From: Mycetocola zhadangensis
GTDB taxonomy: Bacteria > Actinomycetota > Actinomycetes > Actinomycetales > Microbacteriaceae
Direction of reading: 5' to 3'
Length of the DNA: 64,000 nucleotides
Assembly: GCF_003668565.1 (NCBI RefSeq)
Contig: NZ_RCWJ01000005.1
Location: forward strand, 1-64,000
How positions within the stretch are numbered: the first letter of the stretch is position 1; every line of letters starts with the position of its first letter. Below, one piece after another: positions 1 through 64,000 of this stretch. The notes under the pieces were generated by a model. It was not told the origin of the DNA and made no database searches. It saw nothing but the letters and a program-made list of their open reading frames with translations. Position numbers and translations under genes: made by a program.

Positions 1-40
1 CAGTCGAGCGCAATGACTCAGTTGTGGTCCGTTATCAGAT

Positions 41-54
41 TGTGAGCGATCACA
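41..54. promoter_or_regulatory. Operator-like palindrome TGTGA-N4-TCACA
   Basis: The site reads TGTGAGCGATCACA, with perfect 5-bp arms around a 4-base centre. It has the same shape as the arabinose-operon operator at 14053-14066. It lies downstream of the last gene of the sugar cluster, so if used it would most likely serve a gene left of the window. LacI and CRP family sites both look like this; the assignment is inference. Confidence 0.35.
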
Positions 55-78
55 GTTTGCCCGGGTTCGCTGGCGCAG

Positions 79-114
79 CGAAAGGCCGGTGGACTCTGGC
101 CCACCGACCTTTCG
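79..114 (-). terminator. Stem-loop after the CUT2 binding-protein gene
   Basis: A 14-bp stem with one mismatch (arms 79-92 and 101-114) lies 19 bases past the stop of the binding-protein gene. No clear T-run follows on the minus strand, so it is a weak intrinsic terminator or an mRNA 3' end stabiliser. Confidence 0.5.
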
Positions 115-132
115 AGTGCTGCGTCGGCCGCT

Positions 133-1233
133 TTACTGCCGGGTCAACGGCTCGAGTGTCGGGTCGTTCGCATAGGCTTCAGCCGCGTTCTCCTTGGTCA
201 CAATCTGCGGTGGCAGGAGGTAGGCAGGAACGACGATGACACCGTTATCGTATGACTCGTCGTCATTCGTCTCGATCTCTTCGCCCTTCTGCGCTTGCTG
301 GACCATGGTGATCGCCTGGGCAACCAGCGCACGGGTGTCCTTATTGATTGTCGAGTACTGCTCGCCAGCCATGATCGACTTGACCGATTCAACCTCTGAG
401 TCCTGACCTGTCACAATCGGGATCGGCTTACCCGCGGCCTTCACGCTGGTGATGATTGCGCGGGCGAGGGTGTCGTTGGGAGAGAGCACCCCATCGAGTT
501 CCGCTGTGCTGTAGTTGGCGGCCAGGAGGGTGTCCATCCTGTCCTGCGCATTCTTGGCCAGCCATCCGGCTGTCGACGTTTGTTTGATGTCGGTTTGCCC
601 TGACACCACGTTGAGCGTCCCGTCATCGATCTTCGGCTGCAGCACCTTCATGGCACCACCAAAGAACACAGCTGAGTTGGCGTCGTCAGACGAACCGGAG
701 AACAACTCGATGTTGTACGGGCCTTCCGGTTTCTTGGCAGCCATTCCGTCGAGAAGTGCCTGCCCCTGAAGTTCGCCGACTTTTTCGTTGTCGTACGCGA
801 CGTAGTAGTCAACATCTTCCGTGTTGAGGATCAACCGGTCATATGCGATCACGATGGCCCCAGCGTCGCGAGCCGCCTTCACCTGGCTCGACAGCTGGCC
901 GCCGTCCTTCGCCCCGATGATGATGACCTTTGCGCCCTTGGTGACCATGGACGAGATCTGGTTCTGCTGGTCCGGCACGGTGTTTGTCGCTGCGGCGTAC
1001 TGGACGTCGCCATCAAAGCCGGCCTCGGCGAGCCCGTCCTCGAACAGTTGGCCTGCCAACACCCAGTTCTCCGAGGTCTTGTCCGGAAGGGCGACACCGA
1101 TGACGGCATCTTCCGCGAACCCAGACGCCTCTTCGGTCGAGCCTGATCCGGACGATCCCCTGGTGGAACACCCCGTCACCGCCAGGGCCGCTGTGACGGC
1201 TATCGCCGACGCGGCAAGTGCAAATTTTCGCAT
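133..1233 (-). CDS. Sugar ABC transporter substrate-binding lipoprotein (CUT2, ChvE/XylF-like)
   Basis: This is the extracytoplasmic binding protein of a CUT2 pentose/hexose importer, anchored to the outer face of the membrane. The start MRKFALAAS was chosen over upstream in-frame codons because AAGGAAG precedes it and a lipoprotein signal peptide with lipobox VTGC follows. The mature part is a periplasmic-binding-protein-1 type fold: an early VALPDKTSENW segment, a middle AYDRLI segment and a late GQDSEVESVKSI segment, all typical of ChvE-like proteins. Length is 366 residues, normal for the family. It is the last gene of an ATPase-permease-binding protein operon, 66 bases after the permease. 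Proximity to araBDA suggests an aldopentose ligand such as L-arabinose or xylose, but the ligand cannot be read from the sequence. Confidence 0.88.
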   Translation of the reverse strand: MRKFALAASAIAVTAALAVTGCSTRGSSGSGSTEEASGFAEDAVIGVALPDKTSENWVLAGQLFEDGLAEAGFDGDVQYAAATNTVPDQQNQISSMVTKGAKVIIIGAKDGGQLSSQVKAARDAGAIVIAYDRLILNTEDVDYYVAYDNEKVGELQGQALLDGMAAKKPEGPYNIELFSGSSDDANSAVFFGGAMKVLQPKIDDGTLNVVSGQTDIKQTSTAGWLAKNAQDRMDTLLAANYSTAELDGVLSPNDTLARAIITSVKAAGKPIPIVTGQDSEVESVKSIMAGEQYSTINKDTRALVAQAITMVQQAQKGEEIETNDDESYDNGVIVVPAYLLPPQIVTKENAAEAYANDPTLEPLTRQ

Positions 1234-1299
1234 GGGTTTCACTTCCTTGTGCTTGGTGGATATGCCGGGTGCCGTGTGCACTCGGAACTATCCCGTTTT

Positions 1300-2655
1300 T
1301 CAGTTCGGGGTAGTGGACTGTGAGCGCGAGGTCTCTTCCGCGCTGCCTGTCGGTGCGACTGACGGGCGTTCGATCGGTACTGCGTTCTGGTCACCGGGAG
1401 AGGGGTTCTTGCGGTTGCGCCTCAGAAGTCCGCGAAGCGTCGGCCTGCCCTGCCGCTTGCTGTAGACATCGATGCCAACGGCGAGAAGCAAAACGAGGCC
1501 CTTGATGATCTGCACCCTGTCGACTCCGACGCCGAGCAGCTGCAGGCCGTTGTTCAGCACGGCGATCACGAGGCCTCCGACGATCGACCCGACGATGGTT
1601 CCAATTCCACCCGAAACCGCAGCGCCACCGATGAAGACAGCGGCAATCGCATCCAGTTCCCAACCGACACCGTCTCCAGGACCGGATGCCACGGACCTCG
1701 CGACCGCGATCATTCCGGCCAGTGAAGCGAGGACCGACATGTTCATCATGACGAAGAAGTTGATCCGCTTGGTCTTCACACCGGAAAGTTCGGCCGCGTG
1801 CCAGTTGCCGCCGACCGCGTAGATGTGCCTGCCGAAGGTGGTGTTGCGCGTGACGAACGAGTACACCAGTACGAGCACCCCGAGGATGATGCCTGAGACG
1901 GGGAAGCTTGTGCCGATGCGACCTCCGGCGAACAGCAGCGTGGCGTAGACGACGATGCCGAGAAGGATGACGATCTTGACGATGCTTACCCAGAGTGGAG
2001 CTTTTTCGGACCCCATCCGGGTCTGGGTGCGCCGAACGCGAATCTCCTGAATCACAATGACAACGGCGACGGCCAGCCCCAACAGCAGGGTCGGGTTGCT
2101 GTAACCGATGTCCGGGCCGAAATCCGGAAGGAAGCCTCCGCCGATGATGGTGAAGGCGTCGGGAACGGGAACCGTCGCCGAGTTGCCGATGAACTGGTTT
2201 CCGCCGCGGAAGATGAGCATTCCGGCGAGGGTCACGATGAAGGCGGGAACTCCGACGTATGCGACCCACCAGCCCTGCCAGGCACCGATCAGCGCCCCGA
2301 TGACCAGCCCGAGAAGAATGGCGAGCGGCCAGGGCAAATTCCAGCTATTCATCGACGTCGCCACGATGATGCCGGTGAACGCTGCAACCGATCCGACGGA
2401 CAGGTCGATGTGTCCGGCGATGATCACCATGACCATGCCGATGGCGAGGATCAGGACGTATGCGTTTTGGTTGACCAGGTTGATCAGGTTGGTGGGGTCG
2501 AGGGTCAAACCCCCGGTCGCGATCTGAAAAATGACGACGATGACGACGAGCGCACCGAGGATGCCGACCTGCCGGCCGCTCGACTGTCCGCCGCCAAACA
2601 TTTTGCCGAGTTCCCGAAGGCCACCCGACCGCTTCTGCTGGGTTGTCGTGCTCAT
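1300..2655 (-). CDS. Sugar ABC transporter permease (CUT2, MmsB/GguB-like)
   Basis: This is a polytopic inner-membrane permease, 451 residues, of the CUT2 (ribose/xylose/ChvE) class. About ten hydrophobic segments are visible, including the early [15 protein letters not shown]-like stretch followed by [16 protein letters not shown], the hallmark of BPD_transp_2 permeases, and a late [17 protein letters not shown] loop. An N-terminal cytoplasmic region of about 30 residues and a hydrophilic, Pro/Ser-rich C-terminal tail of about 45 residues frame the membrane part. Its start overlaps the upstream ATPase stop by 4 bases, so the two are translationally coupled. It should form the pore with the neighbouring ATPase. 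Confidence 0.88.
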
Positions 2656-4196
2656 CGACTCACTGCCCTCTTTGACGTCATGTTCTTCATCAGGGTTTCC
2701 GGGTCCGCCTCTGCACTCGGCAGGTCGGCGGTGATGGTGCCTTCGAAGATCGTGTAGATCCGATCCGAAACACCAAGGAGCTCAGGCAGTTCAGATGAAA
2801 TCATGATGATTCCTTTGCCCTGCGCCGCGAGATCACGAATGATGCCGTAGATCTCGGTTTTGGCACCGACGTCGATGCCTCTGGTCGGTTCGTCGAGGAT
2901 GAGCAGGTCAGGATCGGTGAACATCCACTTGGCTAAAACCACTTTCTGCTGGTTGCCGCCTGACAGCTTGTTCACGCCTTCGTCCACGGTCGGCGTCTTG
3001 ATCCGCAGGCTCGTGCGGAACCGCTCAGCAACCGTGTGTTCAGCGACCTTGTCGACGACGGAGCCCTTCGAGATTTTCGACAGTTTGGCCGAGACGATCG
3101 AGCGTTTGATGTCATCGAGCAGATTGAGCCCGAGCGATTTGCGGTCCTCGCTGACATAGGCGATCCCGTGATCGATGGCCTCGCTCACGTTTCGAAGCTG
3201 GATCTCCTTGCCGTCCTTGAACACGCGGCCGGAAAGGTAGGTTCCGTATGACCGGCCGAAGATACTCATCGCCAACTCGGTGCGTCCGGCTCCCATCAGC
3301 CCGGCGAAACCGACAACCTCACCGCGGCGAACCGTGAAACTCGAGTTCTTCACCACCAGACGCTCGGTCGTCAACGGATGCTGCACCGTCCAGTTGCGGA
3401 CCTCGAAGAACACCTCGCCGACCGTCGATTCGTGCTCGGGGAAGCGGTTCTCCAGCACCCGGCCAACCATGCCCTGAATGATCCGGTCTTCGTTGACGCC
3501 GTTCGCCACCACGTCGATCGTCTCGATGGTCTTGCCGTCACGGATGATCGTGATCGAATCAGCAACCGCTTCGATTTCGTTGAGTTTGTGCGAAATCATG
3601 ATCGAGCTGACGCCCTTGCCTTTGAGCCCGCGAATGAGGTCGAGCAGGTGCTGCGAATCGGCTTCGTTCAGCGCGGCAGTCGGCTCATCGAGAATGAGGA
3701 GCTTGACCGACTTGTTGAGCGCCTTGGCGATCTCAACGAGCTGCTGTTTGCCGACGCCGATGTTCTTGATCTGAGTGTCGGGGTCATCGGACAGGCCCAC
3801 CCTGGCGAGCAGCCCGATCGCTTCGGTCTTGGCAACTTGCCAGTCGATGATCCCGCCGCGACCCGGCTCGTTGCCGAGGAAGATGTTCTCGGTGATCGAC
3901 AGTTCGGGAATCAGCGCGAGTTCCTGATGGATGATCACGATGCCGGCGTGCTCACTCGAGCGAATGTCCTTGAACCTCATCTCCTGGCCCTGGTAGATGA
4001 TGTCGCCCGAGTAAGTTCCGTACGGATACACACCGGACAGCACCTTCATGAGCGTCGACTTCCCCGCACCGTTTTCACCGCAGATGGCGTGGATTTCGCC
4101 GGCCTTCACCTCGATCGAGACTTCGGAGAGCGCCTTCACTCCCGGAAATTCCTTGGTGATCGACCTCATTTCGAGGATCGTTGGATTCGCCGTCAC
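2652..4196 (-). CDS. Sugar ABC transporter ATP-binding protein (CUT2, duplicated NBDs)
   Basis: The protein energises CUT2 sugar import. It carries two nucleotide-binding domains. The first has Walker [10 protein letters not shown], a degenerate signature [14 protein letters not shown] and Walker [12 protein letters not shown]. The second has the usual divergent P-loop [11 protein letters not shown], then [14 protein letters not shown] and [13 protein letters not shown] chose a GTG start ([12 protein letters not shown]) because AAGGGAG precedes it and the paralogue at 11117-12646 begins at the same place; an open frame continues upstream to 4349 but without homologous sequence. It is the first gene of the downstream sugar operon. 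Confidence 0.88.
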
Positions 4197-4351
4197 CGAA
4201 CACTCCCTTGTGTTGCCGACATTCGCCGGTCGTTCGGGGCCAGCGGTTGTGCTCGGATACCCCGCGTTCTCGCGGAATCTGAGACGCCACCGTATGACTC
4301 GACTCTGAGTAAACGACATCTGGCGAGCGCCGTCAACGCTTCGACACAATT

Positions 4352-4370
4352 TCGTGACCTTTGCTCACGA
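4352..4370. promoter_or_regulatory. Inverted repeat in the promoter region of the second CUT2 operon
   Basis: Arms TCGTGA (4352-4357) and TCACGA (4365-4370) are separated by seven bases. They lie in the 211-base gap between the araA terminator and the ATPase gene starting at 4196. The position fits an operator, but the arms are short and no copy was found elsewhere in the window. Confidence 0.25.
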
Positions 4371-4407
4371 CACACAAATTGCGTTCGGCACCTGAAAAGG
4401 GACGCTT

Positions 4408-4455
4408 AACGCGACAAGCGGATGCTGCCGGTCAGCAGCATCCGCTTGTCGCGTT
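4408..4455 (-). terminator. Perfect hairpin terminator after araA
   Basis: Two 21-bp arms (4408-4428 and 4435-4455) are exact reverse complements around a 6-base loop, 16 bases past the araA stop. Each arm contains the word CGGATGC or its complement. A short T-rich stretch follows some bases downstream on the minus strand. It separates the ara operon from the second CUT2 operon. Confidence 0.8.
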
Positions 4456-4470
4456 ATCGATTTATTGCGG

Positions 4471-5988
4471 TTAGAACCCCTGGGCCAGGCGGTAGTACGC
4501 GTTGTTCCAGCGCGCTTCGCGAGCGAAACCATCGAGGGTGGTGTCGTTGTCGATGACGAGGAGCTCGGTGCCCGCGATCTCCGCAAAGTCGCGGAACACG
4601 TCGATGCCGACCGCGTTTGTCATCACCGTGTGGTGCGCGGCCCCAGCGGTGAGCCAGGCGGCAGCCGAGGTGGCGAACGACGGCTGCGGCTTCCAGACCG
4701 CACGGCCGACCGGAAGGTTGGGCAGTGCTTCAGCTGGCTCGATCACATCGACGACGTTCGCGACCAGACGGAAGCGGTCGCGCATGTCACTCATGGCCAC
4801 GACGACGGCCGGGCCGGCGTCAGCGGTGAAGACCAGGCGAACCGGGTCTTCCTTGCCTCCGATGCCGAGCGGGTGGATCTCGAGCGTCGGCTTGGCCGAT
4901 GTCAGGCCTGGGCTGACCTCGAGCATGTGCGCTCCAAGGATTTGCTCCTCACCGGGAATGAGGTGGTAGGTGTAGTCCTCCATGAGCGAAGCACCACCGG
5001 GCAGGCCGGCACCCATAACCGATGCGGCTCGAACCAGGATGGCGGTCTTCCAGTCACCCTCAGCTCCGAAGCCGTACCCATCGGCCATCAGCCGTTGGAC
5101 GGCGAGCCCAGGCAGCTGCTTGAGTGCACCGAGGTCTTCGAACGAGGTGGTAAATGCGCCGAAGCCGCCCTCTTCGAGGAACGACCGCAGTCCGATTTCG
5201 ATCGCGGCGCCGTCGCGCAGGGACGAGTGGCGGTCGCCACCATTGCGAAGTTCGGGCGCTACGTCGTACAGCTCTTCGTACTCAGCCACGAGCGAATCGA
5301 TGTCGGTCTCGGAAGCTGCAGCGACAGCATCCGCCAGTTCATTCACTCCCCAGGTGTTGACCTGAACACCGAACCGCAGTTCAGCCTCAGTTTTGTCACC
5401 CTCGGTGACCGCGACGTACCGCATGTTGTCACCGAAGCGCGCGAGTTTGAGCTCGTGTGTAGCGGCCCAGCCGGCCGCCGCGCGCATCCAGGTGCCGACC
5501 TGCGCCGTGACGGCCGGGTTCGAGACGTGGCCGACGACGGTTTTGCGTGAGACGCCGAGGCGGGTCTGGATGTAACCGAACTCACGGTCGCCGTGGGCGG
5601 CCTGGTTGAGGTTCATGAAGTCCATGTCGATGCTCGACCAGGGCAGTTCAACGTTCGCCTGGGTGTGCAGGTGCAGCAGCGGCTTGCGCAGTGCGTCGAG
5701 GCCGGCAATCCACATTTTGGCCGGCGAGAACGTGTGCATCCAGGCGATGAGGCCAATGACACGGTCGTCGGCGTTGGCGTCGAGCGCCGCACGACGAATC
5801 GACTCGGAATCCTTGAGTACCGGCTTCCAGACGATCTTGACCGGAACATCGGATGCTGCGCCGAGCGCACGCGCGATTTCCTGCGACTGGTCGGCGACCT
5901 GCTTCAGCGTCTGGTCACCGTAGAGGTTCTGGCTTCCGGTGAGGAACCAGACTTCGTACGAGTCGAGCGATGTTGAGAGTTTAGGCAT
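4471..5988 (-). CDS. araA: L-arabinose isomerase
   Basis: This cytoplasmic enzyme converts L-arabinose to L-ribulose, the first step of arabinose use. The protein is 505 residues, normal for the family. The diagnostic N-terminus [13 protein letters not shown] is present, followed by HTFSPAKMW(I) and the mid-protein [17 protein letters not shown] with metal-site residues. The start [14 protein letters not shown] was chosen because AAGGAG lies just upstream and the family begins here; the open frame runs further to 6198 without homology. Its start overlaps the araD stop by 8 bases, so translation is probably coupled. It is the last gene of the araB-araD-araA order and is followed by a strong hairpin. 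Confidence 0.96.
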
Positions 5989-6715
5989 GAGGGTCTCCTT
6001 GAGAGTCGGCGAGGGCGCCCTGCGGCGCCTGTCCGTAGACGTTCTGGTAGCGGTCGAACAGGGAATCGATGGCGGGCTGCGGAATCGGAACAGGAGCGCC
6101 GAGTTGACGGGAAATGTGCACGGTGCGTGCAACATCCTCAACCATGACGGCGGCCTTGACGGCGTCTTTCGCGTCCTTTCCGATGGTGAACGGTCCATGG
6201 TTGGCCATCAGGACGGCTCGGCTGCGGTGACCGCGAAGTGTCTCGACGATGCCGCGACCGATCGAGTCGTCTCCGATGATGGCGAACGGTCCGACCGGGA
6301 TCTCGTCCCCGAACTCGTCTGCCATGGCCGTGATCACACATGGGATGGGCTCGTTGCGGGCTGCCCACGCCACCGCGTAGGTGGAGTGGGTGTGCACCAC
6401 GCCGCCAACCTCCGGCATATTCCGGTAGACGTATGCGTGCGCCGCTGTATCGCTCGACGGGGATCGATCGGAACCCGGGGTGCCGGGAATGACGTTCCCG
6501 TCAAGGTCGCACAGAATCATGTTCTCGGGAGCGAGGTCGTCGTAGCTCACGCCGGAGGGTTTGATCACGAAGAGATCCGCTCCTGGGACGCGGCCGGAGA
6601 CGTTGCCCCCCGTCCAGACGACGAGGCCATAACGCACGAGTTCACCGTGCAGTCGAGCGACATCAGAGCGGACCCGCGCGATGGCGACTTCGGTTTCGGG
6701 AGCAAAGGTACTCAC
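5981..6715 (-). CDS. araD: L-ribulose-5-phosphate 4-epimerase
   Basis: This class II aldolase/epimerase converts L-ribulose 5-phosphate to D-xylulose 5-phosphate, feeding the pentose phosphate pathway. The 244-residue protein has the N-terminal [15 protein letters not shown] phosphate-binding region, the zinc-site pair in [13 protein letters not shown] and a third histidine in [10 protein letters not shown], in the expected order. It overlaps araB by 4 bases and araA by 8 bases, so the three genes are one tightly coupled operon. Confidence 0.95.
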
Positions 6716-8385
6716 GCGAGGGCCTCTCTCTTCAACTGGCGCAACCGGTGCATCACGTCGTTGCCACCTCGACCGAAGTAGTCATGCAGTTCGCGGTATT
6801 CGGCGAACAGCCTGTCGTATGCCTCAGCGGCTTTCTCGTCAGGGGTGAACACATTTTTGTGAAGTTTGCCCATGACCTCCCCTGCCGCCCGAACGTCCGC
6901 GTATGCACCGGCGGCAACGGCCGCGTGGATGGCGGAGCCGAGTGCGGGCCCCTGGTCGCTTGCGATGGTGGAGATCGGCATTCGCAGAATGTTGGAGTAG
7001 GTCTGCATCAGGAACGGGTTCTTCTGCAGGCCACCGGCAACGATGAACTCGGTGACGGGAACGCCCGAGGCGTTGAACGTCTCGACGATGACACGGGTTC
7101 CGAAGGCTGTGGCCTCAAAGAGCGCCCGGTAGACCTCTTCGGTTCGGGTGGTGAGGGTTGTGCCGACGACAACACCTGACAGTTCGTGGTCGACGAGCAC
7201 CGAGCGGTTACCGGAGTGCCAGTCGAGCGCGACGAGGCCGTGCCCGCCGACCGGCTGATCCTGGATCAGGCTCGTCAGGTACTGGTGAATGCTGAGGTCG
7301 GCCTCTTCGGCGGCCTCGTAATACCCCGAAGGCACCTGATTCTGAACGTACCAGGCGAAAATATCGCCAACCCCGGACTGTCCTGCTTCGTACCCATACA
7401 GCCCGGCGACGATTCCGCCGTCGACGACGCCGCACATTCCTGGCACCTCAACGAGTTGGTCGCTGTTCATCACGTGGCAGGTGGAGGTGCCCATGATGGC
7501 CACCATCTGGCCCGGCTGCACGGCGCGGGCGGCCGGAGCTGCCACGTGTGCGTCGACGTTGCCAACGGCGACGGCGATGCCCTCGCGAAGCCCTGTCCAT
7601 TCGGCGGCCTGGGCTGAGAGTCGGCCTGCCGCGTCTCCGAGCTGGCCAATCCGGTGCTCAACCTTGGTCTCGACAAAGTCGGCGAAGTCGGGGTTGAGCA
7701 GAGCGAGGTAGTCCCGACTCGGGTACTGGCCGTCCTGGTAGATGCCCTTGTATCCGGCCGTGCACGCGTTGCGCACGTACTCTCCGGTGAGCTGCCACAC
7801 GATCCAGTCGGCGGCTTCGACCCAGTGATCCATCTTCTGGTACAGCTCGGGGTCCTCTTCGAGCAGCTGCAGTCCCTTGGCGAATTCCCATTCGCTCGAG
7901 ATCAGCCCACCGTAGCGGGGCAGCCAGCTTTCTCCCCGGGATGCCGCCAGCTCGGTGATGCGGTCCGCCTGCGCCTGTGCGGCGTGGTGCTTCCACAGCT
8001 TCACATAGGCGTGCGGACGGTCCGCGTATTCGGGCAGCTCATTGAGCGGCGTGCCGTCAGCGAGAGTGGGAACCATTGTGCAAGCGGTGAAGTCGGTGCC
8101 GATGCCAATCACGGCTGCGGGGTCGATGCCGGCGATCTTCACGGCCTCGGGCACGGCGGACTTGAGCACATCGACGTAGTCCTGCGGAACCTGAAGAGCC
8201 CAGTCCGGCGGCAGGCGCTTACCCGTTGCGGCCAGTGTGGTGTCCATGACCGCGTGCGGGTACTCGAGGACAGCGCTGCCGAGCTCGGCACCGTCGGAAA
8301 CGCGCACCACAACAGCCCGACCGGAGAGGGTGCCGTAGTCAACTCCGATGACGTAGCTCTCCTGTGTTTCTGATTTCTCGGTCAC
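6712..8385 (-). CDS. araB: Ribulokinase
   Basis: This FGGY-family sugar kinase phosphorylates L-ribulose with ATP. The 557-residue protein begins with VIGVDYGTLSGRAVVV, the family's phosphate-binding motif, and contains IGIGTDFTACTM, VGNVDAHVAAPA and the C-terminal ATP-site segment EFIVAGGLQKNPFLMQ. These features and the length match the ribulokinase branch rather than glycerol or xylulose kinases. It lies 64 bases after the degenerate ABC gene and overlaps araD by the ATGA stop/start. Confidence 0.95.
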   Translation of the reverse strand: MTEKSETQESYVIGVDYGTLSGRAVVVRVSDGAELGSAVLEYPHAVMDTTLAATGKRLPPDWALQVPQDYVDVLKSAVPEAVKIAGIDPAAVIGIGTDFTACTMVPTLADGTPLNELPEYADRPHAYVKLWKHHAAQAQADRITELAASRGESWLPRYGGLISSEWEFAKGLQLLEEDPELYQKMDHWVEAADWIVWQLTGEYVRNACTAGYKGIYQDGQYPSRDYLALLNPDFADFVETKVEHRIGQLGDAAGRLSAQAAEWTGLREGIAVAVGNVDAHVAAPAARAVQPGQMVAIMGTSTCHVMNSDQLVEVPGMCGVVDGGIVAGLYGYEAGQSGVGDIFAWYVQNQVPSGYYEAAEEADLSIHQYLTSLIQDQPVGGHGLVALDWHSGNRSVLVDHELSGVVVGTTLTTRTEEVYRALFEATAFGTRVIVETFNASGVPVTEFIVAGGLQKNPFLMQTYSNILRMPISTIASDQGPALGSAIHAAVAAGAYADVRAAGEVMGKLHKNVFTPDEKAAEAYDRLFAEYRELHDYFGRGGNDVMHRLRQLKREALA

Positions 8386-8449
8386 AGTGCCGACTCCTTT
8401 GTTCTGCGTGTACCCCGGGAAGGGCTCGACTGTACTGTCATGGTTGTTC

Positions 8450-9775
8450 TCAATTCTCAGATTGTGGATAAGTGCGGAGGCGGTACGCTGCGAGGCCTAA
8501 AGCAGACACATTCCCCCCGCGAAGTTCAGTCGAAATGCGGGTGCCGGCCTGCAGCAGGATCCGGTCGCTCAGGTCGATCAGCTGCATGGCATCCGCCGCC
8601 TCGAGGAGAACGGCGATTCCGACGTCTGCCAGGCCCTCGATCAGGGTTCGCCGTTCAGTCACCTCGGTCGGCGACAGCCCGGAGAACGGTTCGGTGAGGA
8701 TAGCGACGCGCGGCGGCTGCGCGGCCCAACCGGCGAGAACCTCGTTCATATCTGACGTTGAAGGCCGGGACGGCGCTCCGGGGATCACCTCGAGGAGCAT
8801 TGACGGCGCCCGACGCGGAACGTATTCACGACGCCTGTCGATGATTCCCAGTCGTGCGAGCCGGGCGAGGGACGTTCCTGAAACACTCGTCGGAACTCCG
8901 CCGATGATGCCGACGTCATACGTGGGCGGATGCTCGGAAATGAAGAGCACTCGAGCGGCGATCGCGCGCTCAACCGTGGACAGGTCCACCGGGTTGCCGT
9001 CCACAAACATCGTTCCCGTCACCGCCCCACCGGTGGAGGCACCGAAGATCCCGAGGGCCAGGTCCTGCGCTCCCCCGAGCCCGATGATCTCTCCGGCCCG
9101 AACGGTCAGGGATGCGTTCTCAACCCTGACCCGTTCGCGATGAACGGGATCGCACACCGTCACGTTCTGCAGTTCGAGGACGATCGGCCCGAGCACGCGG
9201 ACCGGCCGCTCGGCGGACGCGGCATTCCCGACGAGGGATTTTGCGAGCTGCGCTGCGCCGTCTGGTTCAGCCCAGTCGACCAGATCCCCATTTCGAACCA
9301 CGGCGACGAGGTCGAACGCCCTCACCCCGAAGTGCAGGTCGGGTAGAGAATCGACGGCCACGAAAACCCTGGTCGTTCTCGCCGCGTGAGCGAGAACCTC
9401 GAGCCACCGACGGTGTTCATCCACAGTGAACCGTGACTGACGATCATCGATCAGAACGTGCTCGGGCGAACGCGCGAGCGCTCGAGCCAGTTCAACCGCG
9501 CGGCGCTCAACAGGGTCCAGGTCAATTGCCGCGCTGCTCGGAGCCAGGGACAACCCAACCCTCGCGAGCAGTTCGGCCGCCCGACGGTCGAGCGTTGCCT
9601 TCCGGAGAAAAAATCCGCCGGACGACTCCGTGCCGAGGAGGACATTGTCTCCGACGCTCTGGAACGGGAGGATCAGCGATTCGACGCCGACAGCAGGAGC
9701 ACCTGCCCTCTCGGGCAGCCCGCCGAGCACGGCGATCAACCGTGCGCCGTCCGGCATGTCCCCGCCCAGTGGCAT
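8450..9775 (-). CDS. Degenerate CUT2 ABC-ATPase-like protein lacking Walker A and signature motifs
   Basis: The open frame is uninterrupted (441 residues) and lines up with the double-NBD ATPase at 11117-12646, but almost every catalytic motif is gone. It starts near the Q-loop region of NBD1, so the first ~90 residues including the P-loop are missing. The first Walker B is HVLIDDRQS instead of LLILDEPTA. In the second half the P-loop position reads IGLGGAQDLA, the LSGGNQQ signature is replaced by STSDMNEV, and Walker B is RVAILTEPFSG. The ATG at 9775 follows a GGGAGAGAG purine run; 9757 is an alternative start. It sits between the permease and araB in the same operon. It may be a pseudoenzyme with a sensory or structural role, or a gene still decaying without frameshift. 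Confidence 0.75.
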   Translation of the reverse strand: MPLGGDMPDGARLIAVLGGLPERAGAPAVGVESLILPFQSVGDNVLLGTESSGGFFLRKATLDRRAAELLARVGLSLAPSSAAIDLDPVERRAVELARALARSPEHVLIDDRQSRFTVDEHRRWLEVLAHAARTTRVFVAVDSLPDLHFGVRAFDLVAVVRNGDLVDWAEPDGAAQLAKSLVGNAASAERPVRVLGPIVLELQNVTVCDPVHRERVRVENASLTVRAGEIIGLGGAQDLALGIFGASTGGAVTGTMFVDGNPVDLSTVERAIAARVLFISEHPPTYDVGIIGGVPTSVSGTSLARLARLGIIDRRREYVPRRAPSMLLEVIPGAPSRPSTSDMNEVLAGWAAQPPRVAILTEPFSGLSPTEVTERRTLIEGLADVGIAVLLEAADAMQLIDLSDRILLQAGTRISTELRGGNVSALGLAAYRLRTYPQSEN

Positions 9776-9843
9776 CCGCTTCTCTCTCCCAAGGACAAGG
9801 TCCCGGCCGCCAACGCTTCACGCGGGCGACCGGAACCCACCGC

Positions 9844-11085
9844 CTACTTGCCGCCTGAGCGACGCTTGTTGAAAACGTCGAAGGCGACCGCGAGCAACAG
9901 CACGAGGCCCTTGACGGCCTGCTGCCACTCGATGCCGAGGCCGAGGATCGACATTCCGTTGTTGAGGACACCGATGATCAGACCACCGATGATGGCGCCA
10001 CCGATGGTTCCGACTCCACCCTGCACAGCTGCTCCACCGATGAACGCTGCGGAGATGGCCTCGAGCTCGAATCCGTCACCTGCCTTCGGACCGGCGAGGT
10101 TGAGGCGAGCCGTGAAGATGAGGCCGGCGAGGGCCGCGAGGACACCCATGTTCACGAACAGCAGGAAGTCGGTCTTGCGGGTCTTGATGCCTGAAAGCTC
10201 GGCAGCGTGACGGTTGCCACCGATCGCGTAGACGTGGCGACCGAAGACACTGCGGTTCATGATGATGCCGTAGATCAGGACCAGCACAGCCAGCACGATC
10301 AGCGTCACAGGGATGCCCTTGTACGAGGCAAGAGCGTATGCGAAGAAGCCGATGGCCAGCGTGATGAGGACGAGCTTGGCGACGAACCAGACGATCGGCT
10401 CGACGTCCTGGCCGTACTTCTGTCGGCCGGCACGGGTGCGGAACTGCCCAACGATGAGGGCGACGACAGCGGCGGCGGCCACGATCAGGGTGAGTGGGTC
10501 GAGGTCGAGGTCACCGAAGACGTTGTTGAGGAAGCCGTTTCCGAGGGCACGGTATTCGGTCGGGAATGAACCGATGTTGGCGTTTCCGAGAACGACGAGG
10601 GCGAGACCGCGGAAGATCAACATGCCGGCGAGGGTCACGATGAACGCCGGTATGCCGACGTAGGCGATCCAGAAGCCCTGCCACATTCCGACCAGCGCGC
10701 CAATCGCGAGCGACATGATGATGGAGAGCCACCATGGCAGACCCCAGGTCACGGCGAACACACCGGAACATGCACCGACGAATGCGGCGACAGATCCGAC
10801 CGAGAGGTCGATGTGGCCCGCGATGATGATCATCACCATGCCGATCGCCAGAACGAGGATGTACCCGTTCTGGACGATGAGGTTGGAGATGTTCTGCGGG
10901 CGCAGGAGGATGCCGTCCGTCACGACAGCGAAGAACAGGATCACCGCGAGCAGCGCGAGGAAGATTCCGTTCTTGCCGAGGTCGGCGAGCAGGTGGCTGA
11001 GCCAGCTGGTGAATTTGTTTTCAGGGGGATTGATTCGTCCGCCGGCGGCGATTTCCTCGGCCGCCGGGGTCTGGGTGCTTGACAT
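9844..11085 (-). CDS. Sugar ABC transporter permease (CUT2, MmsB/GguB-like)
   Basis: This is the membrane pore of the first sugar importer of the ara operon, 413 residues. It has about ten transmembrane segments, the CUT2 hallmark [16 protein letters not shown], and the conserved AAVQGGVGTIGGAIIGG loop before the last helices. It is clearly paralogous to the permease at 1300-2655 but has a shorter C-terminal tail. It begins 31 bases after the ATPase stop and is preceded by a good ribosome site (AAGGAG). Confidence 0.9.
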   Translation of the reverse strand: MSSTQTPAAEEIAAGGRINPPENKFTSWLSHLLADLGKNGIFLALLAVILFFAVVTDGILLRPQNISNLIVQNGYILVLAIGMVMIIIAGHIDLSVGSVAAFVGACSGVFAVTWGLPWWLSIIMSLAIGALVGMWQGFWIAYVGIPAFIVTLAGMLIFRGLALVVLGNANIGSFPTEYRALGNGFLNNVFGDLDLDPLTLIVAAAAVVALIVGQFRTRAGRQKYGQDVEPIVWFVAKLVLITLAIGFFAYALASYKGIPVTLIVLAVLVLIYGIIMNRSVFGRHVYAIGGNRHAAELSGIKTRKTDFLLFVNMGVLAALAGLIFTARLNLAGPKAGDGFELEAISAAFIGGAAVQGGVGTIGGAIIGGLIIGVLNNGMSILGLGIEWQQAVKGLVLLLAVAFDVFNKRRSGGK

Positions 11086-11116
11086 GTCGTGGTTCTCCTT
11101 GGTGGTGCCGGGCGCG

Positions 11117-12646
11117 CTAGCGCGGCTTTTCCATGGTCATGAGCTTGAGAAGGGATTCCGGGTTTGCTTCCTCGATCGGAAGTTGCCCAGTGATGCGCCC
11201 CTCGCTGAGGGCGTAGATGCGGTCGCAGATGCCGAGGAGTTCCGGCAGCTCGCTCGAGATGACGATGATGCCCTTGCCCTGGGCGGCCAAATCGTTGATG
11301 ATCGCGTAGATCTCGTACTTGGCTCCGACGTCGATTCCGCGGGTCGGCTCATCGAGAATGAGCACGTCCGGGTCAGCGTAGATCCACTTGGACAGCACAA
11401 CCTTCTGCTGGTTTCCGCCTGACAGTTTGCTCGTTTTGGCCAGCACGGTCGGAGCCTTGATGTTCATGCTCTTCCGGTAGTCGTTCGCTACCTTGTATTC
11501 CTCGTTGTCGTTGACGAGGCCATTCGACGACAGCTTGTCGAGGGATGCGAGGGCGATATTGCGCTTGATGTCCTCGAGCAGGTTGAGTCCGTAGTGCTTA
11601 CGGTCCTCCGTGGCGTAGGCCAGTCCGGCGCCGATCGCTTCCGAAACGGTGCGGGTGCGGATCTCTTTCCCACGCATGAAGGCCTTGCCGGAGATCTTGC
11701 TTCCGTAGCTGTGACCGAAGAGACTCATCGCAAACTCGGTTCGTCCAGCACCCATCAGTCCAGCGATCCCGACAATCTCACCGGCGCGAACGTCGATGTT
11801 GACGTTGTCGACCATCACCCGAGTTGGATCCTGCGGGTGATGCGCTGTCCAGTCTTCGACCCGGAAGATCTCCTCGCCGATGTTCGGAGTGTGGTCCGGG
11901 TACCGGTGCTCGAGGTCACGGCCGACCATGTCCTTGATGATGCGCTCTTCGGTGACATCCGTCTTCTGGATGGTCTCGATCGTCTGGCCATCGCGAATCA
12001 CCGTTACGGTGTCTGCAACCTTTTTGATCTCGTTGAGCTTGTGGCTGATGATGATCGACGTGATGCCCTGCTCCTTGAGGTGCAGGATCAGGTCGAGCAG
12101 GTGATCCGAGTCCTCATCGTTGAGGGCGGCGGTCGGCTCATCGAGAATGAGGAGCTTCACCCGCTTGGAGAGGGCCTTGGCGATCTCGACGAGCTGCTGC
12201 TTGCCGACACCGATGTCCAGGATTTTCGTCGTGGGGTTTTCCTTGAGGCCGACGCGCGCGAGCAGCTTCGCTGCCTCGTGATTGGTCTTGTTCCAGTCGA
12301 TCAGGCCAAGAGCGCCGGTCTGCTCGTTGTTGAGAAAGATGTTCTCGGCGATCGAGAGGTACGGGCTGAGCGCCAGCTCCTGGTGGATGATGACGATGCC
12401 CTTGGCCTCGGAGTCGCGAATGTCCTTGAATTCAACGACCTCGTCCTCGAAGACGATGTCACCCGTGTACGTTCCGTGCGGGTATACCCCGGAGAGGACC
12501 TTCATCAGGGTGGATTTGCCCGCCCCATTTTCGCCGCAGATGGCGTGGACCGTGCCGCGCCCTACGTCGAGTGTGACATCCGACAACGCTTTCACGCCGG
12601 GGAATGTCTTGGTGATGCTGCGCATCTCAAGGATGTTTGTGGTCAC
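11117..12646 (-). CDS. Sugar ABC transporter ATP-binding protein (CUT2, GguA/XylG-like)
   Basis: This 509-residue duplicated ATPase drives import through the permease at 9844-11085. NBD1 has Walker [10 protein letters not shown] (about residues 38-46), signature-like [14 protein letters not shown] and Walker [15 protein letters not shown]2 has the non-canonical P-loop [11 protein letters not shown], then [15 protein letters not shown] and [12 protein letters not shown]. The start [17 protein letters not shown] matches the family. It follows the binding-protein gene after a hairpin-containing 98-base gap. Confidence 0.93.
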
Positions 12647-12691
12647 TTTCGCACCTTTTCCATACCGATACCTGCTTCATTGCATTCGAGT

Positions 12692-12724
12692 GCCGGTGAG
12701 GGAGAGTCGCTCTCCCTCACCGGC
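12692..12724 (-). terminator. Intercistronic hairpin between binding-protein and ATPase genes
   Basis: Perfect 15-bp GC-rich arms (12692-12706 and 12710-12724) with a 3-base loop lie directly after the binding-protein stop. There is no T-run, so partial termination or 3' end protection is likely. Either would give more binding protein than membrane components. Confidence 0.6.
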
Positions 12725-12744
12725 CTCAGTCGAAAAGAGGGGTG

Positions 12745-13857
12745 TTAGCCGATCTCTTCCGCGGTCCAGTAACCGGAGTCAACCAGAACCTCGTTGACGT
12801 TGTCCTTGACAACGATCTGCGAGTCGAGGAGGTAGGACGGCACAACGAACTTGCCGTTGTCGTAGTCCTCGGTGTTGTTGACCTCAGGCTCTTCGTCGTT
12901 CAGGACAGCAACGGTCATCTCAACGGCAGCGGTTGCAAGCTTGCGCGTGTCCTTGAAGATGGTCGCGAACTGCTCGCCCGAGTTGATGGCCTTGACCGAG
13001 TCAAGCTCAGCGTCCTGGCCAGAGATGAACGGCCATTCTTCACCGGTGGTGTAGCCGGCGTCGGTCAGAGCCGAGATGATTCCACGTGAGATGCCGTCGT
13101 ACGGCGAGAGGATTCCGTTGACCTTGGTGCCGTCGGAGTAGCTCGAGGTGAGGATGTTCTCCATACGCTTCTGCGCGGTTTCGCCGTCCCAGCGGAGGGT
13201 GGCGGCCTGCTCGAAGTCGGTCTGGCCGCTCTTGACGACGAGCGTGCCTGCGTCGATGAACGGCTTCAGGGTGTCCTGAGCGCCCTCCCAGAAGAACGTG
13301 GCGTTGTTGTCGTCGGGCGAGCCGGCGAACATTTCGATGTTGAACGGCCCAGCGGGTGCGCCATCGACGGCCTTGCCCTCGAGGTCTACGAGGCCGAGTC
13401 CGTTGAGGACCGAGTTGGCCTGCTGCACGCCGACCTTGTAGTTGTCGAACGAGGCGTAGTAGCTGACGTTCTCGGTGTCACGGATGAGGCGGTCGTATGC
13501 GATGACCGGGATCTCAGCGTCAGCAGCGTCCTGGAGGACCTGCGTCAGTGTGGTTCCGTCGATCGACGCGATGATCAGGGCCTCTGCGCCCTTGGTGATC
13601 ATGTTCTCGATCTGTGAAACCTGGGTGGGGATGTCGTCTTCTGCATACTGCAGGTCAACCTTGAAGCCCTCAGCTTCGAGCTGTTCCTTAACGGCGTCGC
13701 CGTCCTGGATCCAGCGTTCGCTCGACTTGGTCGGCATAGCGACGCCGACGAGAGCGCCTCCGCCTTCACCTTCGCCTTCCGCGCCGCCCGATGAGCACGC
13801 TGCGAGCGAAACGACCATTGCGCCGGCCGCGAGTGTTGCGATCAGTACTTTCTTCAC
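12745..13857 (-). CDS. Sugar-binding lipoprotein (CUT2, ChvE-like), arabinose operon
   Basis: This is the substrate-binding protein of the importer encoded by the next two genes. I chose the GTG start ([12 protein letters not shown]) because AGAGAGG precedes it and it gives a clean lipoprotein signal peptide with lipobox LAAC about residue 20; the open frame extends to 13965 through the untranslated leader. The mature protein shows [26 protein letters not shown] and [12 protein letters not shown], all matching ChvE-type proteins. It heads the operon with araBDA, so L-arabinose is the likely ligand, though this is inferred from context only. Confidence 0.9.
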
Positions 13858-14016
13858 TGTGTTTACCTCTCTGTAATCGGTGCCATGGACGTCTTTGTCG
13901 CCTGGTGACCCAGACAGGATGGTGTTCCGCGCGAGCAGGCTGCGTCCATGAAGGCAAGCTCTCATCGATTGAAGATCGATGCGCGGGTGACCGTGAAAGT
14001 AGTAATGGTTCTCTGT

Positions 14017-14045
14017 GATCGACTCCGACTTTCATGAAGTCGATC
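14017..14045 (-). other. Leader inverted repeat of the arabinose operon
   Basis: GATCGACT (14017-14024) and AGTCGATC (14038-14045) are exact complements separated by 13 bases. They lie in the untranslated leader downstream of the main operator. It could be an accessory operator or an RNA hairpin; nothing distinguishes the two. Confidence 0.3.
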
Positions 14046-14046
14046 T

Positions 14047-14107
14047 CAGCAATGTGACCGTTCACATTGCTGTCACATGTTACTCAGGTGACGGCCGCTT
14101 GTGTCAA
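14047..14107 (-). promoter_or_regulatory. Promoter and operator of the arabinose transport/catabolic operon
   Basis: On the minus strand a consensus -35 box TTGACA (14102-14107) is followed after 19 bases by TAACAT (14077-14082). The next bases form a 26-bp palindrome, arms CAGCAATGTGA (14047-14057) and TCACATTGCTG (14062-14072), which would cover the transcription start. This is the usual layout for repression by a LacI-family protein, and a LacI-family gene lies immediately upstream. The repressor-site pairing is inferred. Confidence 0.75.
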
Positions 14108-14158
14108 GTCGAAAGGTCTCGATTTGATAACCGCTCACGAACGGACCGATTCCCCCGG

Positions 14159-15178
14159 TCAAAACGACGGCACCCCGGTCGACGAGCGAACAATCAGTTC
14201 CGGGTGGATCCGACCCGTGTAGCCGACAGGTGAGCCGTTGATCTCGCCAAGCAACTGAGCGACGCAGCGGCGACCAAGCTCGGGGAAGTCCTGGCGCACC
14301 GTCGTGAGAGGCGGCCAGAAGTGCGCCGCCTCGGGGATATCGTCGAACCCCACGATCGAGACGTCCCGGGGAACATCGTGGCCGGAATCACGGATCGCGT
14401 GGATAAGGCCGAGAGCCATTTGGTCATTGGAGGAGAAGATCGCGGTGAAGTCGCGCACACGCATGAGCTCCCGGCCGGCGTGGTAGCCGAACTCGGCTGA
14501 CCAGTCTCCGAGGATGGGCGCTGTCGTACGCACGTCCTGAGCATTCATCTCGTCGAGGAAGCCACGCATGCGCGCCTCGGCCTCCATCCAGTCCTGTGGC
14601 CCAGCCAGATGGTAAATGTGCTTGTGCCCAAGCTCAATGAGATGCCGGGTGGCCAGCCGGGCACCAGCAACCTGGTCGACAGCGATCGCGTGGTCGTCCG
14701 CGACCTCGTTGGTGTTCATGGTGACGAACGGCACCCGCAAATCGATGTTCGACAGCGCCCGAAATACCCGCACCTGTGGCGCGATGATGACAAGGCCGTC
14801 AATCGCCTGCGCGGTGAGGTGGTCGAGCGCCGCGACGATTGAGGCCTCATCGGTCGCAGTGATGTTGGCCGTTGACACCATGTAGCCGGCATCCTGTGCT
14901 GCGGTTTCGATGCTCTGGATGATGCTCGACGGCCCGTACTGCGATCGCTGCGAGGCCAGCACCCCGAGCGTTCGGGATCGATGGGTCACGAGTGCGCGGG
15001 CGGCCCGGTTGGGCCGATACTGCAGCTCGGCCATGACGTCGAGGACGCGCTGCTTCGTCGAGTCACGGATGCTCGGGTGGTCATTGAGCACCCTGGAGAC
15101 GGTTTGGTGACTGACCCCGGCAAGCCGCGCGACATCGCGGATGTTCGGCGCTCGGCCTCTGTCGTCGCTGTCTGCCAC
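14159..15178 (-). CDS. LacI-family transcriptional regulator (probable arabinose repressor)
   Basis: A 339-residue LacI/GalR protein. The N-terminal helix-turn-helix reads NIRDVARLAGVSHQTVSRVLND with a hinge helix near residues 55-65 (RAARALVTHRS). The rest is a periplasmic-binding-protein-like effector domain, ending with the GFDDIPEAAHFWPPLTTVRQ segment typical of the family. It is transcribed toward the ara operon, and palindromes of the TGTGA-N4-TCACA type lie both downstream (operon promoter) and upstream (15197-15212). It therefore probably represses the operon and itself, with an aldopentose as inducer. No AraC-type activator is present in the window. Confidence 0.88.
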   Translation of the reverse strand: MADSDDRGRAPNIRDVARLAGVSHQTVSRVLNDHPSIRDSTKQRVLDVMAELQYRPNRAARALVTHRSRTLGVLASQRSQYGPSSIIQSIETAAQDAGYMVSTANITATDEASIVAALDHLTAQAIDGLVIIAPQVRVFRALSNIDLRVPFVTMNTNEVADDHAIAVDQVAGARLATRHLIELGHKHIYHLAGPQDWMEAEARMRGFLDEMNAQDVRTTAPILGDWSAEFGYHAGRELMRVRDFTAIFSSNDQMALGLIHAIRDSGHDVPRDVSIVGFDDIPEAAHFWPPLTTVRQDFPELGRRCVAQLLGEINGSPVGYTGRIHPELIVRSSTGVPSF

Positions 15179-15196
15179 CGGAACACCTCTGGGTTA

Positions 15197-15212
15197 ATGT
15201 GCACGGTCACAT
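15197..15212. promoter_or_regulatory. Operator upstream of the LacI-family gene
   Basis: The site ATGTGCACGGTCACAT differs from the operon operator core by few bases and keeps the ATGTG/CACAT ends. It lies 19 bases upstream of the regulator start, with a CATAAT -10-like hexamer about 17 bases further upstream. It fits autorepression. Confidence 0.5.
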
Positions 15213-15290
15213 CCGCGCGATTAGCTCAATTATGCACGGGCTGAGCGCCGCAGTTCTTGGAAGTTCCGACAACCGCACTCCCAGGAGCCC

Positions 15291-15346
15291 GGCATGTGAC
15301 AGTCGTGTGACAACAGAAGTGCAACCGTCACATGCCCTGTCACATG
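15291..15346. promoter_or_regulatory. Cluster of TGTGAC half-sites upstream of the LacI-family gene
   Basis: Four TGTGAC/GTCACA words lie within 56 bases. GGCATGTGAC (15291-15300) is exactly complementary to GTCACATGCC (15327-15336), and CATGTGACAG (15293-15302) to CTGTCACATG (15337-15346). This is either a multi-operator region or a hairpin after the MFS gene, which ends at 15384. Confidence 0.4.
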
Positions 15347-15383
15347 AGGCTCCGGTGGCGACGCCTGGGGCACGCGACCGGTG

Positions 15384-16799
15384 TCAGGCCTCGGCTCGGA
15401 CACCGTCTCCGACCCGCGGAGCAACGCCGATCGCCACGCACCCAACAACGGCCGCCAGCACGAAACAGCCGGCGAATGGCCACGCTCCACCGAGCCAGGT
15501 GAGTGCGGCGAAGACGATACCGGTTGATGCGAGTGCGAGCGCCCCTCCGAGGGAGTCACCGATCGAGAGCGCTGAGCTGTTGAAACCCTGGTCTCGATCG
15601 CTCGAGTACGACAGCGTCATGACGCTCAGCCGCGGATACATCAGTCCCATCCCGGCCCCACCGAAGAGCCAGCCGACGATCACAACCAAGGGCGACAGCT
15701 CGGCAGCGGCCGTCGCAACGGCGGTCAGGATGGCAACGAGCACCAGGGCGGTCCCGATCCGCATGGCACGCACGTGGCTGAGCGCATCGTCGAGTTTGCC
15801 CTGCAGCCAGGACGCACTCGCCCAGGTGAGGGCGGCGCCTGTGAGGGCAAGACCGGACAGGGCGGCGGAGAAATCGTACCGGTCGTTCAGCAGGTACGGG
15901 ATGTACACCTCGGCGCCGAAGAAGGCGGCGGCGACGAGGCCGCGGAGGAGGATAACGCTCGGCAGTCCGCGAGCCGCGCGAAGTGAGCCACGGGGAAGCA
16001 ACGGCCGCACGGCCGCGAGTGCGACAATCACGGCCGTCACGGCGACAACGCCCACCATCGGCCCGTCGAGCTGGGCGGAAAGATTGAGACTCAGCACAGC
16101 CACCGCTGCGAGCACAGACCAGGCGATCATGCCGAGCGCCCAGGCCGGTCGCAACGCGGCGTCCGTCGTCGGCTGGCCCCGCAGCATCCGCAATGCGGGT
16201 ACAACCATCAGCATGGCGATGAGGACAAGCGCGACAACGCCGAGAAACACCCAGTGCCAGCTCGTCAGTTCGGCAACAACACCGGCAGCGAACGGACCGA
16301 CGAGGGAGGGCACGACCCAGGCAGCCGCGAAGCCGGCGAAGATCCGGGCGTGCAGCGCTGACGGGTAGATGCGTGCGACCACAACGTACAGTGCGACGTT
16401 CATGGCACCGGAGCCGAGGCCCTGCACGAGGCGTCCGAGCAGGAAGATCGTCATGTCTGTGGCCAAACCGGCGATCAAGAGCCCGGCGATGAAGATCGCC
16501 ACCGAACTGACGAGCGGAGCGACGGGCCCGTTGCGGTCAGACCAGTTGCCAGCGACGACCATGCCGATGACGCCGGTCGCGAGCGGACCGGCGAACGCGA
16601 GCGCGTAGAGCGCCGCCCCGTCGAGGTCCGCGCTGACGAGCGGCATGATGGTGGTCACCGCGAGCGACTCGAAGGCGCCGAGGAACACCAGCGCACACGC
16701 ACCGATCGTCACCCAGAGGTAGCGCGGTGAGAAGATCCCGGGCGGCTTATCGGGCCTCTCGCTGCCGGACCCTGCCCGAAGCTTCGCGTTCGATGTCAC
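15384..16799 (-). CDS. MFS transporter (EmrB/QacA-like)
   Basis: An integral membrane protein of about 471 residues with roughly 13-14 hydrophobic segments. It has the early FESLAVTTIMPLVSADL motif of the drug:H+ antiporter family and GNWSDRNGP at the loop 2-3 position. The GTG at 16799 is preferred because the frame open to 16883 would overlap metB and lacks homology. The substrate is unknown. It ends 205 bases before the regulator gene and is probably a separate unit from the ara genes. Confidence 0.75.
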   Translation of the reverse strand: MTSNAKLRAGSGSERPDKPPGIFSPRYLWVTIGACALVFLGAFESLAVTTIMPLVSADLDGAALYALAFAGPLATGVIGMVVAGNWSDRNGPVAPLVSSVAIFIAGLLIAGLATDMTIFLLGRLVQGLGSGAMNVALYVVVARIYPSALHARIFAGFAAAWVVPSLVGPFAAGVVAELTSWHWVFLGVVALVLIAMLMVVPALRMLRGQPTTDAALRPAWALGMIAWSVLAAVAVLSLNLSAQLDGPMVGVVAVTAVIVALAAVRPLLPRGSLRAARGLPSVILLRGLVAAAFFGAEVYIPYLLNDRYDFSAALSGLALTGAALTWASASWLQGKLDDALSHVRAMRIGTALVLVAILTAVATAAAELSPLVVIVGWLFGGAGMGLMYPRLSVMTLSYSSDRDQGFNSSALSIGDSLGGALALASTGIVFAALTWLGGAWPFAGCFVLAAVVGCVAIGVAPRVGDGVRAEA

Positions 16800-16827
16800 G
16801 GGAACGACCCTAGTCCGCTCCCGCCGG

Positions 16828-18009
16828 TCAGCGCTTCTTGAGCGCCTTCCCGATGGCACGCTCGACATCGGCGAGCAGGTCATCGACGCTCTCGAGACCG
16901 ACAGAGAGCCGGATCACGTTGGCAGGAACGGCCAGTTCGGTGCCCGCGACGGATGCGTGGGTCATCTCGGCCGGGTAATTGACGAGCGACTCGATGCCGC
17001 CGAGCGATTCAGCGAGCTGGAAGACCCGCGTCTTCTCGGCGAACCGCTTCGCCACCTTTTCGCCGCCCGTGAAGGCGACAGACAGCATCCCACCGAATCG
17101 TGACATCTGGGACGCGGCAAGCGCGTGGCCGGGGTGCGACTCGAGCCCCGGGTAGTACACGGTCTCGACAGCGGGGTGCCCGGCGAAGTATTCGGCGATG
17201 GCCTGGGCGTTCTCACTGTGGCGGTGCATGCGCACGTCAAGTGTTTTGATGCCACGGCTGGTGAGGAACGCGTCCATCGGTGCTGACACGGCTCCGGCAG
17301 CGAACTGCATGAAGCGCACCTTCTCGTGGATCTCGTCGTCGTTCATCACCAGCGCGCCGCCGATGACGTCGGAGTGACCGCCGAGGTACTTGGTTGTCGA
17401 GTGAACGACAACGTCGGCGCCCAGGGTCAGCGGCTGCTGCAGCGCCGGTGACGCGAACGTGTTGTCGACGACGACCGTGAGTCCGGCGGCGTGCCCGACC
17501 TCGGCCAGCTCGGCGATGTCGGTGATCTTCATCAGCGGGTTCGACGGCGTCTCAACCCAGAGCACCTTCGTGTTCGCCGTGATGGCCGTCTGCACTGTGC
17601 GCAGGTTCGACATGTCGACGACCGTGTGTGTGACCCCCCACGCGCCGAAGATCTTGTTGATCAGGCGGTAGGTTCCGCCGTAGGCATCGTTGCCGAGGAT
17701 GACGTGGTCACCCGGTGAAAGGATGCCGCGCAGCAGCGCGTCCTCCGCGGCGAGGCCTGAGGCGAAGGAGATGCCGTGTTTCCCGCCCTCGAGCGCTGCG
17801 AGCTGCTCCTCGAGGCCGTTGCGGGTGGGGTTGCCGCCTCGCCCGTACTCGTAGCCGCCGCGCAGCCCGCCGATGTGCGTCTGCACGAAGGTGGACGACT
17901 GGTAGATCGGCGGAATGACCGCGCCGGTTGTCGGGTCAAAATTCTGGCCAGCGTGGATGGCCCGTGTGGCGAAACCCTGCTTCTTTTTGGGAGTCTTCTT
18001 GTCGCTCAT
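16828..18009 (-). CDS. metB: Cystathionine gamma-synthase/lyase-type PLP enzyme
   Basis: A Cys/Met metabolism PLP-dependent enzyme of 393 residues. The start of the fold GFATRAIHAGQNFDPTTGAV, the YEYGRGGNPTRNGLE segment and the PLP-lysine motif STTKYLGGHSD (K207) are all present, as is the C-terminal SVGLESVDDLLADVERA. The same fold covers cystathionine gamma-synthase and gamma-lyase. Because cbs is directly upstream (12 bases), reverse transsulfuration (cystathionine to cysteine) is as likely as methionine synthesis. Confidence 0.9.
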   Translation of the reverse strand: MSDKKTPKKKQGFATRAIHAGQNFDPTTGAVIPPIYQSSTFVQTHIGGLRGGYEYGRGGNPTRNGLEEQLAALEGGKHGISFASGLAAEDALLRGILSPGDHVILGNDAYGGTYRLINKIFGAWGVTHTVVDMSNLRTVQTAITANTKVLWVETPSNPLMKITDIAELAEVGHAAGLTVVVDNTFASPALQQPLTLGADVVVHSTTKYLGGHSDVIGGALVMNDDEIHEKVRFMQFAAGAVSAPMDAFLTSRGIKTLDVRMHRHSENAQAIAEYFAGHPAVETVYYPGLESHPGHALAASQMSRFGGMLSVAFTGGEKVAKRFAEKTRVFQLAESLGGIESLVNYPAEMTHASVAGTELAVPANVIRLSVGLESVDDLLADVERAIGKALKKR

Positions 18010-18021
18010 GGTCGCTCTTCT

Positions 18022-19389
18022 CTACTCGCTCAGGAAGGTCAGGAGGTCCTGACGTGTGAGAACTGCCTGCGGTTTTCCTCCGTCAACAACCAGCAGAGCG
18101 TCGGATGCCGTCAGTGCGGTTCGCGCCGATTCGATCGATTCACCGATACCGATAATCGGGAGCGGTGCCTGCGTGACCGTGGAAATGGCATCCGTCAGCG
18201 TTGCAGAACCGGTGAGGATGCTGTCGAGGAGTGACTTCTCCGAGACGGATCCGACCACCTCGCCGAGAACGACGGGCGGTTCGGCCGAGAGCACGGGCAG
18301 CTGGGAGATGCCGTTGGCTGAGAGGCGTGCTGCGACATCGGCGAGGGTGTCTGTGGGGCGCGCGTGCAGCAGCGACGCCGCCGTGGTCCCCTTCGCCTGG
18401 ACGAGGTCGCCGACGGTGCGGTCGTCGGCGCCTGAACCGAGGAACCCGTGCGAACGCATCCACGGGTCGTTGAAGATCTTGGCCAGGTAGCCCCGGCCAC
18501 CGTCGGGAAGCACAACAACGACAACGGCGTCTGCTGGGAGCGAGCGTGCCGCCTGCAACGCGGCAACGACGGCCATTCCGCTCGACCCTCCGACGAGGAG
18601 CCCCTCTTCAAGAGCGAGGCGACGGGTCATGGCGAACGACTCGGCGTCGGAAACAGCGATGACCTCGTCAACAACTCCCGGGTCGTATGCTCCTGGCCAC
18701 ATGTCTTCACCGACACCCTCTACGAGGTACGGGCGCCCTGTGCCGCCTGAGTAGACCGAGCCCTCAGGGTCCGCGCCGATGATTCGAACGCCGCCGTTCG
18801 ACACTTCGCGAAGGAACCGGCCGGTGCCGGTGATGGTCCCTCCTGTGCCGACACCCATGACGACATGGGTGACACTGCCGTCCGTGTCGTTCCAAATCTC
18901 GGGTCCTGTGGACTCGTAGTGGCTGAGCGGGCCGTTCTGGTTGAAGTACTGGTTGGGCTTGAACGCACCGGGAATTTCAGCGGCGAGCCGGTCGGAGACG
19001 CTGTAATACGACTCGGGCGACTCAGGCGCAACAGAGGTGGGTGTCACGACGACCTCAGCCCCGTACGCGGTGAGCACGTTGCGCTTCTCCTCGCCGACCT
19101 TGTCTGGCACGACGAAGATGCACTTGTAGCCGCGCTGCTGGGCAACGAGGGCGAGGCCAACACCGGTGTTTCCGCTTGTGGGTTCGACGATGGTTCCGCC
19201 TGGCTTCAGATCTCCGGATGCCTCGGCAGCGTCGATGATGCGCGTCGCGATGCGGTCCTTGATGGAGCCGCCCGGATTGAAATACTCAACCTTCGCGAGC
19301 ACGGTGGCTGCGATGCCATCCGTGACGCTGTGAAGCTTGATCAGCGGGGTATTTCCGACGAGGTCGACAATGGTTTCTGCGTACTTCAC
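18022..19389 (-). CDS. cbs: Cystathionine beta-synthase
   Basis: A 455-residue protein with an N-terminal PLP fold type II domain (about 1-310) and a C-terminal pair of CBS domains (about 330-455). The PLP lysine lies in FNPGGSIKDRIA (K44), the substrate loop in EPTSGNTGVGLA, and the phosphate-binding glycine loop in GVGTGGTITGTGR. The CBS pair distinguishes it from plain cysteine synthase, which is about 310 residues. It condenses homocysteine with serine and is co-transcribed with metB. Confidence 0.92.
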   Translation of the reverse strand: MKYAETIVDLVGNTPLIKLHSVTDGIAATVLAKVEYFNPGGSIKDRIATRIIDAAEASGDLKPGGTIVEPTSGNTGVGLALVAQQRGYKCIFVVPDKVGEEKRNVLTAYGAEVVVTPTSVAPESPESYYSVSDRLAAEIPGAFKPNQYFNQNGPLSHYESTGPEIWNDTDGSVTHVVMGVGTGGTITGTGRFLREVSNGGVRIIGADPEGSVYSGGTGRPYLVEGVGEDMWPGAYDPGVVDEVIAVSDAESFAMTRRLALEEGLLVGGSSGMAVVAALQAARSLPADAVVVVVLPDGGRGYLAKIFNDPWMRSHGFLGSGADDRTVGDLVQAKGTTAASLLHARPTDTLADVAARLSANGISQLPVLSAEPPVVLGEVVGSVSEKSLLDSILTGSATLTDAISTVTQAPLPIIGIGESIESARTALTASDALLVVDGGKPQAVLTRQDLLTFLSE

Positions 19390-19636
19390 GTGTTCGTCCG
19401 TTCGGCGTGTGCGTTGCTGGCCTCGGTCCGGATCGGATCGGCCCCTTCGACGGATTCTGGCCGTCTCTTCGAGCCTAGCCGCTCCATTCCTTCCGTTACA
19501 GGCGTGATCGACGCGAGAACCGGCATCCGCTTCACATCATCTTGTGAGGATGTGCCCCATACACTAAAAGAACAGCCCGGGCGCATACGGATGCATGGAG
19601 GCTGCCCCCACGAGAATTTCCTACGAGAGGCCTCTG

Positions 19637-20341
19637 TTGACCCCCCGAGACGACTCCCCCGCAGAAACCGCAAGCAAGAGCGGCAACCCGGCGAAGCAGA
19701 AAACCATCAAAGAGCAGCGCGCAGAACAGCGCACAGCCAAGGTGGAGGCCTTCAAGAAGGAACAGGCTCGGAAGCGCCGCAACAAGCGCATCGGCATCGG
19801 CGCTGCCATCGTCGGTGGTGTCGCGGTTGTCGCACTTCTCGTCACGAGCATTGTGCTGACCATTCCGAAGAACGCGACCTACGAGGCCGGCGGTTCCGGG
19901 GCAAAGATCGAGGGCGTCGAGACCTTCCAGAACTCGAACACGCACGTCGAGACGGCGGTCGACTACCCGCAGACCCCGCCAGCTGGTGGCGACCACAACC
20001 CGGCCTGGCTGAACTGTGGCATCTACACAGAGGTGCAGCAGAGCGAAAACGCCGTGCACTCGCTCGAGCACGGTGCCATCTGGGTGACATACGACCCGTC
20101 CATCTCCGATGAAGAGCTCGAACTGCTCAAGGAGAAGCTGCCGTCCACCTACGTCATCCTTTCTCCGTTCGAAGAACTTCCAACTCCGATCGTTCTGTCC
20201 GGCTGGGACGTACAGCTTCAGGTTGAGGACGCCTCGGACGAGCGCATCACCGAGTTCTTCGAGGAGTACTGGAAGAGCGAGAACGTTCCCGAGCCCGGTG
20301 CCCTCTGCACCGGCGCGGTTGAGGGCCCGGGCAAGGCGTAA
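19637..20341 (+). CDS. DUF3105 membrane-anchored protein
   Basis: A protein of about 234 residues with a Lys/Arg-rich, coiled-coil-like N-terminus (QKTIKEQRAEQRTAKVEAF), one transmembrane segment (IGAAIVGGVAVVALLVTSIVL) and an extracytoplasmic DUF3105 domain. Family-typical segments PPAGGDHNPAWLNCGIY and NAVHSLEHGAIWVTYDP are visible, with His/Cys residues that could bind metal. The start is uncertain: TTG at 19637 has GAGAGG in front of it, while an ATG at 19595 lacks a ribosome site. Two bases separate it from the DUF305 gene. Biochemical role unknown. Confidence 0.8.
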   Translation: MTPRDDSPAETASKSGNPAKQKTIKEQRAEQRTAKVEAFKKEQARKRRNKRIGIGAAIVGGVAVVALLVTSIVLTIPKNATYEAGGSGAKIEGVETFQNSNTHVETAVDYPQTPPAGGDHNPAWLNCGIYTEVQQSENAVHSLEHGAIWVTYDPSISDEELELLKEKLPSTYVILSPFEELPTPIVLSGWDVQLQVEDASDERITEFFEEYWKSENVPEPGALCTGAVEGPGKA

Positions 20342-20343
20342 TT

Positions 20344-21066
20344 GTGACGGCGACCGGTACGCCCGATTTTGAGACGGATGCTTCGGCATCCGCCTCGACG
20401 TCGGCTCCCGTTTCACGACGCCGGTCGCCTCTCGCACTCCTGCTGCTCGCGCTCGTCGCGGTCGTGGTGGTCGGAATTGTCGCGTTCTCCGTCGGTCGGT
20501 TATCGACGCTCGGTGATCCGACGCCTACGACGGACAGCGCGGAAGCCGGGTTCGCCAGGGACATGCAGACCCACCACAACCAGGGTGTCGAGCTCTCGAT
20601 GATCATTCGCGACCTCACCGATGACGACGCAGTTCGGCTGCTGGCCTATGACATCGCAACCACCCAGGGTGCGCAGTCGGGCATGATGCAGGGCTGGCTC
20701 GCGGTGTGGGGTTTGCCCGCGCACGGCACTGACCCCGAGATGACCTGGATGATGCAGCCAACGCTCGAGGGTGATGGCCACAACCACGGTTCGGGCGAGA
20801 GCGCTCACGAACCCGGTGAGCCGATGCCCGGGCTTGCGACGAGTGAGCAGATCACCGAGTTGAAGAGCCTTCGCGGTGTGGCGGCGGAACGCATGTTCCT
20901 CGAGCTCATGATCGCCCACCACCAGGGTGCGATTGACATGGCGGAGGCGGTGCTCGACCGAAGCACGAACTCGACTGTGCGCACGTTCGCGAATGGCGTC
21001 GTGAAGAGCCAGGACTCCGAGATCGACCTCATGGAGTCGATGCTCGAGGAGCGGCCGGCGCCGTAA
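20344..21066 (+). CDS. DUF305 membrane-anchored protein
   Basis: A 240-residue protein with a short cytoplasmic N-terminus, one transmembrane helix (LALLLLALVAVVVVGIVAF) and an extracytoplasmic four-helix DUF305 domain. The paired His motifs MQTHHNQGVELS and MIAHHQGAIDMAE are diagnostic, and a His-rich HNHGSGESAHE loop lies between them. Members have been linked to copper or other metal handling, but no function is proven here. The GTG start is two bases after the DUF3105 stop, so the two are coupled. The first codons contain an inverted CGGATGC pair (20375-20392). Confidence 0.85.
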   Translation: MTATGTPDFETDASASASTSAPVSRRRSPLALLLLALVAVVVVGIVAFSVGRLSTLGDPTPTTDSAEAGFARDMQTHHNQGVELSMIIRDLTDDDAVRLLAYDIATTQGAQSGMMQGWLAVWGLPAHGTDPEMTWMMQPTLEGDGHNHGSGESAHEPGEPMPGLATSEQITELKSLRGVAAERMFLELMIAHHQGAIDMAEAVLDRSTNSTVRTFANGVVKSQDSEIDLMESMLEERPAP

Positions 21067-21078
21067 CGCCCGTTGGTT

Positions 21079-21448
21079 CGTTCCTGCACGCGGCGCGTCG
21101 TTGCGGCCCACGCCCCGTTCCCACCGCGCGTGCGGTCGTTTCCGGCCACGGCCCGTCAGCGCCGCGCGCACCGTCGTTACGGTGCTCGCCCCGTTCCCAC
21201 CGCGCGTGCCGACGTTGCGGCGCTCGCCCCGTTCCCACCGCGCGTGCCGACCACAGCCCGTTGGCGCCGCACGTGCCGTCGTTGCGGTCCAAGACCCGTT
21301 CCCACCGCGCGTGCCGACGTTGCCGGCCACAGCGCGTCGGTGCCGCGCGCACCGTCGTTACGGCGCTCGCCCCGTTCCCACCGCGCGTGCCGACGTTGCC
21401 GGCCACAGCCCGTCAGCGCCGCGCGCACTGCGGGGTTCAGGGCGGCAC
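21079..21448. repeat. Tandem repeat, 38-bp period, about nine imperfect units
   Basis: The 18-base core CGTTCCCACCGCGCGTGC occurs without change at 21116, 21192, 21230, 21297 and 21373. Variant units start at 21079, 21154, 21259, 21335 and 21411. Adjacent starts are 38 bases apart except for one 37- and one 29-base step. Open frames crossing it are low-complexity Arg/Gly/Ala products without ribosome sites, so I treat it as non-coding. It follows the DUF305 stop directly. Confidence 0.85.
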
Positions 21449-21485
21449 TGCTGCGTTGTCGATGCACTCGGCGTTCCGTCCCTCC

Positions 21486-21760
21486 GCCGTTCATCGGTCC
21501 CTTCGGCACCGTTTCCGCCCGCAAGGCGTCGCAACGGACCGATGAACGGCACCTCGCGCAGCCCAGCCTCGTTCGTCGGTCCCCTACTACCCGTTTTCGC
21601 CCCGCAAGGCGTTGCAACGGACCGATGAACGGCACGTCGGGCAGTCCGCACCGGTTCGTCGGTCCCTTGGTACCCATTTCGCTCCAGGAGGCGACGTAAC
21701 GGACCGATGAATGGCGGGTCCGGCGGGACAACTCCCGTCATCGGTCCCTTGGGGAAGTTC
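21486..21760. repeat. Hairpin-forming tandem repeat, about 83-bp period
   Basis: Three full units and one partial each start with GTTC(A/G)TCGGTCC (21489, 21571, 21654, 21737). The full units end with GGACCGATGAACGG or a near copy (21536-21549, 21619-21632, 21701-21714). In the first unit the arms are a perfect 15-bp inverted repeat (21486-21500 and 21536-21550) around 35 bases. No coding potential is credible. The array ends about 120 bases before the DUF559 gene. Confidence 0.85.
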
Positions 21761-21881
21761 ACGACGCTGCCCCACACACAAGCCCCCGCGGCAGTACCGA
21801 ACCGTTGTCCACAGGGTGGTTTGCGCCCACAGATCCGGCTCCAGCGCCGCTCCAGGCGCCGCCGAGTGGAACCGTGGGGGC

Positions 21882-22850
21882 ATGAACAGGACTTACCCGC
21901 TCCCACCGGGACTCACTGACGCATTCACCATCGCCGATGCCCGCCGCTATGGCGTCGGGCGGAAGCGACTCAACGCGCCCGACCTGGAACATCCCTTTCG
22001 CGGAGTGTTCGCGCGAAAGCCGCTCGACGTCTCGACGAACGGCTTGAACGCAGCAGAGGCAATGCGCACGGAAGTGATTCGCCTGGCGCGTGCCTACTCG
22101 ACGCGAATGGGCCCGGGTGAGTTCTTCAGCCACACCACGGCGGCAACACTGTGGGGTGTGCCGCTGCCGACACTTCGCGACATCGTCCTCGATGTCGCGG
22201 TGTTTCGACCGCGACGAGCACCCAAAGCAACTGGACTCCGTGGGCACTCGCTCGATCCACGCCTCTGCTACGTCACCGAGCGCAATGGTCTCAGGCTCAC
22301 GACACCGGCCTCGACCTGGGCCAGCCTCGGCTCTCTCCTCGCTCCATATGACTTGGTTGCCGCGGGCGACGCGATTGTCTGCTCTCGCACGTCGGACGGA
22401 AGGTCTTTCTCCGAGCGCCCGCTCGCCACCCTCGCTCAGCTCCAGGCAGCCATCGACGCTGGCCGCCGCCCCGGCGTACAGGCGCTTCGTAACTCGGTCG
22501 GGCGCGTCCGCTCCGGCTCATGGTCCCGGCTCGAGTCGTGGGTACGACTCATCCTCGTTGATGCGGGGCTGCCCGAACCGGTGCTCAACTTCGACGCCTA
22601 TGACGATGCAGGCAACTTCCTCGGATGCCTGGACCTGGCGTACCCCGATCTGAAAATCGCGATTGAGTACGAGGGCCAGCACCACTGGAGCACCCCGGCG
22701 CAGATCCAACACGACATCGATCGCCTTGACCGACTTGTGGAGAACGGATGGCGCATCGTCCGCCTGACCAAGGAACACGTATTTCGAGACCCGGCCGAAG
22801 TTGTTCGGCGTGTCGTCGTCGCACGCGCGCAGCGCTCAACCGCGCGCTAG
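21882..22850 (+). CDS. DUF559/AbiEi-like protein with endonuclease-type C-terminal domain
   Basis: A 322-residue protein with start MNRTYPLPPGL behind a GGGGG ribosome site. Residues about 10-60 resemble the winged-helix part of AbiEi-type proteins (TIADARRYGVGRKRL). The C-terminal third is Vsr/PD-(D/E)XK-like, with IAIEYEGQHHW and a DRLVENGWRIVRLTKEHVF segment; Asp in GCLDLAYPD and the E/Q pair in IEYEGQ are plausible active-site residues. Families of this kind occur in many actinobacteria; a toxin-antitoxin or DNA-processing role is unproven. It stands alone, downstream of two repeat arrays. Confidence 0.75.
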   Translation: MNRTYPLPPGLTDAFTIADARRYGVGRKRLNAPDLEHPFRGVFARKPLDVSTNGLNAAEAMRTEVIRLARAYSTRMGPGEFFSHTTAATLWGVPLPTLRDIVLDVAVFRPRRAPKATGLRGHSLDPRLCYVTERNGLRLTTPASTWASLGSLLAPYDLVAAGDAIVCSRTSDGRSFSERPLATLAQLQAAIDAGRRPGVQALRNSVGRVRSGSWSRLESWVRLILVDAGLPEPVLNFDAYDDAGNFLGCLDLAYPDLKIAIEYEGQHHWSTPAQIQHDIDRLDRLVENGWRIVRLTKEHVFRDPAEVVRRVVVARAQRSTAR

Positions 22851-22918
22851 CTGAAGAGGGCCAGCACGGCCCCGGCTCATCCGGGCAATGCGCAGCTGAG
22901 GTCGCTGCGCGATTCGGC

Positions 22919-23026
22919 ATGCCGATCGATGCCCTGTTCTACCTCAACCCGGTACGCACGACGATCGTCGAGTACCCATTGCTTGAACTCGGTGAGGTGC
23001 TCAACGTCCTCAAGGCGCACCGCTAA
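22919..23026 (+). CDS. Possible 35-residue ORF or gene remnant
   Basis: The frame MPIDALFYLNPVRTT onward to VLNVLKAHR has codon use like real genes here, and the in-frame sequence just upstream (AAEVAARFG) also looks protein-like. There is no ribosome site and the segment sits between convergent genes. It may be the tail of a lost gene. I do not recognise a family. Confidence 0.2.
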   Translation: MPIDALFYLNPVRTTIVEYPLLELGEVLNVLKAHR

Positions 23027-23036
23027 CCGACTGCGA

Positions 23037-24920
23037 TCAGTCGACCAGCGGACGGCTTCCGAGCTGCTCCTCAAACATCCTCGCGTAGGTGCCGTCGAGC
23101 GCGAGGAGTTCAGAGTGTGTGCCCTTCTCGGCGACCCGTCCCGCTTCAATCACGAAGATGACATCCGCCTGAACGATTGTGGAGAGTCGGTGTGCGATCG
23201 CGATCGTCGTACGACCAGCGGATGCCGCCTCAAGCGCACGCTGGACGACGCGCTCCGAGATCGTATCGAGGGCACTCGTGGCCTCATCGAGCACGAGAAC
23301 AGCGGGGTCCTTGAGCATCACGCGAGCAATCGCGATGCGCTGTTTCTCACCGCCGGAGAGGCGATAACCGCGCTCACCAACCACGGTGTGATAGCCGTCC
23401 TCGAACGACGCGATCGTGTCGTGGATGTTTGCGGCACGTGCCGCTGTCTCGAGTTCGAGGTCAGTGGCATCCGGTTTCGCATAGCGAAGATTCTCGGCGA
23501 TCGTCGCGTGGAACAGATACGTCTCCTGGCTGACAATGCCGATGTTCGAGACGAGCGACTCGGCCTGCAGGTCGCGCACATCCGTGCCAGCGAACAGCAC
23601 ACGGCCGCCGGTCGCATCGTAGAACCGGGGAACCAGGTACGACACTGTGGTCTTGCCCGCGCCACTCGGCCCGACGAATGCAGCGAACTCACCGGGTTCA
23701 ATAGTGAATGACACATTGTCGAGCGTCGGGCGCGATTCCGGAGTCGCATCTGGGTAGCGGAAGGTCACCCCGTCGAACTCGACACTGCCGAGACGTGGGT
23801 TGTCGCGGGCGACGGGGACGGCTGTTGGCCGATCGGAGATTGACGGTTTGAGATCCAGATACTCGAAGATGCGCGCGAAGAGGGCACCCGAGGTTTGCAG
23901 GTCGAGACCGACTCGCATCAGGGCCATCAGGGGGAAGAGTAACCGTGACTGCACCGTCGTGAATGCGACGATCGCGCCTGCGGTGATGTCGGTGGCTCCG
24001 CCGGTCACGAGGAATCCGGCGACCAGGTAGACGATGGCTGGGATCGACGAGAGGAAGATGTTGACCATGGCAAAGAACCACTGCCCGCTCATCGTCTGCT
24101 TGACCTGAAGATCAACCTGTTCTTCGTTTGCGCTGCTGTAACGCGAAATCTCGGCAGGCTGCTGGTTGAAGCTCTTCGACAACAGCACACCCGAGACGCT
24201 CAGCGTCTCCTGGGTGATCGCCGTCATGTCGGACAGCGACTCTTGTGTCTTGGTCGCGATTCGAGCGCGCACCTGACCGACGCGGCGTTGCGCGATCACG
24301 AGAATCGGCATCAGCACGAGAGCGACGATGGTGAGCTGCCAGTTGATGAGAACCATCGCAACGAACGCAGCGAGCACCGTGACGGTGTTGCCGAGCACGC
24401 TGGAAATGGTGTTGCTGAGCGCTCCGGCCACTCCCCCGACGTCGTTCTGGAGTCTGGACTGAATCACGCCCGTTTTGGTGCGGGTGAAAAAGCTCAACTC
24501 CATCGCTTGCAGCTTGCGGAACAGACTCACTCGGAGTTCGCCCATGACGGTGTTACCGACCGTCGCGGTCAGCCAGGTCTGCCACACTCCGAGCCCGGTG
24601 GCCAGAATGAAGATTCCAACCATAATGGCAACGATGCGAGTGAGCGCCGGCATGTTCGGCCCGCCCTCGGGCGGAAATAGTCCAACATCGAAGGCCCGCT
24701 CGACGAGCAGTGGTGGGATGACGCTGAGGGCTGCGCCGATCAGCACGAGAACCACCGTGAGTGCGATCTTCGCCTTGTGCGGCCTGAACAGCGCCATCAC
24801 CCGAGATAACAGGTGCGGAATCTTTGGCGCCTCGGCATTCACCGCCCGTTGCGCTTCTTCATCGCCCCCGCCCCGGCGTCCGCCGCCTCCTCCGCCGCGA
24901 CCGCCTCCGTGCATACTCAT
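23037..24920 (-). CDS. ABC transporter, fused permease/ATP-binding (MsbA/LmrA-like exporter)
   Basis: A 627-residue half-transporter. A Gly/Arg-rich tail (about 1-25) precedes six transmembrane helices (about 50-330) and a nucleotide-binding domain (about 375-615). The NBD shows Walker A GPSGAGKTT, Q-loop IGIVSQETYLF, signature RLSGGEKQR, Walker B VLVLDEATSALD and H-loop IAHRLST. It likely works as a homodimer exporting lipids or drugs; the substrate cannot be told. It stands alone on the minus strand and ends close to a possible ORF remnant. Confidence 0.9.
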   Translation of the reverse strand: MSMHGGGRGGGGGGRRGGGDEEAQRAVNAEAPKIPHLLSRVMALFRPHKAKIALTVVLVLIGAALSVIPPLLVERAFDVGLFPPEGGPNMPALTRIVAIMVGIFILATGLGVWQTWLTATVGNTVMGELRVSLFRKLQAMELSFFTRTKTGVIQSRLQNDVGGVAGALSNTISSVLGNTVTVLAAFVAMVLINWQLTIVALVLMPILVIAQRRVGQVRARIATKTQESLSDMTAITQETLSVSGVLLSKSFNQQPAEISRYSSANEEQVDLQVKQTMSGQWFFAMVNIFLSSIPAIVYLVAGFLVTGGATDITAGAIVAFTTVQSRLLFPLMALMRVGLDLQTSGALFARIFEYLDLKPSISDRPTAVPVARDNPRLGSVEFDGVTFRYPDATPESRPTLDNVSFTIEPGEFAAFVGPSGAGKTTVSYLVPRFYDATGGRVLFAGTDVRDLQAESLVSNIGIVSQETYLFHATIAENLRYAKPDATDLELETAARAANIHDTIASFEDGYHTVVGERGYRLSGGEKQRIAIARVMLKDPAVLVLDEATSALDTISERVVQRALEAASAGRTTIAIAHRLSTIVQADVIFVIEAGRVAEKGTHSELLALDGTYARMFEEQLGSRPLVD

Positions 24921-24931
24921 GAATTCACCCT

Positions 24932-24964
24932 AAGCCCGGCATCCGTCACTCGGATGCCGGGCTT
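24932..24964 (-). terminator. Hairpin terminator of the CUT1 sugar operon
   Basis: Perfect 14-bp arms (24932-24945 and 24951-24964) with a 5-base loop lie 27 bases past the last permease stop. The arms contain the inverted pair GCATCCG/CGGATGC. No strong T-run follows. Confidence 0.7.
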
Positions 24965-24990
24965 CAAAGGTGAGAGAATGCGCGTCCGGC

Positions 24991-25983
24991 TTACCCCTTG
25001 GTCGCACCGGCGAGCAGGCCACGCACGAAGTACCGCTGCAGGCTGAAGAACACGATCAGCGGAACGATGAGCGAAACGAAGGCTGCGGCTGTGAGGCGTT
25101 GCCAGTCCTGCCCTCGAGTACCGGTCAGTTCGGCCAACCTCTGCGTCAGCGGCGCAACGTCCGCAGTGCCGCCCGAGAAGATCAGCGCGACAAGCAGGTC
25201 GTTCCACACCCATAAGAACTGGAAGATCGCCACCGATGCGATCGCAGGCAGAGCCAGGGGAAGCACGATCCGGAAGAAGATCTGGCCGGGGCTTGCGCCG
25301 TCCACGCGTGCTGCCTCAATAACCTCTCCCGGGATTTCCGAAATGAAGTTGTGCAGCAGGAAGATGATCAGCGGCAGACCGAACATCGTGTGAGCGATCC
25401 ACACGGGCAGATAGTTCTGCTCAGGAATGATCGGAATCACGTCGTGCAGGGTGTTCTGCAACGGACGGAGGAACGTAGTGAACATCGACAGAACGGGAAG
25501 CAGCGCCATCTGGAGGGGGACGATCTGCAGACCGAAGATCACGATGAACAGCCAGTTCGCGCCCCTGAACTTCATCCACGCGAACGCGTACGCGGCCATG
25601 GCACCGAGCACCAACGGGAAGAGTGTGCCTGGGATCGCGATCGCCAGGGAGTTGACGAAGTATGAGCCCAGCTGGGGAGATGACTGCGAGGACGAGAACA
25701 GAACCTCGGAGTAGTTGTCCAGAGTGAAGCCGGGATTCTGGAAAATCGTCCACCAACCGGTGGTCTGAATCAGTTCCGCCGGACGGAAGGAAGAAATGAA
25801 AAGCCCGAACGTCGGGATCGTCCAGATCACCGCGATGATGAGAGCGGCGACGGTCGCTCCACGAGAGGTCAAGCGACGTTTCACTCGCTTGGCCTTGGTG
25901 CCGACCTCCGCCTCGCGGCCACGCGCCAGTTCGTCGCCGGCCTTGGGGTCAGTGGTGGTGGGAACAATCGGTGTGGTGCTCAT
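24991..25983 (-). CDS. Carbohydrate ABC transporter permease (CUT1, MalG-like)
   Basis: A 330-residue inner-membrane protein with about six transmembrane helices after a 45-residue cytoplasmic N-terminus. The cytoplasmic EAA loop reads EAARVDGASPGQIFFRIVLPLALP, which couples to an ATPase. It overlaps the partner permease gene by 4 bases. No ATPase gene is present in this operon, so a shared MsiK-type ATPase elsewhere probably energises it. Confidence 0.9.
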   Translation of the reverse strand: MSTTPIVPTTTDPKAGDELARGREAEVGTKAKRVKRRLTSRGATVAALIIAVIWTIPTFGLFISSFRPAELIQTTGWWTIFQNPGFTLDNYSEVLFSSSQSSPQLGSYFVNSLAIAIPGTLFPLVLGAMAAYAFAWMKFRGANWLFIVIFGLQIVPLQMALLPVLSMFTTFLRPLQNTLHDVIPIIPEQNYLPVWIAHTMFGLPLIIFLLHNFISEIPGEVIEAARVDGASPGQIFFRIVLPLALPAIASVAIFQFLWVWNDLLVALIFSGGTADVAPLTQRLAELTGTRGQDWQRLTAAAFVSLIVPLIVFFSLQRYFVRGLLAGATKG

Positions 25984-26951
25984 CGGATTTCCCTCTGCTT
26001 CCGCATGACTCGGACGTTGTAGATGATGATCGGCAGAACGAGGATGAACAGCACCAGGGCGAGGGCGGAACCACGCCCAGGCTCAGCCGCCCGAAACGCT
26101 TGGGTATACATCTCGTTGGCGATAACACTCGTGTCGAAGTTGCCAGCCGTCATTGTGCGAACGATGTCGAAGACCTTGAGAGTCGCAATCGAAATGGTCG
26201 TAATCACGACCACAAGCGAACCGCGGATGCCAGGAAGGGTCACGTTTGTGAATCTCTCCCACGCGTTCGTACCGTCGATCTCCGCCGCCTCGAGTTGCTC
26301 GGTTGGTACCGCTTTGATCGCCGCTGAGAGCACGACCATTGCGAATCCGGTCTGAATCCAAATTAGGACGATGATCAGAAGGAAGGTGTTGATCGGTGAC
26401 GTCTGCAACCACTGAACCGGCTCACCGCCGAACCAGACGACGATCTGGTTGAGGAGGCCGATCTGCTCGTCTCCGGCTTGCCGGTAGTCATAAACGAACT
26501 TCCAGATGATTCCAGCACCGACCATTGAGATCGCCATCGGCATGAATACGAGTGCTTTGTAGAACCTCTCACCTCTGGACTTATCGATGAAGACGGCGTA
26601 TGCCAACCCGATCGTTGTCGAAATTATCGGCACCAGAAGGACCCAGATCACTGTGTTAAGCAGTGTGTTCAGAATCGCCGGTTGTGTGAACATCCACACG
26701 AAGTTGTCGGCACCGTTGAACTCGCCTCTGCTGTTTGTGAAAGCCAGAAGACTCGTGCGAATCGCGGGATAGATCAGGCCGAGGATCAGGAGGAATAGGG
26801 CTGGGGCAAGAAATACGAAGAGTTGCACCCAGTCCTTGCCTCGCTTGGGAGCCTTGTCGAGGAAGAAGAAGAGGAGGCCGATGATGGCGGCGAAGATGGC
26901 AAGTCCTCCCACCACCTGAAGGATTTTGCCGAGGAGGTCAGCGGTCGTCAT
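25980..26951 (-). CDS. Carbohydrate ABC transporter permease (CUT1, MalF-like)
   Basis: A 323-residue permease with about seven hydrophobic segments and the EAA loop EAAEIDGTNAWERFTNVTLPG. It pairs with the permease encoded immediately downstream. The gene starts 78 bases after the binding-protein stop, beyond a long hairpin. Similar proteins belong to alpha-glucoside importers (AglF-like), in line with the binding protein next to it. Confidence 0.9.
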   Translation of the reverse strand: MTTADLLGKILQVVGGLAIFAAIIGLLFFFLDKAPKRGKDWVQLFVFLAPALFLLILGLIYPAIRTSLLAFTNSRGEFNGADNFVWMFTQPAILNTLLNTVIWVLLVPIISTTIGLAYAVFIDKSRGERFYKALVFMPMAISMVGAGIIWKFVYDYRQAGDEQIGLLNQIVVWFGGEPVQWLQTSPINTFLLIIVLIWIQTGFAMVVLSAAIKAVPTEQLEAAEIDGTNAWERFTNVTLPGIRGSLVVVITTISIATLKVFDIVRTMTAGNFDTSVIANEMYTQAFRAAEPGRGSALALVLFILVLPIIIYNVRVMRKQREIR

Positions 26952-26977
26952 TGAGCTACGCCTTTCGGAATGAGGTA

Positions 26978-27018
26978 GCTCAAGGGCGGAGTCGCGTAAG
27001 GCAACTCCGCCCTTGAGC
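26978..27018 (-). terminator. Intercistronic hairpin after the CUT1 binding-protein gene
   Basis: Perfect 15-bp arms (26978-26992 and 27004-27018) with an 11-base loop lie 11 bases past the binding-protein stop and before the permease genes. Like the hairpin at 12692-12724 it has no T-run and probably limits read-through or protects the upstream message. Confidence 0.6.
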
Positions 27019-27029
27019 AGTGCTATGAG

Positions 27030-28379
27030 CTAACCCTGCGGCCAGCTGGATTCGATGTTGTCCACCGTCTCTTGGGTGCTGTCACCAGAAACCCACGCGA
27101 TGATGCCCTTCCAGAAGGAGTCGGAACCCACCGCAGCAGGCATGAGGTCAGATCCGTCGAAACGGAAAGTGGTCTCGGGGTCCGCGAGGATCTCGATTCC
27201 CTGCTTCAGGATGTCGCTTGATGCGTTCTCCGGGTCGACACCCGAGTTCGCGGAGATCGTTCCTCCGAGCTTGACCCGGATGTTTGCCCAGGTGTCGCTT
27301 GACATGTACGTACGAACCGCGTCGATCGCTTCGCCCTCGTTGAAAGCCACGGGGAACTCACCGGCGCCGGTGACAGCCTTCTCACCGTCGGCCTCTAGCG
27401 AAGGAAGCAGGAACGCGTACACGTCGCCCTCCGGACCAACCTCAGTGCCCTCCGGGAACAAGCCTTCGTAGAAGGTTGCCTGGTGGTGCAGGGAGCATTC
27501 TCCGTCGAGGATGGGGTGCCCAGCTGGCTGGAAGTCGGTGGAGACGATGCTGGATACGTCACCAAGTCCGCCGTTCACGTAGTCCGGGTTCTTGATGATG
27601 TCGCCGACAGCGTCGAATGCAGCAACAATCTGCGGGTCATTGAACGGAATCTCGTGTGTCACCCATTGGTCGTAGACCTCGGGGCCCGCCTGGCGGAGTA
27701 CGTAGTCCTCAACCCAGTCAGTACCTGGCCAGCCCGTCGCGTCACCCGAAGCCAAGCCAACGCACCACGGCTTGTGGTCGCCATCAGCGGCGATCTTTTC
27801 GGTGAGGTCAGTCAACTCGTCGAGGGTCGCCGGAATCTCATATCCGTTCTCCTCGAATTCAGCGGGTGAGTACCAAACGAAGCCTTTGACACTGGCCATC
27901 AGCGGTGCCGCATAGAAGACGTCGTCGTGAGTGCCGTACGCCTTCCAGTCCTCGCTCCAGAACTCGTCGGTGTTCGCCTCGACCGACTCGGGTGCCGGCT
28001 TGAGCCAGCCACCGTCGGCGAGACGCGCGAGGAGACCTGGTTGCGCCACGATTCCGATATCGGGGGCGTTACCCGCCTCAGCGAGAACCGCGATCTGCGC
28101 TTCGAACTCTTTCGTCCCCTGGTAGGCGATGTCGATGCCAGTGCAGGTCTGGAAGTCTGCCCACGATTCGATGAGGCGGTCTGCCTCGACGTCGACGATG
28201 GTGCCACCGATGGTCACTTCGGGGTTGTCATCGAACGTGCCGTACGCCTCGTAGTCCGCACAGTCGGTGTTCTCTTTGTCACCAGCGGCGGTGTCACCGG
28301 TACAACCGGTGAGGGCCAGGCCGACAATGCTCGCCGCAGCCAGCGGCACGAGCACTCGGCGATGGTTTTTAAAGCTCAT
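27030..28379 (-). CDS. Extracellular carbohydrate-binding lipoprotein (CUT1, AglE-like)
   Basis: A 449-residue substrate-binding protein. A signal peptide with lipobox ALTGC (Cys about residue 26) anchors it to the membrane. The mature part has the family-1 features TCTGIDIAYQGTKEFEAQI, APDIGIVAQPG, a central WPGTDWVEDYVLRQAG and an IESSWPQG end, resembling alpha-glucoside-binding proteins. It heads the operon and is preceded by a promoter with a palindromic operator. Substrate assignment to alpha-glucosides is tentative. Confidence 0.87.
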   Translation of the reverse strand: MSFKNHRRVLVPLAAASIVGLALTGCTGDTAAGDKENTDCADYEAYGTFDDNPEVTIGGTIVDVEADRLIESWADFQTCTGIDIAYQGTKEFEAQIAVLAEAGNAPDIGIVAQPGLLARLADGGWLKPAPESVEANTDEFWSEDWKAYGTHDDVFYAAPLMASVKGFVWYSPAEFEENGYEIPATLDELTDLTEKIAADGDHKPWCVGLASGDATGWPGTDWVEDYVLRQAGPEVYDQWVTHEIPFNDPQIVAAFDAVGDIIKNPDYVNGGLGDVSSIVSTDFQPAGHPILDGECSLHHQATFYEGLFPEGTEVGPEGDVYAFLLPSLEADGEKAVTGAGEFPVAFNEGEAIDAVRTYMSSDTWANIRVKLGGTISANSGVDPENASSDILKQGIEILADPETTFRFDGSDLMPAAVGSDSFWKGIIAWVSGDSTQETVDNIESSWPQG

Positions 28380-28456
28380 CTGTGTCTCCTCATTGAGTGT
28401 GTTTCGCAGGGCGAGATGATCGCCTCAGCAGTGCAGGTGCAAGCCGGCGCCCATAA

Positions 28457-28503
28457 GGAACCGGTTCCATGCACAAGGTACGGCACCCCACGAAGTTACA
28501 CAA
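28457..28503 (-). promoter_or_regulatory. Promoter and operator of the CUT1 sugar operon
   Basis: On the minus strand TTGTGT (28498-28503) and TACCTT (28475-28480) are 17 bases apart. The perfect 12-bp palindrome GGAACCGGTTCC (28457-28468) begins six bases past the -10 and would cover the transcription start. The divergent LacI-type gene at 28698 is the obvious candidate repressor. Confidence 0.7.
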
Positions 28504-28524
28504 GCACGAGGAGATAACGAAAAC

Positions 28525-28552
28525 TGGCGCGTGAACGCGCTCTCACGCGCCA
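28525..28552. other. Inverted repeat in the divergent promoter region
   Basis: TGGCGCGTGA (28525-28534) and TCACGCGCCA (28543-28552) are exact complements with an 8-base spacer. It lies between the two divergent promoters, so it could be a third protein-binding site; no second copy was seen. Confidence 0.35.
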
Positions 28553-28602
28553 CATCAGGCGGCTGCGGTGCGCTCCGCGATGGTCGCCCTCCCCCGCCAA
28601 TG

Positions 28603-28616
28603 TGTAACCGGTTCCA
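28603..28616. promoter_or_regulatory. Second CCGGTT operator, upstream of the LacI-type gene
   Basis: TGTAACCGGTTCCA has a perfect AACCGGTT core and matches the operator at 28457-28468 in nine central bases. It lies 82 bases before the regulator start and fits autoregulation. Confidence 0.55.
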
Positions 28617-28697
28617 TTCCGCCGCACGGTCCGCTACCCTGTGACCGAACTACCCCCACCATCGACGGTGGTCCCCGCCCGGGTGCAAGGAGGCTCC

Positions 28698-29729
28698 ATG
28701 TCCAGCGCGATCGCCGACGTCGCAGCGCGCGCTGGTGTTTCGAAAGCGACCGCCTCCCGCGCCCTTTCTGGCAACGGCTACGTCGCCGAAGCCACTCGGG
28801 TGCGTGTCATCGCTGCCGCGCGGGAGATTGGCTACGTCGCGTCGCCGAACGCGGCGAGCCTTGTCACCGGGCAGACGAAGAACATCGGCGTGGTGATGCC
28901 ATTCATCAACCGCTGGTTCTTCGGTGAAGTGCTCGAGGGCATTGAGCAGGCGCTCCTCGACCGCGGCTACGACATGACCTTGTACAACCTTCATCCCGGG
29001 TCGGCAGATCGACAGCGGGTATTCGAGTTCTTCCTGGCCAGGAAGCGCTTCGACGGCATCGTCGTGATTGGGATAGAACCCACTCGCGTCGAAGTGGAAC
29101 AGCTCGTCCGGCTTGGCGTTCCACTGGTCGGCATCGGCGGCCCGGTGAACGGCATCCCGTCGTTCACCATGGATGACACAGGCGCCGCCCGGCGCGCCAC
29201 CGAGCAACTCATTGGGCTCGGGCATCGCAAGATCATGCACATCGCTGGCGAGGACGCTGACGTCCTGAGCGACTCGGTGGCTGGCAGGCGCCGAGCCGGC
29301 TATCTTGACGCAATGCGGGCGGCAGGCCTCGAAGCCGAGAGCCGAACGGAACTCGCGATCATGAGCCTGCCCGGCGGTTACGACGCTGGAGCCCAGGCAT
29401 TGAGCGATGCGACGAATCGACCGACGGCCGTATTCGCGGCCTGCGATGAAATCGCCATTGGAACCATGATCGCTGCGCGCCGGTTGGGCCTCCGCGTGCC
29501 CGGTGACCTCTCGATCGTCGGCGTCGACGGCCACGAGTACGCCGAGATGTTCTCACTCACGACTGTGGAGCAGCAACCGCGTCAGCAGGGGCACGATGCG
29601 GTCACAGCTCTGCTCAACCACATCGCAGGGGATCCCTCGCCGCCAGCCGTGGTGGACGTGTCGGCCCGGCTTGTCGTGCGAGCGAGCACGGCGGCTCTGA
29701 CCGCGGTGGCTGCCGCCCCCCTGTCATAA
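28698..29729 (+). CDS. LacI-family transcriptional regulator of the CUT1 operon
   Basis: A 343-residue LacI/GalR regulator. I chose ATG 28698 because AAGGAGG lies eight bases upstream and the helix-turn-helix (AIADVAARAGVSKATASRALSG) begins at once; the frame is open from 28641. The effector domain includes VVMPFINRWFFGEVLEGIEQ and SIVGVDGHEYAEMFSLTTVEQQ. It is divergent from the sugar-binding-protein gene, and two related palindromes lie in the shared 318-base gap. That gap holds no other gene. Confidence 0.88.
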   Translation: MSSAIADVAARAGVSKATASRALSGNGYVAEATRVRVIAAAREIGYVASPNAASLVTGQTKNIGVVMPFINRWFFGEVLEGIEQALLDRGYDMTLYNLHPGSADRQRVFEFFLARKRFDGIVVIGIEPTRVEVEQLVRLGVPLVGIGGPVNGIPSFTMDDTGAARRATEQLIGLGHRKIMHIAGEDADVLSDSVAGRRRAGYLDAMRAAGLEAESRTELAIMSLPGGYDAGAQALSDATNRPTAVFAACDEIAIGTMIAARRLGLRVPGDLSIVGVDGHEYAEMFSLTTVEQQPRQQGHDAVTALLNHIAGDPSPPAVVDVSARLVVRASTAALTAVAAAPLS

Positions 29730-29757
29730 ACATCCGTCGAAACTCGCTGCCTTAACG

Positions 29758-29795
29758 GCGAAAGGCGCCGTTCCGTGAGGAACGACGCCTTTCGC
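29758..29795. terminator. Bidirectional hairpin between LacI-type gene and rplL
   Basis: Arms 29758-29774 and 29779-29795 pair over 17 positions with one mismatch and a GTGA tetraloop. The hairpin lies between convergent genes and could terminate both, most importantly the rplJ-rplL message. Confidence 0.75.
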
Positions 29796-29858
29796 GTAAC
29801 AGACTGTCGAAAACGACAGCGCACGTCACATCAAGCAAGAGCCCACGAGGGGCACAAA

Positions 29859-30242
29859 TTACTTGAGGGTAACGGTTGCGCCAGCCTCTTCGAGTGTTGC
29901 CTTTGCCTTCTCGGCGGTCTCCTTGTTTGCACCCTCGAGGACGTTTCCCGGAGCGCCATCGACGACGGCCTTGGCCTCGCCGAGACCCAGCGAGGTGAGC
30001 TCGCGAACGGCCTTGATGACCTGGATCTTCTTGTCGCCGACCGACTCGAGAACGACGTCGAAGGAGTCCTTCTCTTCGACCTCTTCTGCAGCGGCACCGG
30101 CAGCAGCCGGTCCTGCAACAGCAACGGGTGCAGCCGCGGTGACCTCGAAGGTCTCCTCGAATGCCTTGACGAACTCGCTGAGTTCGATGAGCGTGAGGCC
30201 CTTGAACTGCTCAAGCAGCTCTTCAGTTGACAGCTTTGCCAT
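29859..30242 (-). CDS. rplL: 50S ribosomal protein L7/L12
   Basis: The ribosomal stalk protein, 127 residues, which recruits translation GTPases. The N-terminal dimerisation region ([22 protein letters not shown]), the Ala-rich hinge (about 40-55) and the C-terminal [27 protein letters not shown] domain are all in order. It follows rplJ after 52 bases and ends before a strong hairpin. Confidence 0.98.
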
Positions 30243-30294
30243 GATTTTCTCCCTTAGATTTCTTTGGTCTACTCACCGCTGTCCCAGGACGAAC

Positions 30295-30810
30295 CTAGGA
30301 AGCGGACTCCTGCTTCTCACGCAGCGCGTCGACCGTGCGAACGGCCTTCGACAGCGGTGCGTTGAACAGATATGCGGCTCCGAACAGCGAGGCCTTGAAG
30401 GCGCCGGCAAGCTTGCCGAGCAGAACTTCGCGGGACTCGAGGTCGGCGAGCTTGCCTACCTCTGCGGCGGTCAGAGGGTTACCGTCAAAGTAACCGCCCT
30501 TGATCACCAGGAGAGGGTTTGCCTTGGAAAAGTCGCGCAGGCTCTTTGCAACGGTGACAGGGTCTCCGTGCACGAACGCGATTGCCGACGGACCAACGAG
30601 CTCTTCGTCAAACGACGAGATGCCCGCGTTGTTCGCAGCAATCTTGGTCAGCGTGTTCTTCACCACGGCGTAGGTTGCGTCCGCACTGATGTTCTTGCGC
30701 AGCGTCTTGAGCTGAGCAACAGTGAGGCCGCGGTACTCGGTCAGCAGAACGGCAGTCGAGCTCTGGAATTTCTCCGTGAGTTCGGCAACCGAGGCTTCCT
30801 TGTTCGCCAT
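30295..30810 (-). CDS. rplJ: 50S ribosomal protein L10
   Basis: The stalk base protein that binds 23S rRNA and the L7/L12 dimers. The start [18 protein letters not shown] is preceded by AAGGAG; the frame open to 30915 is leader sequence. The protein is 171 residues with the family segments [16 protein letters not shown] and NTLTKIA and an L12-binding C-terminal helix. The gene is normally controlled by binding of L10 to its own leader mRNA; the leader here (30811-31071) contains a terminator-like hairpin. Confidence 0.97.
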
Positions 30811-30881
30811 AGCCACTCCTTGATTAGTCTTCCTCGCACCGCGGAAGCGATGCGAGCCAAAGGGGCAGTTCAGTTTTCGGC

Positions 30882-30913
30882 AAAAAAAGAGCTCCGGCGC
30901 AAGCGCACGGAGC
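30882..30913 (-). terminator. Intrinsic terminator-like hairpin in the rplJ leader
   Basis: On the minus strand a GC-rich stem (30891-30913, arms GCTCCG/CGGAGC plus GCGC/GCGC with one bulged base) is followed by CT and seven T residues (30882-30888). It lies 72 bases upstream of the rplJ start. It either ends the HAD-gene transcript or acts as an attenuator of rplJL. Confidence 0.7.
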
Positions 30914-31071
30914 ATTTTGAGAGAATCTCGAGAATGTTTCGTTCACCTGCGCGGGTCGTCTCAGCTGAGAACCTTAGATCGGATGCTTACTTACGCGAGC
31001 ACGCCGAAAACCTGCGGTCTTTGGTTTTGTCCCAGCTTATGGCATCCGTTTCGCATCGCCAAATCGGCAGC

Positions 31072-31752
31072 TTAGGCCAGCGGGCTCAACGACAGCTCAC
31101 GCAGCAGCGCGGCCGGATCGTCATAGATGGCGATCGCACCGGCCGAGAGGAGCTCGGCCGAGGAGAATCCGCCACTCAGCAGGCCCACCGTGCGAACTCC
31201 TGCTCTCGAGGCTGCGATGCAGTCCCAGACCGAGTCGCCGACGAAGATGGCGTCACTCGCCGACACCCCGGCCTTATCGAGGGCGACTTCGACGATGGAC
31301 GGATCTGGCTTTGCCGTCTCGACATCGTCTGAGTTTGTGGTGGCGTGGATGGCCTCGTCAACATCGAGGATGCCGGTGAGAATGTCGAGTTCGTCCTCGG
31401 GCGCCGACGTGGCCAGGACGATGGTGCGGCCGCGGGAGTGCACTTCGCGAAGGAGGTCCTGTGCGCCGTCGAGGGGACGAAGCCGGTCAGCGAGTTGCTT
31501 GTAATACTGCGAGTGCAGCTCTTTGGCCCGGTCACCGAGCTCGGCTGCTCGGCTTCCGAGCAGCGAGTCGAGAAGTTTCGCCGAGTCCTGGCCGATCGCA
31601 CGGTGGATGCGCCACGCCGGAACATCGTTGGCTCCAACGTCGGCGAAGGCGTGCGCCCAGGATTCGACGTGCAGGTAGTTGGAATCGACGAGCGTCCCGT
31701 CGATGTCAAACAGGACAGCGGTTGGCGATGAGTTCGATACGGCGTCAGTCAT
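31072..31752 (-). CDS. HAD-superfamily phosphatase (phosphoglycolate phosphatase-like)
   Basis: A 226-residue HAD subclass IA hydrolase. Motif I is FDIDGTLVDS (D16, D18), motif II lies in VLATSAPEDE, motif III in KPDPSIVE and motif IV in FVGDSVWDCIAASRAG. The cap domain is inserted after motif I. The substrate is unknown; sugar or glycolate phosphates are typical. It is transcribed toward rplJ, with an intrinsic hairpin in between. Confidence 0.87.
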   Translation of the reverse strand: MTDAVSNSSPTAVLFDIDGTLVDSNYLHVESWAHAFADVGANDVPAWRIHRAIGQDSAKLLDSLLGSRAAELGDRAKELHSQYYKQLADRLRPLDGAQDLLREVHSRGRTIVLATSAPEDELDILTGILDVDEAIHATTNSDDVETAKPDPSIVEVALDKAGVSASDAIFVGDSVWDCIAASRAGVRTVGLLSGGFSSAELLSAGAIAIYDDPAALLRELSLSPLA

Positions 31753-31799
31753 GTTTCTCCTCCGGTTGCCGTCACTGTAGCCCGAGCCGAAAGTTGCCG

Positions 31800-33323
31800 T
31801 CAGGGCATTGCGCTGGCGGCGCCCTTCCCGTATCCCACTCGTCCGTCGGCGTCGACCGTTCCTGCGACCAGCGGCAGGGTGACAGTGAAACGCGTGTTTC
31901 CGGAGACGGACTCGACAGCCACGGTTCCCGCGTGCGCTTCAACGACACCGGAGACAATGGCGAGGCCCAGACCGGTTCCGCCTGACGCGCGTTGTCGGGA
32001 CTGGTCGCCTCGAACGAACCGTTCAAATACGGAGCTGAGAACGGACGGGTCGATGCCCGGACCGTTGTCGGTTACCGAGATGCGCGCCACGGCGCCATCT
32101 ACTTCGAGCGCGGCGACGACACGCGTGCCGGTCGGTGTGTGCACCCGAGCGTTGCCGAGCAGGTTGGCCACGGTTTGAAACAACCGCTGCGAATCGCCGG
32201 TCACGACGACGTCGCGGCCGGGAAGCTCGATCTGCCAGTCGTGCTCGGGCGCTGCCGCTTTCGCATCGCTGACGGCCGCTGCGACAAGTGCGCCGAGCTC
32301 TACCGGGTCTCGAGCGAGATCGCGTCCCTCATCAAGGCGGGCAAGCAGCAGCAGGTCCTCGACGATCGCCGTCATCCGCACGGCCTCGGACTCAATCCGG
32401 CCGAGCGCATACGTGGCGTCCTCTGGGAGCTCCTCCCCTGACCGTCGAGTGAGTTCGGCGTATCCGCGGATGGACGCGAGCGGTGTGCGCAGCTCGTGGC
32501 TGGCATCCGACACGAAGGTCCGCACCTTGTTCTCCGACGCCTGGCGCGCGGTCAACGCTGCGGCGATGTGCCCGAGCATGCGGTTGATCGACGCCCCAAC
32601 CCGCCCGACCTCGGTATTCGGGTCGGCGTCCTCGTCGGGAACGCGGACCGCAATGGCCACGTGACCGCGATCGAGCGGAAGCTCTGACACGTCAGACGCT
32701 GCCTGTGCCACCCGGTCGAGCGGCCGGAGGGCGAGCCGGACGATGACATACGACGCGGCACCGGCGAGGAGCAACACCCCGAGGGCGATCGCGCTAATCA
32801 CCGCGATGAGCTGGCCGAGGGTGAACTCGAGGTCGGCGAGCGGCAGACCCACGATCATCGCCCCGTCCCCCGCCTCGACGGCAACAACCCGGTACGAACC
32901 GAGCTCTCCACCCAGGTCGATCGACTCGGGCTCGCCGCCGAGGCGAACCGAGAGGAGGGTCGCCACCTGTCCGGTGGTCAGCGGCCTCAACTCGCCGGTC
33001 TCATCGAGGTAACCGGCATAGCGCACAGCCCCACCGCTGATGATGGCGCCAAGTGTTCCGGCCGACTGGCCTGGCACACCGACGAACTCGGGAACGGGAG
33101 GCTGCTCCTGCCGCGGAAACGATCCACCGTTGCCCTGCGGCGACTCAGCAGCGCCGGATGATCGTGTTGTCGCCGCAGTCAATTGCGCGTCGACGCGCCC
33201 GAGCAGCACAGATCGAACGCTCACGACACTCGCGAAACCGATCACCACAGCGGCGAGCGCCAACAGAGTGACGACAGCCACCACGAGTCGCTTGCGCAAC
33301 GTCCACCGTGACATCCGCTTCAC
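31800..33323 (-). CDS. Two-component sensor histidine kinase (OmpR-type partner)
   Basis: A 507-residue membrane kinase. A first transmembrane helix (about 11-37), an extracytoplasmic loop of about 130 residues and a second helix (about 170-197) precede a HAMP region. The phospho-acceptor H-box reads VSDASHELRTPLASIRG (H276), and the ATPase domain has N-box LLGNARVHTP and G-boxes VTDNGPGID and GGTGLGLAIV. Its start overlaps the regulator stop by 4 bases, so the pair is co-translated. The signal is not readable from the sequence. Confidence 0.93.
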   Translation of the reverse strand: MKRMSRWTLRKRLVVAVVTLLALAAVVIGFASVVSVRSVLLGRVDAQLTAATTRSSGAAESPQGNGGSFPRQEQPPVPEFVGVPGQSAGTLGAIISGGAVRYAGYLDETGELRPLTTGQVATLLSVRLGGEPESIDLGGELGSYRVVAVEAGDGAMIVGLPLADLEFTLGQLIAVISAIALGVLLLAGAASYVIVRLALRPLDRVAQAASDVSELPLDRGHVAIAVRVPDEDADPNTEVGRVGASINRMLGHIAAALTARQASENKVRTFVSDASHELRTPLASIRGYAELTRRSGEELPEDATYALGRIESEAVRMTAIVEDLLLLARLDEGRDLARDPVELGALVAAAVSDAKAAAPEHDWQIELPGRDVVVTGDSQRLFQTVANLLGNARVHTPTGTRVVAALEVDGAVARISVTDNGPGIDPSVLSSVFERFVRGDQSRQRASGGTGLGLAIVSGVVEAHAGTVAVESVSGNTRFTVTLPLVAGTVDADGRVGYGKGAASAMP

Positions 33324-34078
33324 TCCAAGATTTCTGGGGCCTTGAGAATGTACCCGGCACCACGCACCGTTGAAATCATGGGGGCGCGACCGGCGTCGAT
33401 CTTCTTGCGGAGGTAGGAGATGTAAATCTCGACAACACTGGCCTTGCCGTCGAAGTCATAACTCCAGACCCTGTCGAGAATCTGCGCCTTCGACAGCACC
33501 CGCCGCGGGTTGCGCATGAGGTAGCGCAGCAGTTCGTACTCGGTGGCGGTCAGTTCGATCGCTGTTCCGCCTCGGCTCACCTCGTGACTGTCCTCGTTGA
33601 GAACGAGGTCACCGACGGTCAGGAACGGTCCATCGGATGCTCCGGTGAGCGTCGATCGCCTGATCAACGCACGCAGGCGGGCGACAACTTCCTCGAGGCT
33701 GAACGGCTTGGTGACGTAGTCGTCCCCGCCAGCTGTGAGGCCGGCGATTCGATCGTCGAGCGCGTCCTTGGCGGTAAGGAAGAGAACAGGCACATCGTCG
33801 CCGTCTGCTCGCAGGCGGTGCAGCACACTCATTCCATCGATGTCGGGAAGCATGATGTCGAGCACGATCGCGTCCGGCCGAAACTCGCGCGCGACCTCGA
33901 GCGCCTGTCGCCCGGTTTCGGCGGTTCGAATCTCCCAGCCCTCGTACTTGAGCGCCATCTTCAAAAGATCGGTGAGGCTGCGTTCGTCATCGACGACAAG
34001 CACCCGAATGGCGTTGCCATCCGCTCGCTTCAGAGGGACGGATGCCGCGGGGCGGGAAGAAGAAACGAATGCGCTCAC
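33320..34078 (-). CDS. Two-component response regulator (OmpR/PhoB family)
   Basis: A 252-residue regulator with an N-terminal receiver domain after a 24-residue leader. The acidic pair is VLVVDDE, the phospho-acceptor is D74 in IVLDIMLPDIDG, and the switch lysine is in VTKPFSLEE. The C-terminal winged helix contains LTATEYELLRYLMRNPRRVLSK and ISYLRKKID. It is upstream of the kinase gene and coupled to it. The preceding 241-base gap should hold the promoter; no operator was recognised. Confidence 0.94.
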   Translation of the reverse strand: MSAFVSSSRPAASVPLKRADGNAIRVLVVDDERSLTDLLKMALKYEGWEIRTAETGRQALEVAREFRPDAIVLDIMLPDIDGMSVLHRLRADGDDVPVLFLTAKDALDDRIAGLTAGGDDYVTKPFSLEEVVARLRALIRRSTLTGASDGPFLTVGDLVLNEDSHEVSRGGTAIELTATEYELLRYLMRNPRRVLSKAQILDRVWSYDFDGKASVVEIYISYLRKKIDAGRAPMISTVRGAGYILKAPEILE

Positions 34079-34319
34079 AGTCCAAGTATCGGCTTCTGCC
34101 TATGAACAAGCTATGAGTCACCTTGGTAGCGCCTCTGCACCTTTAATACGGAAGGAACTGCCAGCCTCGGCATCGGCCGGGCACATTCGGCTCCCATACC
34201 TTTGCTACCGCTGCGGTCGCCCGGACCCCAGCGGTCGCCCGTCCGTGTGGGGACTGCGGCGTACCCCCAAAACGGCGCTGTTTGCTTCCCGCCCGTTCGA
34301 TCCCCACCACTCTCGGCTC

Positions 34320-35636
34320 ATGACACGCTCCGTCGACGAAGCTCCCCGCACGATTCCAGCGGGGCGCGACCTCACGCTCGACCTCGCCCGCGTCTTCTGT
34401 GTGTTGCTCGTTGTCTTCGTGCACATCCTCTTCACCGGCGTGGGCCGCGGCGAGAACGGGTCGCTCGTGATCGAGAGAACCGTCGAGTCCCAACCCTGGT
34501 TCAACGCAGCAACCTGGGTCGCCAACGTCATGCCGCTGTTTTTCGTGGTCGGCGGTTACGCGGCGAGAGCCGGCTGGCGGACGGCGGTTGCCAAGGGCAT
34601 CAGCGCCGATGACTTCATTCGGGTCCGCCTGGCGCGGCTCGCGCGGCCAGCCGTCCCGGTCTTCATCTTCTTCACCCTCGCCCTCGGGGCAACCCGCATG
34701 CTCGGCATCGCTCCGGAGCTCGTCGACGCGATCGCCATCGGTGTCGGCTCACCCCTGTGGTTCCTCGCCGCATACATGATCGTTCAGGCGCTTGCCCCTG
34801 CCATGATGCGCTGGCACGAGCGACACGGAGGGTGGGTGCTTCTTTTCCTGTTGGGCGCCGCCCTCGCGGTCGACGCCTTCCGTTACGTGTTCGTCGGTGG
34901 GGTCCTGGGGATCGATCCGCTTCCGCCAACCGGCTACGGAATCGGCCAGGAGGTATTTGGCATCCCGAACGTTCTCTTCGTCTGGCTGTTCGCCATGCAG
35001 GTCGGCTTCTTTCTGTACGACGGGTGGTTCGCGCGGCTTCGCTGGTGGCAACTCGTTCTGCTCATCGGCGTCGGGTATGCCGCCCAGTGGGGGCTGGTGT
35101 CTCTCGGCGGGTACTCGGTGAGCATGCTCGGCAACCAGTGGCCGCCGACAGCGACGATGGCCGTTTTTGCCATGGTGCAGGCCGCCGCTCTCACGCTCCT
35201 GCACGCACCACTGACCGCGCTCATGCGGGTACGGGTTGTGCAGGGCGCCGTCTTTCTCATCGGGTCACGCCTGATGACCGTCTACCTGTGGCACCTGCCG
35301 ATGATCATGGTGCTCATCGGCATCGAGTTGCTGCTCCCGCTCCCCCTCCCGGAACCGGGCAGCCCGGAGTGGTGGTGGACCCGCGTGCCGTTCCTAGTCG
35401 CCGTTCTCGGCGCCGTGCTTCTGCTGTCGCTGTGGCTGGTGCGGTTCGAGAGAGTTCCCCCGGTGATCACTCCCCGCTTCCCGGCGGGTTGGGCAACGCC
35501 GCTCGCCGTGATTGTGTTCGTGCTGCCCATCCTGGCGATCACCGCCTACGGTCTCGACTTCCCGCTCGCCGCCCTCGCCCTCGGCGGCTGCGCGACCTCG
35601 CTCTGGCTCACCGGCTCGGCGAGAACCGCGGTCTGA
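34320..35636 (+). CDS. Acyltransferase 3 family membrane protein
   Basis: A polytopic membrane protein of 438 residues with about ten hydrophobic segments. The N-terminal LDLARVFCVLLVVFVHILF contains the family's conserved catalytic-type histidine (VH), and MPLFFVVGGYAARAGWR follows. I chose ATG 34320 because residues before it in the frame (open from 33735) have shadow-type composition antisense to the response regulator. Such proteins transfer acyl groups to surface sugars or lipids. It is transcribed divergently from the two-component genes. Confidence 0.8.
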   Translation: MTRSVDEAPRTIPAGRDLTLDLARVFCVLLVVFVHILFTGVGRGENGSLVIERTVESQPWFNAATWVANVMPLFFVVGGYAARAGWRTAVAKGISADDFIRVRLARLARPAVPVFIFFTLALGATRMLGIAPELVDAIAIGVGSPLWFLAAYMIVQALAPAMMRWHERHGGWVLLFLLGAALAVDAFRYVFVGGVLGIDPLPPTGYGIGQEVFGIPNVLFVWLFAMQVGFFLYDGWFARLRWWQLVLLIGVGYAAQWGLVSLGGYSVSMLGNQWPPTATMAVFAMVQAAALTLLHAPLTALMRVRVVQGAVFLIGSRLMTVYLWHLPMIMVLIGIELLLPLPLPEPGSPEWWWTRVPFLVAVLGAVLLLSLWLVRFERVPPVITPRFPAGWATPLAVIVFVLPILAITAYGLDFPLAALALGGCATSLWLTGSARTAV

Positions 35637-35716
35637 CCACCTCCGCGGGTCGCGAGTTGCTGGGTTCGAGCGGTTCCGCGCGGCGGGACCCCGTAAACCC
35701 AGCACCTCGCGAAAGG

Positions 35717-36556
35717 TCAGTCGCGCCAGGAGTGCTGCGGGTCGAACCCGAGTACCCGTCGCGCCTTGTCGATCGACAACAGGGTGTCGTTCGTGCCCAG
35801 TTCCCGCGTCACCGGAACACCGGAAAAGGTCTCAGCGACCAGCTCGGCGTTCGGCCGGCTCATCACCGTGTCTGCGGCGGCGATGATGAACCGATCGAAA
35901 CCGGTGAACTCAAGCTCGAGCGCGCGCTGAACGGCCTGCGCGCCGTCACGCCCGTCGATGTAGCCCCAGAGGTTCCACTTGCGCAGTGACGCATCCGCGT
36001 CGAAATCGGGGAACTCCGCGTAGTCTTCCGGGTTCATGACGTTCGAGAACCGCAGCGCGATGATCTTGAGGTCGGGATTCCAGCGCACGAGCTCGATCGC
36101 CATTTGCTCCTCGAGATGTTTGACAAGGGAGTACGTGCTCTCCGGGCGGGCCGCGTATTCCTCATCGACCGGGATGTATGGCGGCGGCGTCTCGAACGGC
36201 AGCCCGAGCACGGTTTCACTTGAGGCGTAGACGATGTTGCGGATGCCCGCCCGGATCGCCCCGTTCAACACGTTGTAGCTCGCGAGAATGTTGTTGGAGA
36301 AGGTCGCGACGTTGCTCGACAGGCCGGACGCCGGGATGGCGGCGAGGTGCACGACGGCGTCGAAACCGGAATGCCTGTCGTCAACGCCGAGCAGCGCATC
36401 GAGGGTTTGGCCGTAGTCGGTGAGGTCGACCCTCACGAACCCGGGCCCTCGCTCTCCGACAGCATCGAGGTTGATGACGTCGTTTCCGGCCGCACGCAAT
36501 TCACGGACGACGGTGCGTCCCAGTTTTCCGGATCCTCCGGTGACAGCAATTCTCAT
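35717..36556 (-). CDS. NAD-dependent epimerase/dehydratase family protein
   Basis: An extended short-chain dehydrogenase/reductase of 279 residues. MRIAVTGGSGKLGRTVV is the dinucleotide-binding GxxGxxG at the N-terminus, VVHLAAIPA follows, and the catalytic region has YSLVKHLEEQ (the YxxxK motif). The substrate is probably a nucleotide sugar or similar; not resolvable here. It is a single gene on the minus strand, convergent with the acyltransferase gene. Confidence 0.82.
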   Translation of the reverse strand: MRIAVTGGSGKLGRTVVRELRAAGNDVINLDAVGERGPGFVRVDLTDYGQTLDALLGVDDRHSGFDAVVHLAAIPASGLSSNVATFSNNILASYNVLNGAIRAGIRNIVYASSETVLGLPFETPPPYIPVDEEYAARPESTYSLVKHLEEQMAIELVRWNPDLKIIALRFSNVMNPEDYAEFPDFDADASLRKWNLWGYIDGRDGAQAVQRALELEFTGFDRFIIAAADTVMSRPNAELVAETFSGVPVTRELGTNDTLLSIDKARRVLGFDPQHSWRD

Positions 36557-36623
36557 GCACCCATTCTGTTGCAGCCGCCGTCTTTCACGAACGGGGTGCG
36601 GAAGAACGTGGTTGAGTGTAAGG

Positions 36624-36884
36624 ATGCAACTCGTCCTGTACACCTCGTCCTTCTGTGAGCCTTGCGCGCAGGCGCGATCAGTGCTCGCGGAAGCCGGGCG
36701 CCTCGTGCCGCAAGCCCACGTGATCGAACGAGATGTCGCGTTTGAGAATGTTCAAGCCGCCGACGACGGCATCCGGATCACGCCGACCGTCATTGTGCTC
36801 GATGACTCAGGCACCGAGGTGTTCCGCGCGACCGGCGTGCCCACCCTCAACCAGGTTCTGGCGGCAGCAGCCAAGGCCCTTTAA
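36624..36884 (+). CDS. Thioredoxin-like/glutaredoxin-type small protein
   Basis: An 86-residue thioredoxin-fold protein. MQLVLYTSSFCEPCAQA places a CxxC redox pair (C11, C14) after the first strand, and ITPTVIVLDDSG contains the cis-proline. It lacks the extra helices of full thioredoxins. The ATG at 36624 follows TAAGG closely. It is likely a small disulfide reductase; the partner is unknown. The next gene starts 32 bases downstream on the same strand. Confidence 0.78.
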   Translation: MQLVLYTSSFCEPCAQARSVLAEAGRLVPQAHVIERDVAFENVQAADDGIRITPTVIVLDDSGTEVFRATGVPTLNQVLAAAAKAL

Positions 36885-36916
36885 CTCCTCGCGCGTACGC
36901 GCAGATCGGCCCGCCA

Positions 36917-37963
36917 ATGACGACGCTCCCGAACCCTCGCTTCGCCAACCCGCGCGATGCTCCGACCCTTCGCTGGGGAATCGTCGGGCCAGGCGCTATC
37001 GCGAACGATTTCACGCGTGTTGTACTCGCGCACACCACTCAAGAGGTGGTTGCCGTGTCCTCACGTTCTTCGGAACGTGCGGCGCTTTTCGCGGCGGCCC
37101 ATGGCATCCGTTCGTCGTATGGAAGTCACGACGAGCTCTTTGCGGATCCGGGGATCGATGTTGTGTACATTGCGGTTCCGCACACCGAGCACGTCAGGCT
37201 CGCGCTCGACGCGATTGCGGCGGGCAAGCACGTGCTCGTTGAAAAACCGATGGCGACAACCGCAGCCGATGCGAAGCGCGTTGTGAATGCCGCGCGCGCG
37301 GCCGGGGTGTTCGCGATGGAAGCGCTGTGGGCGAAGTATTTGCCGAAGTTCGACGTCATTCGGCAGCTGCTCGACGACGGCGCGCTTGGCGACGTGCGAT
37401 TGTTCTCCGCTGACTACGGGTTCAAGGCCGACTACAACCCGGGCTCACGATTTTTCAACCCGGAACTCGGCGGCGGCGCGCTGCTCGACCTCGGCGTCTA
37501 CCTCATTGCGACCGCATCGTTCGCGCTCGGCGAGTTCTCATCGGTCACCGCGAGAGGGCAACTCTCCCCCACCGGCGTCGACGTGCAGGCGTCGCTCCTG
37601 CTCGAAACTGCGGCAGGCGCGCAGGCTGTGATGTCGACGACGCTGCTCGCCGATACCCCCGGCCAGGCGAACATCGTCGGGACACACGGGCGTATCGCCA
37701 TTGACCGGGTGTTCGTCGGTCCCGGCGGCTTCACCTTCTCCCCTGCCGGCGGAAACCCTGTGCGTTTTGAGGACACGTCCGGGCTCATCTGGCGTGAAGG
37801 GCTCAGCTATCAGGCGTCCGCCGTTGCACGGTATATCTCGGAGGGACGAACCGAATCACCGCTGCACTCACTGGACGAAACGTTGTCGGTACTTAGGACT
37901 CTCGACGAGGCGCGCCGACAGGTTCGTGATGGCGGCAGCATCCGTTCGTTGGAGGCACAATAG
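36917..37963 (+). CDS. Gfo/Idh/MocA-family oxidoreductase
   Basis: A 348-residue NAD(P)-dependent dehydrogenase. The N-terminal Rossmann motif is RWGIVGPGAIANDFTRVV, VEKPMATTAADAKRVV holds the conserved EKP, and the C-terminal alpha/beta domain has GGGALLDLGVYLI, with the family's GG...DxGvY signature. Family members oxidise sugars, inositols or related compounds. The substrate cannot be named. It is followed four bases later by the YqaJ-like gene. Confidence 0.88.
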   Translation: MTTLPNPRFANPRDAPTLRWGIVGPGAIANDFTRVVLAHTTQEVVAVSSRSSERAALFAAAHGIRSSYGSHDELFADPGIDVVYIAVPHTEHVRLALDAIAAGKHVLVEKPMATTAADAKRVVNAARAAGVFAMEALWAKYLPKFDVIRQLLDDGALGDVRLFSADYGFKADYNPGSRFFNPELGGGALLDLGVYLIATASFALGEFSSVTARGQLSPTGVDVQASLLLETAAGAQAVMSTTLLADTPGQANIVGTHGRIAIDRVFVGPGGFTFSPAGGNPVRFEDTSGLIWREGLSYQASAVARYISEGRTESPLHSLDETLSVLRTLDEARRQVRDGGSIRSLEAQ

Positions 37964-37967
37964 AGGA

Positions 37968-38597
37968 GTGACTTCCACTCATCTCGACCGCCTTGTCGCT
38001 GACTCGTCGGATCGAGTGGCCTGGCTTCGGGCGCGCTCTCGCGGGATCACCGCGACCGACGTTGCGCGCCTGTCGAGCGCGAAGTCCATCGACGCCGTTG
38101 CCACCGAGAAACTCGGAGGAGGGCCCAGCTTCTCCGGGAACGCGTACACCGATCACGGGCGGGCCCGCGAACCGGAGATTGCACGGTGGGTGGCTGCGAC
38201 GCACGGCATTTCGCCGTCGTCTGCGCTGTTCCACGCCGAAATCGAGAAGCGGCACCTGGCCACGCCGGACGGCCTGGCCGTGACGAACTCGGGTGCCCTC
38301 GTGCTCGCCGAGATCAAAACGACCACCAAACCGTGGCGGAGTGTGCCCCGCAACTACCTGCGCCAGATCTGGTGGCAACAGTACGTGCTTGGTGCTGAAC
38401 GCACGCTCGTCGTGTGGGAGCAGCACACAAACTTCCAGCCTCTCGGCGAGGAGCCGATGTGCCGTTGGATCGACCGCGACGACAGGGAGATCAACCAGCT
38501 CGTCGGCCTGGCCAACAACCTCATCGACGAGCTGCACAGGCGAACCACCCGGGTGTCTCGCTACGTCGTGAACGACGACCCGTACGACATCCCGTAG
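37968..38597 (+). CDS. Stand-alone YqaJ-like exonuclease
   Basis: A 209-residue protein with the YqaJ/lambda-exonuclease core: YTDHGRAREPEIARW (E68/E70), TPDGLAV (D101) and LAEIKTTTKPW (E115 and K117, the ExK of PD-(D/E)XK nucleases). I chose the GTG at 37968 because GAGGAG overlaps the stop of the preceding gene; the frame is open further upstream inside that gene without homology. In phages such proteins digest dsDNA ends 5'-3' with a RecT/Beta partner, but no annealase or other phage gene is nearby here. Confidence 0.8.
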   Translation: MTSTHLDRLVADSSDRVAWLRARSRGITATDVARLSSAKSIDAVATEKLGGGPSFSGNAYTDHGRAREPEIARWVAATHGISPSSALFHAEIEKRHLATPDGLAVTNSGALVLAEIKTTTKPWRSVPRNYLRQIWWQQYVLGAERTLVVWEQHTNFQPLGEEPMCRWIDRDDREINQLVGLANNLIDELHRRTTRVSRYVVNDDPYDIP

Positions 38598-38723
38598 GTC
38601 GCGCTCCTGATGCCGGATGCCGGGCTCAGGAGGATTGTTTGCTGGGCGGGAACTCGGTCGTAACACCGCTGACTCATTGTGGGCGTTAGCTAGAGCACAT
38701 GGCGACGACGACAGGGGGCAGCG

Positions 38724-39782
38724 ATGCGTGAGGGTGTGGGTATTGCGTGGCAGACTCGGGGCATGACTGGAACTTCTGACGTTTCCCGGGGCGAGGTACC
38801 AGCAGCTGTCGTTCTTCCGGAGACGATGCGCGCGGCAGTTATCGACGCCGTCGGGGACGCCGGTTCGCTCTACGAGGCGACGGTACCTGTGCCGAGCGCC
38901 TTCAACTCGGAGTTCATCGTTCAGGTCGTTGCGGCAGGCATCAATCCCATCGACGCGAAGACGCGGGCGGGGCGCGGCGTCTCGGCGGGGATCTCGAGCT
39001 TTCCTGCCGTGCTGGGTTTCGACTTCAGCGGCGTCGTCGTGAAGGCACCGTACGAGGCACATCCGTTCCGGCCGGGCACCGAGGTGTTCGGCATGACGAT
39101 GGTGCCGCGCACCTCGGGCAGTTATGCCCAGTACGTCGCGGTCTCCACGCTCTCTGTCGCGAAGAAGCCCGCTGCGCTCTCCCATGTCGAAGCGTCTGCC
39201 GTTCCGCTCGCCGCGCTGACTGCGTGGGGCATGGTCGTCGAAGTGGCCAAGGCCCATCACGGCCAACGCATTCTCATTCACGCCGGCAGCGGTGGCGTTG
39301 GCCACTTCGCCGTGCAGTTCGCGCGCTACTTCGGCGCGCACGTCATCGCTACAGGGTCGACCCGCAATCAGAACTGGCTGCGGGAACTCGGGGCGAACGA
39401 GGTCATCGACTACTCAACCACTCGGTTCGAGGATGTGGTGAGCGACGTCGACGTGGTCATCGACCTCATCGGCAACGTTGTCGACGACACCGGCAGCAGG
39501 TCGCTCGGGGTACTGCACGAGGGTGGCCTCATCGTCAACGCACCAACGGGCAGCTGGCCGACCTTCCTCGAGGACGCTGCCGCAGCCGGGCTCCGTGCGA
39601 CGACGTTCAAGGTTGCCCCGGACGGCGACACTCTGTCGACGATCGCGCGGCTGCTCGAATCTGGCGACGTTCACGTCTTCGTCGACGAGGTGTTCGACCT
39701 CGCGCACGCCGCAGACGCGCACCGCGCGCTCGAGTCAGGCCACACCCGCGGCAAGATCGTGCTAACAATTCCGACGCACTGA
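38724..39782 (+). CDS. Zinc-independent MDR alcohol dehydrogenase/quinone oxidoreductase-like
   Basis: A 352-residue medium-chain dehydrogenase/reductase. An N-terminal GroES-like domain (AAGINPIDAKTRAG, FPAVLGFDFSGVVV) precedes a Rossmann fold with ILIHAGSGGVGHFAVQFAR. Zinc-binding Cys/His residues of classical alcohol dehydrogenases are absent, so an NADPH:quinone reductase-type activity is more likely. ATG 38724 is preceded by AGGGGG; ATG 38763 is an alternative. Confidence 0.82.
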   Translation: MREGVGIAWQTRGMTGTSDVSRGEVPAAVVLPETMRAAVIDAVGDAGSLYEATVPVPSAFNSEFIVQVVAAGINPIDAKTRAGRGVSAGISSFPAVLGFDFSGVVVKAPYEAHPFRPGTEVFGMTMVPRTSGSYAQYVAVSTLSVAKKPAALSHVEASAVPLAALTAWGMVVEVAKAHHGQRILIHAGSGGVGHFAVQFARYFGAHVIATGSTRNQNWLRELGANEVIDYSTTRFEDVVSDVDVVIDLIGNVVDDTGSRSLGVLHEGGLIVNAPTGSWPTFLEDAAAAGLRATTFKVAPDGDTLSTIARLLESGDVHVFVDEVFDLAHAADAHRALESGHTRGKIVLTIPTH

Positions 39783-39805
39783 CAGCTCACTCAGCGGGTT
39801 GCGGC

Positions 39806-40759
39806 TCACGCGCCGGAGAGCGCTTGGCCCAGTTCGCTGCGGAAGTACAGCACGCTGTGGCCGTACCGCGTCGACGTGACGAGACCGGCGTCAGCCAATG
39901 CGCGCAAGTGCTGGTTCACAGCCGAAGCGCTGATGCCAAATCGAATGCCGAGCTCGGTTGATGAGGCAGGCGAGCGCAGAGCGGTGAGCAGCTCCGTTCG
40001 GCGAGCACCGATCAGGTTTTCGAGCGCGGTCGAGCGCTGCCCTGTCTCCACTGCCCACATCGTTCCCTGCCCGCGGGCCGGGTACATGATGAGCGGCGCT
40101 TCTCCGGCACCGATCGGGGCAGACGCCCGCCGGGTGAACATCGTAGGGACGAGAGTCACACCGGAACCACCTGCATGCTCTATTCGACTGTCAGGGGCGG
40201 ACAGAGCGACGGAAACGACTCCTCGTTCGTACGACACCGCTGAGGAAATGCCATTGAGCATGGCGGCCAGACCGTCGTGCGCGATGACCCGTCCCCTGTG
40301 CACGATGTCCGCCTCCAGAATCGCACGCATCCGGGGCCAGTGCGGCTTGAGGCAGGCCTCCCAGTACTCGCGCAGAGCGCTCGTCATCCGCCGAATCGCC
40401 TGTTTTGGCGGGCCGGCGAACACGTCAGGCAGTTCAGTGTGAATCGAGAGGAGCCCGCTCCGGAACGTCTGGGAACTGATGCCATCGAGTACCGCGAATT
40501 CATCGTCGATCCGGGTGAGCGGAGAGGCAGGTCGCGGGTTGAGGAAGTCCGGCGTCCAAAGCCTCTCGTTGACCAGCGCGCTCAAAGCCGCACCGTCGAG
40601 ATCCCGCCGCAAACTCTCGGTCCGAGCCAGCCACGGCAATTGCAACGGGTACCGCTCAGGGTGGCTGACCGAGCGAAGTGAGAGCCCCAGTTCGCACAGT
40701 GGGGAGATTCCGAAACGAACACCACCCAGATCCGACTCGCTGAGCTGGTACCGCAACAT
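39806..40759 (-). CDS. DUF5937/ArsR-type helix-turn-helix transcriptional regulator
   Basis: A protein of about 317 residues with a long N-terminal domain of the DUF5937 type and a C-terminal winged helix (TELGIRFGISASAVNQHLRALADAGLVTSTRYG). The start is taken at MLRYQLSE; a second ATG lies three codons upstream. It is divergent from the MFS gene at 40817 and probably controls it. Inducer unknown. Confidence 0.8.
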   Translation of the reverse strand: MLRYQLSESDLGGVRFGISPLCELGLSLRSVSHPERYPLQLPWLARTESLRRDLDGAALSALVNERLWTPDFLNPRPASPLTRIDDEFAVLDGISSQTFRSGLLSIHTELPDVFAGPPKQAIRRMTSALREYWEACLKPHWPRMRAILEADIVHRGRVIAHDGLAAMLNGISSAVSYERGVVSVALSAPDSRIEHAGGSGVTLVPTMFTRRASAPIGAGEAPLIMYPARGQGTMWAVETGQRSTALENLIGARRTELLTALRSPASSTELGIRFGISASAVNQHLRALADAGLVTSTRYGHSVLYFRSELGQALSGA

Positions 40760-40816
40760 GAAGCACAACGCTACATCACTAACGGATGCTGTCAGTTGCG
40801 TGGGACAACAGAGAAC

Positions 40817-42127
40817 GTGACCTTCTCCCCACCCACCGGCCTTCCGTCCTCATCCGAAACAGGTTCTCGACCAACCATCGCGAACCGCCGGTTCGGTGCA
40901 AGCCGGTTTGACGCGATACGTCAGGATCCGGTACTCAGCCGGTTAGTGCTTGCCACCTTCGTCTCCACGCTCGGCCGCGGCGTCTTCCTCACGCTCACGG
41001 TGCTGTACTTCACGCTTATCGTCGGGCTGCCCGCCATCCAGGTGGCGCTGCTCCTCACTATCTCGAGCGCGATTGGAGTGGGCACGTCCTATCTCGGCGG
41101 GCATCTGGCCGACCAGTTCAGCGCGAGGCGACTCGTAACCTGGCTGGTCATCGTCGAAGCAGTGGCTCTCGCCTGCTACCCGCTCGCCACATCGTTCGGC
41201 GCAGCCCTCGCGGTCGCGTGCGTGGTCACCGCAACCGAAAGAGCCGCGAACTCGACCCGCGGTGCGATCATCGCCAGGGCCTTCACCGGCCAGCGCCGGG
41301 TGGGAGCACGGGCAGTGCTTCGCACGGTCACCAACATCGGCATTTCCCTGGGGAGCGCTGCCGGCGGGCTGGCCCTGCTGATCGCCACACCGACGGCGTA
41401 TCGCACGGTGATGATCATCGCCGCGGTCGTCACAGGCGCTAGTGCCTTTCTGCTGTCCCGGCTGCCCGACTATGTCGACGCACCACAGCACGTGCCCGAA
41501 TCCGGAGTTGCAGCGCCCGTCCGCGGCCGGTCACCGTTTCGAAACCCGAAATACCTGGCGCTCACGGTTCTGTCCGGCATCTTCGGCATGCAGTTCGGCG
41601 TCGCCGAGGTCGGCCTTCCGTTGTGGATTGTCAACGAAACCAGCGCACCGAGCGCCGTGTATTCGTTGCTCCTGATTCTCAACACGGTGCTCGTCATTCT
41701 GTTTCAGGTGCGACTCTCGCGCGGCACCCACGACGTCGCCCACGCCGGCAAGGTGTCCGTGCTGGCCGGACTGCTCATGGTGGTGGCATGCGGACTGTAC
41801 GCGGGATCCGCGGACCTCGCGATCGGCATGGCCATCGTTCTCCTCCTCGCGGCGATGGCGGTGCACTCCTTTGCGGAAGTGCTCTCAAGCGCCAGCAACT
41901 GGGGGCTCAGTTTCGAGCTGGCCGACCAGTCCCGGGCCGGCGCCTATCAGGGCCTGTTCGCGATGGGATATTCACTTGGCTCGATGGCCGCACCCCTGGT
42001 GATTAGCGCAACCGTGCTCACTCACGGTGTCCTCGGTTGGGTGATCCTCGCCGCAATCTTCCTTGCCTCCTCGGTCGGGATCCACCTCCTGGCGAAGCAT
42101 CACCTTAAGACCCTCCCAGCGCACTGA
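40817..42127 (+). CDS. MFS transporter (MdtH-like)
   Basis: A protein of about 436 residues with twelve predicted hydrophobic segments. GGHLADQFSARRLV is the loop 2-3 MFS motif, and TERAANSTRGAIIARAF matches a subgroup of actinobacterial efflux permeases. GTG 40817 is a tentative start, since no strong ribosome site exists; the frame is open from 40796. It is probably an efflux pump under the neighbouring regulator. Confidence 0.82.
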   Translation: MTFSPPTGLPSSSETGSRPTIANRRFGASRFDAIRQDPVLSRLVLATFVSTLGRGVFLTLTVLYFTLIVGLPAIQVALLLTISSAIGVGTSYLGGHLADQFSARRLVTWLVIVEAVALACYPLATSFGAALAVACVVTATERAANSTRGAIIARAFTGQRRVGARAVLRTVTNIGISLGSAAGGLALLIATPTAYRTVMIIAAVVTGASAFLLSRLPDYVDAPQHVPESGVAAPVRGRSPFRNPKYLALTVLSGIFGMQFGVAEVGLPLWIVNETSAPSAVYSLLLILNTVLVILFQVRLSRGTHDVAHAGKVSVLAGLLMVVACGLYAGSADLAIGMAIVLLLAAMAVHSFAEVLSSASNWGLSFELADQSRAGAYQGLFAMGYSLGSMAAPLVISATVLTHGVLGWVILAAIFLASSVGIHLLAKHHLKTLPAH

Positions 42128-42169
42128 CACCAGCTTCGCGCCGCGCTCGGACCCTTGGCCGAGGAGCAG

Positions 42170-42291
42170 GTGACACTTGTGGCGGGTGCCGCGCGTGAAC
42201 ATCCACAACAAGTGTCACTCGAACCTTTCGGCCCGATTTCAGGTGCCAGTTTTTGCGAGTGCGAGACGCCCCAACCCACAAGAAGTGTCAC
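42170..42291. repeat. Intergenic repeats of AAGTGTCAC
   Basis: GTGACACTTGTGG (42170-42182), CCACAACAAGTGTCAC (42203-42218) and CCCACAAGAAGTGTCAC (42275-42291) share a core, the first inverted relative to the others. The stretch 42224-42238 (CCTTTCGGCCCGATT) resembles the complement of 54281-54295 in another repeat island. No gene fits the 192-base gap. Confidence 0.6.
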
Positions 42292-42319
42292 TTGAACGGC
42301 CACACGGTCGCGGAGAGCG

Positions 42320-42850
42320 CTACAGCCGCCGCTCCATCGTGAAGTCGCTGTGCAACTCGGGCCCGAGGGAGAACGTCTTCTCTCCGACCACCCGAAAGCC
42401 GCTCTTCTCGTAGAAACGCTGCGCGCGTGCGTTCAACTGATTCACGCCGAGCCAGATGCCGACAGCGCCGCGAGCTCGCGCCTCGTCGAGCGTCGCTGCC
42501 ATCAGCGGAGCGGACACGCCACGCCCGTGCGATCCGGCGAGCACATACACCTTGCTGAGCTCGATGGTCGGCCGGATACCCAGCGCGGCCGCGACGTCCG
42601 CGTCTGCCGGTTCACCGGCGATGAGCATCGTGTATCCGCAGAGTCCACTCTCGTCCTCGGCCACAACGATCACGCGGCCGTCGTCGACCAGGTACTCGCC
42701 AAACTTCGCGGCCGAGAGGGTGCCCGCAATGTATTCAGCGATCGCCTCGGGTGCGCTTCCAGGCGGGCAGGCAAGCGGAAACGTGACAGCAGCAAGTTCG
42801 CTCAGCCCCGTGGCATCCGCTTCACGGGCACGTCTCACAGTCACAGTCAC
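42320..42850 (-). CDS. GNAT-family N-acetyltransferase
   Basis: A 176-residue acetyltransferase. KVYVLAGSHGRGVSAPLMAA is the acetyl-CoA-binding motif A region (R/QxxGxG/A variant HGRGVS), and NARAQRFYEKSGFRVVGEK is the motif B end, with the usual Tyr. It uses a GTG start. The acceptor is unknown. It is convergent with the MFS gene and separated from rplA by a terminator. Confidence 0.85.
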   Translation of the reverse strand: MTVTVRRAREADATGLSELAAVTFPLACPPGSAPEAIAEYIAGTLSAAKFGEYLVDDGRVIVVAEDESGLCGYTMLIAGEPADADVAAALGIRPTIELSKVYVLAGSHGRGVSAPLMAATLDEARARGAVGIWLGVNQLNARAQRFYEKSGFRVVGEKTFSLGPELHSDFTMERRL

Positions 42851-42887
42851 CCCGCCATTTTAGGGGCGACGGATGCTTCGGGGCACG

Positions 42888-42918
42888 AAAAAGGACCCCG
42901 CACGAGGCGAGGTCCTTT
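42888..42918 (-). terminator. Intrinsic terminator of rplK-rplA
   Basis: Arms AAAGGACC (42890-42897) and GGTCCTTT (42911-42918) form an 8-bp stem, and on the minus strand five T residues end it (42888-42892). It lies 23 bases after the rplA stop. Confidence 0.8.
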
Positions 42919-42940
42919 CCGTCAGTTCGAGGAAAACGAA

Positions 42941-43630
42941 CTAGATGGAGTTGATGTCCATCGGGATGCCAGGACCGAAGGTGGTCGAGACGGTGCCCTT
43001 GAGGATGTAACGGCCCTTCGAGGAGGACGGCTTGAGGCGGTTGACCTCTTCGAGAGCTGTCGAGATGTTCTCGAAGAGCTGCTCAGAGGAGAACGATGCC
43101 TTGCCGACGACGAAGTGCACGTTGGAGTGCTTGTCGACGCGGAACTCGATCTTTCCACCCTTGATGTCGTTGACCGCACGGGCCACATCGGGGGTGACGG
43201 TTCCGGTCTTCGGGTTCGGCATGAGGCCGCGGGGTCCGAGGACCTTACCGAGACGACCGACCTTGCCCATGAGCTCTGGGGTCGAAACCGCAGAGTCGAA
43301 GTTGGTGTAACCGGCGGCTACCTTTTCGATGAGCTCGTCGCCACCGACCTCGTCAGCGCCAGCAGCGATTGCCGCTTCTGCTGCGGGGCCCGTTGCGAAG
43401 ACGATGACGCGGGCGGTCTTACCGGTTCCGTGAGGAAGAATCACGGTACCGCGGACCATCTGGTCTGCCTTGCGGGGGTCAACACCGAGCTTGAGGGCAA
43501 CCTCAACCGTGGAGTCGAACTTGGCCGAACCGGTCTCCTTGGCAAGGTTAACTGCCTCGGATGCGGAGTAGACCTTGTCTGTGCCGATTTTCTCGGCGGC
43601 GGCCCGGTAGGCCTTTGACTTCTGTGCCAT
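42941..43630 (-). CDS. rplA: 50S ribosomal protein L1
   Basis: The L1 stalk protein, 229 residues. It has [27 protein letters not shown] at the N-terminus, [23 protein letters not shown] and the [16 protein letters not shown] signature. It binds 23S rRNA and, in many bacteria, its own operon mRNA. It follows rplK and precedes a terminator. Confidence 0.98.
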
Positions 43631-43768
43631 GTGAATTTCTCCAATTCGAGAATGTGGTCATTTGCGCCTGGCCGGCGCTGCCACGAATGTTGTGTCGTGA
43701 GTCGGCGTCAACTGGCCGAACTCGGGTGGAATCCTCCGCGCACGGGCGGTTCGGATTCCGGGGTGTTA

Positions 43769-44200
43769 CTACGCTTCGACGGTGATTCCCATGGAGCGAG
43801 CGGTTCCGGCGATGATCTTCGACGCAGCGTCAATGTCGTTTGCGTTGAGGTCGGCCATCTTCTGCTCGGCGATCGAGCGGACCTGCTCCTTGGTGAGCTT
43901 CGCAACCTTGACGGTGTGCGGGGTTCCTGAACCCTTCGCAACGCCGGCAGCCTTCTTGATGAGCTCTGCGGCGGGCGGGGTCTTCAGGATGAACGTGAAC
44001 GAGCGGTCCTCGTAGACGGTGATCTCGACCGGGATGACGTTTCCACGCTGGGATTCGGTCTGGGCGTTGTATGCCTTGCAGAATTCCATGATGTTCACGC
44101 CGTGCTGACCCAGTGCCGGGCCGATTGGCGGGGCGGGGTTGGCGGCGCCAGCCTTGATCTGAAGCTTAATCAGACCAGTGACCTTCTTCTTCGGTGCCAT
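43769..44200 (-). CDS. rplK: 50S ribosomal protein L11
   Basis: A 143-residue ribosomal protein with the conserved [35 protein letters not shown]-terminal region (proline-rich GPALGQHG) and the rRNA-binding C-terminal domain ending at [19 protein letters not shown]. It sits 92 bases after nusG in the conserved secE-nusG-rplK-rplA order. Confidence 0.98.
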
Positions 44201-44292
44201 GTTTCTTCCTTCTTATTGGGGTTCGAGCGTCCGTCCGTGTGACGGGTGCTCTCCCGCTGGCTCGGTTGAGCCGCGGTGGTTTGAGAAAACTT

Positions 44293-45285
44293 CTAAAGCT
44301 TGGTGACCTGGTCGAAGCTGAGCTCGACCGGGGTCTCACGCTCGAACAGCGAGACGAGAACGATGAGCTTTCCGCTCTCCGGCTTGATTTCGCTGATCGA
44401 ACCGGGGAGGCCTGCGAACGAGCCTTCCTTGATCGTGATTGTCTCGCCGATCTCGAAGTCGACCTCGGCCGGAATCGAGCGAGCGGTCTGGCCGCCCTTG
44501 CTGCCCGTTGCCTTGGCCTGGGTGGCTTCCTTGACCTCGACGAGGCTCTTCAACATGTTGAAGGACTCTTCGAAGCGCAGCGGCGTCGGGTTGTGTGCGT
44601 TGCCGACGAATCCGGTGACGCCGGGGGTGTGGCGAACGACAGACCAGGAGTCTTCGTTGAGGTCCATGCGGACGAGCACGTATCCGGGGATCCGAACGCG
44701 AGTGACCATCTTGCGCTGGCCGTTCTTGATCTCGACGACGTCTTCCATCGGTACTTCAACCTGATAGATGAAGTCTGCGACGTCGAGCGATCCCTTGCGC
44801 TGCTCGATGTTCGCCTTCACCTTGCGCTCGAAGCCGGCGTAGGAGTGAATGACGTACCACTTGCCCGGCATGCTGCGCAGCTCGGCGCGGAACGCGTCGT
44901 ACGGGTCAACGTCTGCGGCTTCGGGCTCTTCACCGTCGTACGGTGCAACCTCTGGCTCGAGTTCTGCTTCTTCTTCGCGCTCAACCTCGACCGAATCCTC
45001 GATCGCCAGGGCGGCGGCCTCAGCCTCTGCGGCCTCGTCGATCTCGAGTGCGTCGTCAACGACGGCGTCGGCTTCGGGGTCGACAGCCTCGGCCAGAGCG
45101 TCGAGCTCTTCTTCAATGTTGATGGGAGCGCTCGAGGGGTCCTCTATGTGAAGCGCCGTGTGCTCGGCGGCGTCGACGGAATTCTCCTCGGCGGCGAGCA
45201 CGTTGCCCTCCTGGGCCTCGTCGGGCTCGCTTGACTGCTCAGCGGCTGTTGCCCAATCGACGTCGTCTAGATTTCTCTCCGACAC
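44293..45285 (-). CDS. nusG: Transcription termination/antitermination factor NusG
   Basis: A 330-residue NusG with an N-terminal extension of about 150 acidic residues (Glu/Asp/Ala-rich) before the NGN domain GKWYVIHSYAGFERKVKANIE. The KOW domain follows at GETITIKEGSFAGLPGSISEI. NusG binds RNA polymerase and modulates pausing and Rho action. Such acidic extensions are known in actinobacterial NusG. GTG start; it lies 85 bases after secE. Confidence 0.97.
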   Translation of the reverse strand: MSERNLDDVDWATAAEQSSEPDEAQEGNVLAAEENSVDAAEHTALHIEDPSSAPINIEEELDALAEAVDPEADAVVDDALEIDEAAEAEAAALAIEDSVEVEREEEAELEPEVAPYDGEEPEAADVDPYDAFRAELRSMPGKWYVIHSYAGFERKVKANIEQRKGSLDVADFIYQVEVPMEDVVEIKNGQRKMVTRVRIPGYVLVRMDLNEDSWSVVRHTPGVTGFVGNAHNPTPLRFEESFNMLKSLVEVKEATQAKATGSKGGQTARSIPAEVDFEIGETITIKEGSFAGLPGSISEIKPESGKLIVLVSLFERETPVELSFDQVTKL

Positions 45286-45370
45286 TTAAATCTCTTTCCT
45301 TTGGCTCTCGTTTGGCCGGTGCACGGCCACGTTGCGCTTTCTTGAGGTTCGAATGAACGGATGCCGGTGG

Positions 45371-45646
45371 CTAAGCCGCTGGCGTACCGAATGTAAAGAT
45401 CACAACCCAGCTGAAGACCTGGTCCAGGCCCCAAACCAGCGCCATCATGATCACGACGAACACGAGCACAACACCGGTGTAGCTGAGCAACTCTTTGCGG
45501 GTCGGAGTGACGACCTTCTTGAGCTCAGCAACCACCTGCTTCAAAAACAGAATGATCCCGGCGAAGGGTCCGCGCTTGGCAGCGCGCTCTTTCTTCGCTG
45601 CTGCGACGATTTCCTCGCTCGGTTCGTCGATAACTTTTCGGGCCAC
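45371..45646 (-). CDS. secE: Preprotein translocase subunit SecE
   Basis: A 91-residue SecE with a hydrophilic N-terminus, the conserved amphipathic segment FLKQVVAELKKVVTPTRKELLSYT and one transmembrane helix (VVLVFVVIMMALVWGLDQVF). The GTG start (VARKVIDEPSEE) was preferred; the frame open to 45715 runs back into tRNA-Trp. It stabilises SecY in the translocon. Confidence 0.95.
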   Translation of the reverse strand: MARKVIDEPSEEIVAAAKKERAAKRGPFAGIILFLKQVVAELKKVVTPTRKELLSYTGVVLVFVVIMMALVWGLDQVFSWVVIFTFGTPAA

Positions 45647-45688
45647 CTGGTTACACCTTTCATGAGCCGGGGTGTTAACACCGACGCG

Positions 45689-45761
45689 CAGGGCGGACAG
45701 GACTCGAACCTGCAACCTGCGGTTTTGGAGACCGCTGCTCTACCAATTGAGCCACCGCCCT
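45689..45761 (-). tRNA. tRNA-Trp (anticodon CCA)
   Basis: The 73-base gene folds into a cloverleaf with acceptor stem AGGGCGG/CCGCCCT, anticodon loop CTCCAAA and T-arm GTTCGAGTC. No CCA is encoded. It directly precedes secE, an order common in actinobacteria and other groups. Confidence 0.96.
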
Positions 45762-45984
45762 ATGACCGGAGACCCGGTCGGGAAGGCAAAATCTGTCACG
45801 CTATTTCGAACTGCACTCCCCAGCAACCGAAACTACGGCAAAACAGGAAAATTGGCGCAAAAAAGCTTGGCAGATTTCAACTACCTCCCCCAAGTGTACA
45901 GGCCGATTCCCTCAGCGCCAACCCGAGCACGCCGGCCCTCGCACCGGGGGGTGCGCGCCCATGCAGAAGTGCCCCTTGACGCCT

Positions 45985-46028
45985 TACTTGCTTTTTGCAA
46001 GCATGGCCCCTGACGGTGACCGTCACCG
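45985..46028. promoter_or_regulatory. Two palindromes upstream of the VOC-HxlR pair
   Basis: TACTTGC-N5-GCAAGCA (45985-46003, one mismatch) and CGGTGAC-C-GTCACCG (46014-46028, perfect) lie in the 24-68 bases before the VOC gene start. HxlR-family regulators bind AT-flanked CTTG/CAAG-type palindromes in known cases. Control of the operon by its own HxlR gene is inference. Confidence 0.45.
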
Positions 46029-46052
46029 CCGGGTACGTCAAAGGAGACACTC

Positions 46053-46493
46053 GTGACCGACGTCTTTATCAACCTCCCCACGCGGGACCTTGAGCGCTGC
46101 AAAGCGTTCTACGCGGCTCTCGGCTGGGAGATCAATCCGCTGTTCACCGACGAAAACGCTGCCTGCGTCGTCGTCGACAAGAACATCTACTTCATGTTCC
46201 TGACTAACGATTTCTTCGCCACTTTCACCGACAAGAAGATCATCGATCCAACCACGGCGGCGCAGGCGTCGTGCGGCTTCAGCCGCGAGAGTCGTGACGA
46301 GGTCGACGCGATGATGGAGAAAGGCCTCGCCGCCGGAGGAAGCGAACCGCGGCCGTCCCAGGACTATGGCTTCATGTACTCACGTGACCTCGAGGACCCG
46401 GACGGCAACATCCTCGGCTTCCTTTACATGGACCCCGTTGCGGCCGAGAAGGGCCCTGAGGCGTATCTGGCAGAACAGGGAGCGCAGGCCTAA
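46053..46493 (+). CDS. VOC-superfamily (glyoxalase-like) protein
   Basis: A 146-residue vicinal-oxygen-chelate protein with two beta-alpha-beta-beta-beta repeats: TDVFINLPTRDLERCKAFYAALGWEIN opens the first, and RDLEDPDGNILGFLYMDP contains the terminal metal-type Glu/Asp. AAAGGAG precedes the GTG start. It resembles the lactoylglutathione lyase-like proteins encoded with HxlR regulators. The activity is unknown. Confidence 0.83.
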   Translation: MTDVFINLPTRDLERCKAFYAALGWEINPLFTDENAACVVVDKNIYFMFLTNDFFATFTDKKIIDPTTAAQASCGFSRESRDEVDAMMEKGLAAGGSEPRPSQDYGFMYSRDLEDPDGNILGFLYMDPVAAEKGPEAYLAEQGAQA

Positions 46494-46502
46494 AGGCTGA
46501 CC

Positions 46503-47162
46503 ATGGCAGCTCGCAACTACGGTCAGTACAGCGGCATGACGACCGCCCTCGAGCTGGTCGGCGAACGGTGGGCCCTGCTCATCGTTCGCGACCTGCTCGT
46601 CGGGCCACGCCGCTACACCGACCTCAAGGCTGGGCTGCCGCGCATCCCCACCAACATCCTCAGCACCCGGTTGCGTGAGCTGCAGGAGAGCGGCGTTCTC
46701 GCTCGCGCACCGCTTCATCACTCGGTCGTGTATGTGCTCACCGATCTCGGCCGGCAGCTCGAGCCCATAGTTCTTGCGCTCGGGCGGTGGGGATTGCAGG
46801 TGACGAACGATCCGGCCGAGGGCGACGTGATCACGGCGGATTCACTCACAATGGACCTGTACTCCGCTTTTCGAACGGATGCCGCCAGCACGCTGGCAGC
46901 GACGACCTACCGTTTGCACGTTGGTGACGTCGACCTCGCTGTGTCGGTAGACGGTGCAACCGTGCACATCGCGCCGTGGTCATCTGCAACTGCCGAGCTG
47001 GAACTCGAGGTGACTCCGAGCATCCGTTCGCTGATTGCAGGCGAGGTTTCACCGGAGAGCGCGAGAGAGCAGGGAATCGTGCGAATTGCCGCAGGAAACC
47101 CGGAGCTTCTCGCCCGATTCGCCGCGACATTCAGCCTCGCGTCCGTCGCGGTACCCTTCTAG
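46503..47162 (+). CDS. HxlR-family transcriptional regulator
   Basis: A 219-residue protein. The N-terminal winged helix ([35 protein letters not shown] then [16 protein letters not shown]) is the HxlR signature; residues after about 105 form an extra C-terminal domain, possibly sterol-carrier-like. It starts nine bases after the VOC gene, so the two are probably co-transcribed and autoregulated. Confidence 0.87.
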
Positions 47163-47163
47163 G

Positions 47164-48363
47164 GTGAGCACAACACCGAGACTCTCCACGAAGATTTCCG
47201 CCATCGCCGAATCAGCAACGCTGAAGGTCGATTCGAAGGCGAAGGCCCTGCAGGCCGAAGGCCGGCCCGTGATCAGTTATGCCGCAGGCGAGCCGGATTT
47301 CGGCACGCCGCAGCACATCGTCGAGGCCGCCATCGCCGCGGCCAGCGACAAGAAGAATCACAGGTACACCCCGGCAGCAGGGCTGCCCGACCTGCGCGAG
47401 GCCATCGCGGCGAAGACCCTGCGCGACTCAGGTCTTGCGGTTCGCGCGAGCTCGGTGCTCGTCACCAACGGCGGCAAGCAGTCGGTTTACGAGGCGTTCC
47501 AGGTACTGCTCAACCCGGGCGATGAGGTCATTGTTCCGACGCCGTTCTGGACCACATACCCCGAGGTCATCGCCCTCGCAGACGGTGTCGCCGTCGAGGT
47601 TTTCGCCGATGCGTCGCAGGGCTACCAGGTCACGCTCGAGCAGCTGGAGGCCGCACGCACCGAGCGCACCAAGGTGCTGCTGTTTGTGTCGCCGTCGAAC
47701 CCGACAGGAGCCGTCTACTCCCCCGAACAGACAAAGGCCATCGGCGAGTGGGCACTCGAGCACGGCATCTGGGTGATCACCGATGAGATCTACCAGAACC
47801 TCACTTACGACGGCGTGAAGGCGCTGTCGATCGTCGAAGCGGTTCCAGCGCTTGCCGAGCAGACGCTTCTCGTGAACGGTGTGGCGAAGACCTACGCGAT
47901 GACGGGCTGGCGCGTTGGATGGACCGTCGGCCCGGCCGATGCCATCAAGGCACTGTCGAACCTGCAGTCGCACCTCTCCGGCAACGTCAACAACATCGCT
48001 CAGCGTGCCGCGATCGCCGCGCTGACCGGCCCGCAGGACGATGTCGAGACCATGCGCCTGGCGTTCGACCGCCGCCGCAAGGTCATCGTCTCAGAACTCA
48101 ACAAGATCGACGGGTTCTCGGTGCCGACCCCGCAGGGTGCGTTCTACGTTTATGCGGACGTCACAGCGCTTCTCGGCAAGGAGATCGGCGGGGTCACCCC
48201 GACGACATCGCTCGAGCTGGCCGACCTCATGCTCGATTCGGCCGAGGTTGCCGCTGTTCCCGGTGAGGCGTTCGGCCCGTCCGGGTACCTGCGCTTCAGC
48301 TATGCGCTCGGCGACGACGCGTTGCTCGAGGGTGCTCAGCGACTGCAGAAGCTGTTCGGCTAG
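47164..48363 (+). CDS. Pyridoxal-phosphate aminotransferase (aspartate aminotransferase-like, class I)
   Basis: A 399-residue class I/II aminotransferase. [24 protein letters not shown] and the PLP-lysine region [15 protein letters not shown] (K242) are in the right order and spacing. The GTG start is two bases past the HxlR stop. It probably transaminates aspartate or a related amino acid; position next to murB and trpT-secE is common in related genomes. Confidence 0.9.
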
Positions 48364-48384
48364 ATCGACGTGCGTGAACCTCGG

Positions 48385-49506
48385 CTAAAAGTCGAGGTTC
48401 ACGTACACCGGCTCGGGCTGCAGCACGACGCCGAACTCAGCGGCGACGCGCATCTGCACGTACCTGGCCAGCGAGGCGATCTCGTCCGCTGTCGACCCAC
48501 CGGTGTTGGTGAGCGCGAGCGTGTGCTTCGTCGAGATACCCGCCCGAGAGCCTGGGAGGCGGAAACCCCGGGTGATTCCGGCTCGTTCAATGAGCCAGGC
48601 CGCACTGAGCTTCACTCGCGCGCCATGTTCGAACGACGGTGGCGGCACATCGCCGGTCCACTCGCCGAGCGGGATGACGACGGCATCTTCGTGCTCGTCC
48701 CCCATCGGCCAGCGCGGAGCATCCGCTGGCAGCGATCGAGCAAACGACTCGGACACGATCGGGTTGGTGAAGAACGATCCGGCACTCGACGTGTCTGGGT
48801 CTGACGGGTCGACAACCATACCCTTCGACCGGCGCAGGTCGAGCACGGTGCGACGCACGTCGGCGATGGGTAGCCGGGCTCCCATCTCAACGCCGAGCGC
48901 TGAGGCGAGCTGGGCGTAACCGATCGGAGCGCTGAGCCCGGCGTCATCCGTGAGCTCGACGTCGATGGAGACCACAACGCCGTTCCGCTCCGGCGCGTGT
49001 CCGCCGTGGCGTTTGAGCACCGAGGTGCGGTATCCGAGCCCGAGTTCGGCGGCGGGCACCCGAACCAGGTCGCCGTGCTCACGGTCGAGCAGCTCGACAG
49101 CGACGAGACAGGCGGAGAGCTCCTGCCCGTACGCGCCGATGTTCTGGATGGGGCTCGCACCGCACGAGCCGGGAATTCCACTGAGCGCTTCGATGCCAGC
49201 AAGGCCGCGCTCGACCGCAAAGGCGACGAGGTCGTCCCAGCATTCGCCCGCCTGCACACGCAGCAGCACACGCCCGTTCTCGGATGCCAACACCTCGATG
49301 CCGCGCGAAGCTACCCGGATCAGGGTGCCGTCGTATCCCTCGTCAGCGACGAGCACATTGGAACCGCCGCCGAGAATCAACGGGTCTTCGCCGAAACCCC
49401 AGACCGAGGCAACAGCAGACACGAGTTCATCTCGAGTCGTCGCCGTGATCGTTTCGACCGCTGGACCGCCGACCCGAAGCGTCGTGAGTTCAGAGAGGTT
49501 CGTCAT
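48385..49506 (-). CDS. murB: UDP-N-acetylenolpyruvoylglucosamine reductase
   Basis: A 373-residue FAD enzyme making UDP-MurNAc for peptidoglycan. Signs are TTLRVGGPAVETI at the N-terminus, the flavin-binding LGGGSNVLVADEG, the IPGSCGASPIQNIGAYGQE segment and the catalytic region SAGSFFTNPIV. It is convergent with the aminotransferase and overlaps the upstream MaoC gene by 4 bases. Confidence 0.96.
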   Translation of the reverse strand: MTNLSELTTLRVGGPAVETITATTRDELVSAVASVWGFGEDPLILGGGSNVLVADEGYDGTLIRVASRGIEVLASENGRVLLRVQAGECWDDLVAFAVERGLAGIEALSGIPGSCGASPIQNIGAYGQELSACLVAVELLDREHGDLVRVPAAELGLGYRTSVLKRHGGHAPERNGVVVSIDVELTDDAGLSAPIGYAQLASALGVEMGARLPIADVRRTVLDLRRSKGMVVDPSDPDTSSAGSFFTNPIVSESFARSLPADAPRWPMGDEHEDAVVIPLGEWTGDVPPPSFEHGARVKLSAAWLIERAGITRGFRLPGSRAGISTKHTLALTNTGGSTADEIASLARYVQMRVAAEFGVVLQPEPVYVNLDF

Positions 49507-49928
49507 CGTCGGCCAAGTGCAACGCGCACCTGCGCCTTGCCGAGCACTGTCTTGCCGTCAAAGCTCACGGTCAGGTCAACCCGCGCGACACCCTCATCGA
49601 GCGCACCGATCTTCGCAACCACAGTGACGAGTGCACCGTCCTGCGGGTGGACGACAACGGGGCGGGTGAACTTCACCGCGTAGTCCACGACGCGGGCGGG
49701 GTCTCCGGCCCAGTCGACAACCGGCTGAACGGCGAAACCCATCGTGAGCATGCCGTGTGCAAGGACACCGGGCAGGCCGACGGATGCCGCGACATCGTCG
49801 CGATAGTGAATGGGATTGAAGTCACCGGATGCTCCGGCGTACCGAACGAGGGAATCCCGCGTTAGCGGGAACTCACGTTCCGCAATCACGTCGCCGACGG
49901 TCAGTTCGTCGAAAATGGGCGTGCTCAT
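49503..49928 (-). CDS. MaoC-family dehydratase (HadB-like)
   Basis: A 141-residue hot-dog-fold protein. The hydratase-2 motif YAGASGDFNPIHYRDDVA carries the catalytic Asp-His pair, and GVLAHGMLTMGFAVQPV follows. It should dehydrate (3R)-hydroxyacyl thioesters as the catalytic subunit of a heterodimer with the product of the next upstream gene. It overlaps both neighbours by 4 bases. Confidence 0.88.
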   Translation of the reverse strand: MSTPIFDELTVGDVIAEREFPLTRDSLVRYAGASGDFNPIHYRDDVAASVGLPGVLAHGMLTMGFAVQPVVDWAGDPARVVDYAVKFTRPVVVHPQDGALVTVVAKIGALDEGVARVDLTVSFDGKTVLGKAQVRVALGRR

Positions 49929-50371
49929 TCGTCACCTCGCACAACAAGGGTGGACGTCGCGGTCACGACGTGGGCTCCAGTGGCATCGACCATGGTGGAC
50001 TCCGCCGTCACCATCGCGTGCGGACCGAGCGTCTTCACACTGGTCACCGTCAACGTCGCGGTCAGCTCATCCCCGGCCACGATGGGGCGAGTGTAGGTGA
50101 AGCGCTGGTCACCGTGCACAACGCGAGTGAAGTCGATACCTGCATCAGGTTCGCTCAGCAGTTGAGCGAGGGTCTGCTCTTGCACAACGACCGCGAAGGT
50201 CGGCGGCGCAACGACACCGGCGTGACCTGCCGCGAGCGCAGCATCCGTTTCGAAGTTGATCGGGTGAGAGGCGAAAACGGCTCGCGAGAACTCGCGCACC
50301 TTCTCGAGTCCGACGAGGTATGGCGGGGCCGGCGGGAACACGCGACCCTGAAGTTCGGGGTTTACTGGCAC
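49925..50371 (-). CDS. FAS1-like/MaoC dehydratase N-terminal protein (HadA-like)
   Basis: A 148-residue hot-dog protein with GRVFPPAPPYLVGLEKVREFSRAV at the start and GVVAPPTFAVVVQEQTLAQLL, as in mycobacterial HadA. It lacks the Asp-His catalytic motif of its partner and probably binds the acyl chain. It has a GTG start and heads the hadA-hadB-murB unit. Confidence 0.87.
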   Translation of the reverse strand: MPVNPELQGRVFPPAPPYLVGLEKVREFSRAVFASHPINFETDAALAAGHAGVVAPPTFAVVVQEQTLAQLLSEPDAGIDFTRVVHGDQRFTYTRPIVAGDELTATLTVTSVKTLGPHAMVTAESTMVDATGAHVVTATSTLVVRGDE

Positions 50372-50416
50372 CCGTCCAGCCTACCGGGGCGTGCAGGGAC
50401 CTCTGGCGGTGCGCCG

Positions 50417-51076
50417 TTACTTGCGCCCGCCACCGAGCAGGCCACCGAGTACATCACCGATGCCGCCAGACGATCTGCTGTCGCCGCCGAGCAGCCCGCC
50501 GAGGATCTCACCGATGCCACCGCTGCTGCCACTGTCTGACGAACCGCCGCCGAGGAGGCCGCCAAGTATTCCACCGAGGCCACCCTGCTCCTTCTCGGGT
50601 GTCGGTTTGGGCACGCGCGACTGCATCGGCTCGGTCGGCTGGGCCGTCTCGGTCGACTGCTTGCGCTCGGAGAACTGCTTGGCGAGGTAGCTCAGCACGA
50701 TCGGGGCGAGAATCGGCAACAGTTTGCCCACGACCGATCCGCCCGTGAATGACGCCGGTTGGGTGGTTCCGCTCGACAGGGTTGCGACCACCTGGTCCTT
50801 GTGCTCACCGAAGATGTGGCTGACGATCTTCTCGCCGTCGGCCGGGTCCACCTCCTCAAGGTCGATACCGCCTTCGACGAGGGCGGGTGAATGCTGCGAG
50901 ACGGCTTCCTCGAGGGAGGCCGCGCCGCCGGCATCCTGCGCGTTGGCCTCAAGGCCACTGACCAGAGCGGGAAGCGCCTGCTCAACCGCGGCGGAGGCGG
51001 TTGCCTCATCGACGCCCAGCCTGGCGGCGATGTCAGCGATCGGAAGTCGGCCGAGTAGATCGTCGAGTGATGGCAT
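50417..51076 (-). CDS. DUF937-domain protein
   Basis: A 219-residue protein. The N-terminal ~130 residues (MPSLDDLLGRLPIADIAARLGV then EKIVSHIFGEHKDQVVATLS) match the DUF937 pattern; a LSYLAKQFSERKQ segment follows, and the C-terminus is Gly/Ser-rich with LGGLLGGGSSDSG-like repeats. The start was placed at ATG 51076 behind GGGAG. Function unknown. Confidence 0.8.
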   Translation of the reverse strand: MPSLDDLLGRLPIADIAARLGVDEATASAAVEQALPALVSGLEANAQDAGGAASLEEAVSQHSPALVEGGIDLEEVDPADGEKIVSHIFGEHKDQVVATLSSGTTQPASFTGGSVVGKLLPILAPIVLSYLAKQFSERKQSTETAQPTEPMQSRVPKPTPEKEQGGLGGILGGLLGGGSSDSGSSGGIGEILGGLLGGDSRSSGGIGDVLGGLLGGGRK

Positions 51077-51261
51077 GGTGTCTCCCTGTCGAACGGCAAT
51101 TTCGGAAAATCGTACAGACGAGTATCCACAGGCGGTAGGGCCTAGAAAACTGAAGCGTCCGCACGGTAAGTGAGAAGGTCGCACGGGAACGGTACTCTCG
51201 GATGCGAACGGTCATTGCCGATCGCATCCGCCACGACCCCGTCCCGAATCGCAAGGAGCCC

Positions 51262-51792
51262 ATGAATACATCGCAACTCCCGTACGCTGCGCCGGAATTG
51301 GCGAGCTTTGAGGATTCGGCTGTTGGTTACCTCAAGCGCCGGTCGTTTTTGGTGGTCTTCACCCTGCCCGGCCTCGTCATCGCGGGTGCTGGCGCAACCT
51401 GGGTGCTGATTTCAGCGGCCCTGCGGGAGAACATCGAGTCGGGTCTGATCATGACAGGGATGGGGCTGGCGATGGCCGCCATCGGCTGGCTTGCGACATT
51501 ACCCATGCGGTTCAGCCGTAAACCGCCTACACCGATCCGATGGACCGAAGAGATGGAGCGCTGGGCATGGGGCTGGCCGCTCGCGCTCGGCATAGTGACA
51601 GCGCTCGTCATTGCTGGTGGTGCAGCACTCGTTCTGTTTGCCCCGCTCGGTCGGGAACCGGGTCGGATCGCCCTGGTGGCGTCGATCGCAGCGTACCCCG
51701 CCTCAATGTGGGTCGGCTTGCTCTACATCAAACACCTCAGGCTCCGACGCAACGAGAACTATGCCCGGTGGCTGGCGAAGAGGGCCAGGTAG
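51262..51792 (+). CDS. Conserved membrane protein, four predicted helices
   Basis: A 176-residue protein beginning MNTSQLPYAAPELAS after AAGGAG. Hydrophobic segments lie at about 30-53, 62-82, 106-128 and 137-158, and the C-terminus is basic (RLRRNENYARWLAKRAR). I do not recognise a family. It is convergent with the TauE/SafE gene, separated by three bases. Confidence 0.7.
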   Translation: MNTSQLPYAAPELASFEDSAVGYLKRRSFLVVFTLPGLVIAGAGATWVLISAALRENIESGLIMTGMGLAMAAIGWLATLPMRFSRKPPTPIRWTEEMERWAWGWPLALGIVTALVIAGGAALVLFAPLGREPGRIALVASIAAYPASMWVGLLYIKHLRLRRNENYARWLAKRAR

Positions 51793-51795
51793 GGC

Positions 51796-52572
51796 TCAGC
51801 GCGAGCGCAGCGCCTTCACCGTCATCTGCACGGCGACCGCCGCCAGGAAGATCGCGAAAAGAATTGTCGAGAGTGTCGGCGAAATGACGCTGGCCAGCGC
51901 CGCACCGATGGCCGTGGTTGTGCAGGCCGAAACGCCGATCACCGCGGCGGCGGACAGATCGACGTTGTGGCGACGGAAGTTTCCGATCGTGCCGAACAGC
52001 GCCGTCGGGATGATGACAAGAAGTGAGGTGCCCTTCGCGACGAGGTCGCTCGCTCCGAACAGCAGGATGAGCAGCGGCACGATGACAACGCCACCGCCAA
52101 CACCGAGCAGACCGGACAGGATGCCGGTGCCGAGGCCGAGCACAACGAGGCCGATTCCGCTGAGCACTGTGATCTCGACGAAGGCGTCTCTCGAGGGGAT
52201 GACGAGAAAGAGCGTCGCGATGACGACGACCAGGAAGCCGATGAACAGCCACGACAACACCTTGCGTGGGATGCGGTTGAGCAAAAGTGAACCGATCTGC
52301 GCACCGACAACACTGCCGAGGATGAGCAGCAGGGCTGCTGCCCAGTCGACGTAGCCGCCGATCGCATAGCTGATCACTCCGACGGAGGCCATCGGCACAA
52401 TCGCGGCCAGCGACGTGCCAGCGGCGATGCGCTGGTCGAGCCCGAGCAGGAGCACGAGCGCTGGAACGATGAGGATGCCGCCACCGACGCCGAACAGGCC
52501 GGAGAGGAACCCTGCGGCGAGGCCGATGACGACGAGCCAGACCCAGTGTCCTCGTGTGCGTTGCTGTGGCAT
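51796..52572 (-). CDS. Sulfite exporter TauE/SafE family permease
   Basis: A 258-residue protein with two homologous halves. The motif GLAAGFLSGLFGVGGGILIVPAL is repeated as GILSGLLGVGGGVVIVPLLI, the diagnostic feature of the family. About eight transmembrane segments. Members transport sulfite, sulfonates or related anions; the substrate here is unknown. The frame is a single gene on the minus strand. Confidence 0.9.
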   Translation of the reverse strand: MPQQRTRGHWVWLVVIGLAAGFLSGLFGVGGGILIVPALVLLLGLDQRIAAGTSLAAIVPMASVGVISYAIGGYVDWAAALLLILGSVVGAQIGSLLLNRIPRKVLSWLFIGFLVVVIATLFLVIPSRDAFVEITVLSGIGLVVLGLGTGILSGLLGVGGGVVIVPLLILLFGASDLVAKGTSLLVIIPTALFGTIGNFRRHNVDLSAAAVIGVSACTTTAIGAALASVISPTLSTILFAIFLAAVAVQMTVKALRSR

Positions 52573-52754
52573 CCGCTTCCCTTCGTCGCCCGTGCGGCGA
52601 AATCGAACCTATCAGCCGGCGTCCGCGTCGAGCGGCGAGCCGACGCCGTGTGAATGCCCTGCGAGCTGGGTCGGATCGCGCAAACTCACGCGCCGCGGGT
52701 GCCAGAATTGACGAAGGCGCGCTCAAACGCGGGTCGTGAGGGAAGAAGGATCCG

Positions 52755-52949
52755 ATGAAGGTCATTGCCGATATCGAAGTATGTGTTGCCGCTGGAGTCT
52801 GTGCCGCGATCGCGCCTGACGTGTTCGACCAGGACGACGAGGTGGGCAAGGTCATCCTGCTCGACGCTAACCCCGGTGACGACCAGCTCGACGCCGTTCG
52901 CGACGCCGTTCTGAGCTGCCCGTCCGCAGCGTTGAGGCTCGTCGAGTAG
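52755..52949 (+). CDS. [3Fe-4S]-type ferredoxin
   Basis: A 64-residue ferredoxin with three cysteines (C10, C16, C55) in the pattern C-x5-C-x38-C followed by PSAAL, as in actinobacterial 3Fe-4S or P450-linked ferredoxins. GAAGAAGGA lies upstream. It is directly followed by its probable reductase; no P450 gene is in the window. Confidence 0.88.
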   Translation: MKVIADIEVCVAAGVCAAIAPDVFDQDDEVGKVILLDANPGDDQLDAVRDAVLSCPSAALRLVE

Positions 52950-52951
52950 TC

Positions 52952-54154
52952 GTGAGCGCTGCTCCCTCGAACATTGTCATCGTCGGGGCGTCGGCTGCCG
53001 GGCTGACGACGGCCGCCGCACTCCGCCGCAACGGCTATGACCGCGACCTCACCCTGGTTGACGCCGAGCGTCACGTTCCGTACGATCGGCCGCCGCTCTC
53101 GAAGCACCTGCTCACCGGCGAGTGGGGTGTCGACCGCGTCGCGTTGAAAACCGAGGCCGATCTTGCCAGCCTGGCCGTCGACATCCGTTCGGGGGTGTCT
53201 GCAACGAAGCTCGACGTCGAACGTTCGATTCTTTCGCTGACGGATGCCACGGACCTTCCGTTTGATCGCCTCGTCATTGCGACCGGTGTGACGCCGCGCG
53301 TGCTGCCGGAGTCGGCGCACCTCGCCGGTGTGCACACCCTGCGCACGATCGACGACACGCTTGCGCTCTCCGAAGAACTCGTGGCCGGTCGGCACCTCGT
53401 CGTTGTTGGCGGTGGATTCCTCGGGACCGAGGTTGCTGCGGCTGCGATCGGGCTCGGGTTGCGGGTGACCCTCGTGAATTCGCGGCCCACCCCGCTCGAA
53501 CGGAGCCTCGGGCCCGCGATCGGTGCCGAGGTTGCCGCCCTGCACACGGGCCACGGCGTCGAGTTGCGCACGGGTCCCGAGAACGCTGTGCAGTCACTGC
53601 TGTCGTCCGCGGGCCGGGTCACCGGGGTGTTGTTTACTGACGGCTCGACCCTTAACGCCGACGTGGTGTTCGTGGCGATCGGCGCATCGCCCACTGTCGA
53701 CTGGCTCAACGGAAGTGGGCTGTCGATCGGGGACGGTGTCGAGTGTGCGCCAGACCTGTCCGCGGCACCCGGGATCTACGCCGCCGGCGATGTTGCCCGG
53801 TGGGAGAACCCTGCGTTCGACGAGTCGATGCGGGTCGAGCACCGCACCAACGCGACCGAGCAGGCCATGCATGTTGGGGCCCGACTGGTGGACGGGGCGC
53901 CAGACGCGTTCGCCTCTGTGCCCTACTTTTGGACAGATCAATACGACCTCAAGTTGCAGGTGCACGGCTGGATTCCGGGTTACGACGAGGTGCGAATCCT
54001 TGAGGGGTCGCTCGTCGAGCGGCGGATGCTCGCGGTGTTTAGGCGCGGCGATCGGGTGGTCGGGGCGCTCGGTGTTGGTGCGGCGAAGGCGTTGCGCCAG
54101 TGGCGGCAGCTCATCGTCGATCGCACAGCGTGGGCGGACGTCGTCGGCGGCTGA
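52952..54154 (+). CDS. NAD(P)/FAD-dependent ferredoxin reductase
   Basis: A 400-residue flavoprotein of the putidaredoxin reductase type. IVIVGASAAGLTTAAALR binds FAD, LVVVGGGFLGTEVAAAA binds NAD(P)H, and ATGVTPRVLP and IYAAGDVARWEN are the conserved ATG and GD motifs. The C-terminal reductase domain contains YFWTDQYDLKLQVHG. The GTG start is two bases after the ferredoxin stop, so the pair forms one electron-transfer unit. Confidence 0.92.
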   Translation: MSAAPSNIVIVGASAAGLTTAAALRRNGYDRDLTLVDAERHVPYDRPPLSKHLLTGEWGVDRVALKTEADLASLAVDIRSGVSATKLDVERSILSLTDATDLPFDRLVIATGVTPRVLPESAHLAGVHTLRTIDDTLALSEELVAGRHLVVVGGGFLGTEVAAAAIGLGLRVTLVNSRPTPLERSLGPAIGAEVAALHTGHGVELRTGPENAVQSLLSSAGRVTGVLFTDGSTLNADVVFVAIGASPTVDWLNGSGLSIGDGVECAPDLSAAPGIYAAGDVARWENPAFDESMRVEHRTNATEQAMHVGARLVDGAPDAFASVPYFWTDQYDLKLQVHGWIPGYDEVRILEGSLVERRMLAVFRRGDRVVGALGVGAAKALRQWRQLIVDRTAWADVVGG

Positions 54155-54168
54155 TCCGCCGGAGTGCT

Positions 54169-54219
54169 CGTACTCACGCTTACGCTCGTACTCACGCTCA
54201 CGCTCACGCTCACGCTCAC
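54169..54219. repeat. Hexanucleotide repeat CTCACG
   Basis: CTCACG occurs four times in a row from 54191, preceded by degenerate copies from 54173. It starts 14 bases after the reductase stop and opens the repeat island 54155-55071, which holds no credible gene. Confidence 0.85.
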
Positions 54220-54254
54220 CCCATTCCCGGGAGCCGCGGCCGCGACAATCGACC

Positions 54255-54302
54255 GGGCCCAAATGGTCACTCGGGATTCGATTGGGCCGAAAGGGTCACT
54301 CG
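54255..54302. repeat. Pair of GGGCC(C/G)AAA-type repeats
   Basis: Two 19-base units (54255-54273 and 54284-54302) share most bases, including GGTCACTCG at the end, and lie 29 bases apart. Their spacing nearly continues into the 30-bp array at 54318. Confidence 0.7.
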
Positions 54303-54317
54303 TTAAATATTGAGCCG

Positions 54318-54461
54318 CCCTTTGGGCCGACTCGATTGAGCGAACAACCCTTTGGGCCGACTCGATCGAGCGAACAACCCTTTGGGCTGACTCGATCGAG
54401 CGAACTGCCCTTTGGGCCGACTCGACTGAGCGAACTACCCTTCGGGTCCGACTCGAGGGAG
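54318..54461. repeat. Tandem 30-bp iteron-like array
   Basis: Four units start at exactly 54318, 54348, 54378 and 54408, and a degenerate fifth at 54438. Each begins CCCTTTGGG and contains CTCGATCGAG (perfect 10-bp palindrome in units 2 and 3, one or two changes in units 1 and 4) followed by CGAAC. The period is near three helical turns. It could be read as a 10-residue peptide repeat, but no start or ribosome site supports that. Confidence 0.85.
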
Positions 54462-54561
54462 GGGCGGTCGTTGCCGGGTGAGCTGTGCGCAGGCTCGGCC
54501 GGTTGGCTCGCATGGCCGCACTTCCAGTGTCCGCATCCCCGCCACTGCCCCATAGGCCGCC

Positions 54562-54747
54562 GAGTTGCCGAACTTTGTCCCTCGCGCGCTCACGGGACGA
54601 CGATTTGCGTCGTCTCAGCCGGCTCCTCCTTCCCGACCCACCCCACGGCGGGGTGAGTTGCCACACCTCGTCGCTCGCTCGCGGTGCGGCCACGAATTGC
54701 GTCGTCTCAACTGACCACGCCCCACGGGCAGATGCTCGCTCTCGCAA
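54562..54747. repeat. Direct repeat, about 93 bp, two divergent copies
   Basis: GAGTTGCC (54562 and 54655) and TTGCGTCGTCTCA (54605-54617 and 54697-54709) recur with the same spacing. Between these anchors the copies have drifted. Confidence 0.6.
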
Positions 54748-54841
54748 CGGGTGAGTCGAACGCGCGTTGCTCGGGCGCGAATGGTTGTTGGGCGCGTTAA
54801 TAGCGGTTGCTCGGTCGCAACCGGTCGCATAATCTGCGATT

Positions 54842-55016
54842 GAGCCACCACTTTCGACCGAGTAAGACCCGAACCACCGATTGTGACCGAGCACGAGGCG
54901 GGACGGCACGAGGGACACCCGAACCACCAGTTGGTGACCGCGTAGGGCTGCACAAGGGTCGAGGGACCACCCGATTCACCGGTGGGTGACCGAGTAAGGC
55001 GGCACGAGGGTCGAGG
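54842..55016. repeat. Tandem repeat, about 51-bp period
   Basis: The word GAACCACC or a close variant starts at 54842, 54871, 54921 and 54973, each followed by GACCG(A/C)G and then GGCACGAGGG-like sequence. Inverted CGGTTGC/GCAACCG lies just before (54804-54823). Confidence 0.65.
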
Positions 55017-55020
55017 ACGA

Positions 55021-55048
55021 GGCACCAGGCACGAGGCACCAGGCACGA
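55021..55048. repeat. 14-bp direct repeat GGCACCAGGCACGA
   Basis: Two exact copies (55021-55034, 55035-55048) and a partial third end the repeat island, 24 bases before the oleD stop. Confidence 0.85.
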
Positions 55049-55071
55049 AGCACGGCGCGCGCAAATCGCGG

Positions 55072-56043
55072 TCAGGGGCGGCCGTACGACTCCGCCAGGC
55101 GCCTGAAACCCTCATCGAGCGAAACGGCAGGCGCCCACTGGAGGTCGGCCCGCGTGCGACGCTGGTCGAACCAGTGCGCCGTCGACAACTGCTCGGCCAG
55201 GAACCGCGTCATCGGCGGCTCGTCAACACCCGGCTTGATGCGCCACGCACGTTCAATGAGCGAACCGGCGCCACGCGCAAGCCTGGCCGGGACGCTCCAC
55301 CCTGGTGCCCGTACTCCCGCCGCGCCACAGATACCAGCGAGCAACTCCGCCACCGGCCGCGGCTCACCATTCGTCAACACATACGCGTTGCCGTGAACGA
55401 CATCAACCCGTTCGAGCGCGGCCGCGATACCCGACGCCGCGTTGTCGATGTAGATGGTGTCGATGAGCGCCGCGCCCGAATCGAGCAGCGGCAACCGACC
55501 GGCACGTGCCCTTTCGACAACCCGCGCGACGAGCTGAGTATCACCGGGCCCCCAAACGAGGTGCGGCCGCACGGCGACGACCCGCAGCGAGGGTGAGTCA
55601 GCAGCGAGCGCGAGCAGCTCGGCCTCAGCCTTGGTCCGCGCATAGTCGCCTCGAGCGTGCTCCGGGTCGGCAGGCAACGCGTCATCACCCACAATCGACG
55701 CGCCCGCGTGGGCCACAGACGGCGACGACACGAACACAAACTTCTCGACCCCGGCAGCAGACGCCGCCGCGAGCAGATTGCGGGTTCCACCCACGTTGAC
55801 GCGGTCAAAATCAGCCGGGTCCCCGGCGAGTGAGACCTTCGCAGCGAGGTGGACGATCGCGTCGACGTCCTGTGTGACGCGCGCGACAGCATCCGTTTCG
55901 GTGACAGAACCAAGCACATCGGTGACCCCGTCGACGCCAGAGGCACGTCTCTGGAACGTCGTCACCTCATGGCCAGCCGCGACGATCTCGGCCGCAACGG
56001 CACGCCCGAGCAGTCCGCTCGCACCGGTGACCAGGACTCTCAC
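55072..56043 (-). CDS. oleD: OleD-like NAD(P)-dependent 2-alkyl-3-ketoacid reductase
   Basis: A 323-residue extended SDR with VLVTGASGLLGRAVAAEI, IVHLAAKVSLAGDP and the YARTKAEAE active-site YxxxK. In olefin biosynthesis OleD reduces the beta-keto acid made by OleA to a beta-hydroxy acid. The assignment rests on the neighbours oleBC and oleA; on its own it could be any 3-beta-HSD-like reductase. It overlaps oleBC by 4 bases. Confidence 0.85.
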   Translation of the reverse strand: MRVLVTGASGLLGRAVAAEIVAAGHEVTTFQRRASGVDGVTDVLGSVTETDAVARVTQDVDAIVHLAAKVSLAGDPADFDRVNVGGTRNLLAAASAAGVEKFVFVSSPSVAHAGASIVGDDALPADPEHARGDYARTKAEAELLALAADSPSLRVVAVRPHLVWGPGDTQLVARVVERARAGRLPLLDSGAALIDTIYIDNAASGIAAALERVDVVHGNAYVLTNGEPRPVAELLAGICGAAGVRAPGWSVPARLARGAGSLIERAWRIKPGVDEPPMTRFLAEQLSTAHWFDQRRTRADLQWAPAVSLDEGFRRLAESYGRP

Positions 56044-58697
56044 GGCGTCCGCATCCGCCCGCCGGCAAGAATGCCGCTTGCCCAGTCGGACAGCGCCGAA
56101 CGGTTGATTTTCGAATTGTGACGGATGTCTGTCGGCAGCTTCGGAACCACCAGGGCTGCGGCGAGGGGAACGTCGACCACACCGCGCATTGCGGCGACCA
56201 GCTCTGGCGTGGCGAGCGACACACGTCGGGCGGGAGGCACGGTCTCGACAACGGCGACGACCTGGCGGTTGCCGTTGGGGCCAACGCCGACGACGCCAGC
56301 GCGGGCGATCTCGTGCAGGCGTTCGAGGGCCTGCTCGGGGCCGACCGGGGTGAGCACGCCGTTCGCCGTGGCGATGACGTGCGGCATGCGCCCTTCAACC
56401 CAGAGGCGCCCGGCTGAATCGAGGTGTCCAACGTCGCCGGTGCGGTGCCAGCGTTCGCCTGGCACTCCCCCGCGGCGGCTGGCGCGGTGAGTCAGCCAGA
56501 GCCGGTCGTAGTGGTCTTCGACGTGCGGAGCGGAGACGACGATCTCGCCGGTGACGTTCGCGTCCTCGGTGAGTTCTTCGGTGGCACGACCGGTCTCGTC
56601 GAGCGGCGCAATGCGCACCCGAGTGACGCCGGTGGGCGTGCCGACGCAGACTCCGCCTGCACCGGCTTCGGCGGCAGCCTCGCGGATGCCATCGAGGGTG
56701 ATGTCTGTCATCAGCAGCCCCTCGGTCATGCCGTATGGGGTGTGCGCCGACGCGTTCGGCATGAGCGCGGCGATTGCGGCGAGCAGCGGTTCGGACACCG
56801 GAGCGCCGGCGGAAAGGAACCGTTCGACCCCGGCAAGGGCGGCGCGGTCGTCGTCGGTCAATGCGCTCGAGGTGGCAACAACGTTCGCGACGGCAGCGGG
56901 TGAGAGGAACACCACCGTGGCGTCGACCGCGGCGACGGCGGCCGCAACAGCGGTTGCCGTGAGCGTCTTCGGTGAGGTCACGTCCATGTCGGGGGTGACC
57001 GACCGCGCGCCGAGGGCTGGCCCGAGCAGGGCAAACGGCGCGAATCCGGCCACGAGCCCGGTGCCCACTCCGACGCCATACTGCGCGGCGAGCGCGTCAC
57101 GTACAGCCGAGAGCTGGGCGTGGGTGTAAACGACACCCTTCGCGGGCCCTGTCGAACCGGAGGTAAAGAGCACGGCGGCAGTGTCTGTCGACGCCGGAGG
57201 CGCGGGCAGGATCTCGTCCGATCCGAGCGAGATCAGGTCGGAGAGCGAGTACGAAACGTCGAGGGCGCGGCGAACGGCTTTCGGGTACGTGGCCGTCGAG
57301 ATCTTCTGCCCTGGCCAGCCGAGCGCGCGCGCGGCGGAGAGACCCGGCGCAGCGCCGATGACGTGGTCGGGGTAGGCGCCGCGCACTGCACGGGTCAGCC
57401 CCTTGAGGCCGAGGCCGGCGTCGGCAACGACGACGATCGCACCGATCCGAAGGCAGGCGTAGAGCACCGCAACGAGGTCGGCACTCGGCGGGATCAGCAG
57501 AGACACCCGGTCGCCCCTGGCCACACCAACGGCACTCAGCCCTGCGGCAATCTGCCGAACCCGACGTGACAGCAGCTTCCAGCTGACCACCCGCGGCGTG
57601 TCACCGGTGGGCGGCACCATGTCGACAACGACTGTCTCGTCGCTGTCGCGCATCTCGTCGAGGTAGTGCCAGAGCGGCGGCCGCTCGGTGTCATCGGCTG
57701 GCGCAACTTCGGAATCGAACGATGAGCGGATGCCATCTGCCAGCCAGGTGAGCACGGCACCTGCATAGTCCACATCTTCGGCGACCAGGTGACCGGCACC
57801 TTCGAACCGGTGCACGTCGGCGTGCGGCAGGCGGTCGATGAGGTCGTCGAGGTACTTGTCGCTGAAGATCGGGTCGCGCGGTCCCCAGAGCATGAGCGCC
57901 GGAACGGTGAGCTTCGCAACACCCGATGAGATGCGGTCGAGCTCGGCGAAGCTCTCGTGACTGTCGTCGACGGGGATGTCGGCGACGAAGCCGCCGATTC
58001 CGCCACGGCGGGCCGCGTCGCGATACGGCGCCCGGTAGCCGTCCTTGACCGACGTCGACAGTGGCGGGTGCGCGAGCGCGAGCGTGGTTTCGAGGAAGGC
58101 CGGTGTTGCGACTGTGGCGTTGCCGAGCAGCGCAGGCTGAAGCGCGAGGCGCAGCGGTGCGGGGATCGGGTCGGACTCCGGCTGGTGTACCGCCGTGTTG
58201 AGCATCATCACGCCGGCGAGCAGCTCGGGGTGATCAACGGCCCAGCCGAGCGAAACGACGCCGCCCCAGTCGTGGCCGAGCGTGAAGACGGGTCCGTCCA
58301 GTTTCAGGGCGTCGGTCAGCGCACCGAGGTCGCGTACACGCTGCGGAAGCGGGCGCCGAACACCGGTTCGCTCGGAGAATCCCATCTCCAACTGGTCGAC
58401 AGCGATGACGCGCCATGCCTCGTCACCGTTAGCGGCAGCATCCGTCGCCTTCGATACCAGGTCACGCCACAGGTATGACCAGGTCGGGTTGCCGTGAACG
58501 CAGAGAATCGTGCCGACCGGCGTCACACCGAGTTCGGCGAGGCGATCGGCGTTGTCGAGCAGATGCCAGTCATTCGACCCGGACGCATCGCCAGCAGTCA
58601 CAATCCGCGAGAACGCGGAGTCAAGTCCGTCAAGGTCCGTCGGGGGAAGGATCGCGGGCGAGCGAAGCTCAGCGGCGCGCGGCAGCCGAGGACTCAC
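56040..58697 (-). CDS. oleBC: Fused OleB-OleC: beta-lactone decarboxylase/beta-lactone synthetase
   Basis: An 885-residue two-domain protein. Residues about 20-325 form an alpha/beta-hydrolase of haloalkane-dehalogenase type (HGNPTW 68-73, nucleophile D143 in LGHDWGG, D275 in WGPRDP, H303 in GAGHL), matching OleB. Residues about 340-885 form an AMP-ligase-like domain with LFTSGSTGPAKGVVYTH (511-526) and RTGDVGHLD, matching OleC. OleC closes beta-hydroxy acids to beta-lactones and OleB expels CO2 to give the cis-olefin. The fused form is known from actinobacteria such as Micrococcus luteus. Its GTG start overlaps oleA by 4 bases. Confidence 0.92.
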   Translation of the reverse strand: MSPRLPRAAELRSPAILPPTDLDGLDSAFSRIVTAGDASGSNDWHLLDNADRLAELGVTPVGTILCVHGNPTWSYLWRDLVSKATDAAANGDEAWRVIAVDQLEMGFSERTGVRRPLPQRVRDLGALTDALKLDGPVFTLGHDWGGVVSLGWAVDHPELLAGVMMLNTAVHQPESDPIPAPLRLALQPALLGNATVATPAFLETTLALAHPPLSTSVKDGYRAPYRDAARRGGIGGFVADIPVDDSHESFAELDRISSGVAKLTVPALMLWGPRDPIFSDKYLDDLIDRLPHADVHRFEGAGHLVAEDVDYAGAVLTWLADGIRSSFDSEVAPADDTERPPLWHYLDEMRDSDETVVVDMVPPTGDTPRVVSWKLLSRRVRQIAAGLSAVGVARGDRVSLLIPPSADLVAVLYACLRIGAIVVVADAGLGLKGLTRAVRGAYPDHVIGAAPGLSAARALGWPGQKISTATYPKAVRRALDVSYSLSDLISLGSDEILPAPPASTDTAAVLFTSGSTGPAKGVVYTHAQLSAVRDALAAQYGVGVGTGLVAGFAPFALLGPALGARSVTPDMDVTSPKTLTATAVAAAVAAVDATVVFLSPAAVANVVATSSALTDDDRAALAGVERFLSAGAPVSEPLLAAIAALMPNASAHTPYGMTEGLLMTDITLDGIREAAAEAGAGGVCVGTPTGVTRVRIAPLDETGRATEELTEDANVTGEIVVSAPHVEDHYDRLWLTHRASRRGGVPGERWHRTGDVGHLDSAGRLWVEGRMPHVIATANGVLTPVGPEQALERLHEIARAGVVGVGPNGNRQVVAVVETVPPARRVSLATPELVAAMRGVVDVPLAAALVVPKLPTDIRHNSKINRSALSDWASGILAGGRMRTP

Positions 58698-59716
58698 CAG
58701 GCGAGTTCCATCATCGCGGTGTTGAGGCCGGAGCCGACTCCCATGAGAAGGACCCGGTCACCACCCTTGAGTGTGTCGGCCTGCGCGGCGAGCGTGATGG
58801 GAATGGAGGCTGGACCGACGTTGCCGAGCGTGGGGTATGTGAGCGGAACACGTGAGCGGTCGATGCCGATCGCCTTGACGATGGCGTTGGTGTGCACGTC
58901 GGAAACCTGGTGCATGACGTACCGATCCATCGCCGACCAGCTCCAGTCGGTGCGGGCGTCTTTCCACGCACTCGTCACCAGCTGCATCCCGCCCTTGAGC
59001 AGCGCCTTGGCGTCGGTGAACATGCCGTCAACACTGCCGACACACAGTTCGTTGAACTGGGTGGCCGCACGGGTGACCCCACCGAGGATGCGGTGCCCGT
59101 TGGGGTTCGCGTCGGTCCGGCCAAGCACCGCGGCGGCAGCGCCCGAACCGAGGGTGAGGCTCGCGAACTCGCTCATGAAGTCGGTGCGGCTGATGTCTGG
59201 GCGGTGAAGCCGCTCGATGGTGTTGTGCTGGATCTCGTCGGCGTCTTCGCCGTCGATGATGACCGCGTACTCGATCTGCCCAGCGTCGATGAGCTGTGAT
59301 GCGAGCGTCATTCCGTTGACGAAGCCGAGGCACGCGTTGGCGATGTCGAAGTTGATGGCAGACGACGGCAGCCCGAGGCCGTCGTGCATTTTGACCGCGA
59401 CCGACGGTTCGAGGTGTTTGCGGGTGACAGAGGTGTTGATCAGCAGACCGACCTTGTCTGGAGTGATTCCAGCGGATGCCATGGCGCGCTTCCCTGCATC
59501 GATGGCCGCACTGTAGAAGGTCTGTCCCTCTTCCCAGTTGCGGCGTTCGTGCACACCGGCGACGCGCTGCAAGAGCCGCGACGGAAGCTTCAGTCGTTTG
59601 AGCACAGGCGCCAGACGGGCATCGATCTCGTCTGAGGTGGTGACTCGGGATGCGAGTGTCGACGTGACAGACAGCAACGAGACGTTGCGATGTGTGGTCG
59701 TGGCATTGCCGGTCAA
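58694..59716 (-). CDS. oleA: OleA-like thiolase (acyl-CoA condensing enzyme)
   Basis: A 340-residue ketosynthase III/thiolase fold protein. The catalytic cysteine is C129 in FDIANACLGFVNG; the His and Asn are in YVMHQVSDVHTN and LGNVGPASIP. OleA condenses two fatty acyl-CoAs head to head. The TTG start has AAGGGAG about six bases upstream and no better in-frame start nearby. It is the first gene of oleA-oleBC-oleD. Confidence 0.92.
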   Translation of the reverse strand: MTGNATTTHRNVSLLSVTSTLASRVTTSDEIDARLAPVLKRLKLPSRLLQRVAGVHERRNWEEGQTFYSAAIDAGKRAMASAGITPDKVGLLINTSVTRKHLEPSVAVKMHDGLGLPSSAINFDIANACLGFVNGMTLASQLIDAGQIEYAVIIDGEDADEIQHNTIERLHRPDISRTDFMSEFASLTLGSGAAAAVLGRTDANPNGHRILGGVTRAATQFNELCVGSVDGMFTDAKALLKGGMQLVTSAWKDARTDWSWSAMDRYVMHQVSDVHTNAIVKAIGIDRSRVPLTYPTLGNVGPASIPITLAAQADTLKGGDRVLLMGVGSGLNTAMMELAW

Positions 59717-59855
59717 GAAAGACTCCCTTTCGACTTCGGGCGGAGCCGAGTACCCATCGATTTTACGGTGCTGTTGGCTGAACGTTTACCGGGGTTGCGC
59801 TCACCGCAGATGCGTGTAGTGCGGTGACATTCATGACCGAGCGGCTCGGAAACTG

Positions 59856-59886
59856 AAAAACCCCAAGGTGGCGAGACCTTGGGGTT
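59856..59886 (-). terminator. Intrinsic terminator after the tRNA genes
   Basis: Arms AACCCCAAGGT (59859-59869) and ACCTTGGGGTT (59876-59886) form an 11-bp stem, followed on the minus strand by a run of T (59856-59860). It ends the tRNA-Thr/tRNA-Met transcript. Confidence 0.88.
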
Positions 59887-59920
59887 CAAATGGGAAGAGG
59901 CCTTGAGGGGCCTATCCCCG

Positions 59921-59994
59921 TAGCAGGAGCGGGATTCGAACCCGCGACCTCACGATTATGAGTCGTGCGCTCTCACCAACTGAGCTACCCTGCC
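59921..59994 (-). tRNA. tRNA-Met (anticodon CAT, elongator type)
   Basis: A 74-base cloverleaf with acceptor GGCAGGG/TCCTGCT (two G-U pairs), anticodon stem CACGA/TCGTG and loop CTCATAA. The anticodon stem lacks the three G-C pairs of initiators, so it is the elongator. No CCA is encoded. Confidence 0.94.
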
Positions 59995-60028
59995 GCGAAA
60001 CTTCGCCCGGCTCGCCGAGAAAGTAACG

Positions 60029-60100
<72 letters not shown>

Positions 60101-60207
60101 GTGGCCATACGAAATGGCACCAGTAGAGACTAGCATCCCGCGGGGGATGCTTCGAACCATACCGGCGGTCTGCTTCCCCAACGTAGCATGGTGGCCGGGA
60201 AGGACTC

Positions 60208-61476
60208 ATGACCGAGATCAAGCACGCTGCACCAATCGACCAGATTCTGTCTGGCCGATACCGACTGCTGTCCATCGTCGGTTCCGGCGGAATGGCCTCG
60301 GTGTATCGGGCACGCGACGAGTCTCTGAATCGTGACGTCGCGGTCAAACTGTTCTCAGTGGCATCCGCTTCACCGTCAGACTTCCGCCGCCAACAGGGTG
60401 AAATTTCCCTGCTCGCGAGCCTCACCCACCCCGGGCTTGTGATGCTGCTTGATGCGGGCACAGACGAGACCGACCCGCTGAACCCGCGGTCGTACCTGGT
60501 GATGGAGCTGGTTCGAGGGGCTGACCTGCGTGTGGGGCTGACCGCCGGAGCGTTGAGCGAGGACGACACCAGGCACATCGGCGCCGACCTGGCCGATGCG
60601 CTGCACTACATCCACGAGCGCGGCGTTGTGCATCGCGACGTGAAGCCGGCGAACATCCTGATGGCGCACGCGGCGGGCAAGGACACCCGGCCGCACCCCA
60701 AACTCACCGACTTCGGCATCGCCCGTCTGGTCGACGGCGCACGGCTGACCGCGACGCACTTCACCGTCGGATCCGCCGGCTACCTCAGCCCCGAGCAGGC
60801 CCGCGGCGATGTTGTTGGGCCGCCGAGCGATGTCTACTCCCTTGGGCTTGTGCTGCTGGAGTGCGTCACCGGGCAGCGCGTGTTCTCGGCGCCCGGGCAG
60901 GAGGCGGCGCTCGCTCCGCTCACCCGTGACCCTCAGATTCCTGACGACCTCGACCCGATTCTCGCCGAAACGCTCGCCGCCATGACGGCGAGGATGCCCG
61001 CGAACCGGCCAAGCGCGCACGAGGTTGCCCTCGCGTTGCGCGGCATTTCTCGAATCGGAAACTACTCGGCGAGCGCCGATCCCGAGAACGACGCGACGGC
61101 CGCGATGGCCGTCGACACAGAGGGGGGCTCAACCGTCGCTCTTGCAGTGGGCTCAGCCGACCGTTCGGCTACGAAACTTCTGCCGGTGGCATCGGAGTTG
61201 AGCACCGCGTCGACGGCCCTGCTCGCACCTCGCGCTCACACGTCTCCTTTCACAACGGATGCTGTGAGCCCGTCACAGCGCGCGCGTCGCGGTCGCGGTC
61301 GCTTGCGGGTGACGGCAAGCATCGTCACGGCCGCGCTCGCGGTGATTGTCGCGATTGTGATTGCCATCGTGATCGGCATCAGCGGATCGACCGAATCGAC
61401 ACCCGTCGAGTACCCCGACGTGCCCGGCACCGTCGGCGAGCACCTCACCGAACTTCAGGACAGCGTGACGCCATGA
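60208..61476 (+). CDS. PknB-type membrane serine/threonine protein kinase
   Basis: A 422-residue kinase. The glycine loop is GSGGMASVY, the ATP lysine K47 in VAVKLFS, the catalytic loop HRDVKPANIL (D144), DFG in LTDFGIARL and the activation segment GSAGYLSPEQ. A single transmembrane helix lies near the C-terminus (about 375-395) with only a short outer tail, so there are no PASTA repeats. Its stop overlaps the start of the lipoprotein gene, which may be its partner or ligand protein. Confidence 0.93.
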   Translation: MTEIKHAAPIDQILSGRYRLLSIVGSGGMASVYRARDESLNRDVAVKLFSVASASPSDFRRQQGEISLLASLTHPGLVMLLDAGTDETDPLNPRSYLVMELVRGADLRVGLTAGALSEDDTRHIGADLADALHYIHERGVVHRDVKPANILMAHAAGKDTRPHPKLTDFGIARLVDGARLTATHFTVGSAGYLSPEQARGDVVGPPSDVYSLGLVLLECVTGQRVFSAPGQEAALAPLTRDPQIPDDLDPILAETLAAMTARMPANRPSAHEVALALRGISRIGNYSASADPENDATAAMAVDTEGGSTVALAVGSADRSATKLLPVASELSTASTALLAPRAHTSPFTTDAVSPSQRARRGRGRLRVTASIVTAALAVIVAIVIAIVIGISGSTESTPVEYPDVPGTVGEHLTELQDSVTP

Positions 61477-62018
61477 CCGTTCACACCTTGCTCAACGGTC
61501 GGCGCGGTCGCCTCGTCACACTGGCGTTCGGCGCGATACTGGCCGGCGGCGCTTTGACCGGTTGCCAGGCCAGCCCGCCCGATCTTAACGCTGAGACCGC
61601 GAAGCAGTTCCAGTCCACGGTGCTCTCCGTGACCCAGGCGGTCGCGGACGGCGACCTCCAGGATGCCCGCGACACCCTGGTCGCCTTCGACGCCGCACTC
61701 GAGAAGGCCGCGGCGGACGGCTCCGTCTCCTTCGCTCGGCACCAGCGCATCGACGCGGCACTCGCGCTCGTTCTGGCTGACGTCGACGCGGCACTCGCCG
61801 CCCAGGCTCCGGCGCCCGAGCCGGAGGTCGTGCCCGCGCCAGTGCCCGAGCCTGAGCCGACCCCAGAGGTCACGCCCGAGGTCACCCCCGACCCTGTCGT
61901 GCCAACCGCTCCGGTCACCGACGATCCCGGCGTTGAAAACGGCAACAACGGGAACGACAATAAGGACAAGAAGCCAAAGCCCGACAAGGGACCAAAGAAC
62001 AACAAGTCCGACGATTAG
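61473..62018 (+). CDS. Putative lipoprotein with Pro/Glu-rich tail
   Basis: A 181-residue protein with a signal peptide and lipobox ALTGC (about residue 31), an Ala-rich helical region (about 35-110) and a Pro/Glu-rich segment (about 112-150) followed by an Asn/Lys/Asp-rich basic C-terminus. The ATGA overlap with the kinase gene implies coupled translation. I recognise no domain. It may be surface-exposed and signal to the kinase. Confidence 0.75.
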   Translation: MTVHTLLNGRRGRLVTLAFGAILAGGALTGCQASPPDLNAETAKQFQSTVLSVTQAVADGDLQDARDTLVAFDAALEKAAADGSVSFARHQRIDAALALVLADVDAALAAQAPAPEPEVVPAPVPEPEPTPEVTPEVTPDPVVPTAPVTDDPGVENGNNGNDNKDKKPKPDKGPKNNKSDD

Positions 62019-62245
62019 CCGGGCCGGACCGAGACGGTCACCCGGCATCGCGCCTTCTCCGGGTCAGCCGACCGGTAAGCCCTCCGCCGGTGAGGCGGAA
62101 AAAATGAACGCAGTGCGGACCGGACCGCTCGCGGTGTGCCGAGAGGGTGCGACACCCGGGGTCGAACCTCGACACACTCGCCAAGTTCGGGCGACGGGTT
62201 GGAAACGGAGAAGGATCACCCGTCGTGTGGTTTCATGTCGGAAAA
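62019..62245. other. Intergenic gap between convergent genes
   Basis: The 227 bases contain a short stem (TCCGCC/GGCGGA near 62085-62100) followed by A residues, which fits no terminator in either direction. No RNA gene or reading frame of note was found. Confidence 0.6.
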
Positions 62246-63172
62246 TTACTTGACCGCACCCGCAGTCAGGCCGGAGACGATGTACTTCTGCAGGTAGAGG
62301 AACAACGCCATGACCGGGAGAGCTGCGAGCACGGCACCGGCGGCGAAGACTCCCCAGTTGGTGGTGAATTCGTCCGACACGAACTGGTACAGGCCAACCG
62401 CGAGCGTCTGCCGCTCCGGCGTGACGAGCACAACGCTCGAGATGACGAAGTCGCTGGTGGTGGCGATGAAACTCAGCAACCCGACGACAGCGAGAATCGG
62501 CGCGACCAGACGCAGGATGATCGTGAAGAAAATCCGGGCGTGCCCAGCACCGTCGAGTTTTGCTGCTTCATCCAGATCGGAGGGAACGGTGTTGAAGAAC
62601 CCATACATCAGGTAGGTGTTCACGCCGAGTGCGCCGCCGAGATACACCATGATGAGCGCGATTTGATTGTCCAGACCCAGGATGGGGAAGATGTCGCCCA
62701 GAGTCGTCAGCAGCAGGAAGATAGCAACGACGGCGAGTAACTGCGGGAAAATCTGCACGATCACCAGCGACAGCAGCCCGAAACGGCGGCCGACAAATCG
62801 CATCCGACTGAAGCAGTATGCCGCGAGTGCACCGAGGAAGACGGTGCCCGCCGCTGTGGTGAGCCCGATGACCAGGGTGTTGATGAACCACGCGGCGTAC
62901 GGCCGTTGCGGGTTGTTGAAAAGTGTGACGTAGTTATCGAACCCGAGCGACGAGAACAGGCCGTTCGATTGCAGAAGCGTGCCATTGGGGTTGAGCGATG
63001 CACTCAGAACGTAGAACAGCGGGAACATCGAAAACACGATCATGACGATGCCAACCAGGTGCCGCCAGCCGGTTGCTCCGAACCAGCGGGAAAACTTGAA
63101 CGGGCGTTTCGCCGGGACCGCCGCTGCAGTGGTTGTGGTTGTGCGCTGAGAGGCGGGAGTCGAGGTGCTCAT
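62246..63172 (-). CDS. Maltose/maltodextrin-type ABC permease (MalG-like)
   Basis: A 308-residue CUT1 permease with about six transmembrane helices. The N-terminal tail is Thr/Ala-rich, and the EAA loop reads EAAKLDGAGHARIFFTIILRLVAPI. Sequence features such as FMFPLFYVLSASLNPNGTL-like stretches near the first helix resemble MalG of actinobacteria. Its ATG overlaps the malF stop by one base. Confidence 0.87.
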   Translation of the reverse strand: MSTSTPASQRTTTTTAAAVPAKRPFKFSRWFGATGWRHLVGIVMIVFSMFPLFYVLSASLNPNGTLLQSNGLFSSLGFDNYVTLFNNPQRPYAAWFINTLVIGLTTAAGTVFLGALAAYCFSRMRFVGRRFGLLSLVIVQIFPQLLAVVAIFLLLTTLGDIFPILGLDNQIALIMVYLGGALGVNTYLMYGFFNTVPSDLDEAAKLDGAGHARIFFTIILRLVAPILAVVGLLSFIATTSDFVISSVVLVTPERQTLAVGLYQFVSDEFTTNWGVFAAGAVLAALPVMALFLYLQKYIVSGLTAGAVK

Positions 63173-64000
63173 TAGTTCAGATCCTCCAGGGCCTTGGTCT
63201 GTCGGAAGCTCACGATGGAGATAATCGCGACGATGAGGAAGATGATGATCGAGAAGGCGCTGGCCAGCCCGTAGTCACGGTCGGCGCCTGAGAACGCCAC
63301 CTTGTAGACCATCGAGATCAAGATGTCGGATGCCCCCACGTTGATGCCGGCGGATGCATCCCGCGGCCCACCGTTGGTCAACATATAGATCAGGTTGAAG
63401 TTGTTGAAGTTGAATGCAAACGATGCGATGAGCAACGGGGCGATCGATACGAGGAGCAACGGAAACTTGATCCGTCGGAAAATCTGCCAGGGATTCGCAC
63501 CGTCCATCTTTGCCGCTTCTTGCAGTTCGTCGGGTATCGACTGAAGAGCGCCGGTGCACACAAGGAACATGTACGGGAAGCCGAGCCACAGGTTGACGAA
63601 CAGAATGCTGAACTTGGCCAGCCACTCGTTGGTCAGCCACGGTATCTCGGCCCCACTGAGCAGGGCAACGTTCACAAATCCGAAGTCCTTGTTGAGCATG
63701 CCGGCCCAAACCAGTGCCCCGAGGAAACTGGGGAACGCGTACGGCAGAATCATCAAAACGCGGTAGAACTTGCGTCCGCGCATTCGGACGTCATTGAAGA
63801 CGATGGCGAGAAATAGCCCGAGGATGAACGTCGTCGCCACGCTGAGCAGCGCGAAAGCGAAGGTCCACGCTGTGACGCTGAGCAGCGGCCCACGAATGCT
63901 CGCGTCTGTGAACGCCGTGACGTAGTTTTCCACGCCGACAACGACGCTCCAGCCGGGGAGAATCTCTTCGCCATCCTCGGACGTGAAGGCGCCGTTACCC
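63172..64000 (-). CDS. Maltose/maltodextrin-type ABC permease (MalF-like), 5' part outside window
   Basis: The frame stays open to the window edge, so the gene is cut at its 5' end; the visible 276 codons are its C-terminal part. Visible are the pre-membrane segment SEDGEEILPGWSVVVGVENYV, about five transmembrane helices and the EAA loop EAAKMDGANPWQIFRRIKFPL. The internal GTG at 63933 is not the start, because homologous MalF sequence continues upstream. It pairs with the MalG-like protein; a binding protein is expected beyond the edge. Confidence 0.87.
   Translation of the reverse strand, partial: GNGAFTSEDGEEILPGWSVVVGVENYVTAFTDASIRGPLLSVTAWTFAFALLSVATTFILGLFLAIVFNDVRMRGRKFYRVLMILPYAFPSFLGALVWAGMLNKDFGFVNVALLSGAEIPWLTNEWLAKFSILFVNLWLGFPYMFLVCTGALQSIPDELQEAAKMDGANPWQIFRRIKFPLLLVSIAPLLIASFAFNFNNFNLIYMLTNGGPRDASAGINVGASDILISMVYKVAFSGADRDYGLASAFSIIIFLIVAIISIVSFRQTKALEDLN

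Follow-up and report, generated by a model that had tools for sequence, protein, structure and literature searches.

A conserved pseudo-ATPase encoded behind the GguB permease gene in Microbacteriaceae, a possible accessory of a multiple-sugar importer

Degenerate nucleotide-binding sites inside the motors of ABC transporters are known and have been reviewed (PMC7756269), and pseudoenzymes often regulate their active relatives. Such sites have lost catalytic residues while retaining the fold of the nucleotide-binding domain (NBD), and they make up one of the two sites of a working motor. Regulation of an ABC transporter by a cytoplasmic protein that is not an ATPase is represented by MlaB, the STAS component of MlaFEDB (PMC7367683).

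Here, we describe a gene for a degenerate double-NBD ABC protein, hereafter the companion, in the window, i.e., the whole stretch of 64,000 nt of Mycetocola zhadangensis DNA that was analyzed. The companion resembles the fused ATPases of the GguA/XylG/RbsA type (CUT2) in its two-NBD layout, its match to the GguA profile and its location beside the GguB permease, but differs from them in lacking the Walker A Lys, the Q-loop Gln and the signatures, in its low profile score (136 versus 810 bits) and, in the window genus, in missing the first ~85 residues. Like degenerate ABC sites, it has lost catalytic residues and retained the NBD fold; however, in the reviewed cases (PMC7756269) one of two sites within a working motor is affected, whereas the companion is a whole extra protein, encoded next to an intact motor, in which both are lost. 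We liken its proposed role to that of MlaB (PMC7367683), although MlaB is not an ABC protein, whereas the companion is related to the motor, but dead. In our assessment, the chances are about even that the companion is a conserved pseudo-ATPase of the GguA/XylG/RbsA kind retained in the role of an accessory to the GguAB-ChvE multiple-sugar importer. Among the matches listed and in the open-licence literature, we found neither a report of a separate whole-protein pseudo-ATPase beside an intact motor nor a description of a dead relative of an ABC motor serving as an importer brake. The occurrence of such a separate protein beside importer genes in several genera makes the question of whether a dead ABC motor can regulate an importer directly testable.

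The companion gene and its product

The companion is encoded in an operon with the order chvE-gguA-gguB-companion-araB-araD-araA, all on the minus strand (Table 1), with 68 nt between gguB and the companion and 64 nt between the companion and araB. The names of the transporter components and ara enzymes follow NCBIfam matches above curated cut-offs, and the araA start, at about position 5988, was inferred from relatives, the mechanical open reading frame (ORF) extending to 6198. With GguB as its permease, the transporter belongs to the ChvE-GguAB multiple-monosaccharide type and is not a classic AraFGH system. The companion ORF starts with ATG and contains a single stop codon, at its end, leaving 441 codons intact; a putative Shine-Dalgarno-like sequence, GGGAGAGAG, can be read immediately 5' of the start. 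A consensus scan of positions 8300-9950 yielded no sigma-70-like promoter and no minus-strand terminator-like site, which is weakly consistent with one operon. ORFs on the opposite (plus) strand over the companion (8472-9143 and others) look like mechanical shadows, and the codon-position GC content of the sense frame (0.73/0.50/0.73) argues weakly against them.

Table 1. Features of the companion locus in window coordinates
Feature	Coordinates	Strand	Evidence
araA, L-arabinose isomerase	4471..5988	-	NF002795, 794.3 bits, cut-off 622
araD-like L-ribulose-5-phosphate 4-epimerase	5981..6715	-	NF005123, 374.6 bits, cut-off 251
araB, ribulokinase	6712..8385	-	TIGR01234, 789.2 bits, cut-off 583.25
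Companion (pseudo-ATPase, degenerate double-NBD ABC protein, 441 aa)	8450..9775	-	ORF, alignment, tree
Companion residues 266-325, lowest pN/pS within genus (0.20), containing GG motif	8801..8980	-	alignment, pN/pS
Retained NBD1 stretch LPFQSVGDNVLLGTE (N..LG.E)	9626..9670	-	family alignment
Shine-Dalgarno-like sequence GGGAGAGAGAAGCGG	9776..9790	-	immediately 5' of companion ATG; read by eye
gguB, multiple-monosaccharide permease	9844..11085	-	NF040906, 543.6 bits, cut-off 450
gguA, intact double-NBD ATPase	11117..12646	-	NF040905, 872.5 bits, cut-off 810
chvE, sugar-binding protein	12745..13965	-	NF040907, 525.8 bits, cut-off 460
LacI-family regulator, upstream of operon	14159..15178	-	domain/profile matches

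The best NCBIfam profile for the companion is that of GguA (NF040905), matched at 136 bits against a cut-off of 810 over profile positions 86-491 of 500. Because the alignment begins only at position 86, the companion has no counterpart of the first ~85 residues, among them Walker A. Like GguA, it is encoded with GguB and ChvE (gene order), and it does not have the two complete NBDs of GguA, its NBD1 lacking the N-terminal part; the score against Pfam ABC_tran (PF00005), 15.8 bits, lies below the gathering score of 25. In the alignment with the GguA of the window, the NBD1 signature DIGVGKQQ is replaced by DLDPVERR and the NBD1 Walker B LLILDEPT by HVLIDDRQ, with the Asp kept and the Glu changed to Asp. 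The Walker-A-like stretch of NBD2 has shrunk to G-----AQDL, EDRK has become EHPP, the NBD2 signature LSGGNQQK reads RPSTSDMN, and the NBD2 Walker B VLILDEPT reads VAILTEPF, with the Asp changed to Thr and the Glu kept. Hence, none of the hallmarks of a functional ABC ATPase (Walker A Lys, LSGGQ-type signature, Walker B Asp together with the catalytic Glu) is found in the companion. Part of the NBD2 loss is ancestral, since the second Walker A of GguA-type ATPases is itself non-canonical (GAGRTE); a non-canonical or degenerate second ATP site is also noted for Bacillus subtilis RbsA and NupO (PMC11466899). Judging from its residues, the companion would no longer be capable of normal ATP binding or hydrolysis. 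The initial annotation, which described an intact 441-codon frame without the NBD1 Walker A, with both signatures replaced and both Walker B motifs altered, located between the permease gene and araB, was accurate in each of these respects, as judged by the ORF, the alignment to GguA and the gene order.

The structure of the companion was modelled with AF2 from an alignment of 18 rows (8 companions and 10 intact ATPases), resulting in an ABC-type model with a mean pLDDT of 80.2 and a pTM of 0.79. The best chains retrieved with Foldseek were the fused two-NBD chains of Mycobacterium tuberculosis DppD and OppD (8wd9_D and 8j5q_D; E ~1e-13), which we take to be the ATPase chains of DppABCD and OppABCD. 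They belong to peptide importers, are 19 and 18% identical to the companion, respectively, and match the whole chain loosely (TM-score 0.41-0.42, rmsd 12.7-13.9). Residues 197-433 align with LptB (6mbn_A; Z 18.4, rmsd 4.0, 187 aligned residues), the N-terminal half being barely covered. Thus, the predicted fold is that of an ABC-type NBD, judging from the match of the C-terminal half to LptB and from the two-NBD chains found with Foldseek.

Distribution and neighbouring genes

Companions were found in the window genome and in all 5 other genomes analyzed from its genus (g1), with best matches of 58-72% identity in the latter. Five of these 6 frames are unbroken, a single TAG in the G003 copy being its own stop codon; the sixth (G004) is split by contig ends and is included in neither the loci nor the family members counted below. 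Of 85 gguB loci fetched from Microbacteriaceae, 39, belonging to 7 genera, have a related frame immediately downstream of gguB; counting the window, these are 40 of 86. This proportion is not a frequency, since the sample was enriched for companion-bearing genera: the second 40 loci came mostly from these, and 5 more were chosen for having a companion, whereas the first batch of 40 gguB regions, from 21 genera, included 10 with and 30 without it. Eighty of the 85 loci were drawn from, and are a subset of, the listed gguB matches with at least 74% identity. By genus, the companion is present in 4/4 loci of g1, 1/1 of g2, 10/10 of g7, 8/8 of g11, 2/2 of g43, 7/7 of Plantibacter (g50) and 7/8 of g77; none was found directly after gguB in the 16 other genera examined, most with 1-4 genomes. 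In four genomes (G170, G125, G184 and G144), the profile matches are separated from the upstream gguB by more than 1 kb; position and score mark them as ordinary ATPases of other gene groups, and these loci were counted as lacking the companion. The companion starts 18-127 nt after the gguB stop codon according to a simple start rule, with which the g77 starts are doubtful. Orthologues thus occupy the same locus in the genus and follow gguB in six further genera, rather than being absent from it, as they would be had the outcome that the initial annotation named against its own proposal come about.

The positions of the ara genes are variable. Among the first-batch loci, araD-araA lie upstream of chvE in g43 (2/2) and in one of two g7 loci, an araD-like gene alone is found there in the other g7 locus and in 3/3 g11 loci, and the stretch contains no ara gene in 2/2 g77 loci; downstream of the companion, no ara gene was seen in the g7, g11, g43 and g77 loci of this batch. 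There is also no araB between the companion and araD in G001, G004 and G006. Because the ara genes vary in position or are absent across genera, the constant neighbour of the companion is gguB rather than araB, and the functional tie to araB or araBDA suggested at the outset is not supported. In G002, an FGGY-family kinase gene, unmatched to the window AraB in the locus scan, lies between the companion and araD (L057:8138-9805), and G001 and G004 have no kinase gene there.

In an even sample of the order, 13 of 396 genomes carried close gguB orthologues (E <= 1e-165), none of them outside Microbacteriaceae. When a profile of 29 members was compared with 384 genomes of the class, companions could not be separated by score from intact GguA-type ATPases; among the 20 loci inspected, one was the window gene and 19 had Walker A and LSGGNQQK. 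Accordingly, no companion outside Microbacteriaceae was found among the checked loci of this search, the score of which does not discriminate. An HMM of the conserved block was rejected as a detector: RbsA-like ATPases scored up to 59.1 bits versus 69.9 bits for the weakest companion, and leave-one-genus-out scores overlapped.

The family considered here comprises 43 members, 40 directly after gguB (including that of the window) and 3 beside lacI. The latter, from genomes G151, G201 and G089 of the sister genus g2, are located directly behind lacI, without chvE, gguAB or araBDA beside them, and the end of lacI overlaps the companion start by 1-4 nt (TGATG or GTGA). In these genomes, araA is present elsewhere and the best gguB match, also elsewhere, is a paralogue of 55-56% identity, while the congener G006 has a close gguB with the companion behind it. 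The lacI-companion pairs (L059:9267-11557, L060:8971-11270 and L062:9388-11693) precede genes of another sugar ABC transporter, consisting of a binding protein, a two-NBD ATPase and two permeases.

These loci raise the main alternative, in which the companion would be a partner of the local LacI-family repressor and report to it the state of the transporter or a ligand, a logic comparable to the MalK-MalT link. The overlapping genes, the 63-64% identity of the adjoining LacI proteins to the LacI of the window and the retention of the companion without a close gguB orthologue are consistent with this alternative. However, 40 of the 43 members directly follow gguB, Pfam recognizes no DNA-binding domain in the window companion, and LacI has a sugar-binding-type domain of its own, so that we consider such a sensor unlikely. 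Moreover, because the companion also adjoins a sugar ABC transporter in g2, the role of a transporter accessory can be entertained in this genus as well.

Erosion, retention and selection

Retention of residues was counted over the 43 members in GguA numbering, smaller denominators giving the members in which the residue is aligned. Of the Walker A residues, K44 is found in 0/39 and T46 in 0/42 members, and the Q-loop Q89 in 0/42. Q150 and Q151 of the NBD1 signature persist in 2/43 each, whereas R349, G353 and N363, as well as N412, Q414 and K415 of the NBD2 signature, are each present in 0/43. Walker B is partly retained (D169 in 34/43, E170 in 28/43, D432 in 15/43 and E433 in 27/43), and N102, G320, G376, P434 and G457 are found in all 43 members, E108 in 42. 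All 24 GguA and 10 GguA2 proteins (the latter from a second GguA-like group) that were compared retain GENGAGKST and LSGGNQQK. The GguA profile was matched by 29/29 members scanned at E <= 1e-10, and PF00005 by 20/29 at E <= 0.01 (best 1.4e-24). The extent of erosion differs between genera: most g7 members have a recognizable Walker A frame (GENLSGAS) and an LDEPF-like Walker B, those of Plantibacter have a full-length NBD1 with GTVHAVLGPVSTLRHL opposite a 16-residue stretch of GguA, and in g1 and g2 the N-terminal part of NBD1 is gone. The family thus provides a natural series, from motif remnants in g7 through full-length eroded proteins in Plantibacter to N-terminally truncated ones in Mycetocola/Okibacterium.

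Positions invariant in GguA and GguA2 are kept by the companions at 8-52% in the nucleotide motifs (8% and 12% in the signatures), at 52% in an NBD1 stretch, at 34% in its NBD2 counterpart and at 36% elsewhere. In window numbering, the NBD1 stretch LPFQSVGDNVLLGTE includes N44 and G48, found in 43/43 members, and E50, found in 42. By analogy with other ABC NBDs, we take it to be the region where a coupling helix is expected to dock; the NBD1 and NBD2 stretches are tentatively assigned to the permease docking groove by comparison with other ABC structures. Because retention is 52% and 34% in these stretches versus 36% at other positions, the evidence for a surface facing the permease is moderate. 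A GG motif occupies companion residues 292-293, at the same place in 43/43 members; its counterpart is ED or DD in GguA and GD or GS in the GguA2 group, so that the first G alone is common to companions and GguA2.

In a tree of 95 sequences, one branch sets off all 43 companions and another the 24 GguA proteins (SH-aLRT 100 each); the point of attachment is unsure owing to long branches, which the program flagged as joined, and the midpoint root was used for drawing only. The BLAST score is higher to GguA2 than to GguA for 40 of 43 companions, by 3-35 bits, and the other 3 favour GguA. In addition, the stretch after the GG motif, LARLGIIDRRREY in the companion, resembles LARLGVIDKHREY of GguA2. 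By these small margins, the sequences suggest descent from the GguA2 group; tandem duplication of the neighbouring gguA is disfavoured by the separate clade and the better scores to GguA2. Companion distances correlate with those of GguB (Mantel rho 0.57, 0/999 permutations as high; only 0.30 between genera), and in one genome of g11 (G250) both the companion and GguB group with g7. Together, the correlation and this grouping point to joint inheritance or joint transfer.

Across 23 companion pairs representing 7 genera, dN/dS calculated by the Nei-Gojobori method lies at 0.16-0.45, with dS ~1 or more, near saturation, for the pairs of g1 and g2. Comparing the window with G003 gives 0.18 for the companion, as against 0.03 for gguA, gguB and araB, 0.05 for araD, 0.04 for lacI and 0.12 for an MFS gene. 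Bootstrapped 95% intervals lie below 1 in 7/7 pairs, one from each of the 7 genera, with upper limits of 0.22-0.60. Within the genus, pN/pS is highest at residues 81-195 (0.53) and lowest around the GG motif (Table 1). Between the window and G003, identity is 72% for the companion, 96% for gguA and 98% for gguB; since identities within the genus reach 92-98% for gguA and gguB, the companion evolves much faster. The companion is under purifying but relaxed selection, clearly weaker than that on gguA and gguB. One of the 43 frames is broken (G225, Plantibacter), members being defined as stop-to-stop frames of at least 150 aa, a definition that may overlook frameshifts near the termini. In neutral simulations without indels, 22%, 5.8%, 2.4% and 1.2% of frames remained stop-free at 0.1, 0.2, 0.3 and 0.4 substitutions per site, respectively. 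In G225 (L131), the apparent frameshift is near the C-terminus, where tblastn yields two pieces in different frames. In G368, the companion is absent from the locus, although its GguB groups with g7, in which 10/10 loci have it.

Slow decay of a GguA-like paralogue, under relaxed selection and kept mainly because frameshifts with polar effects on the operon would be costly, is an explanation that fits the companion's fast divergence relative to gguA and gguB, the loss of its N-terminal part in g1 and g2, and the two exceptions noted above, the seemingly shifted frame of G225 and the empty locus of G368. We nonetheless regard it as quite improbable given the bootstrapped dN/dS values, the 42 of 43 members without a visible frame break (breaks near the ends could be missed), the universal GG motif and the presence of the companion in the three g2 genomes that lack the close gguB of their congener G006. 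Furthermore, mechanical ORF calls show no recognized same-strand gene after the companion in the g7, g11 and g77 loci of the first batch, which makes polarity a weak explanation in these genera. The companion, therefore, shows neither the neutral dN/dS nor the frame breaks of a pseudogene: instead of values near 1 and frequent frameshifts, named beforehand as evidence against the proposal, the analysis found 0.16-0.45 and one apparent frameshift in 43. The claim that selection keeps a full-length protein that is not an ATPase is likewise supported by dN/dS and by the orthologues at the same locus.

A possible accessory of the importer

The reading of the companion as an importer accessory, which is the most economical one, draws on its location directly after gguB in 40/43 members, their grouping in one clade, the almost always unbroken frames, the uniform loss of motifs, purifying selection, the predicted ABC fold and the correlation of companion and GguB distances; motif loss and selection also support the non-ATPase role initially suggested. 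Because the ATP-related parts have been lost and yet the gene has been kept, the companion probably acts by aiding or curbing the importer, not by supplying its power, and in g1 and g2 it cannot simply replace GguA, since its NBD1 half lacks the N-terminal part. Conversely, the three g2 members occur without a close gguB orthologue, many such importers have no companion (30 of 40 loci in the genus-spread first batch), the argument from the docking surface is moderate, selection is weaker than on the importer genes, one frame is apparently shifted (G225) and one locus lacks the gene (G368). Also against it are the loose whole-chain match to DppD, the barely covered N-terminal half and the 10 intact ATPases in the 18-row alignment from which the model was built.

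If the companion is an accessory, it would contact the GguAB-ChvE importer, most likely by docking on the GguB permease through the NBD surfaces that it retains, and, once docked, could modulate transport by the real ATPase through braking or stabilizing. The more specific proposal that the dead double-NBD protein docks on GguB, competing or acting with GguA, as a regulatory subunit that brakes uptake is tentative, and we would put the chances well against it. That the companion is instead an assembly factor, chaperone or allosteric partner pairing with GguA rather than with the permease appears very unlikely: that NBDs naturally associate with each other, that an NBD-type fold is predicted and that the gene lies in the same row as gguA speak for it, but CUT2-type ATPases hold both NBDs in one chain, so that no free partner site is expected, and the motifs of the NBD-NBD interface (Walker A and signature) are among those lost.

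Two further observations concern the transporter genes. In the N-terminal tail of GguB (window 9844-11085), AAG at residues 13-15 is found in 39/40 loci with the companion and in 7/46 without it, genus g45 being the main exception. Because the independent changes are too few (only 2 independent well-supported pairs on the tree, median p 0.5), this correlation is a hint rather than a result as regards the tail as a docking site. Finally, a second intact double-NBD ATPase, ~65% identical to the GguA of the window, is encoded downstream of araA at 2652-4349, beside a permease-like gene at 1300-2655.
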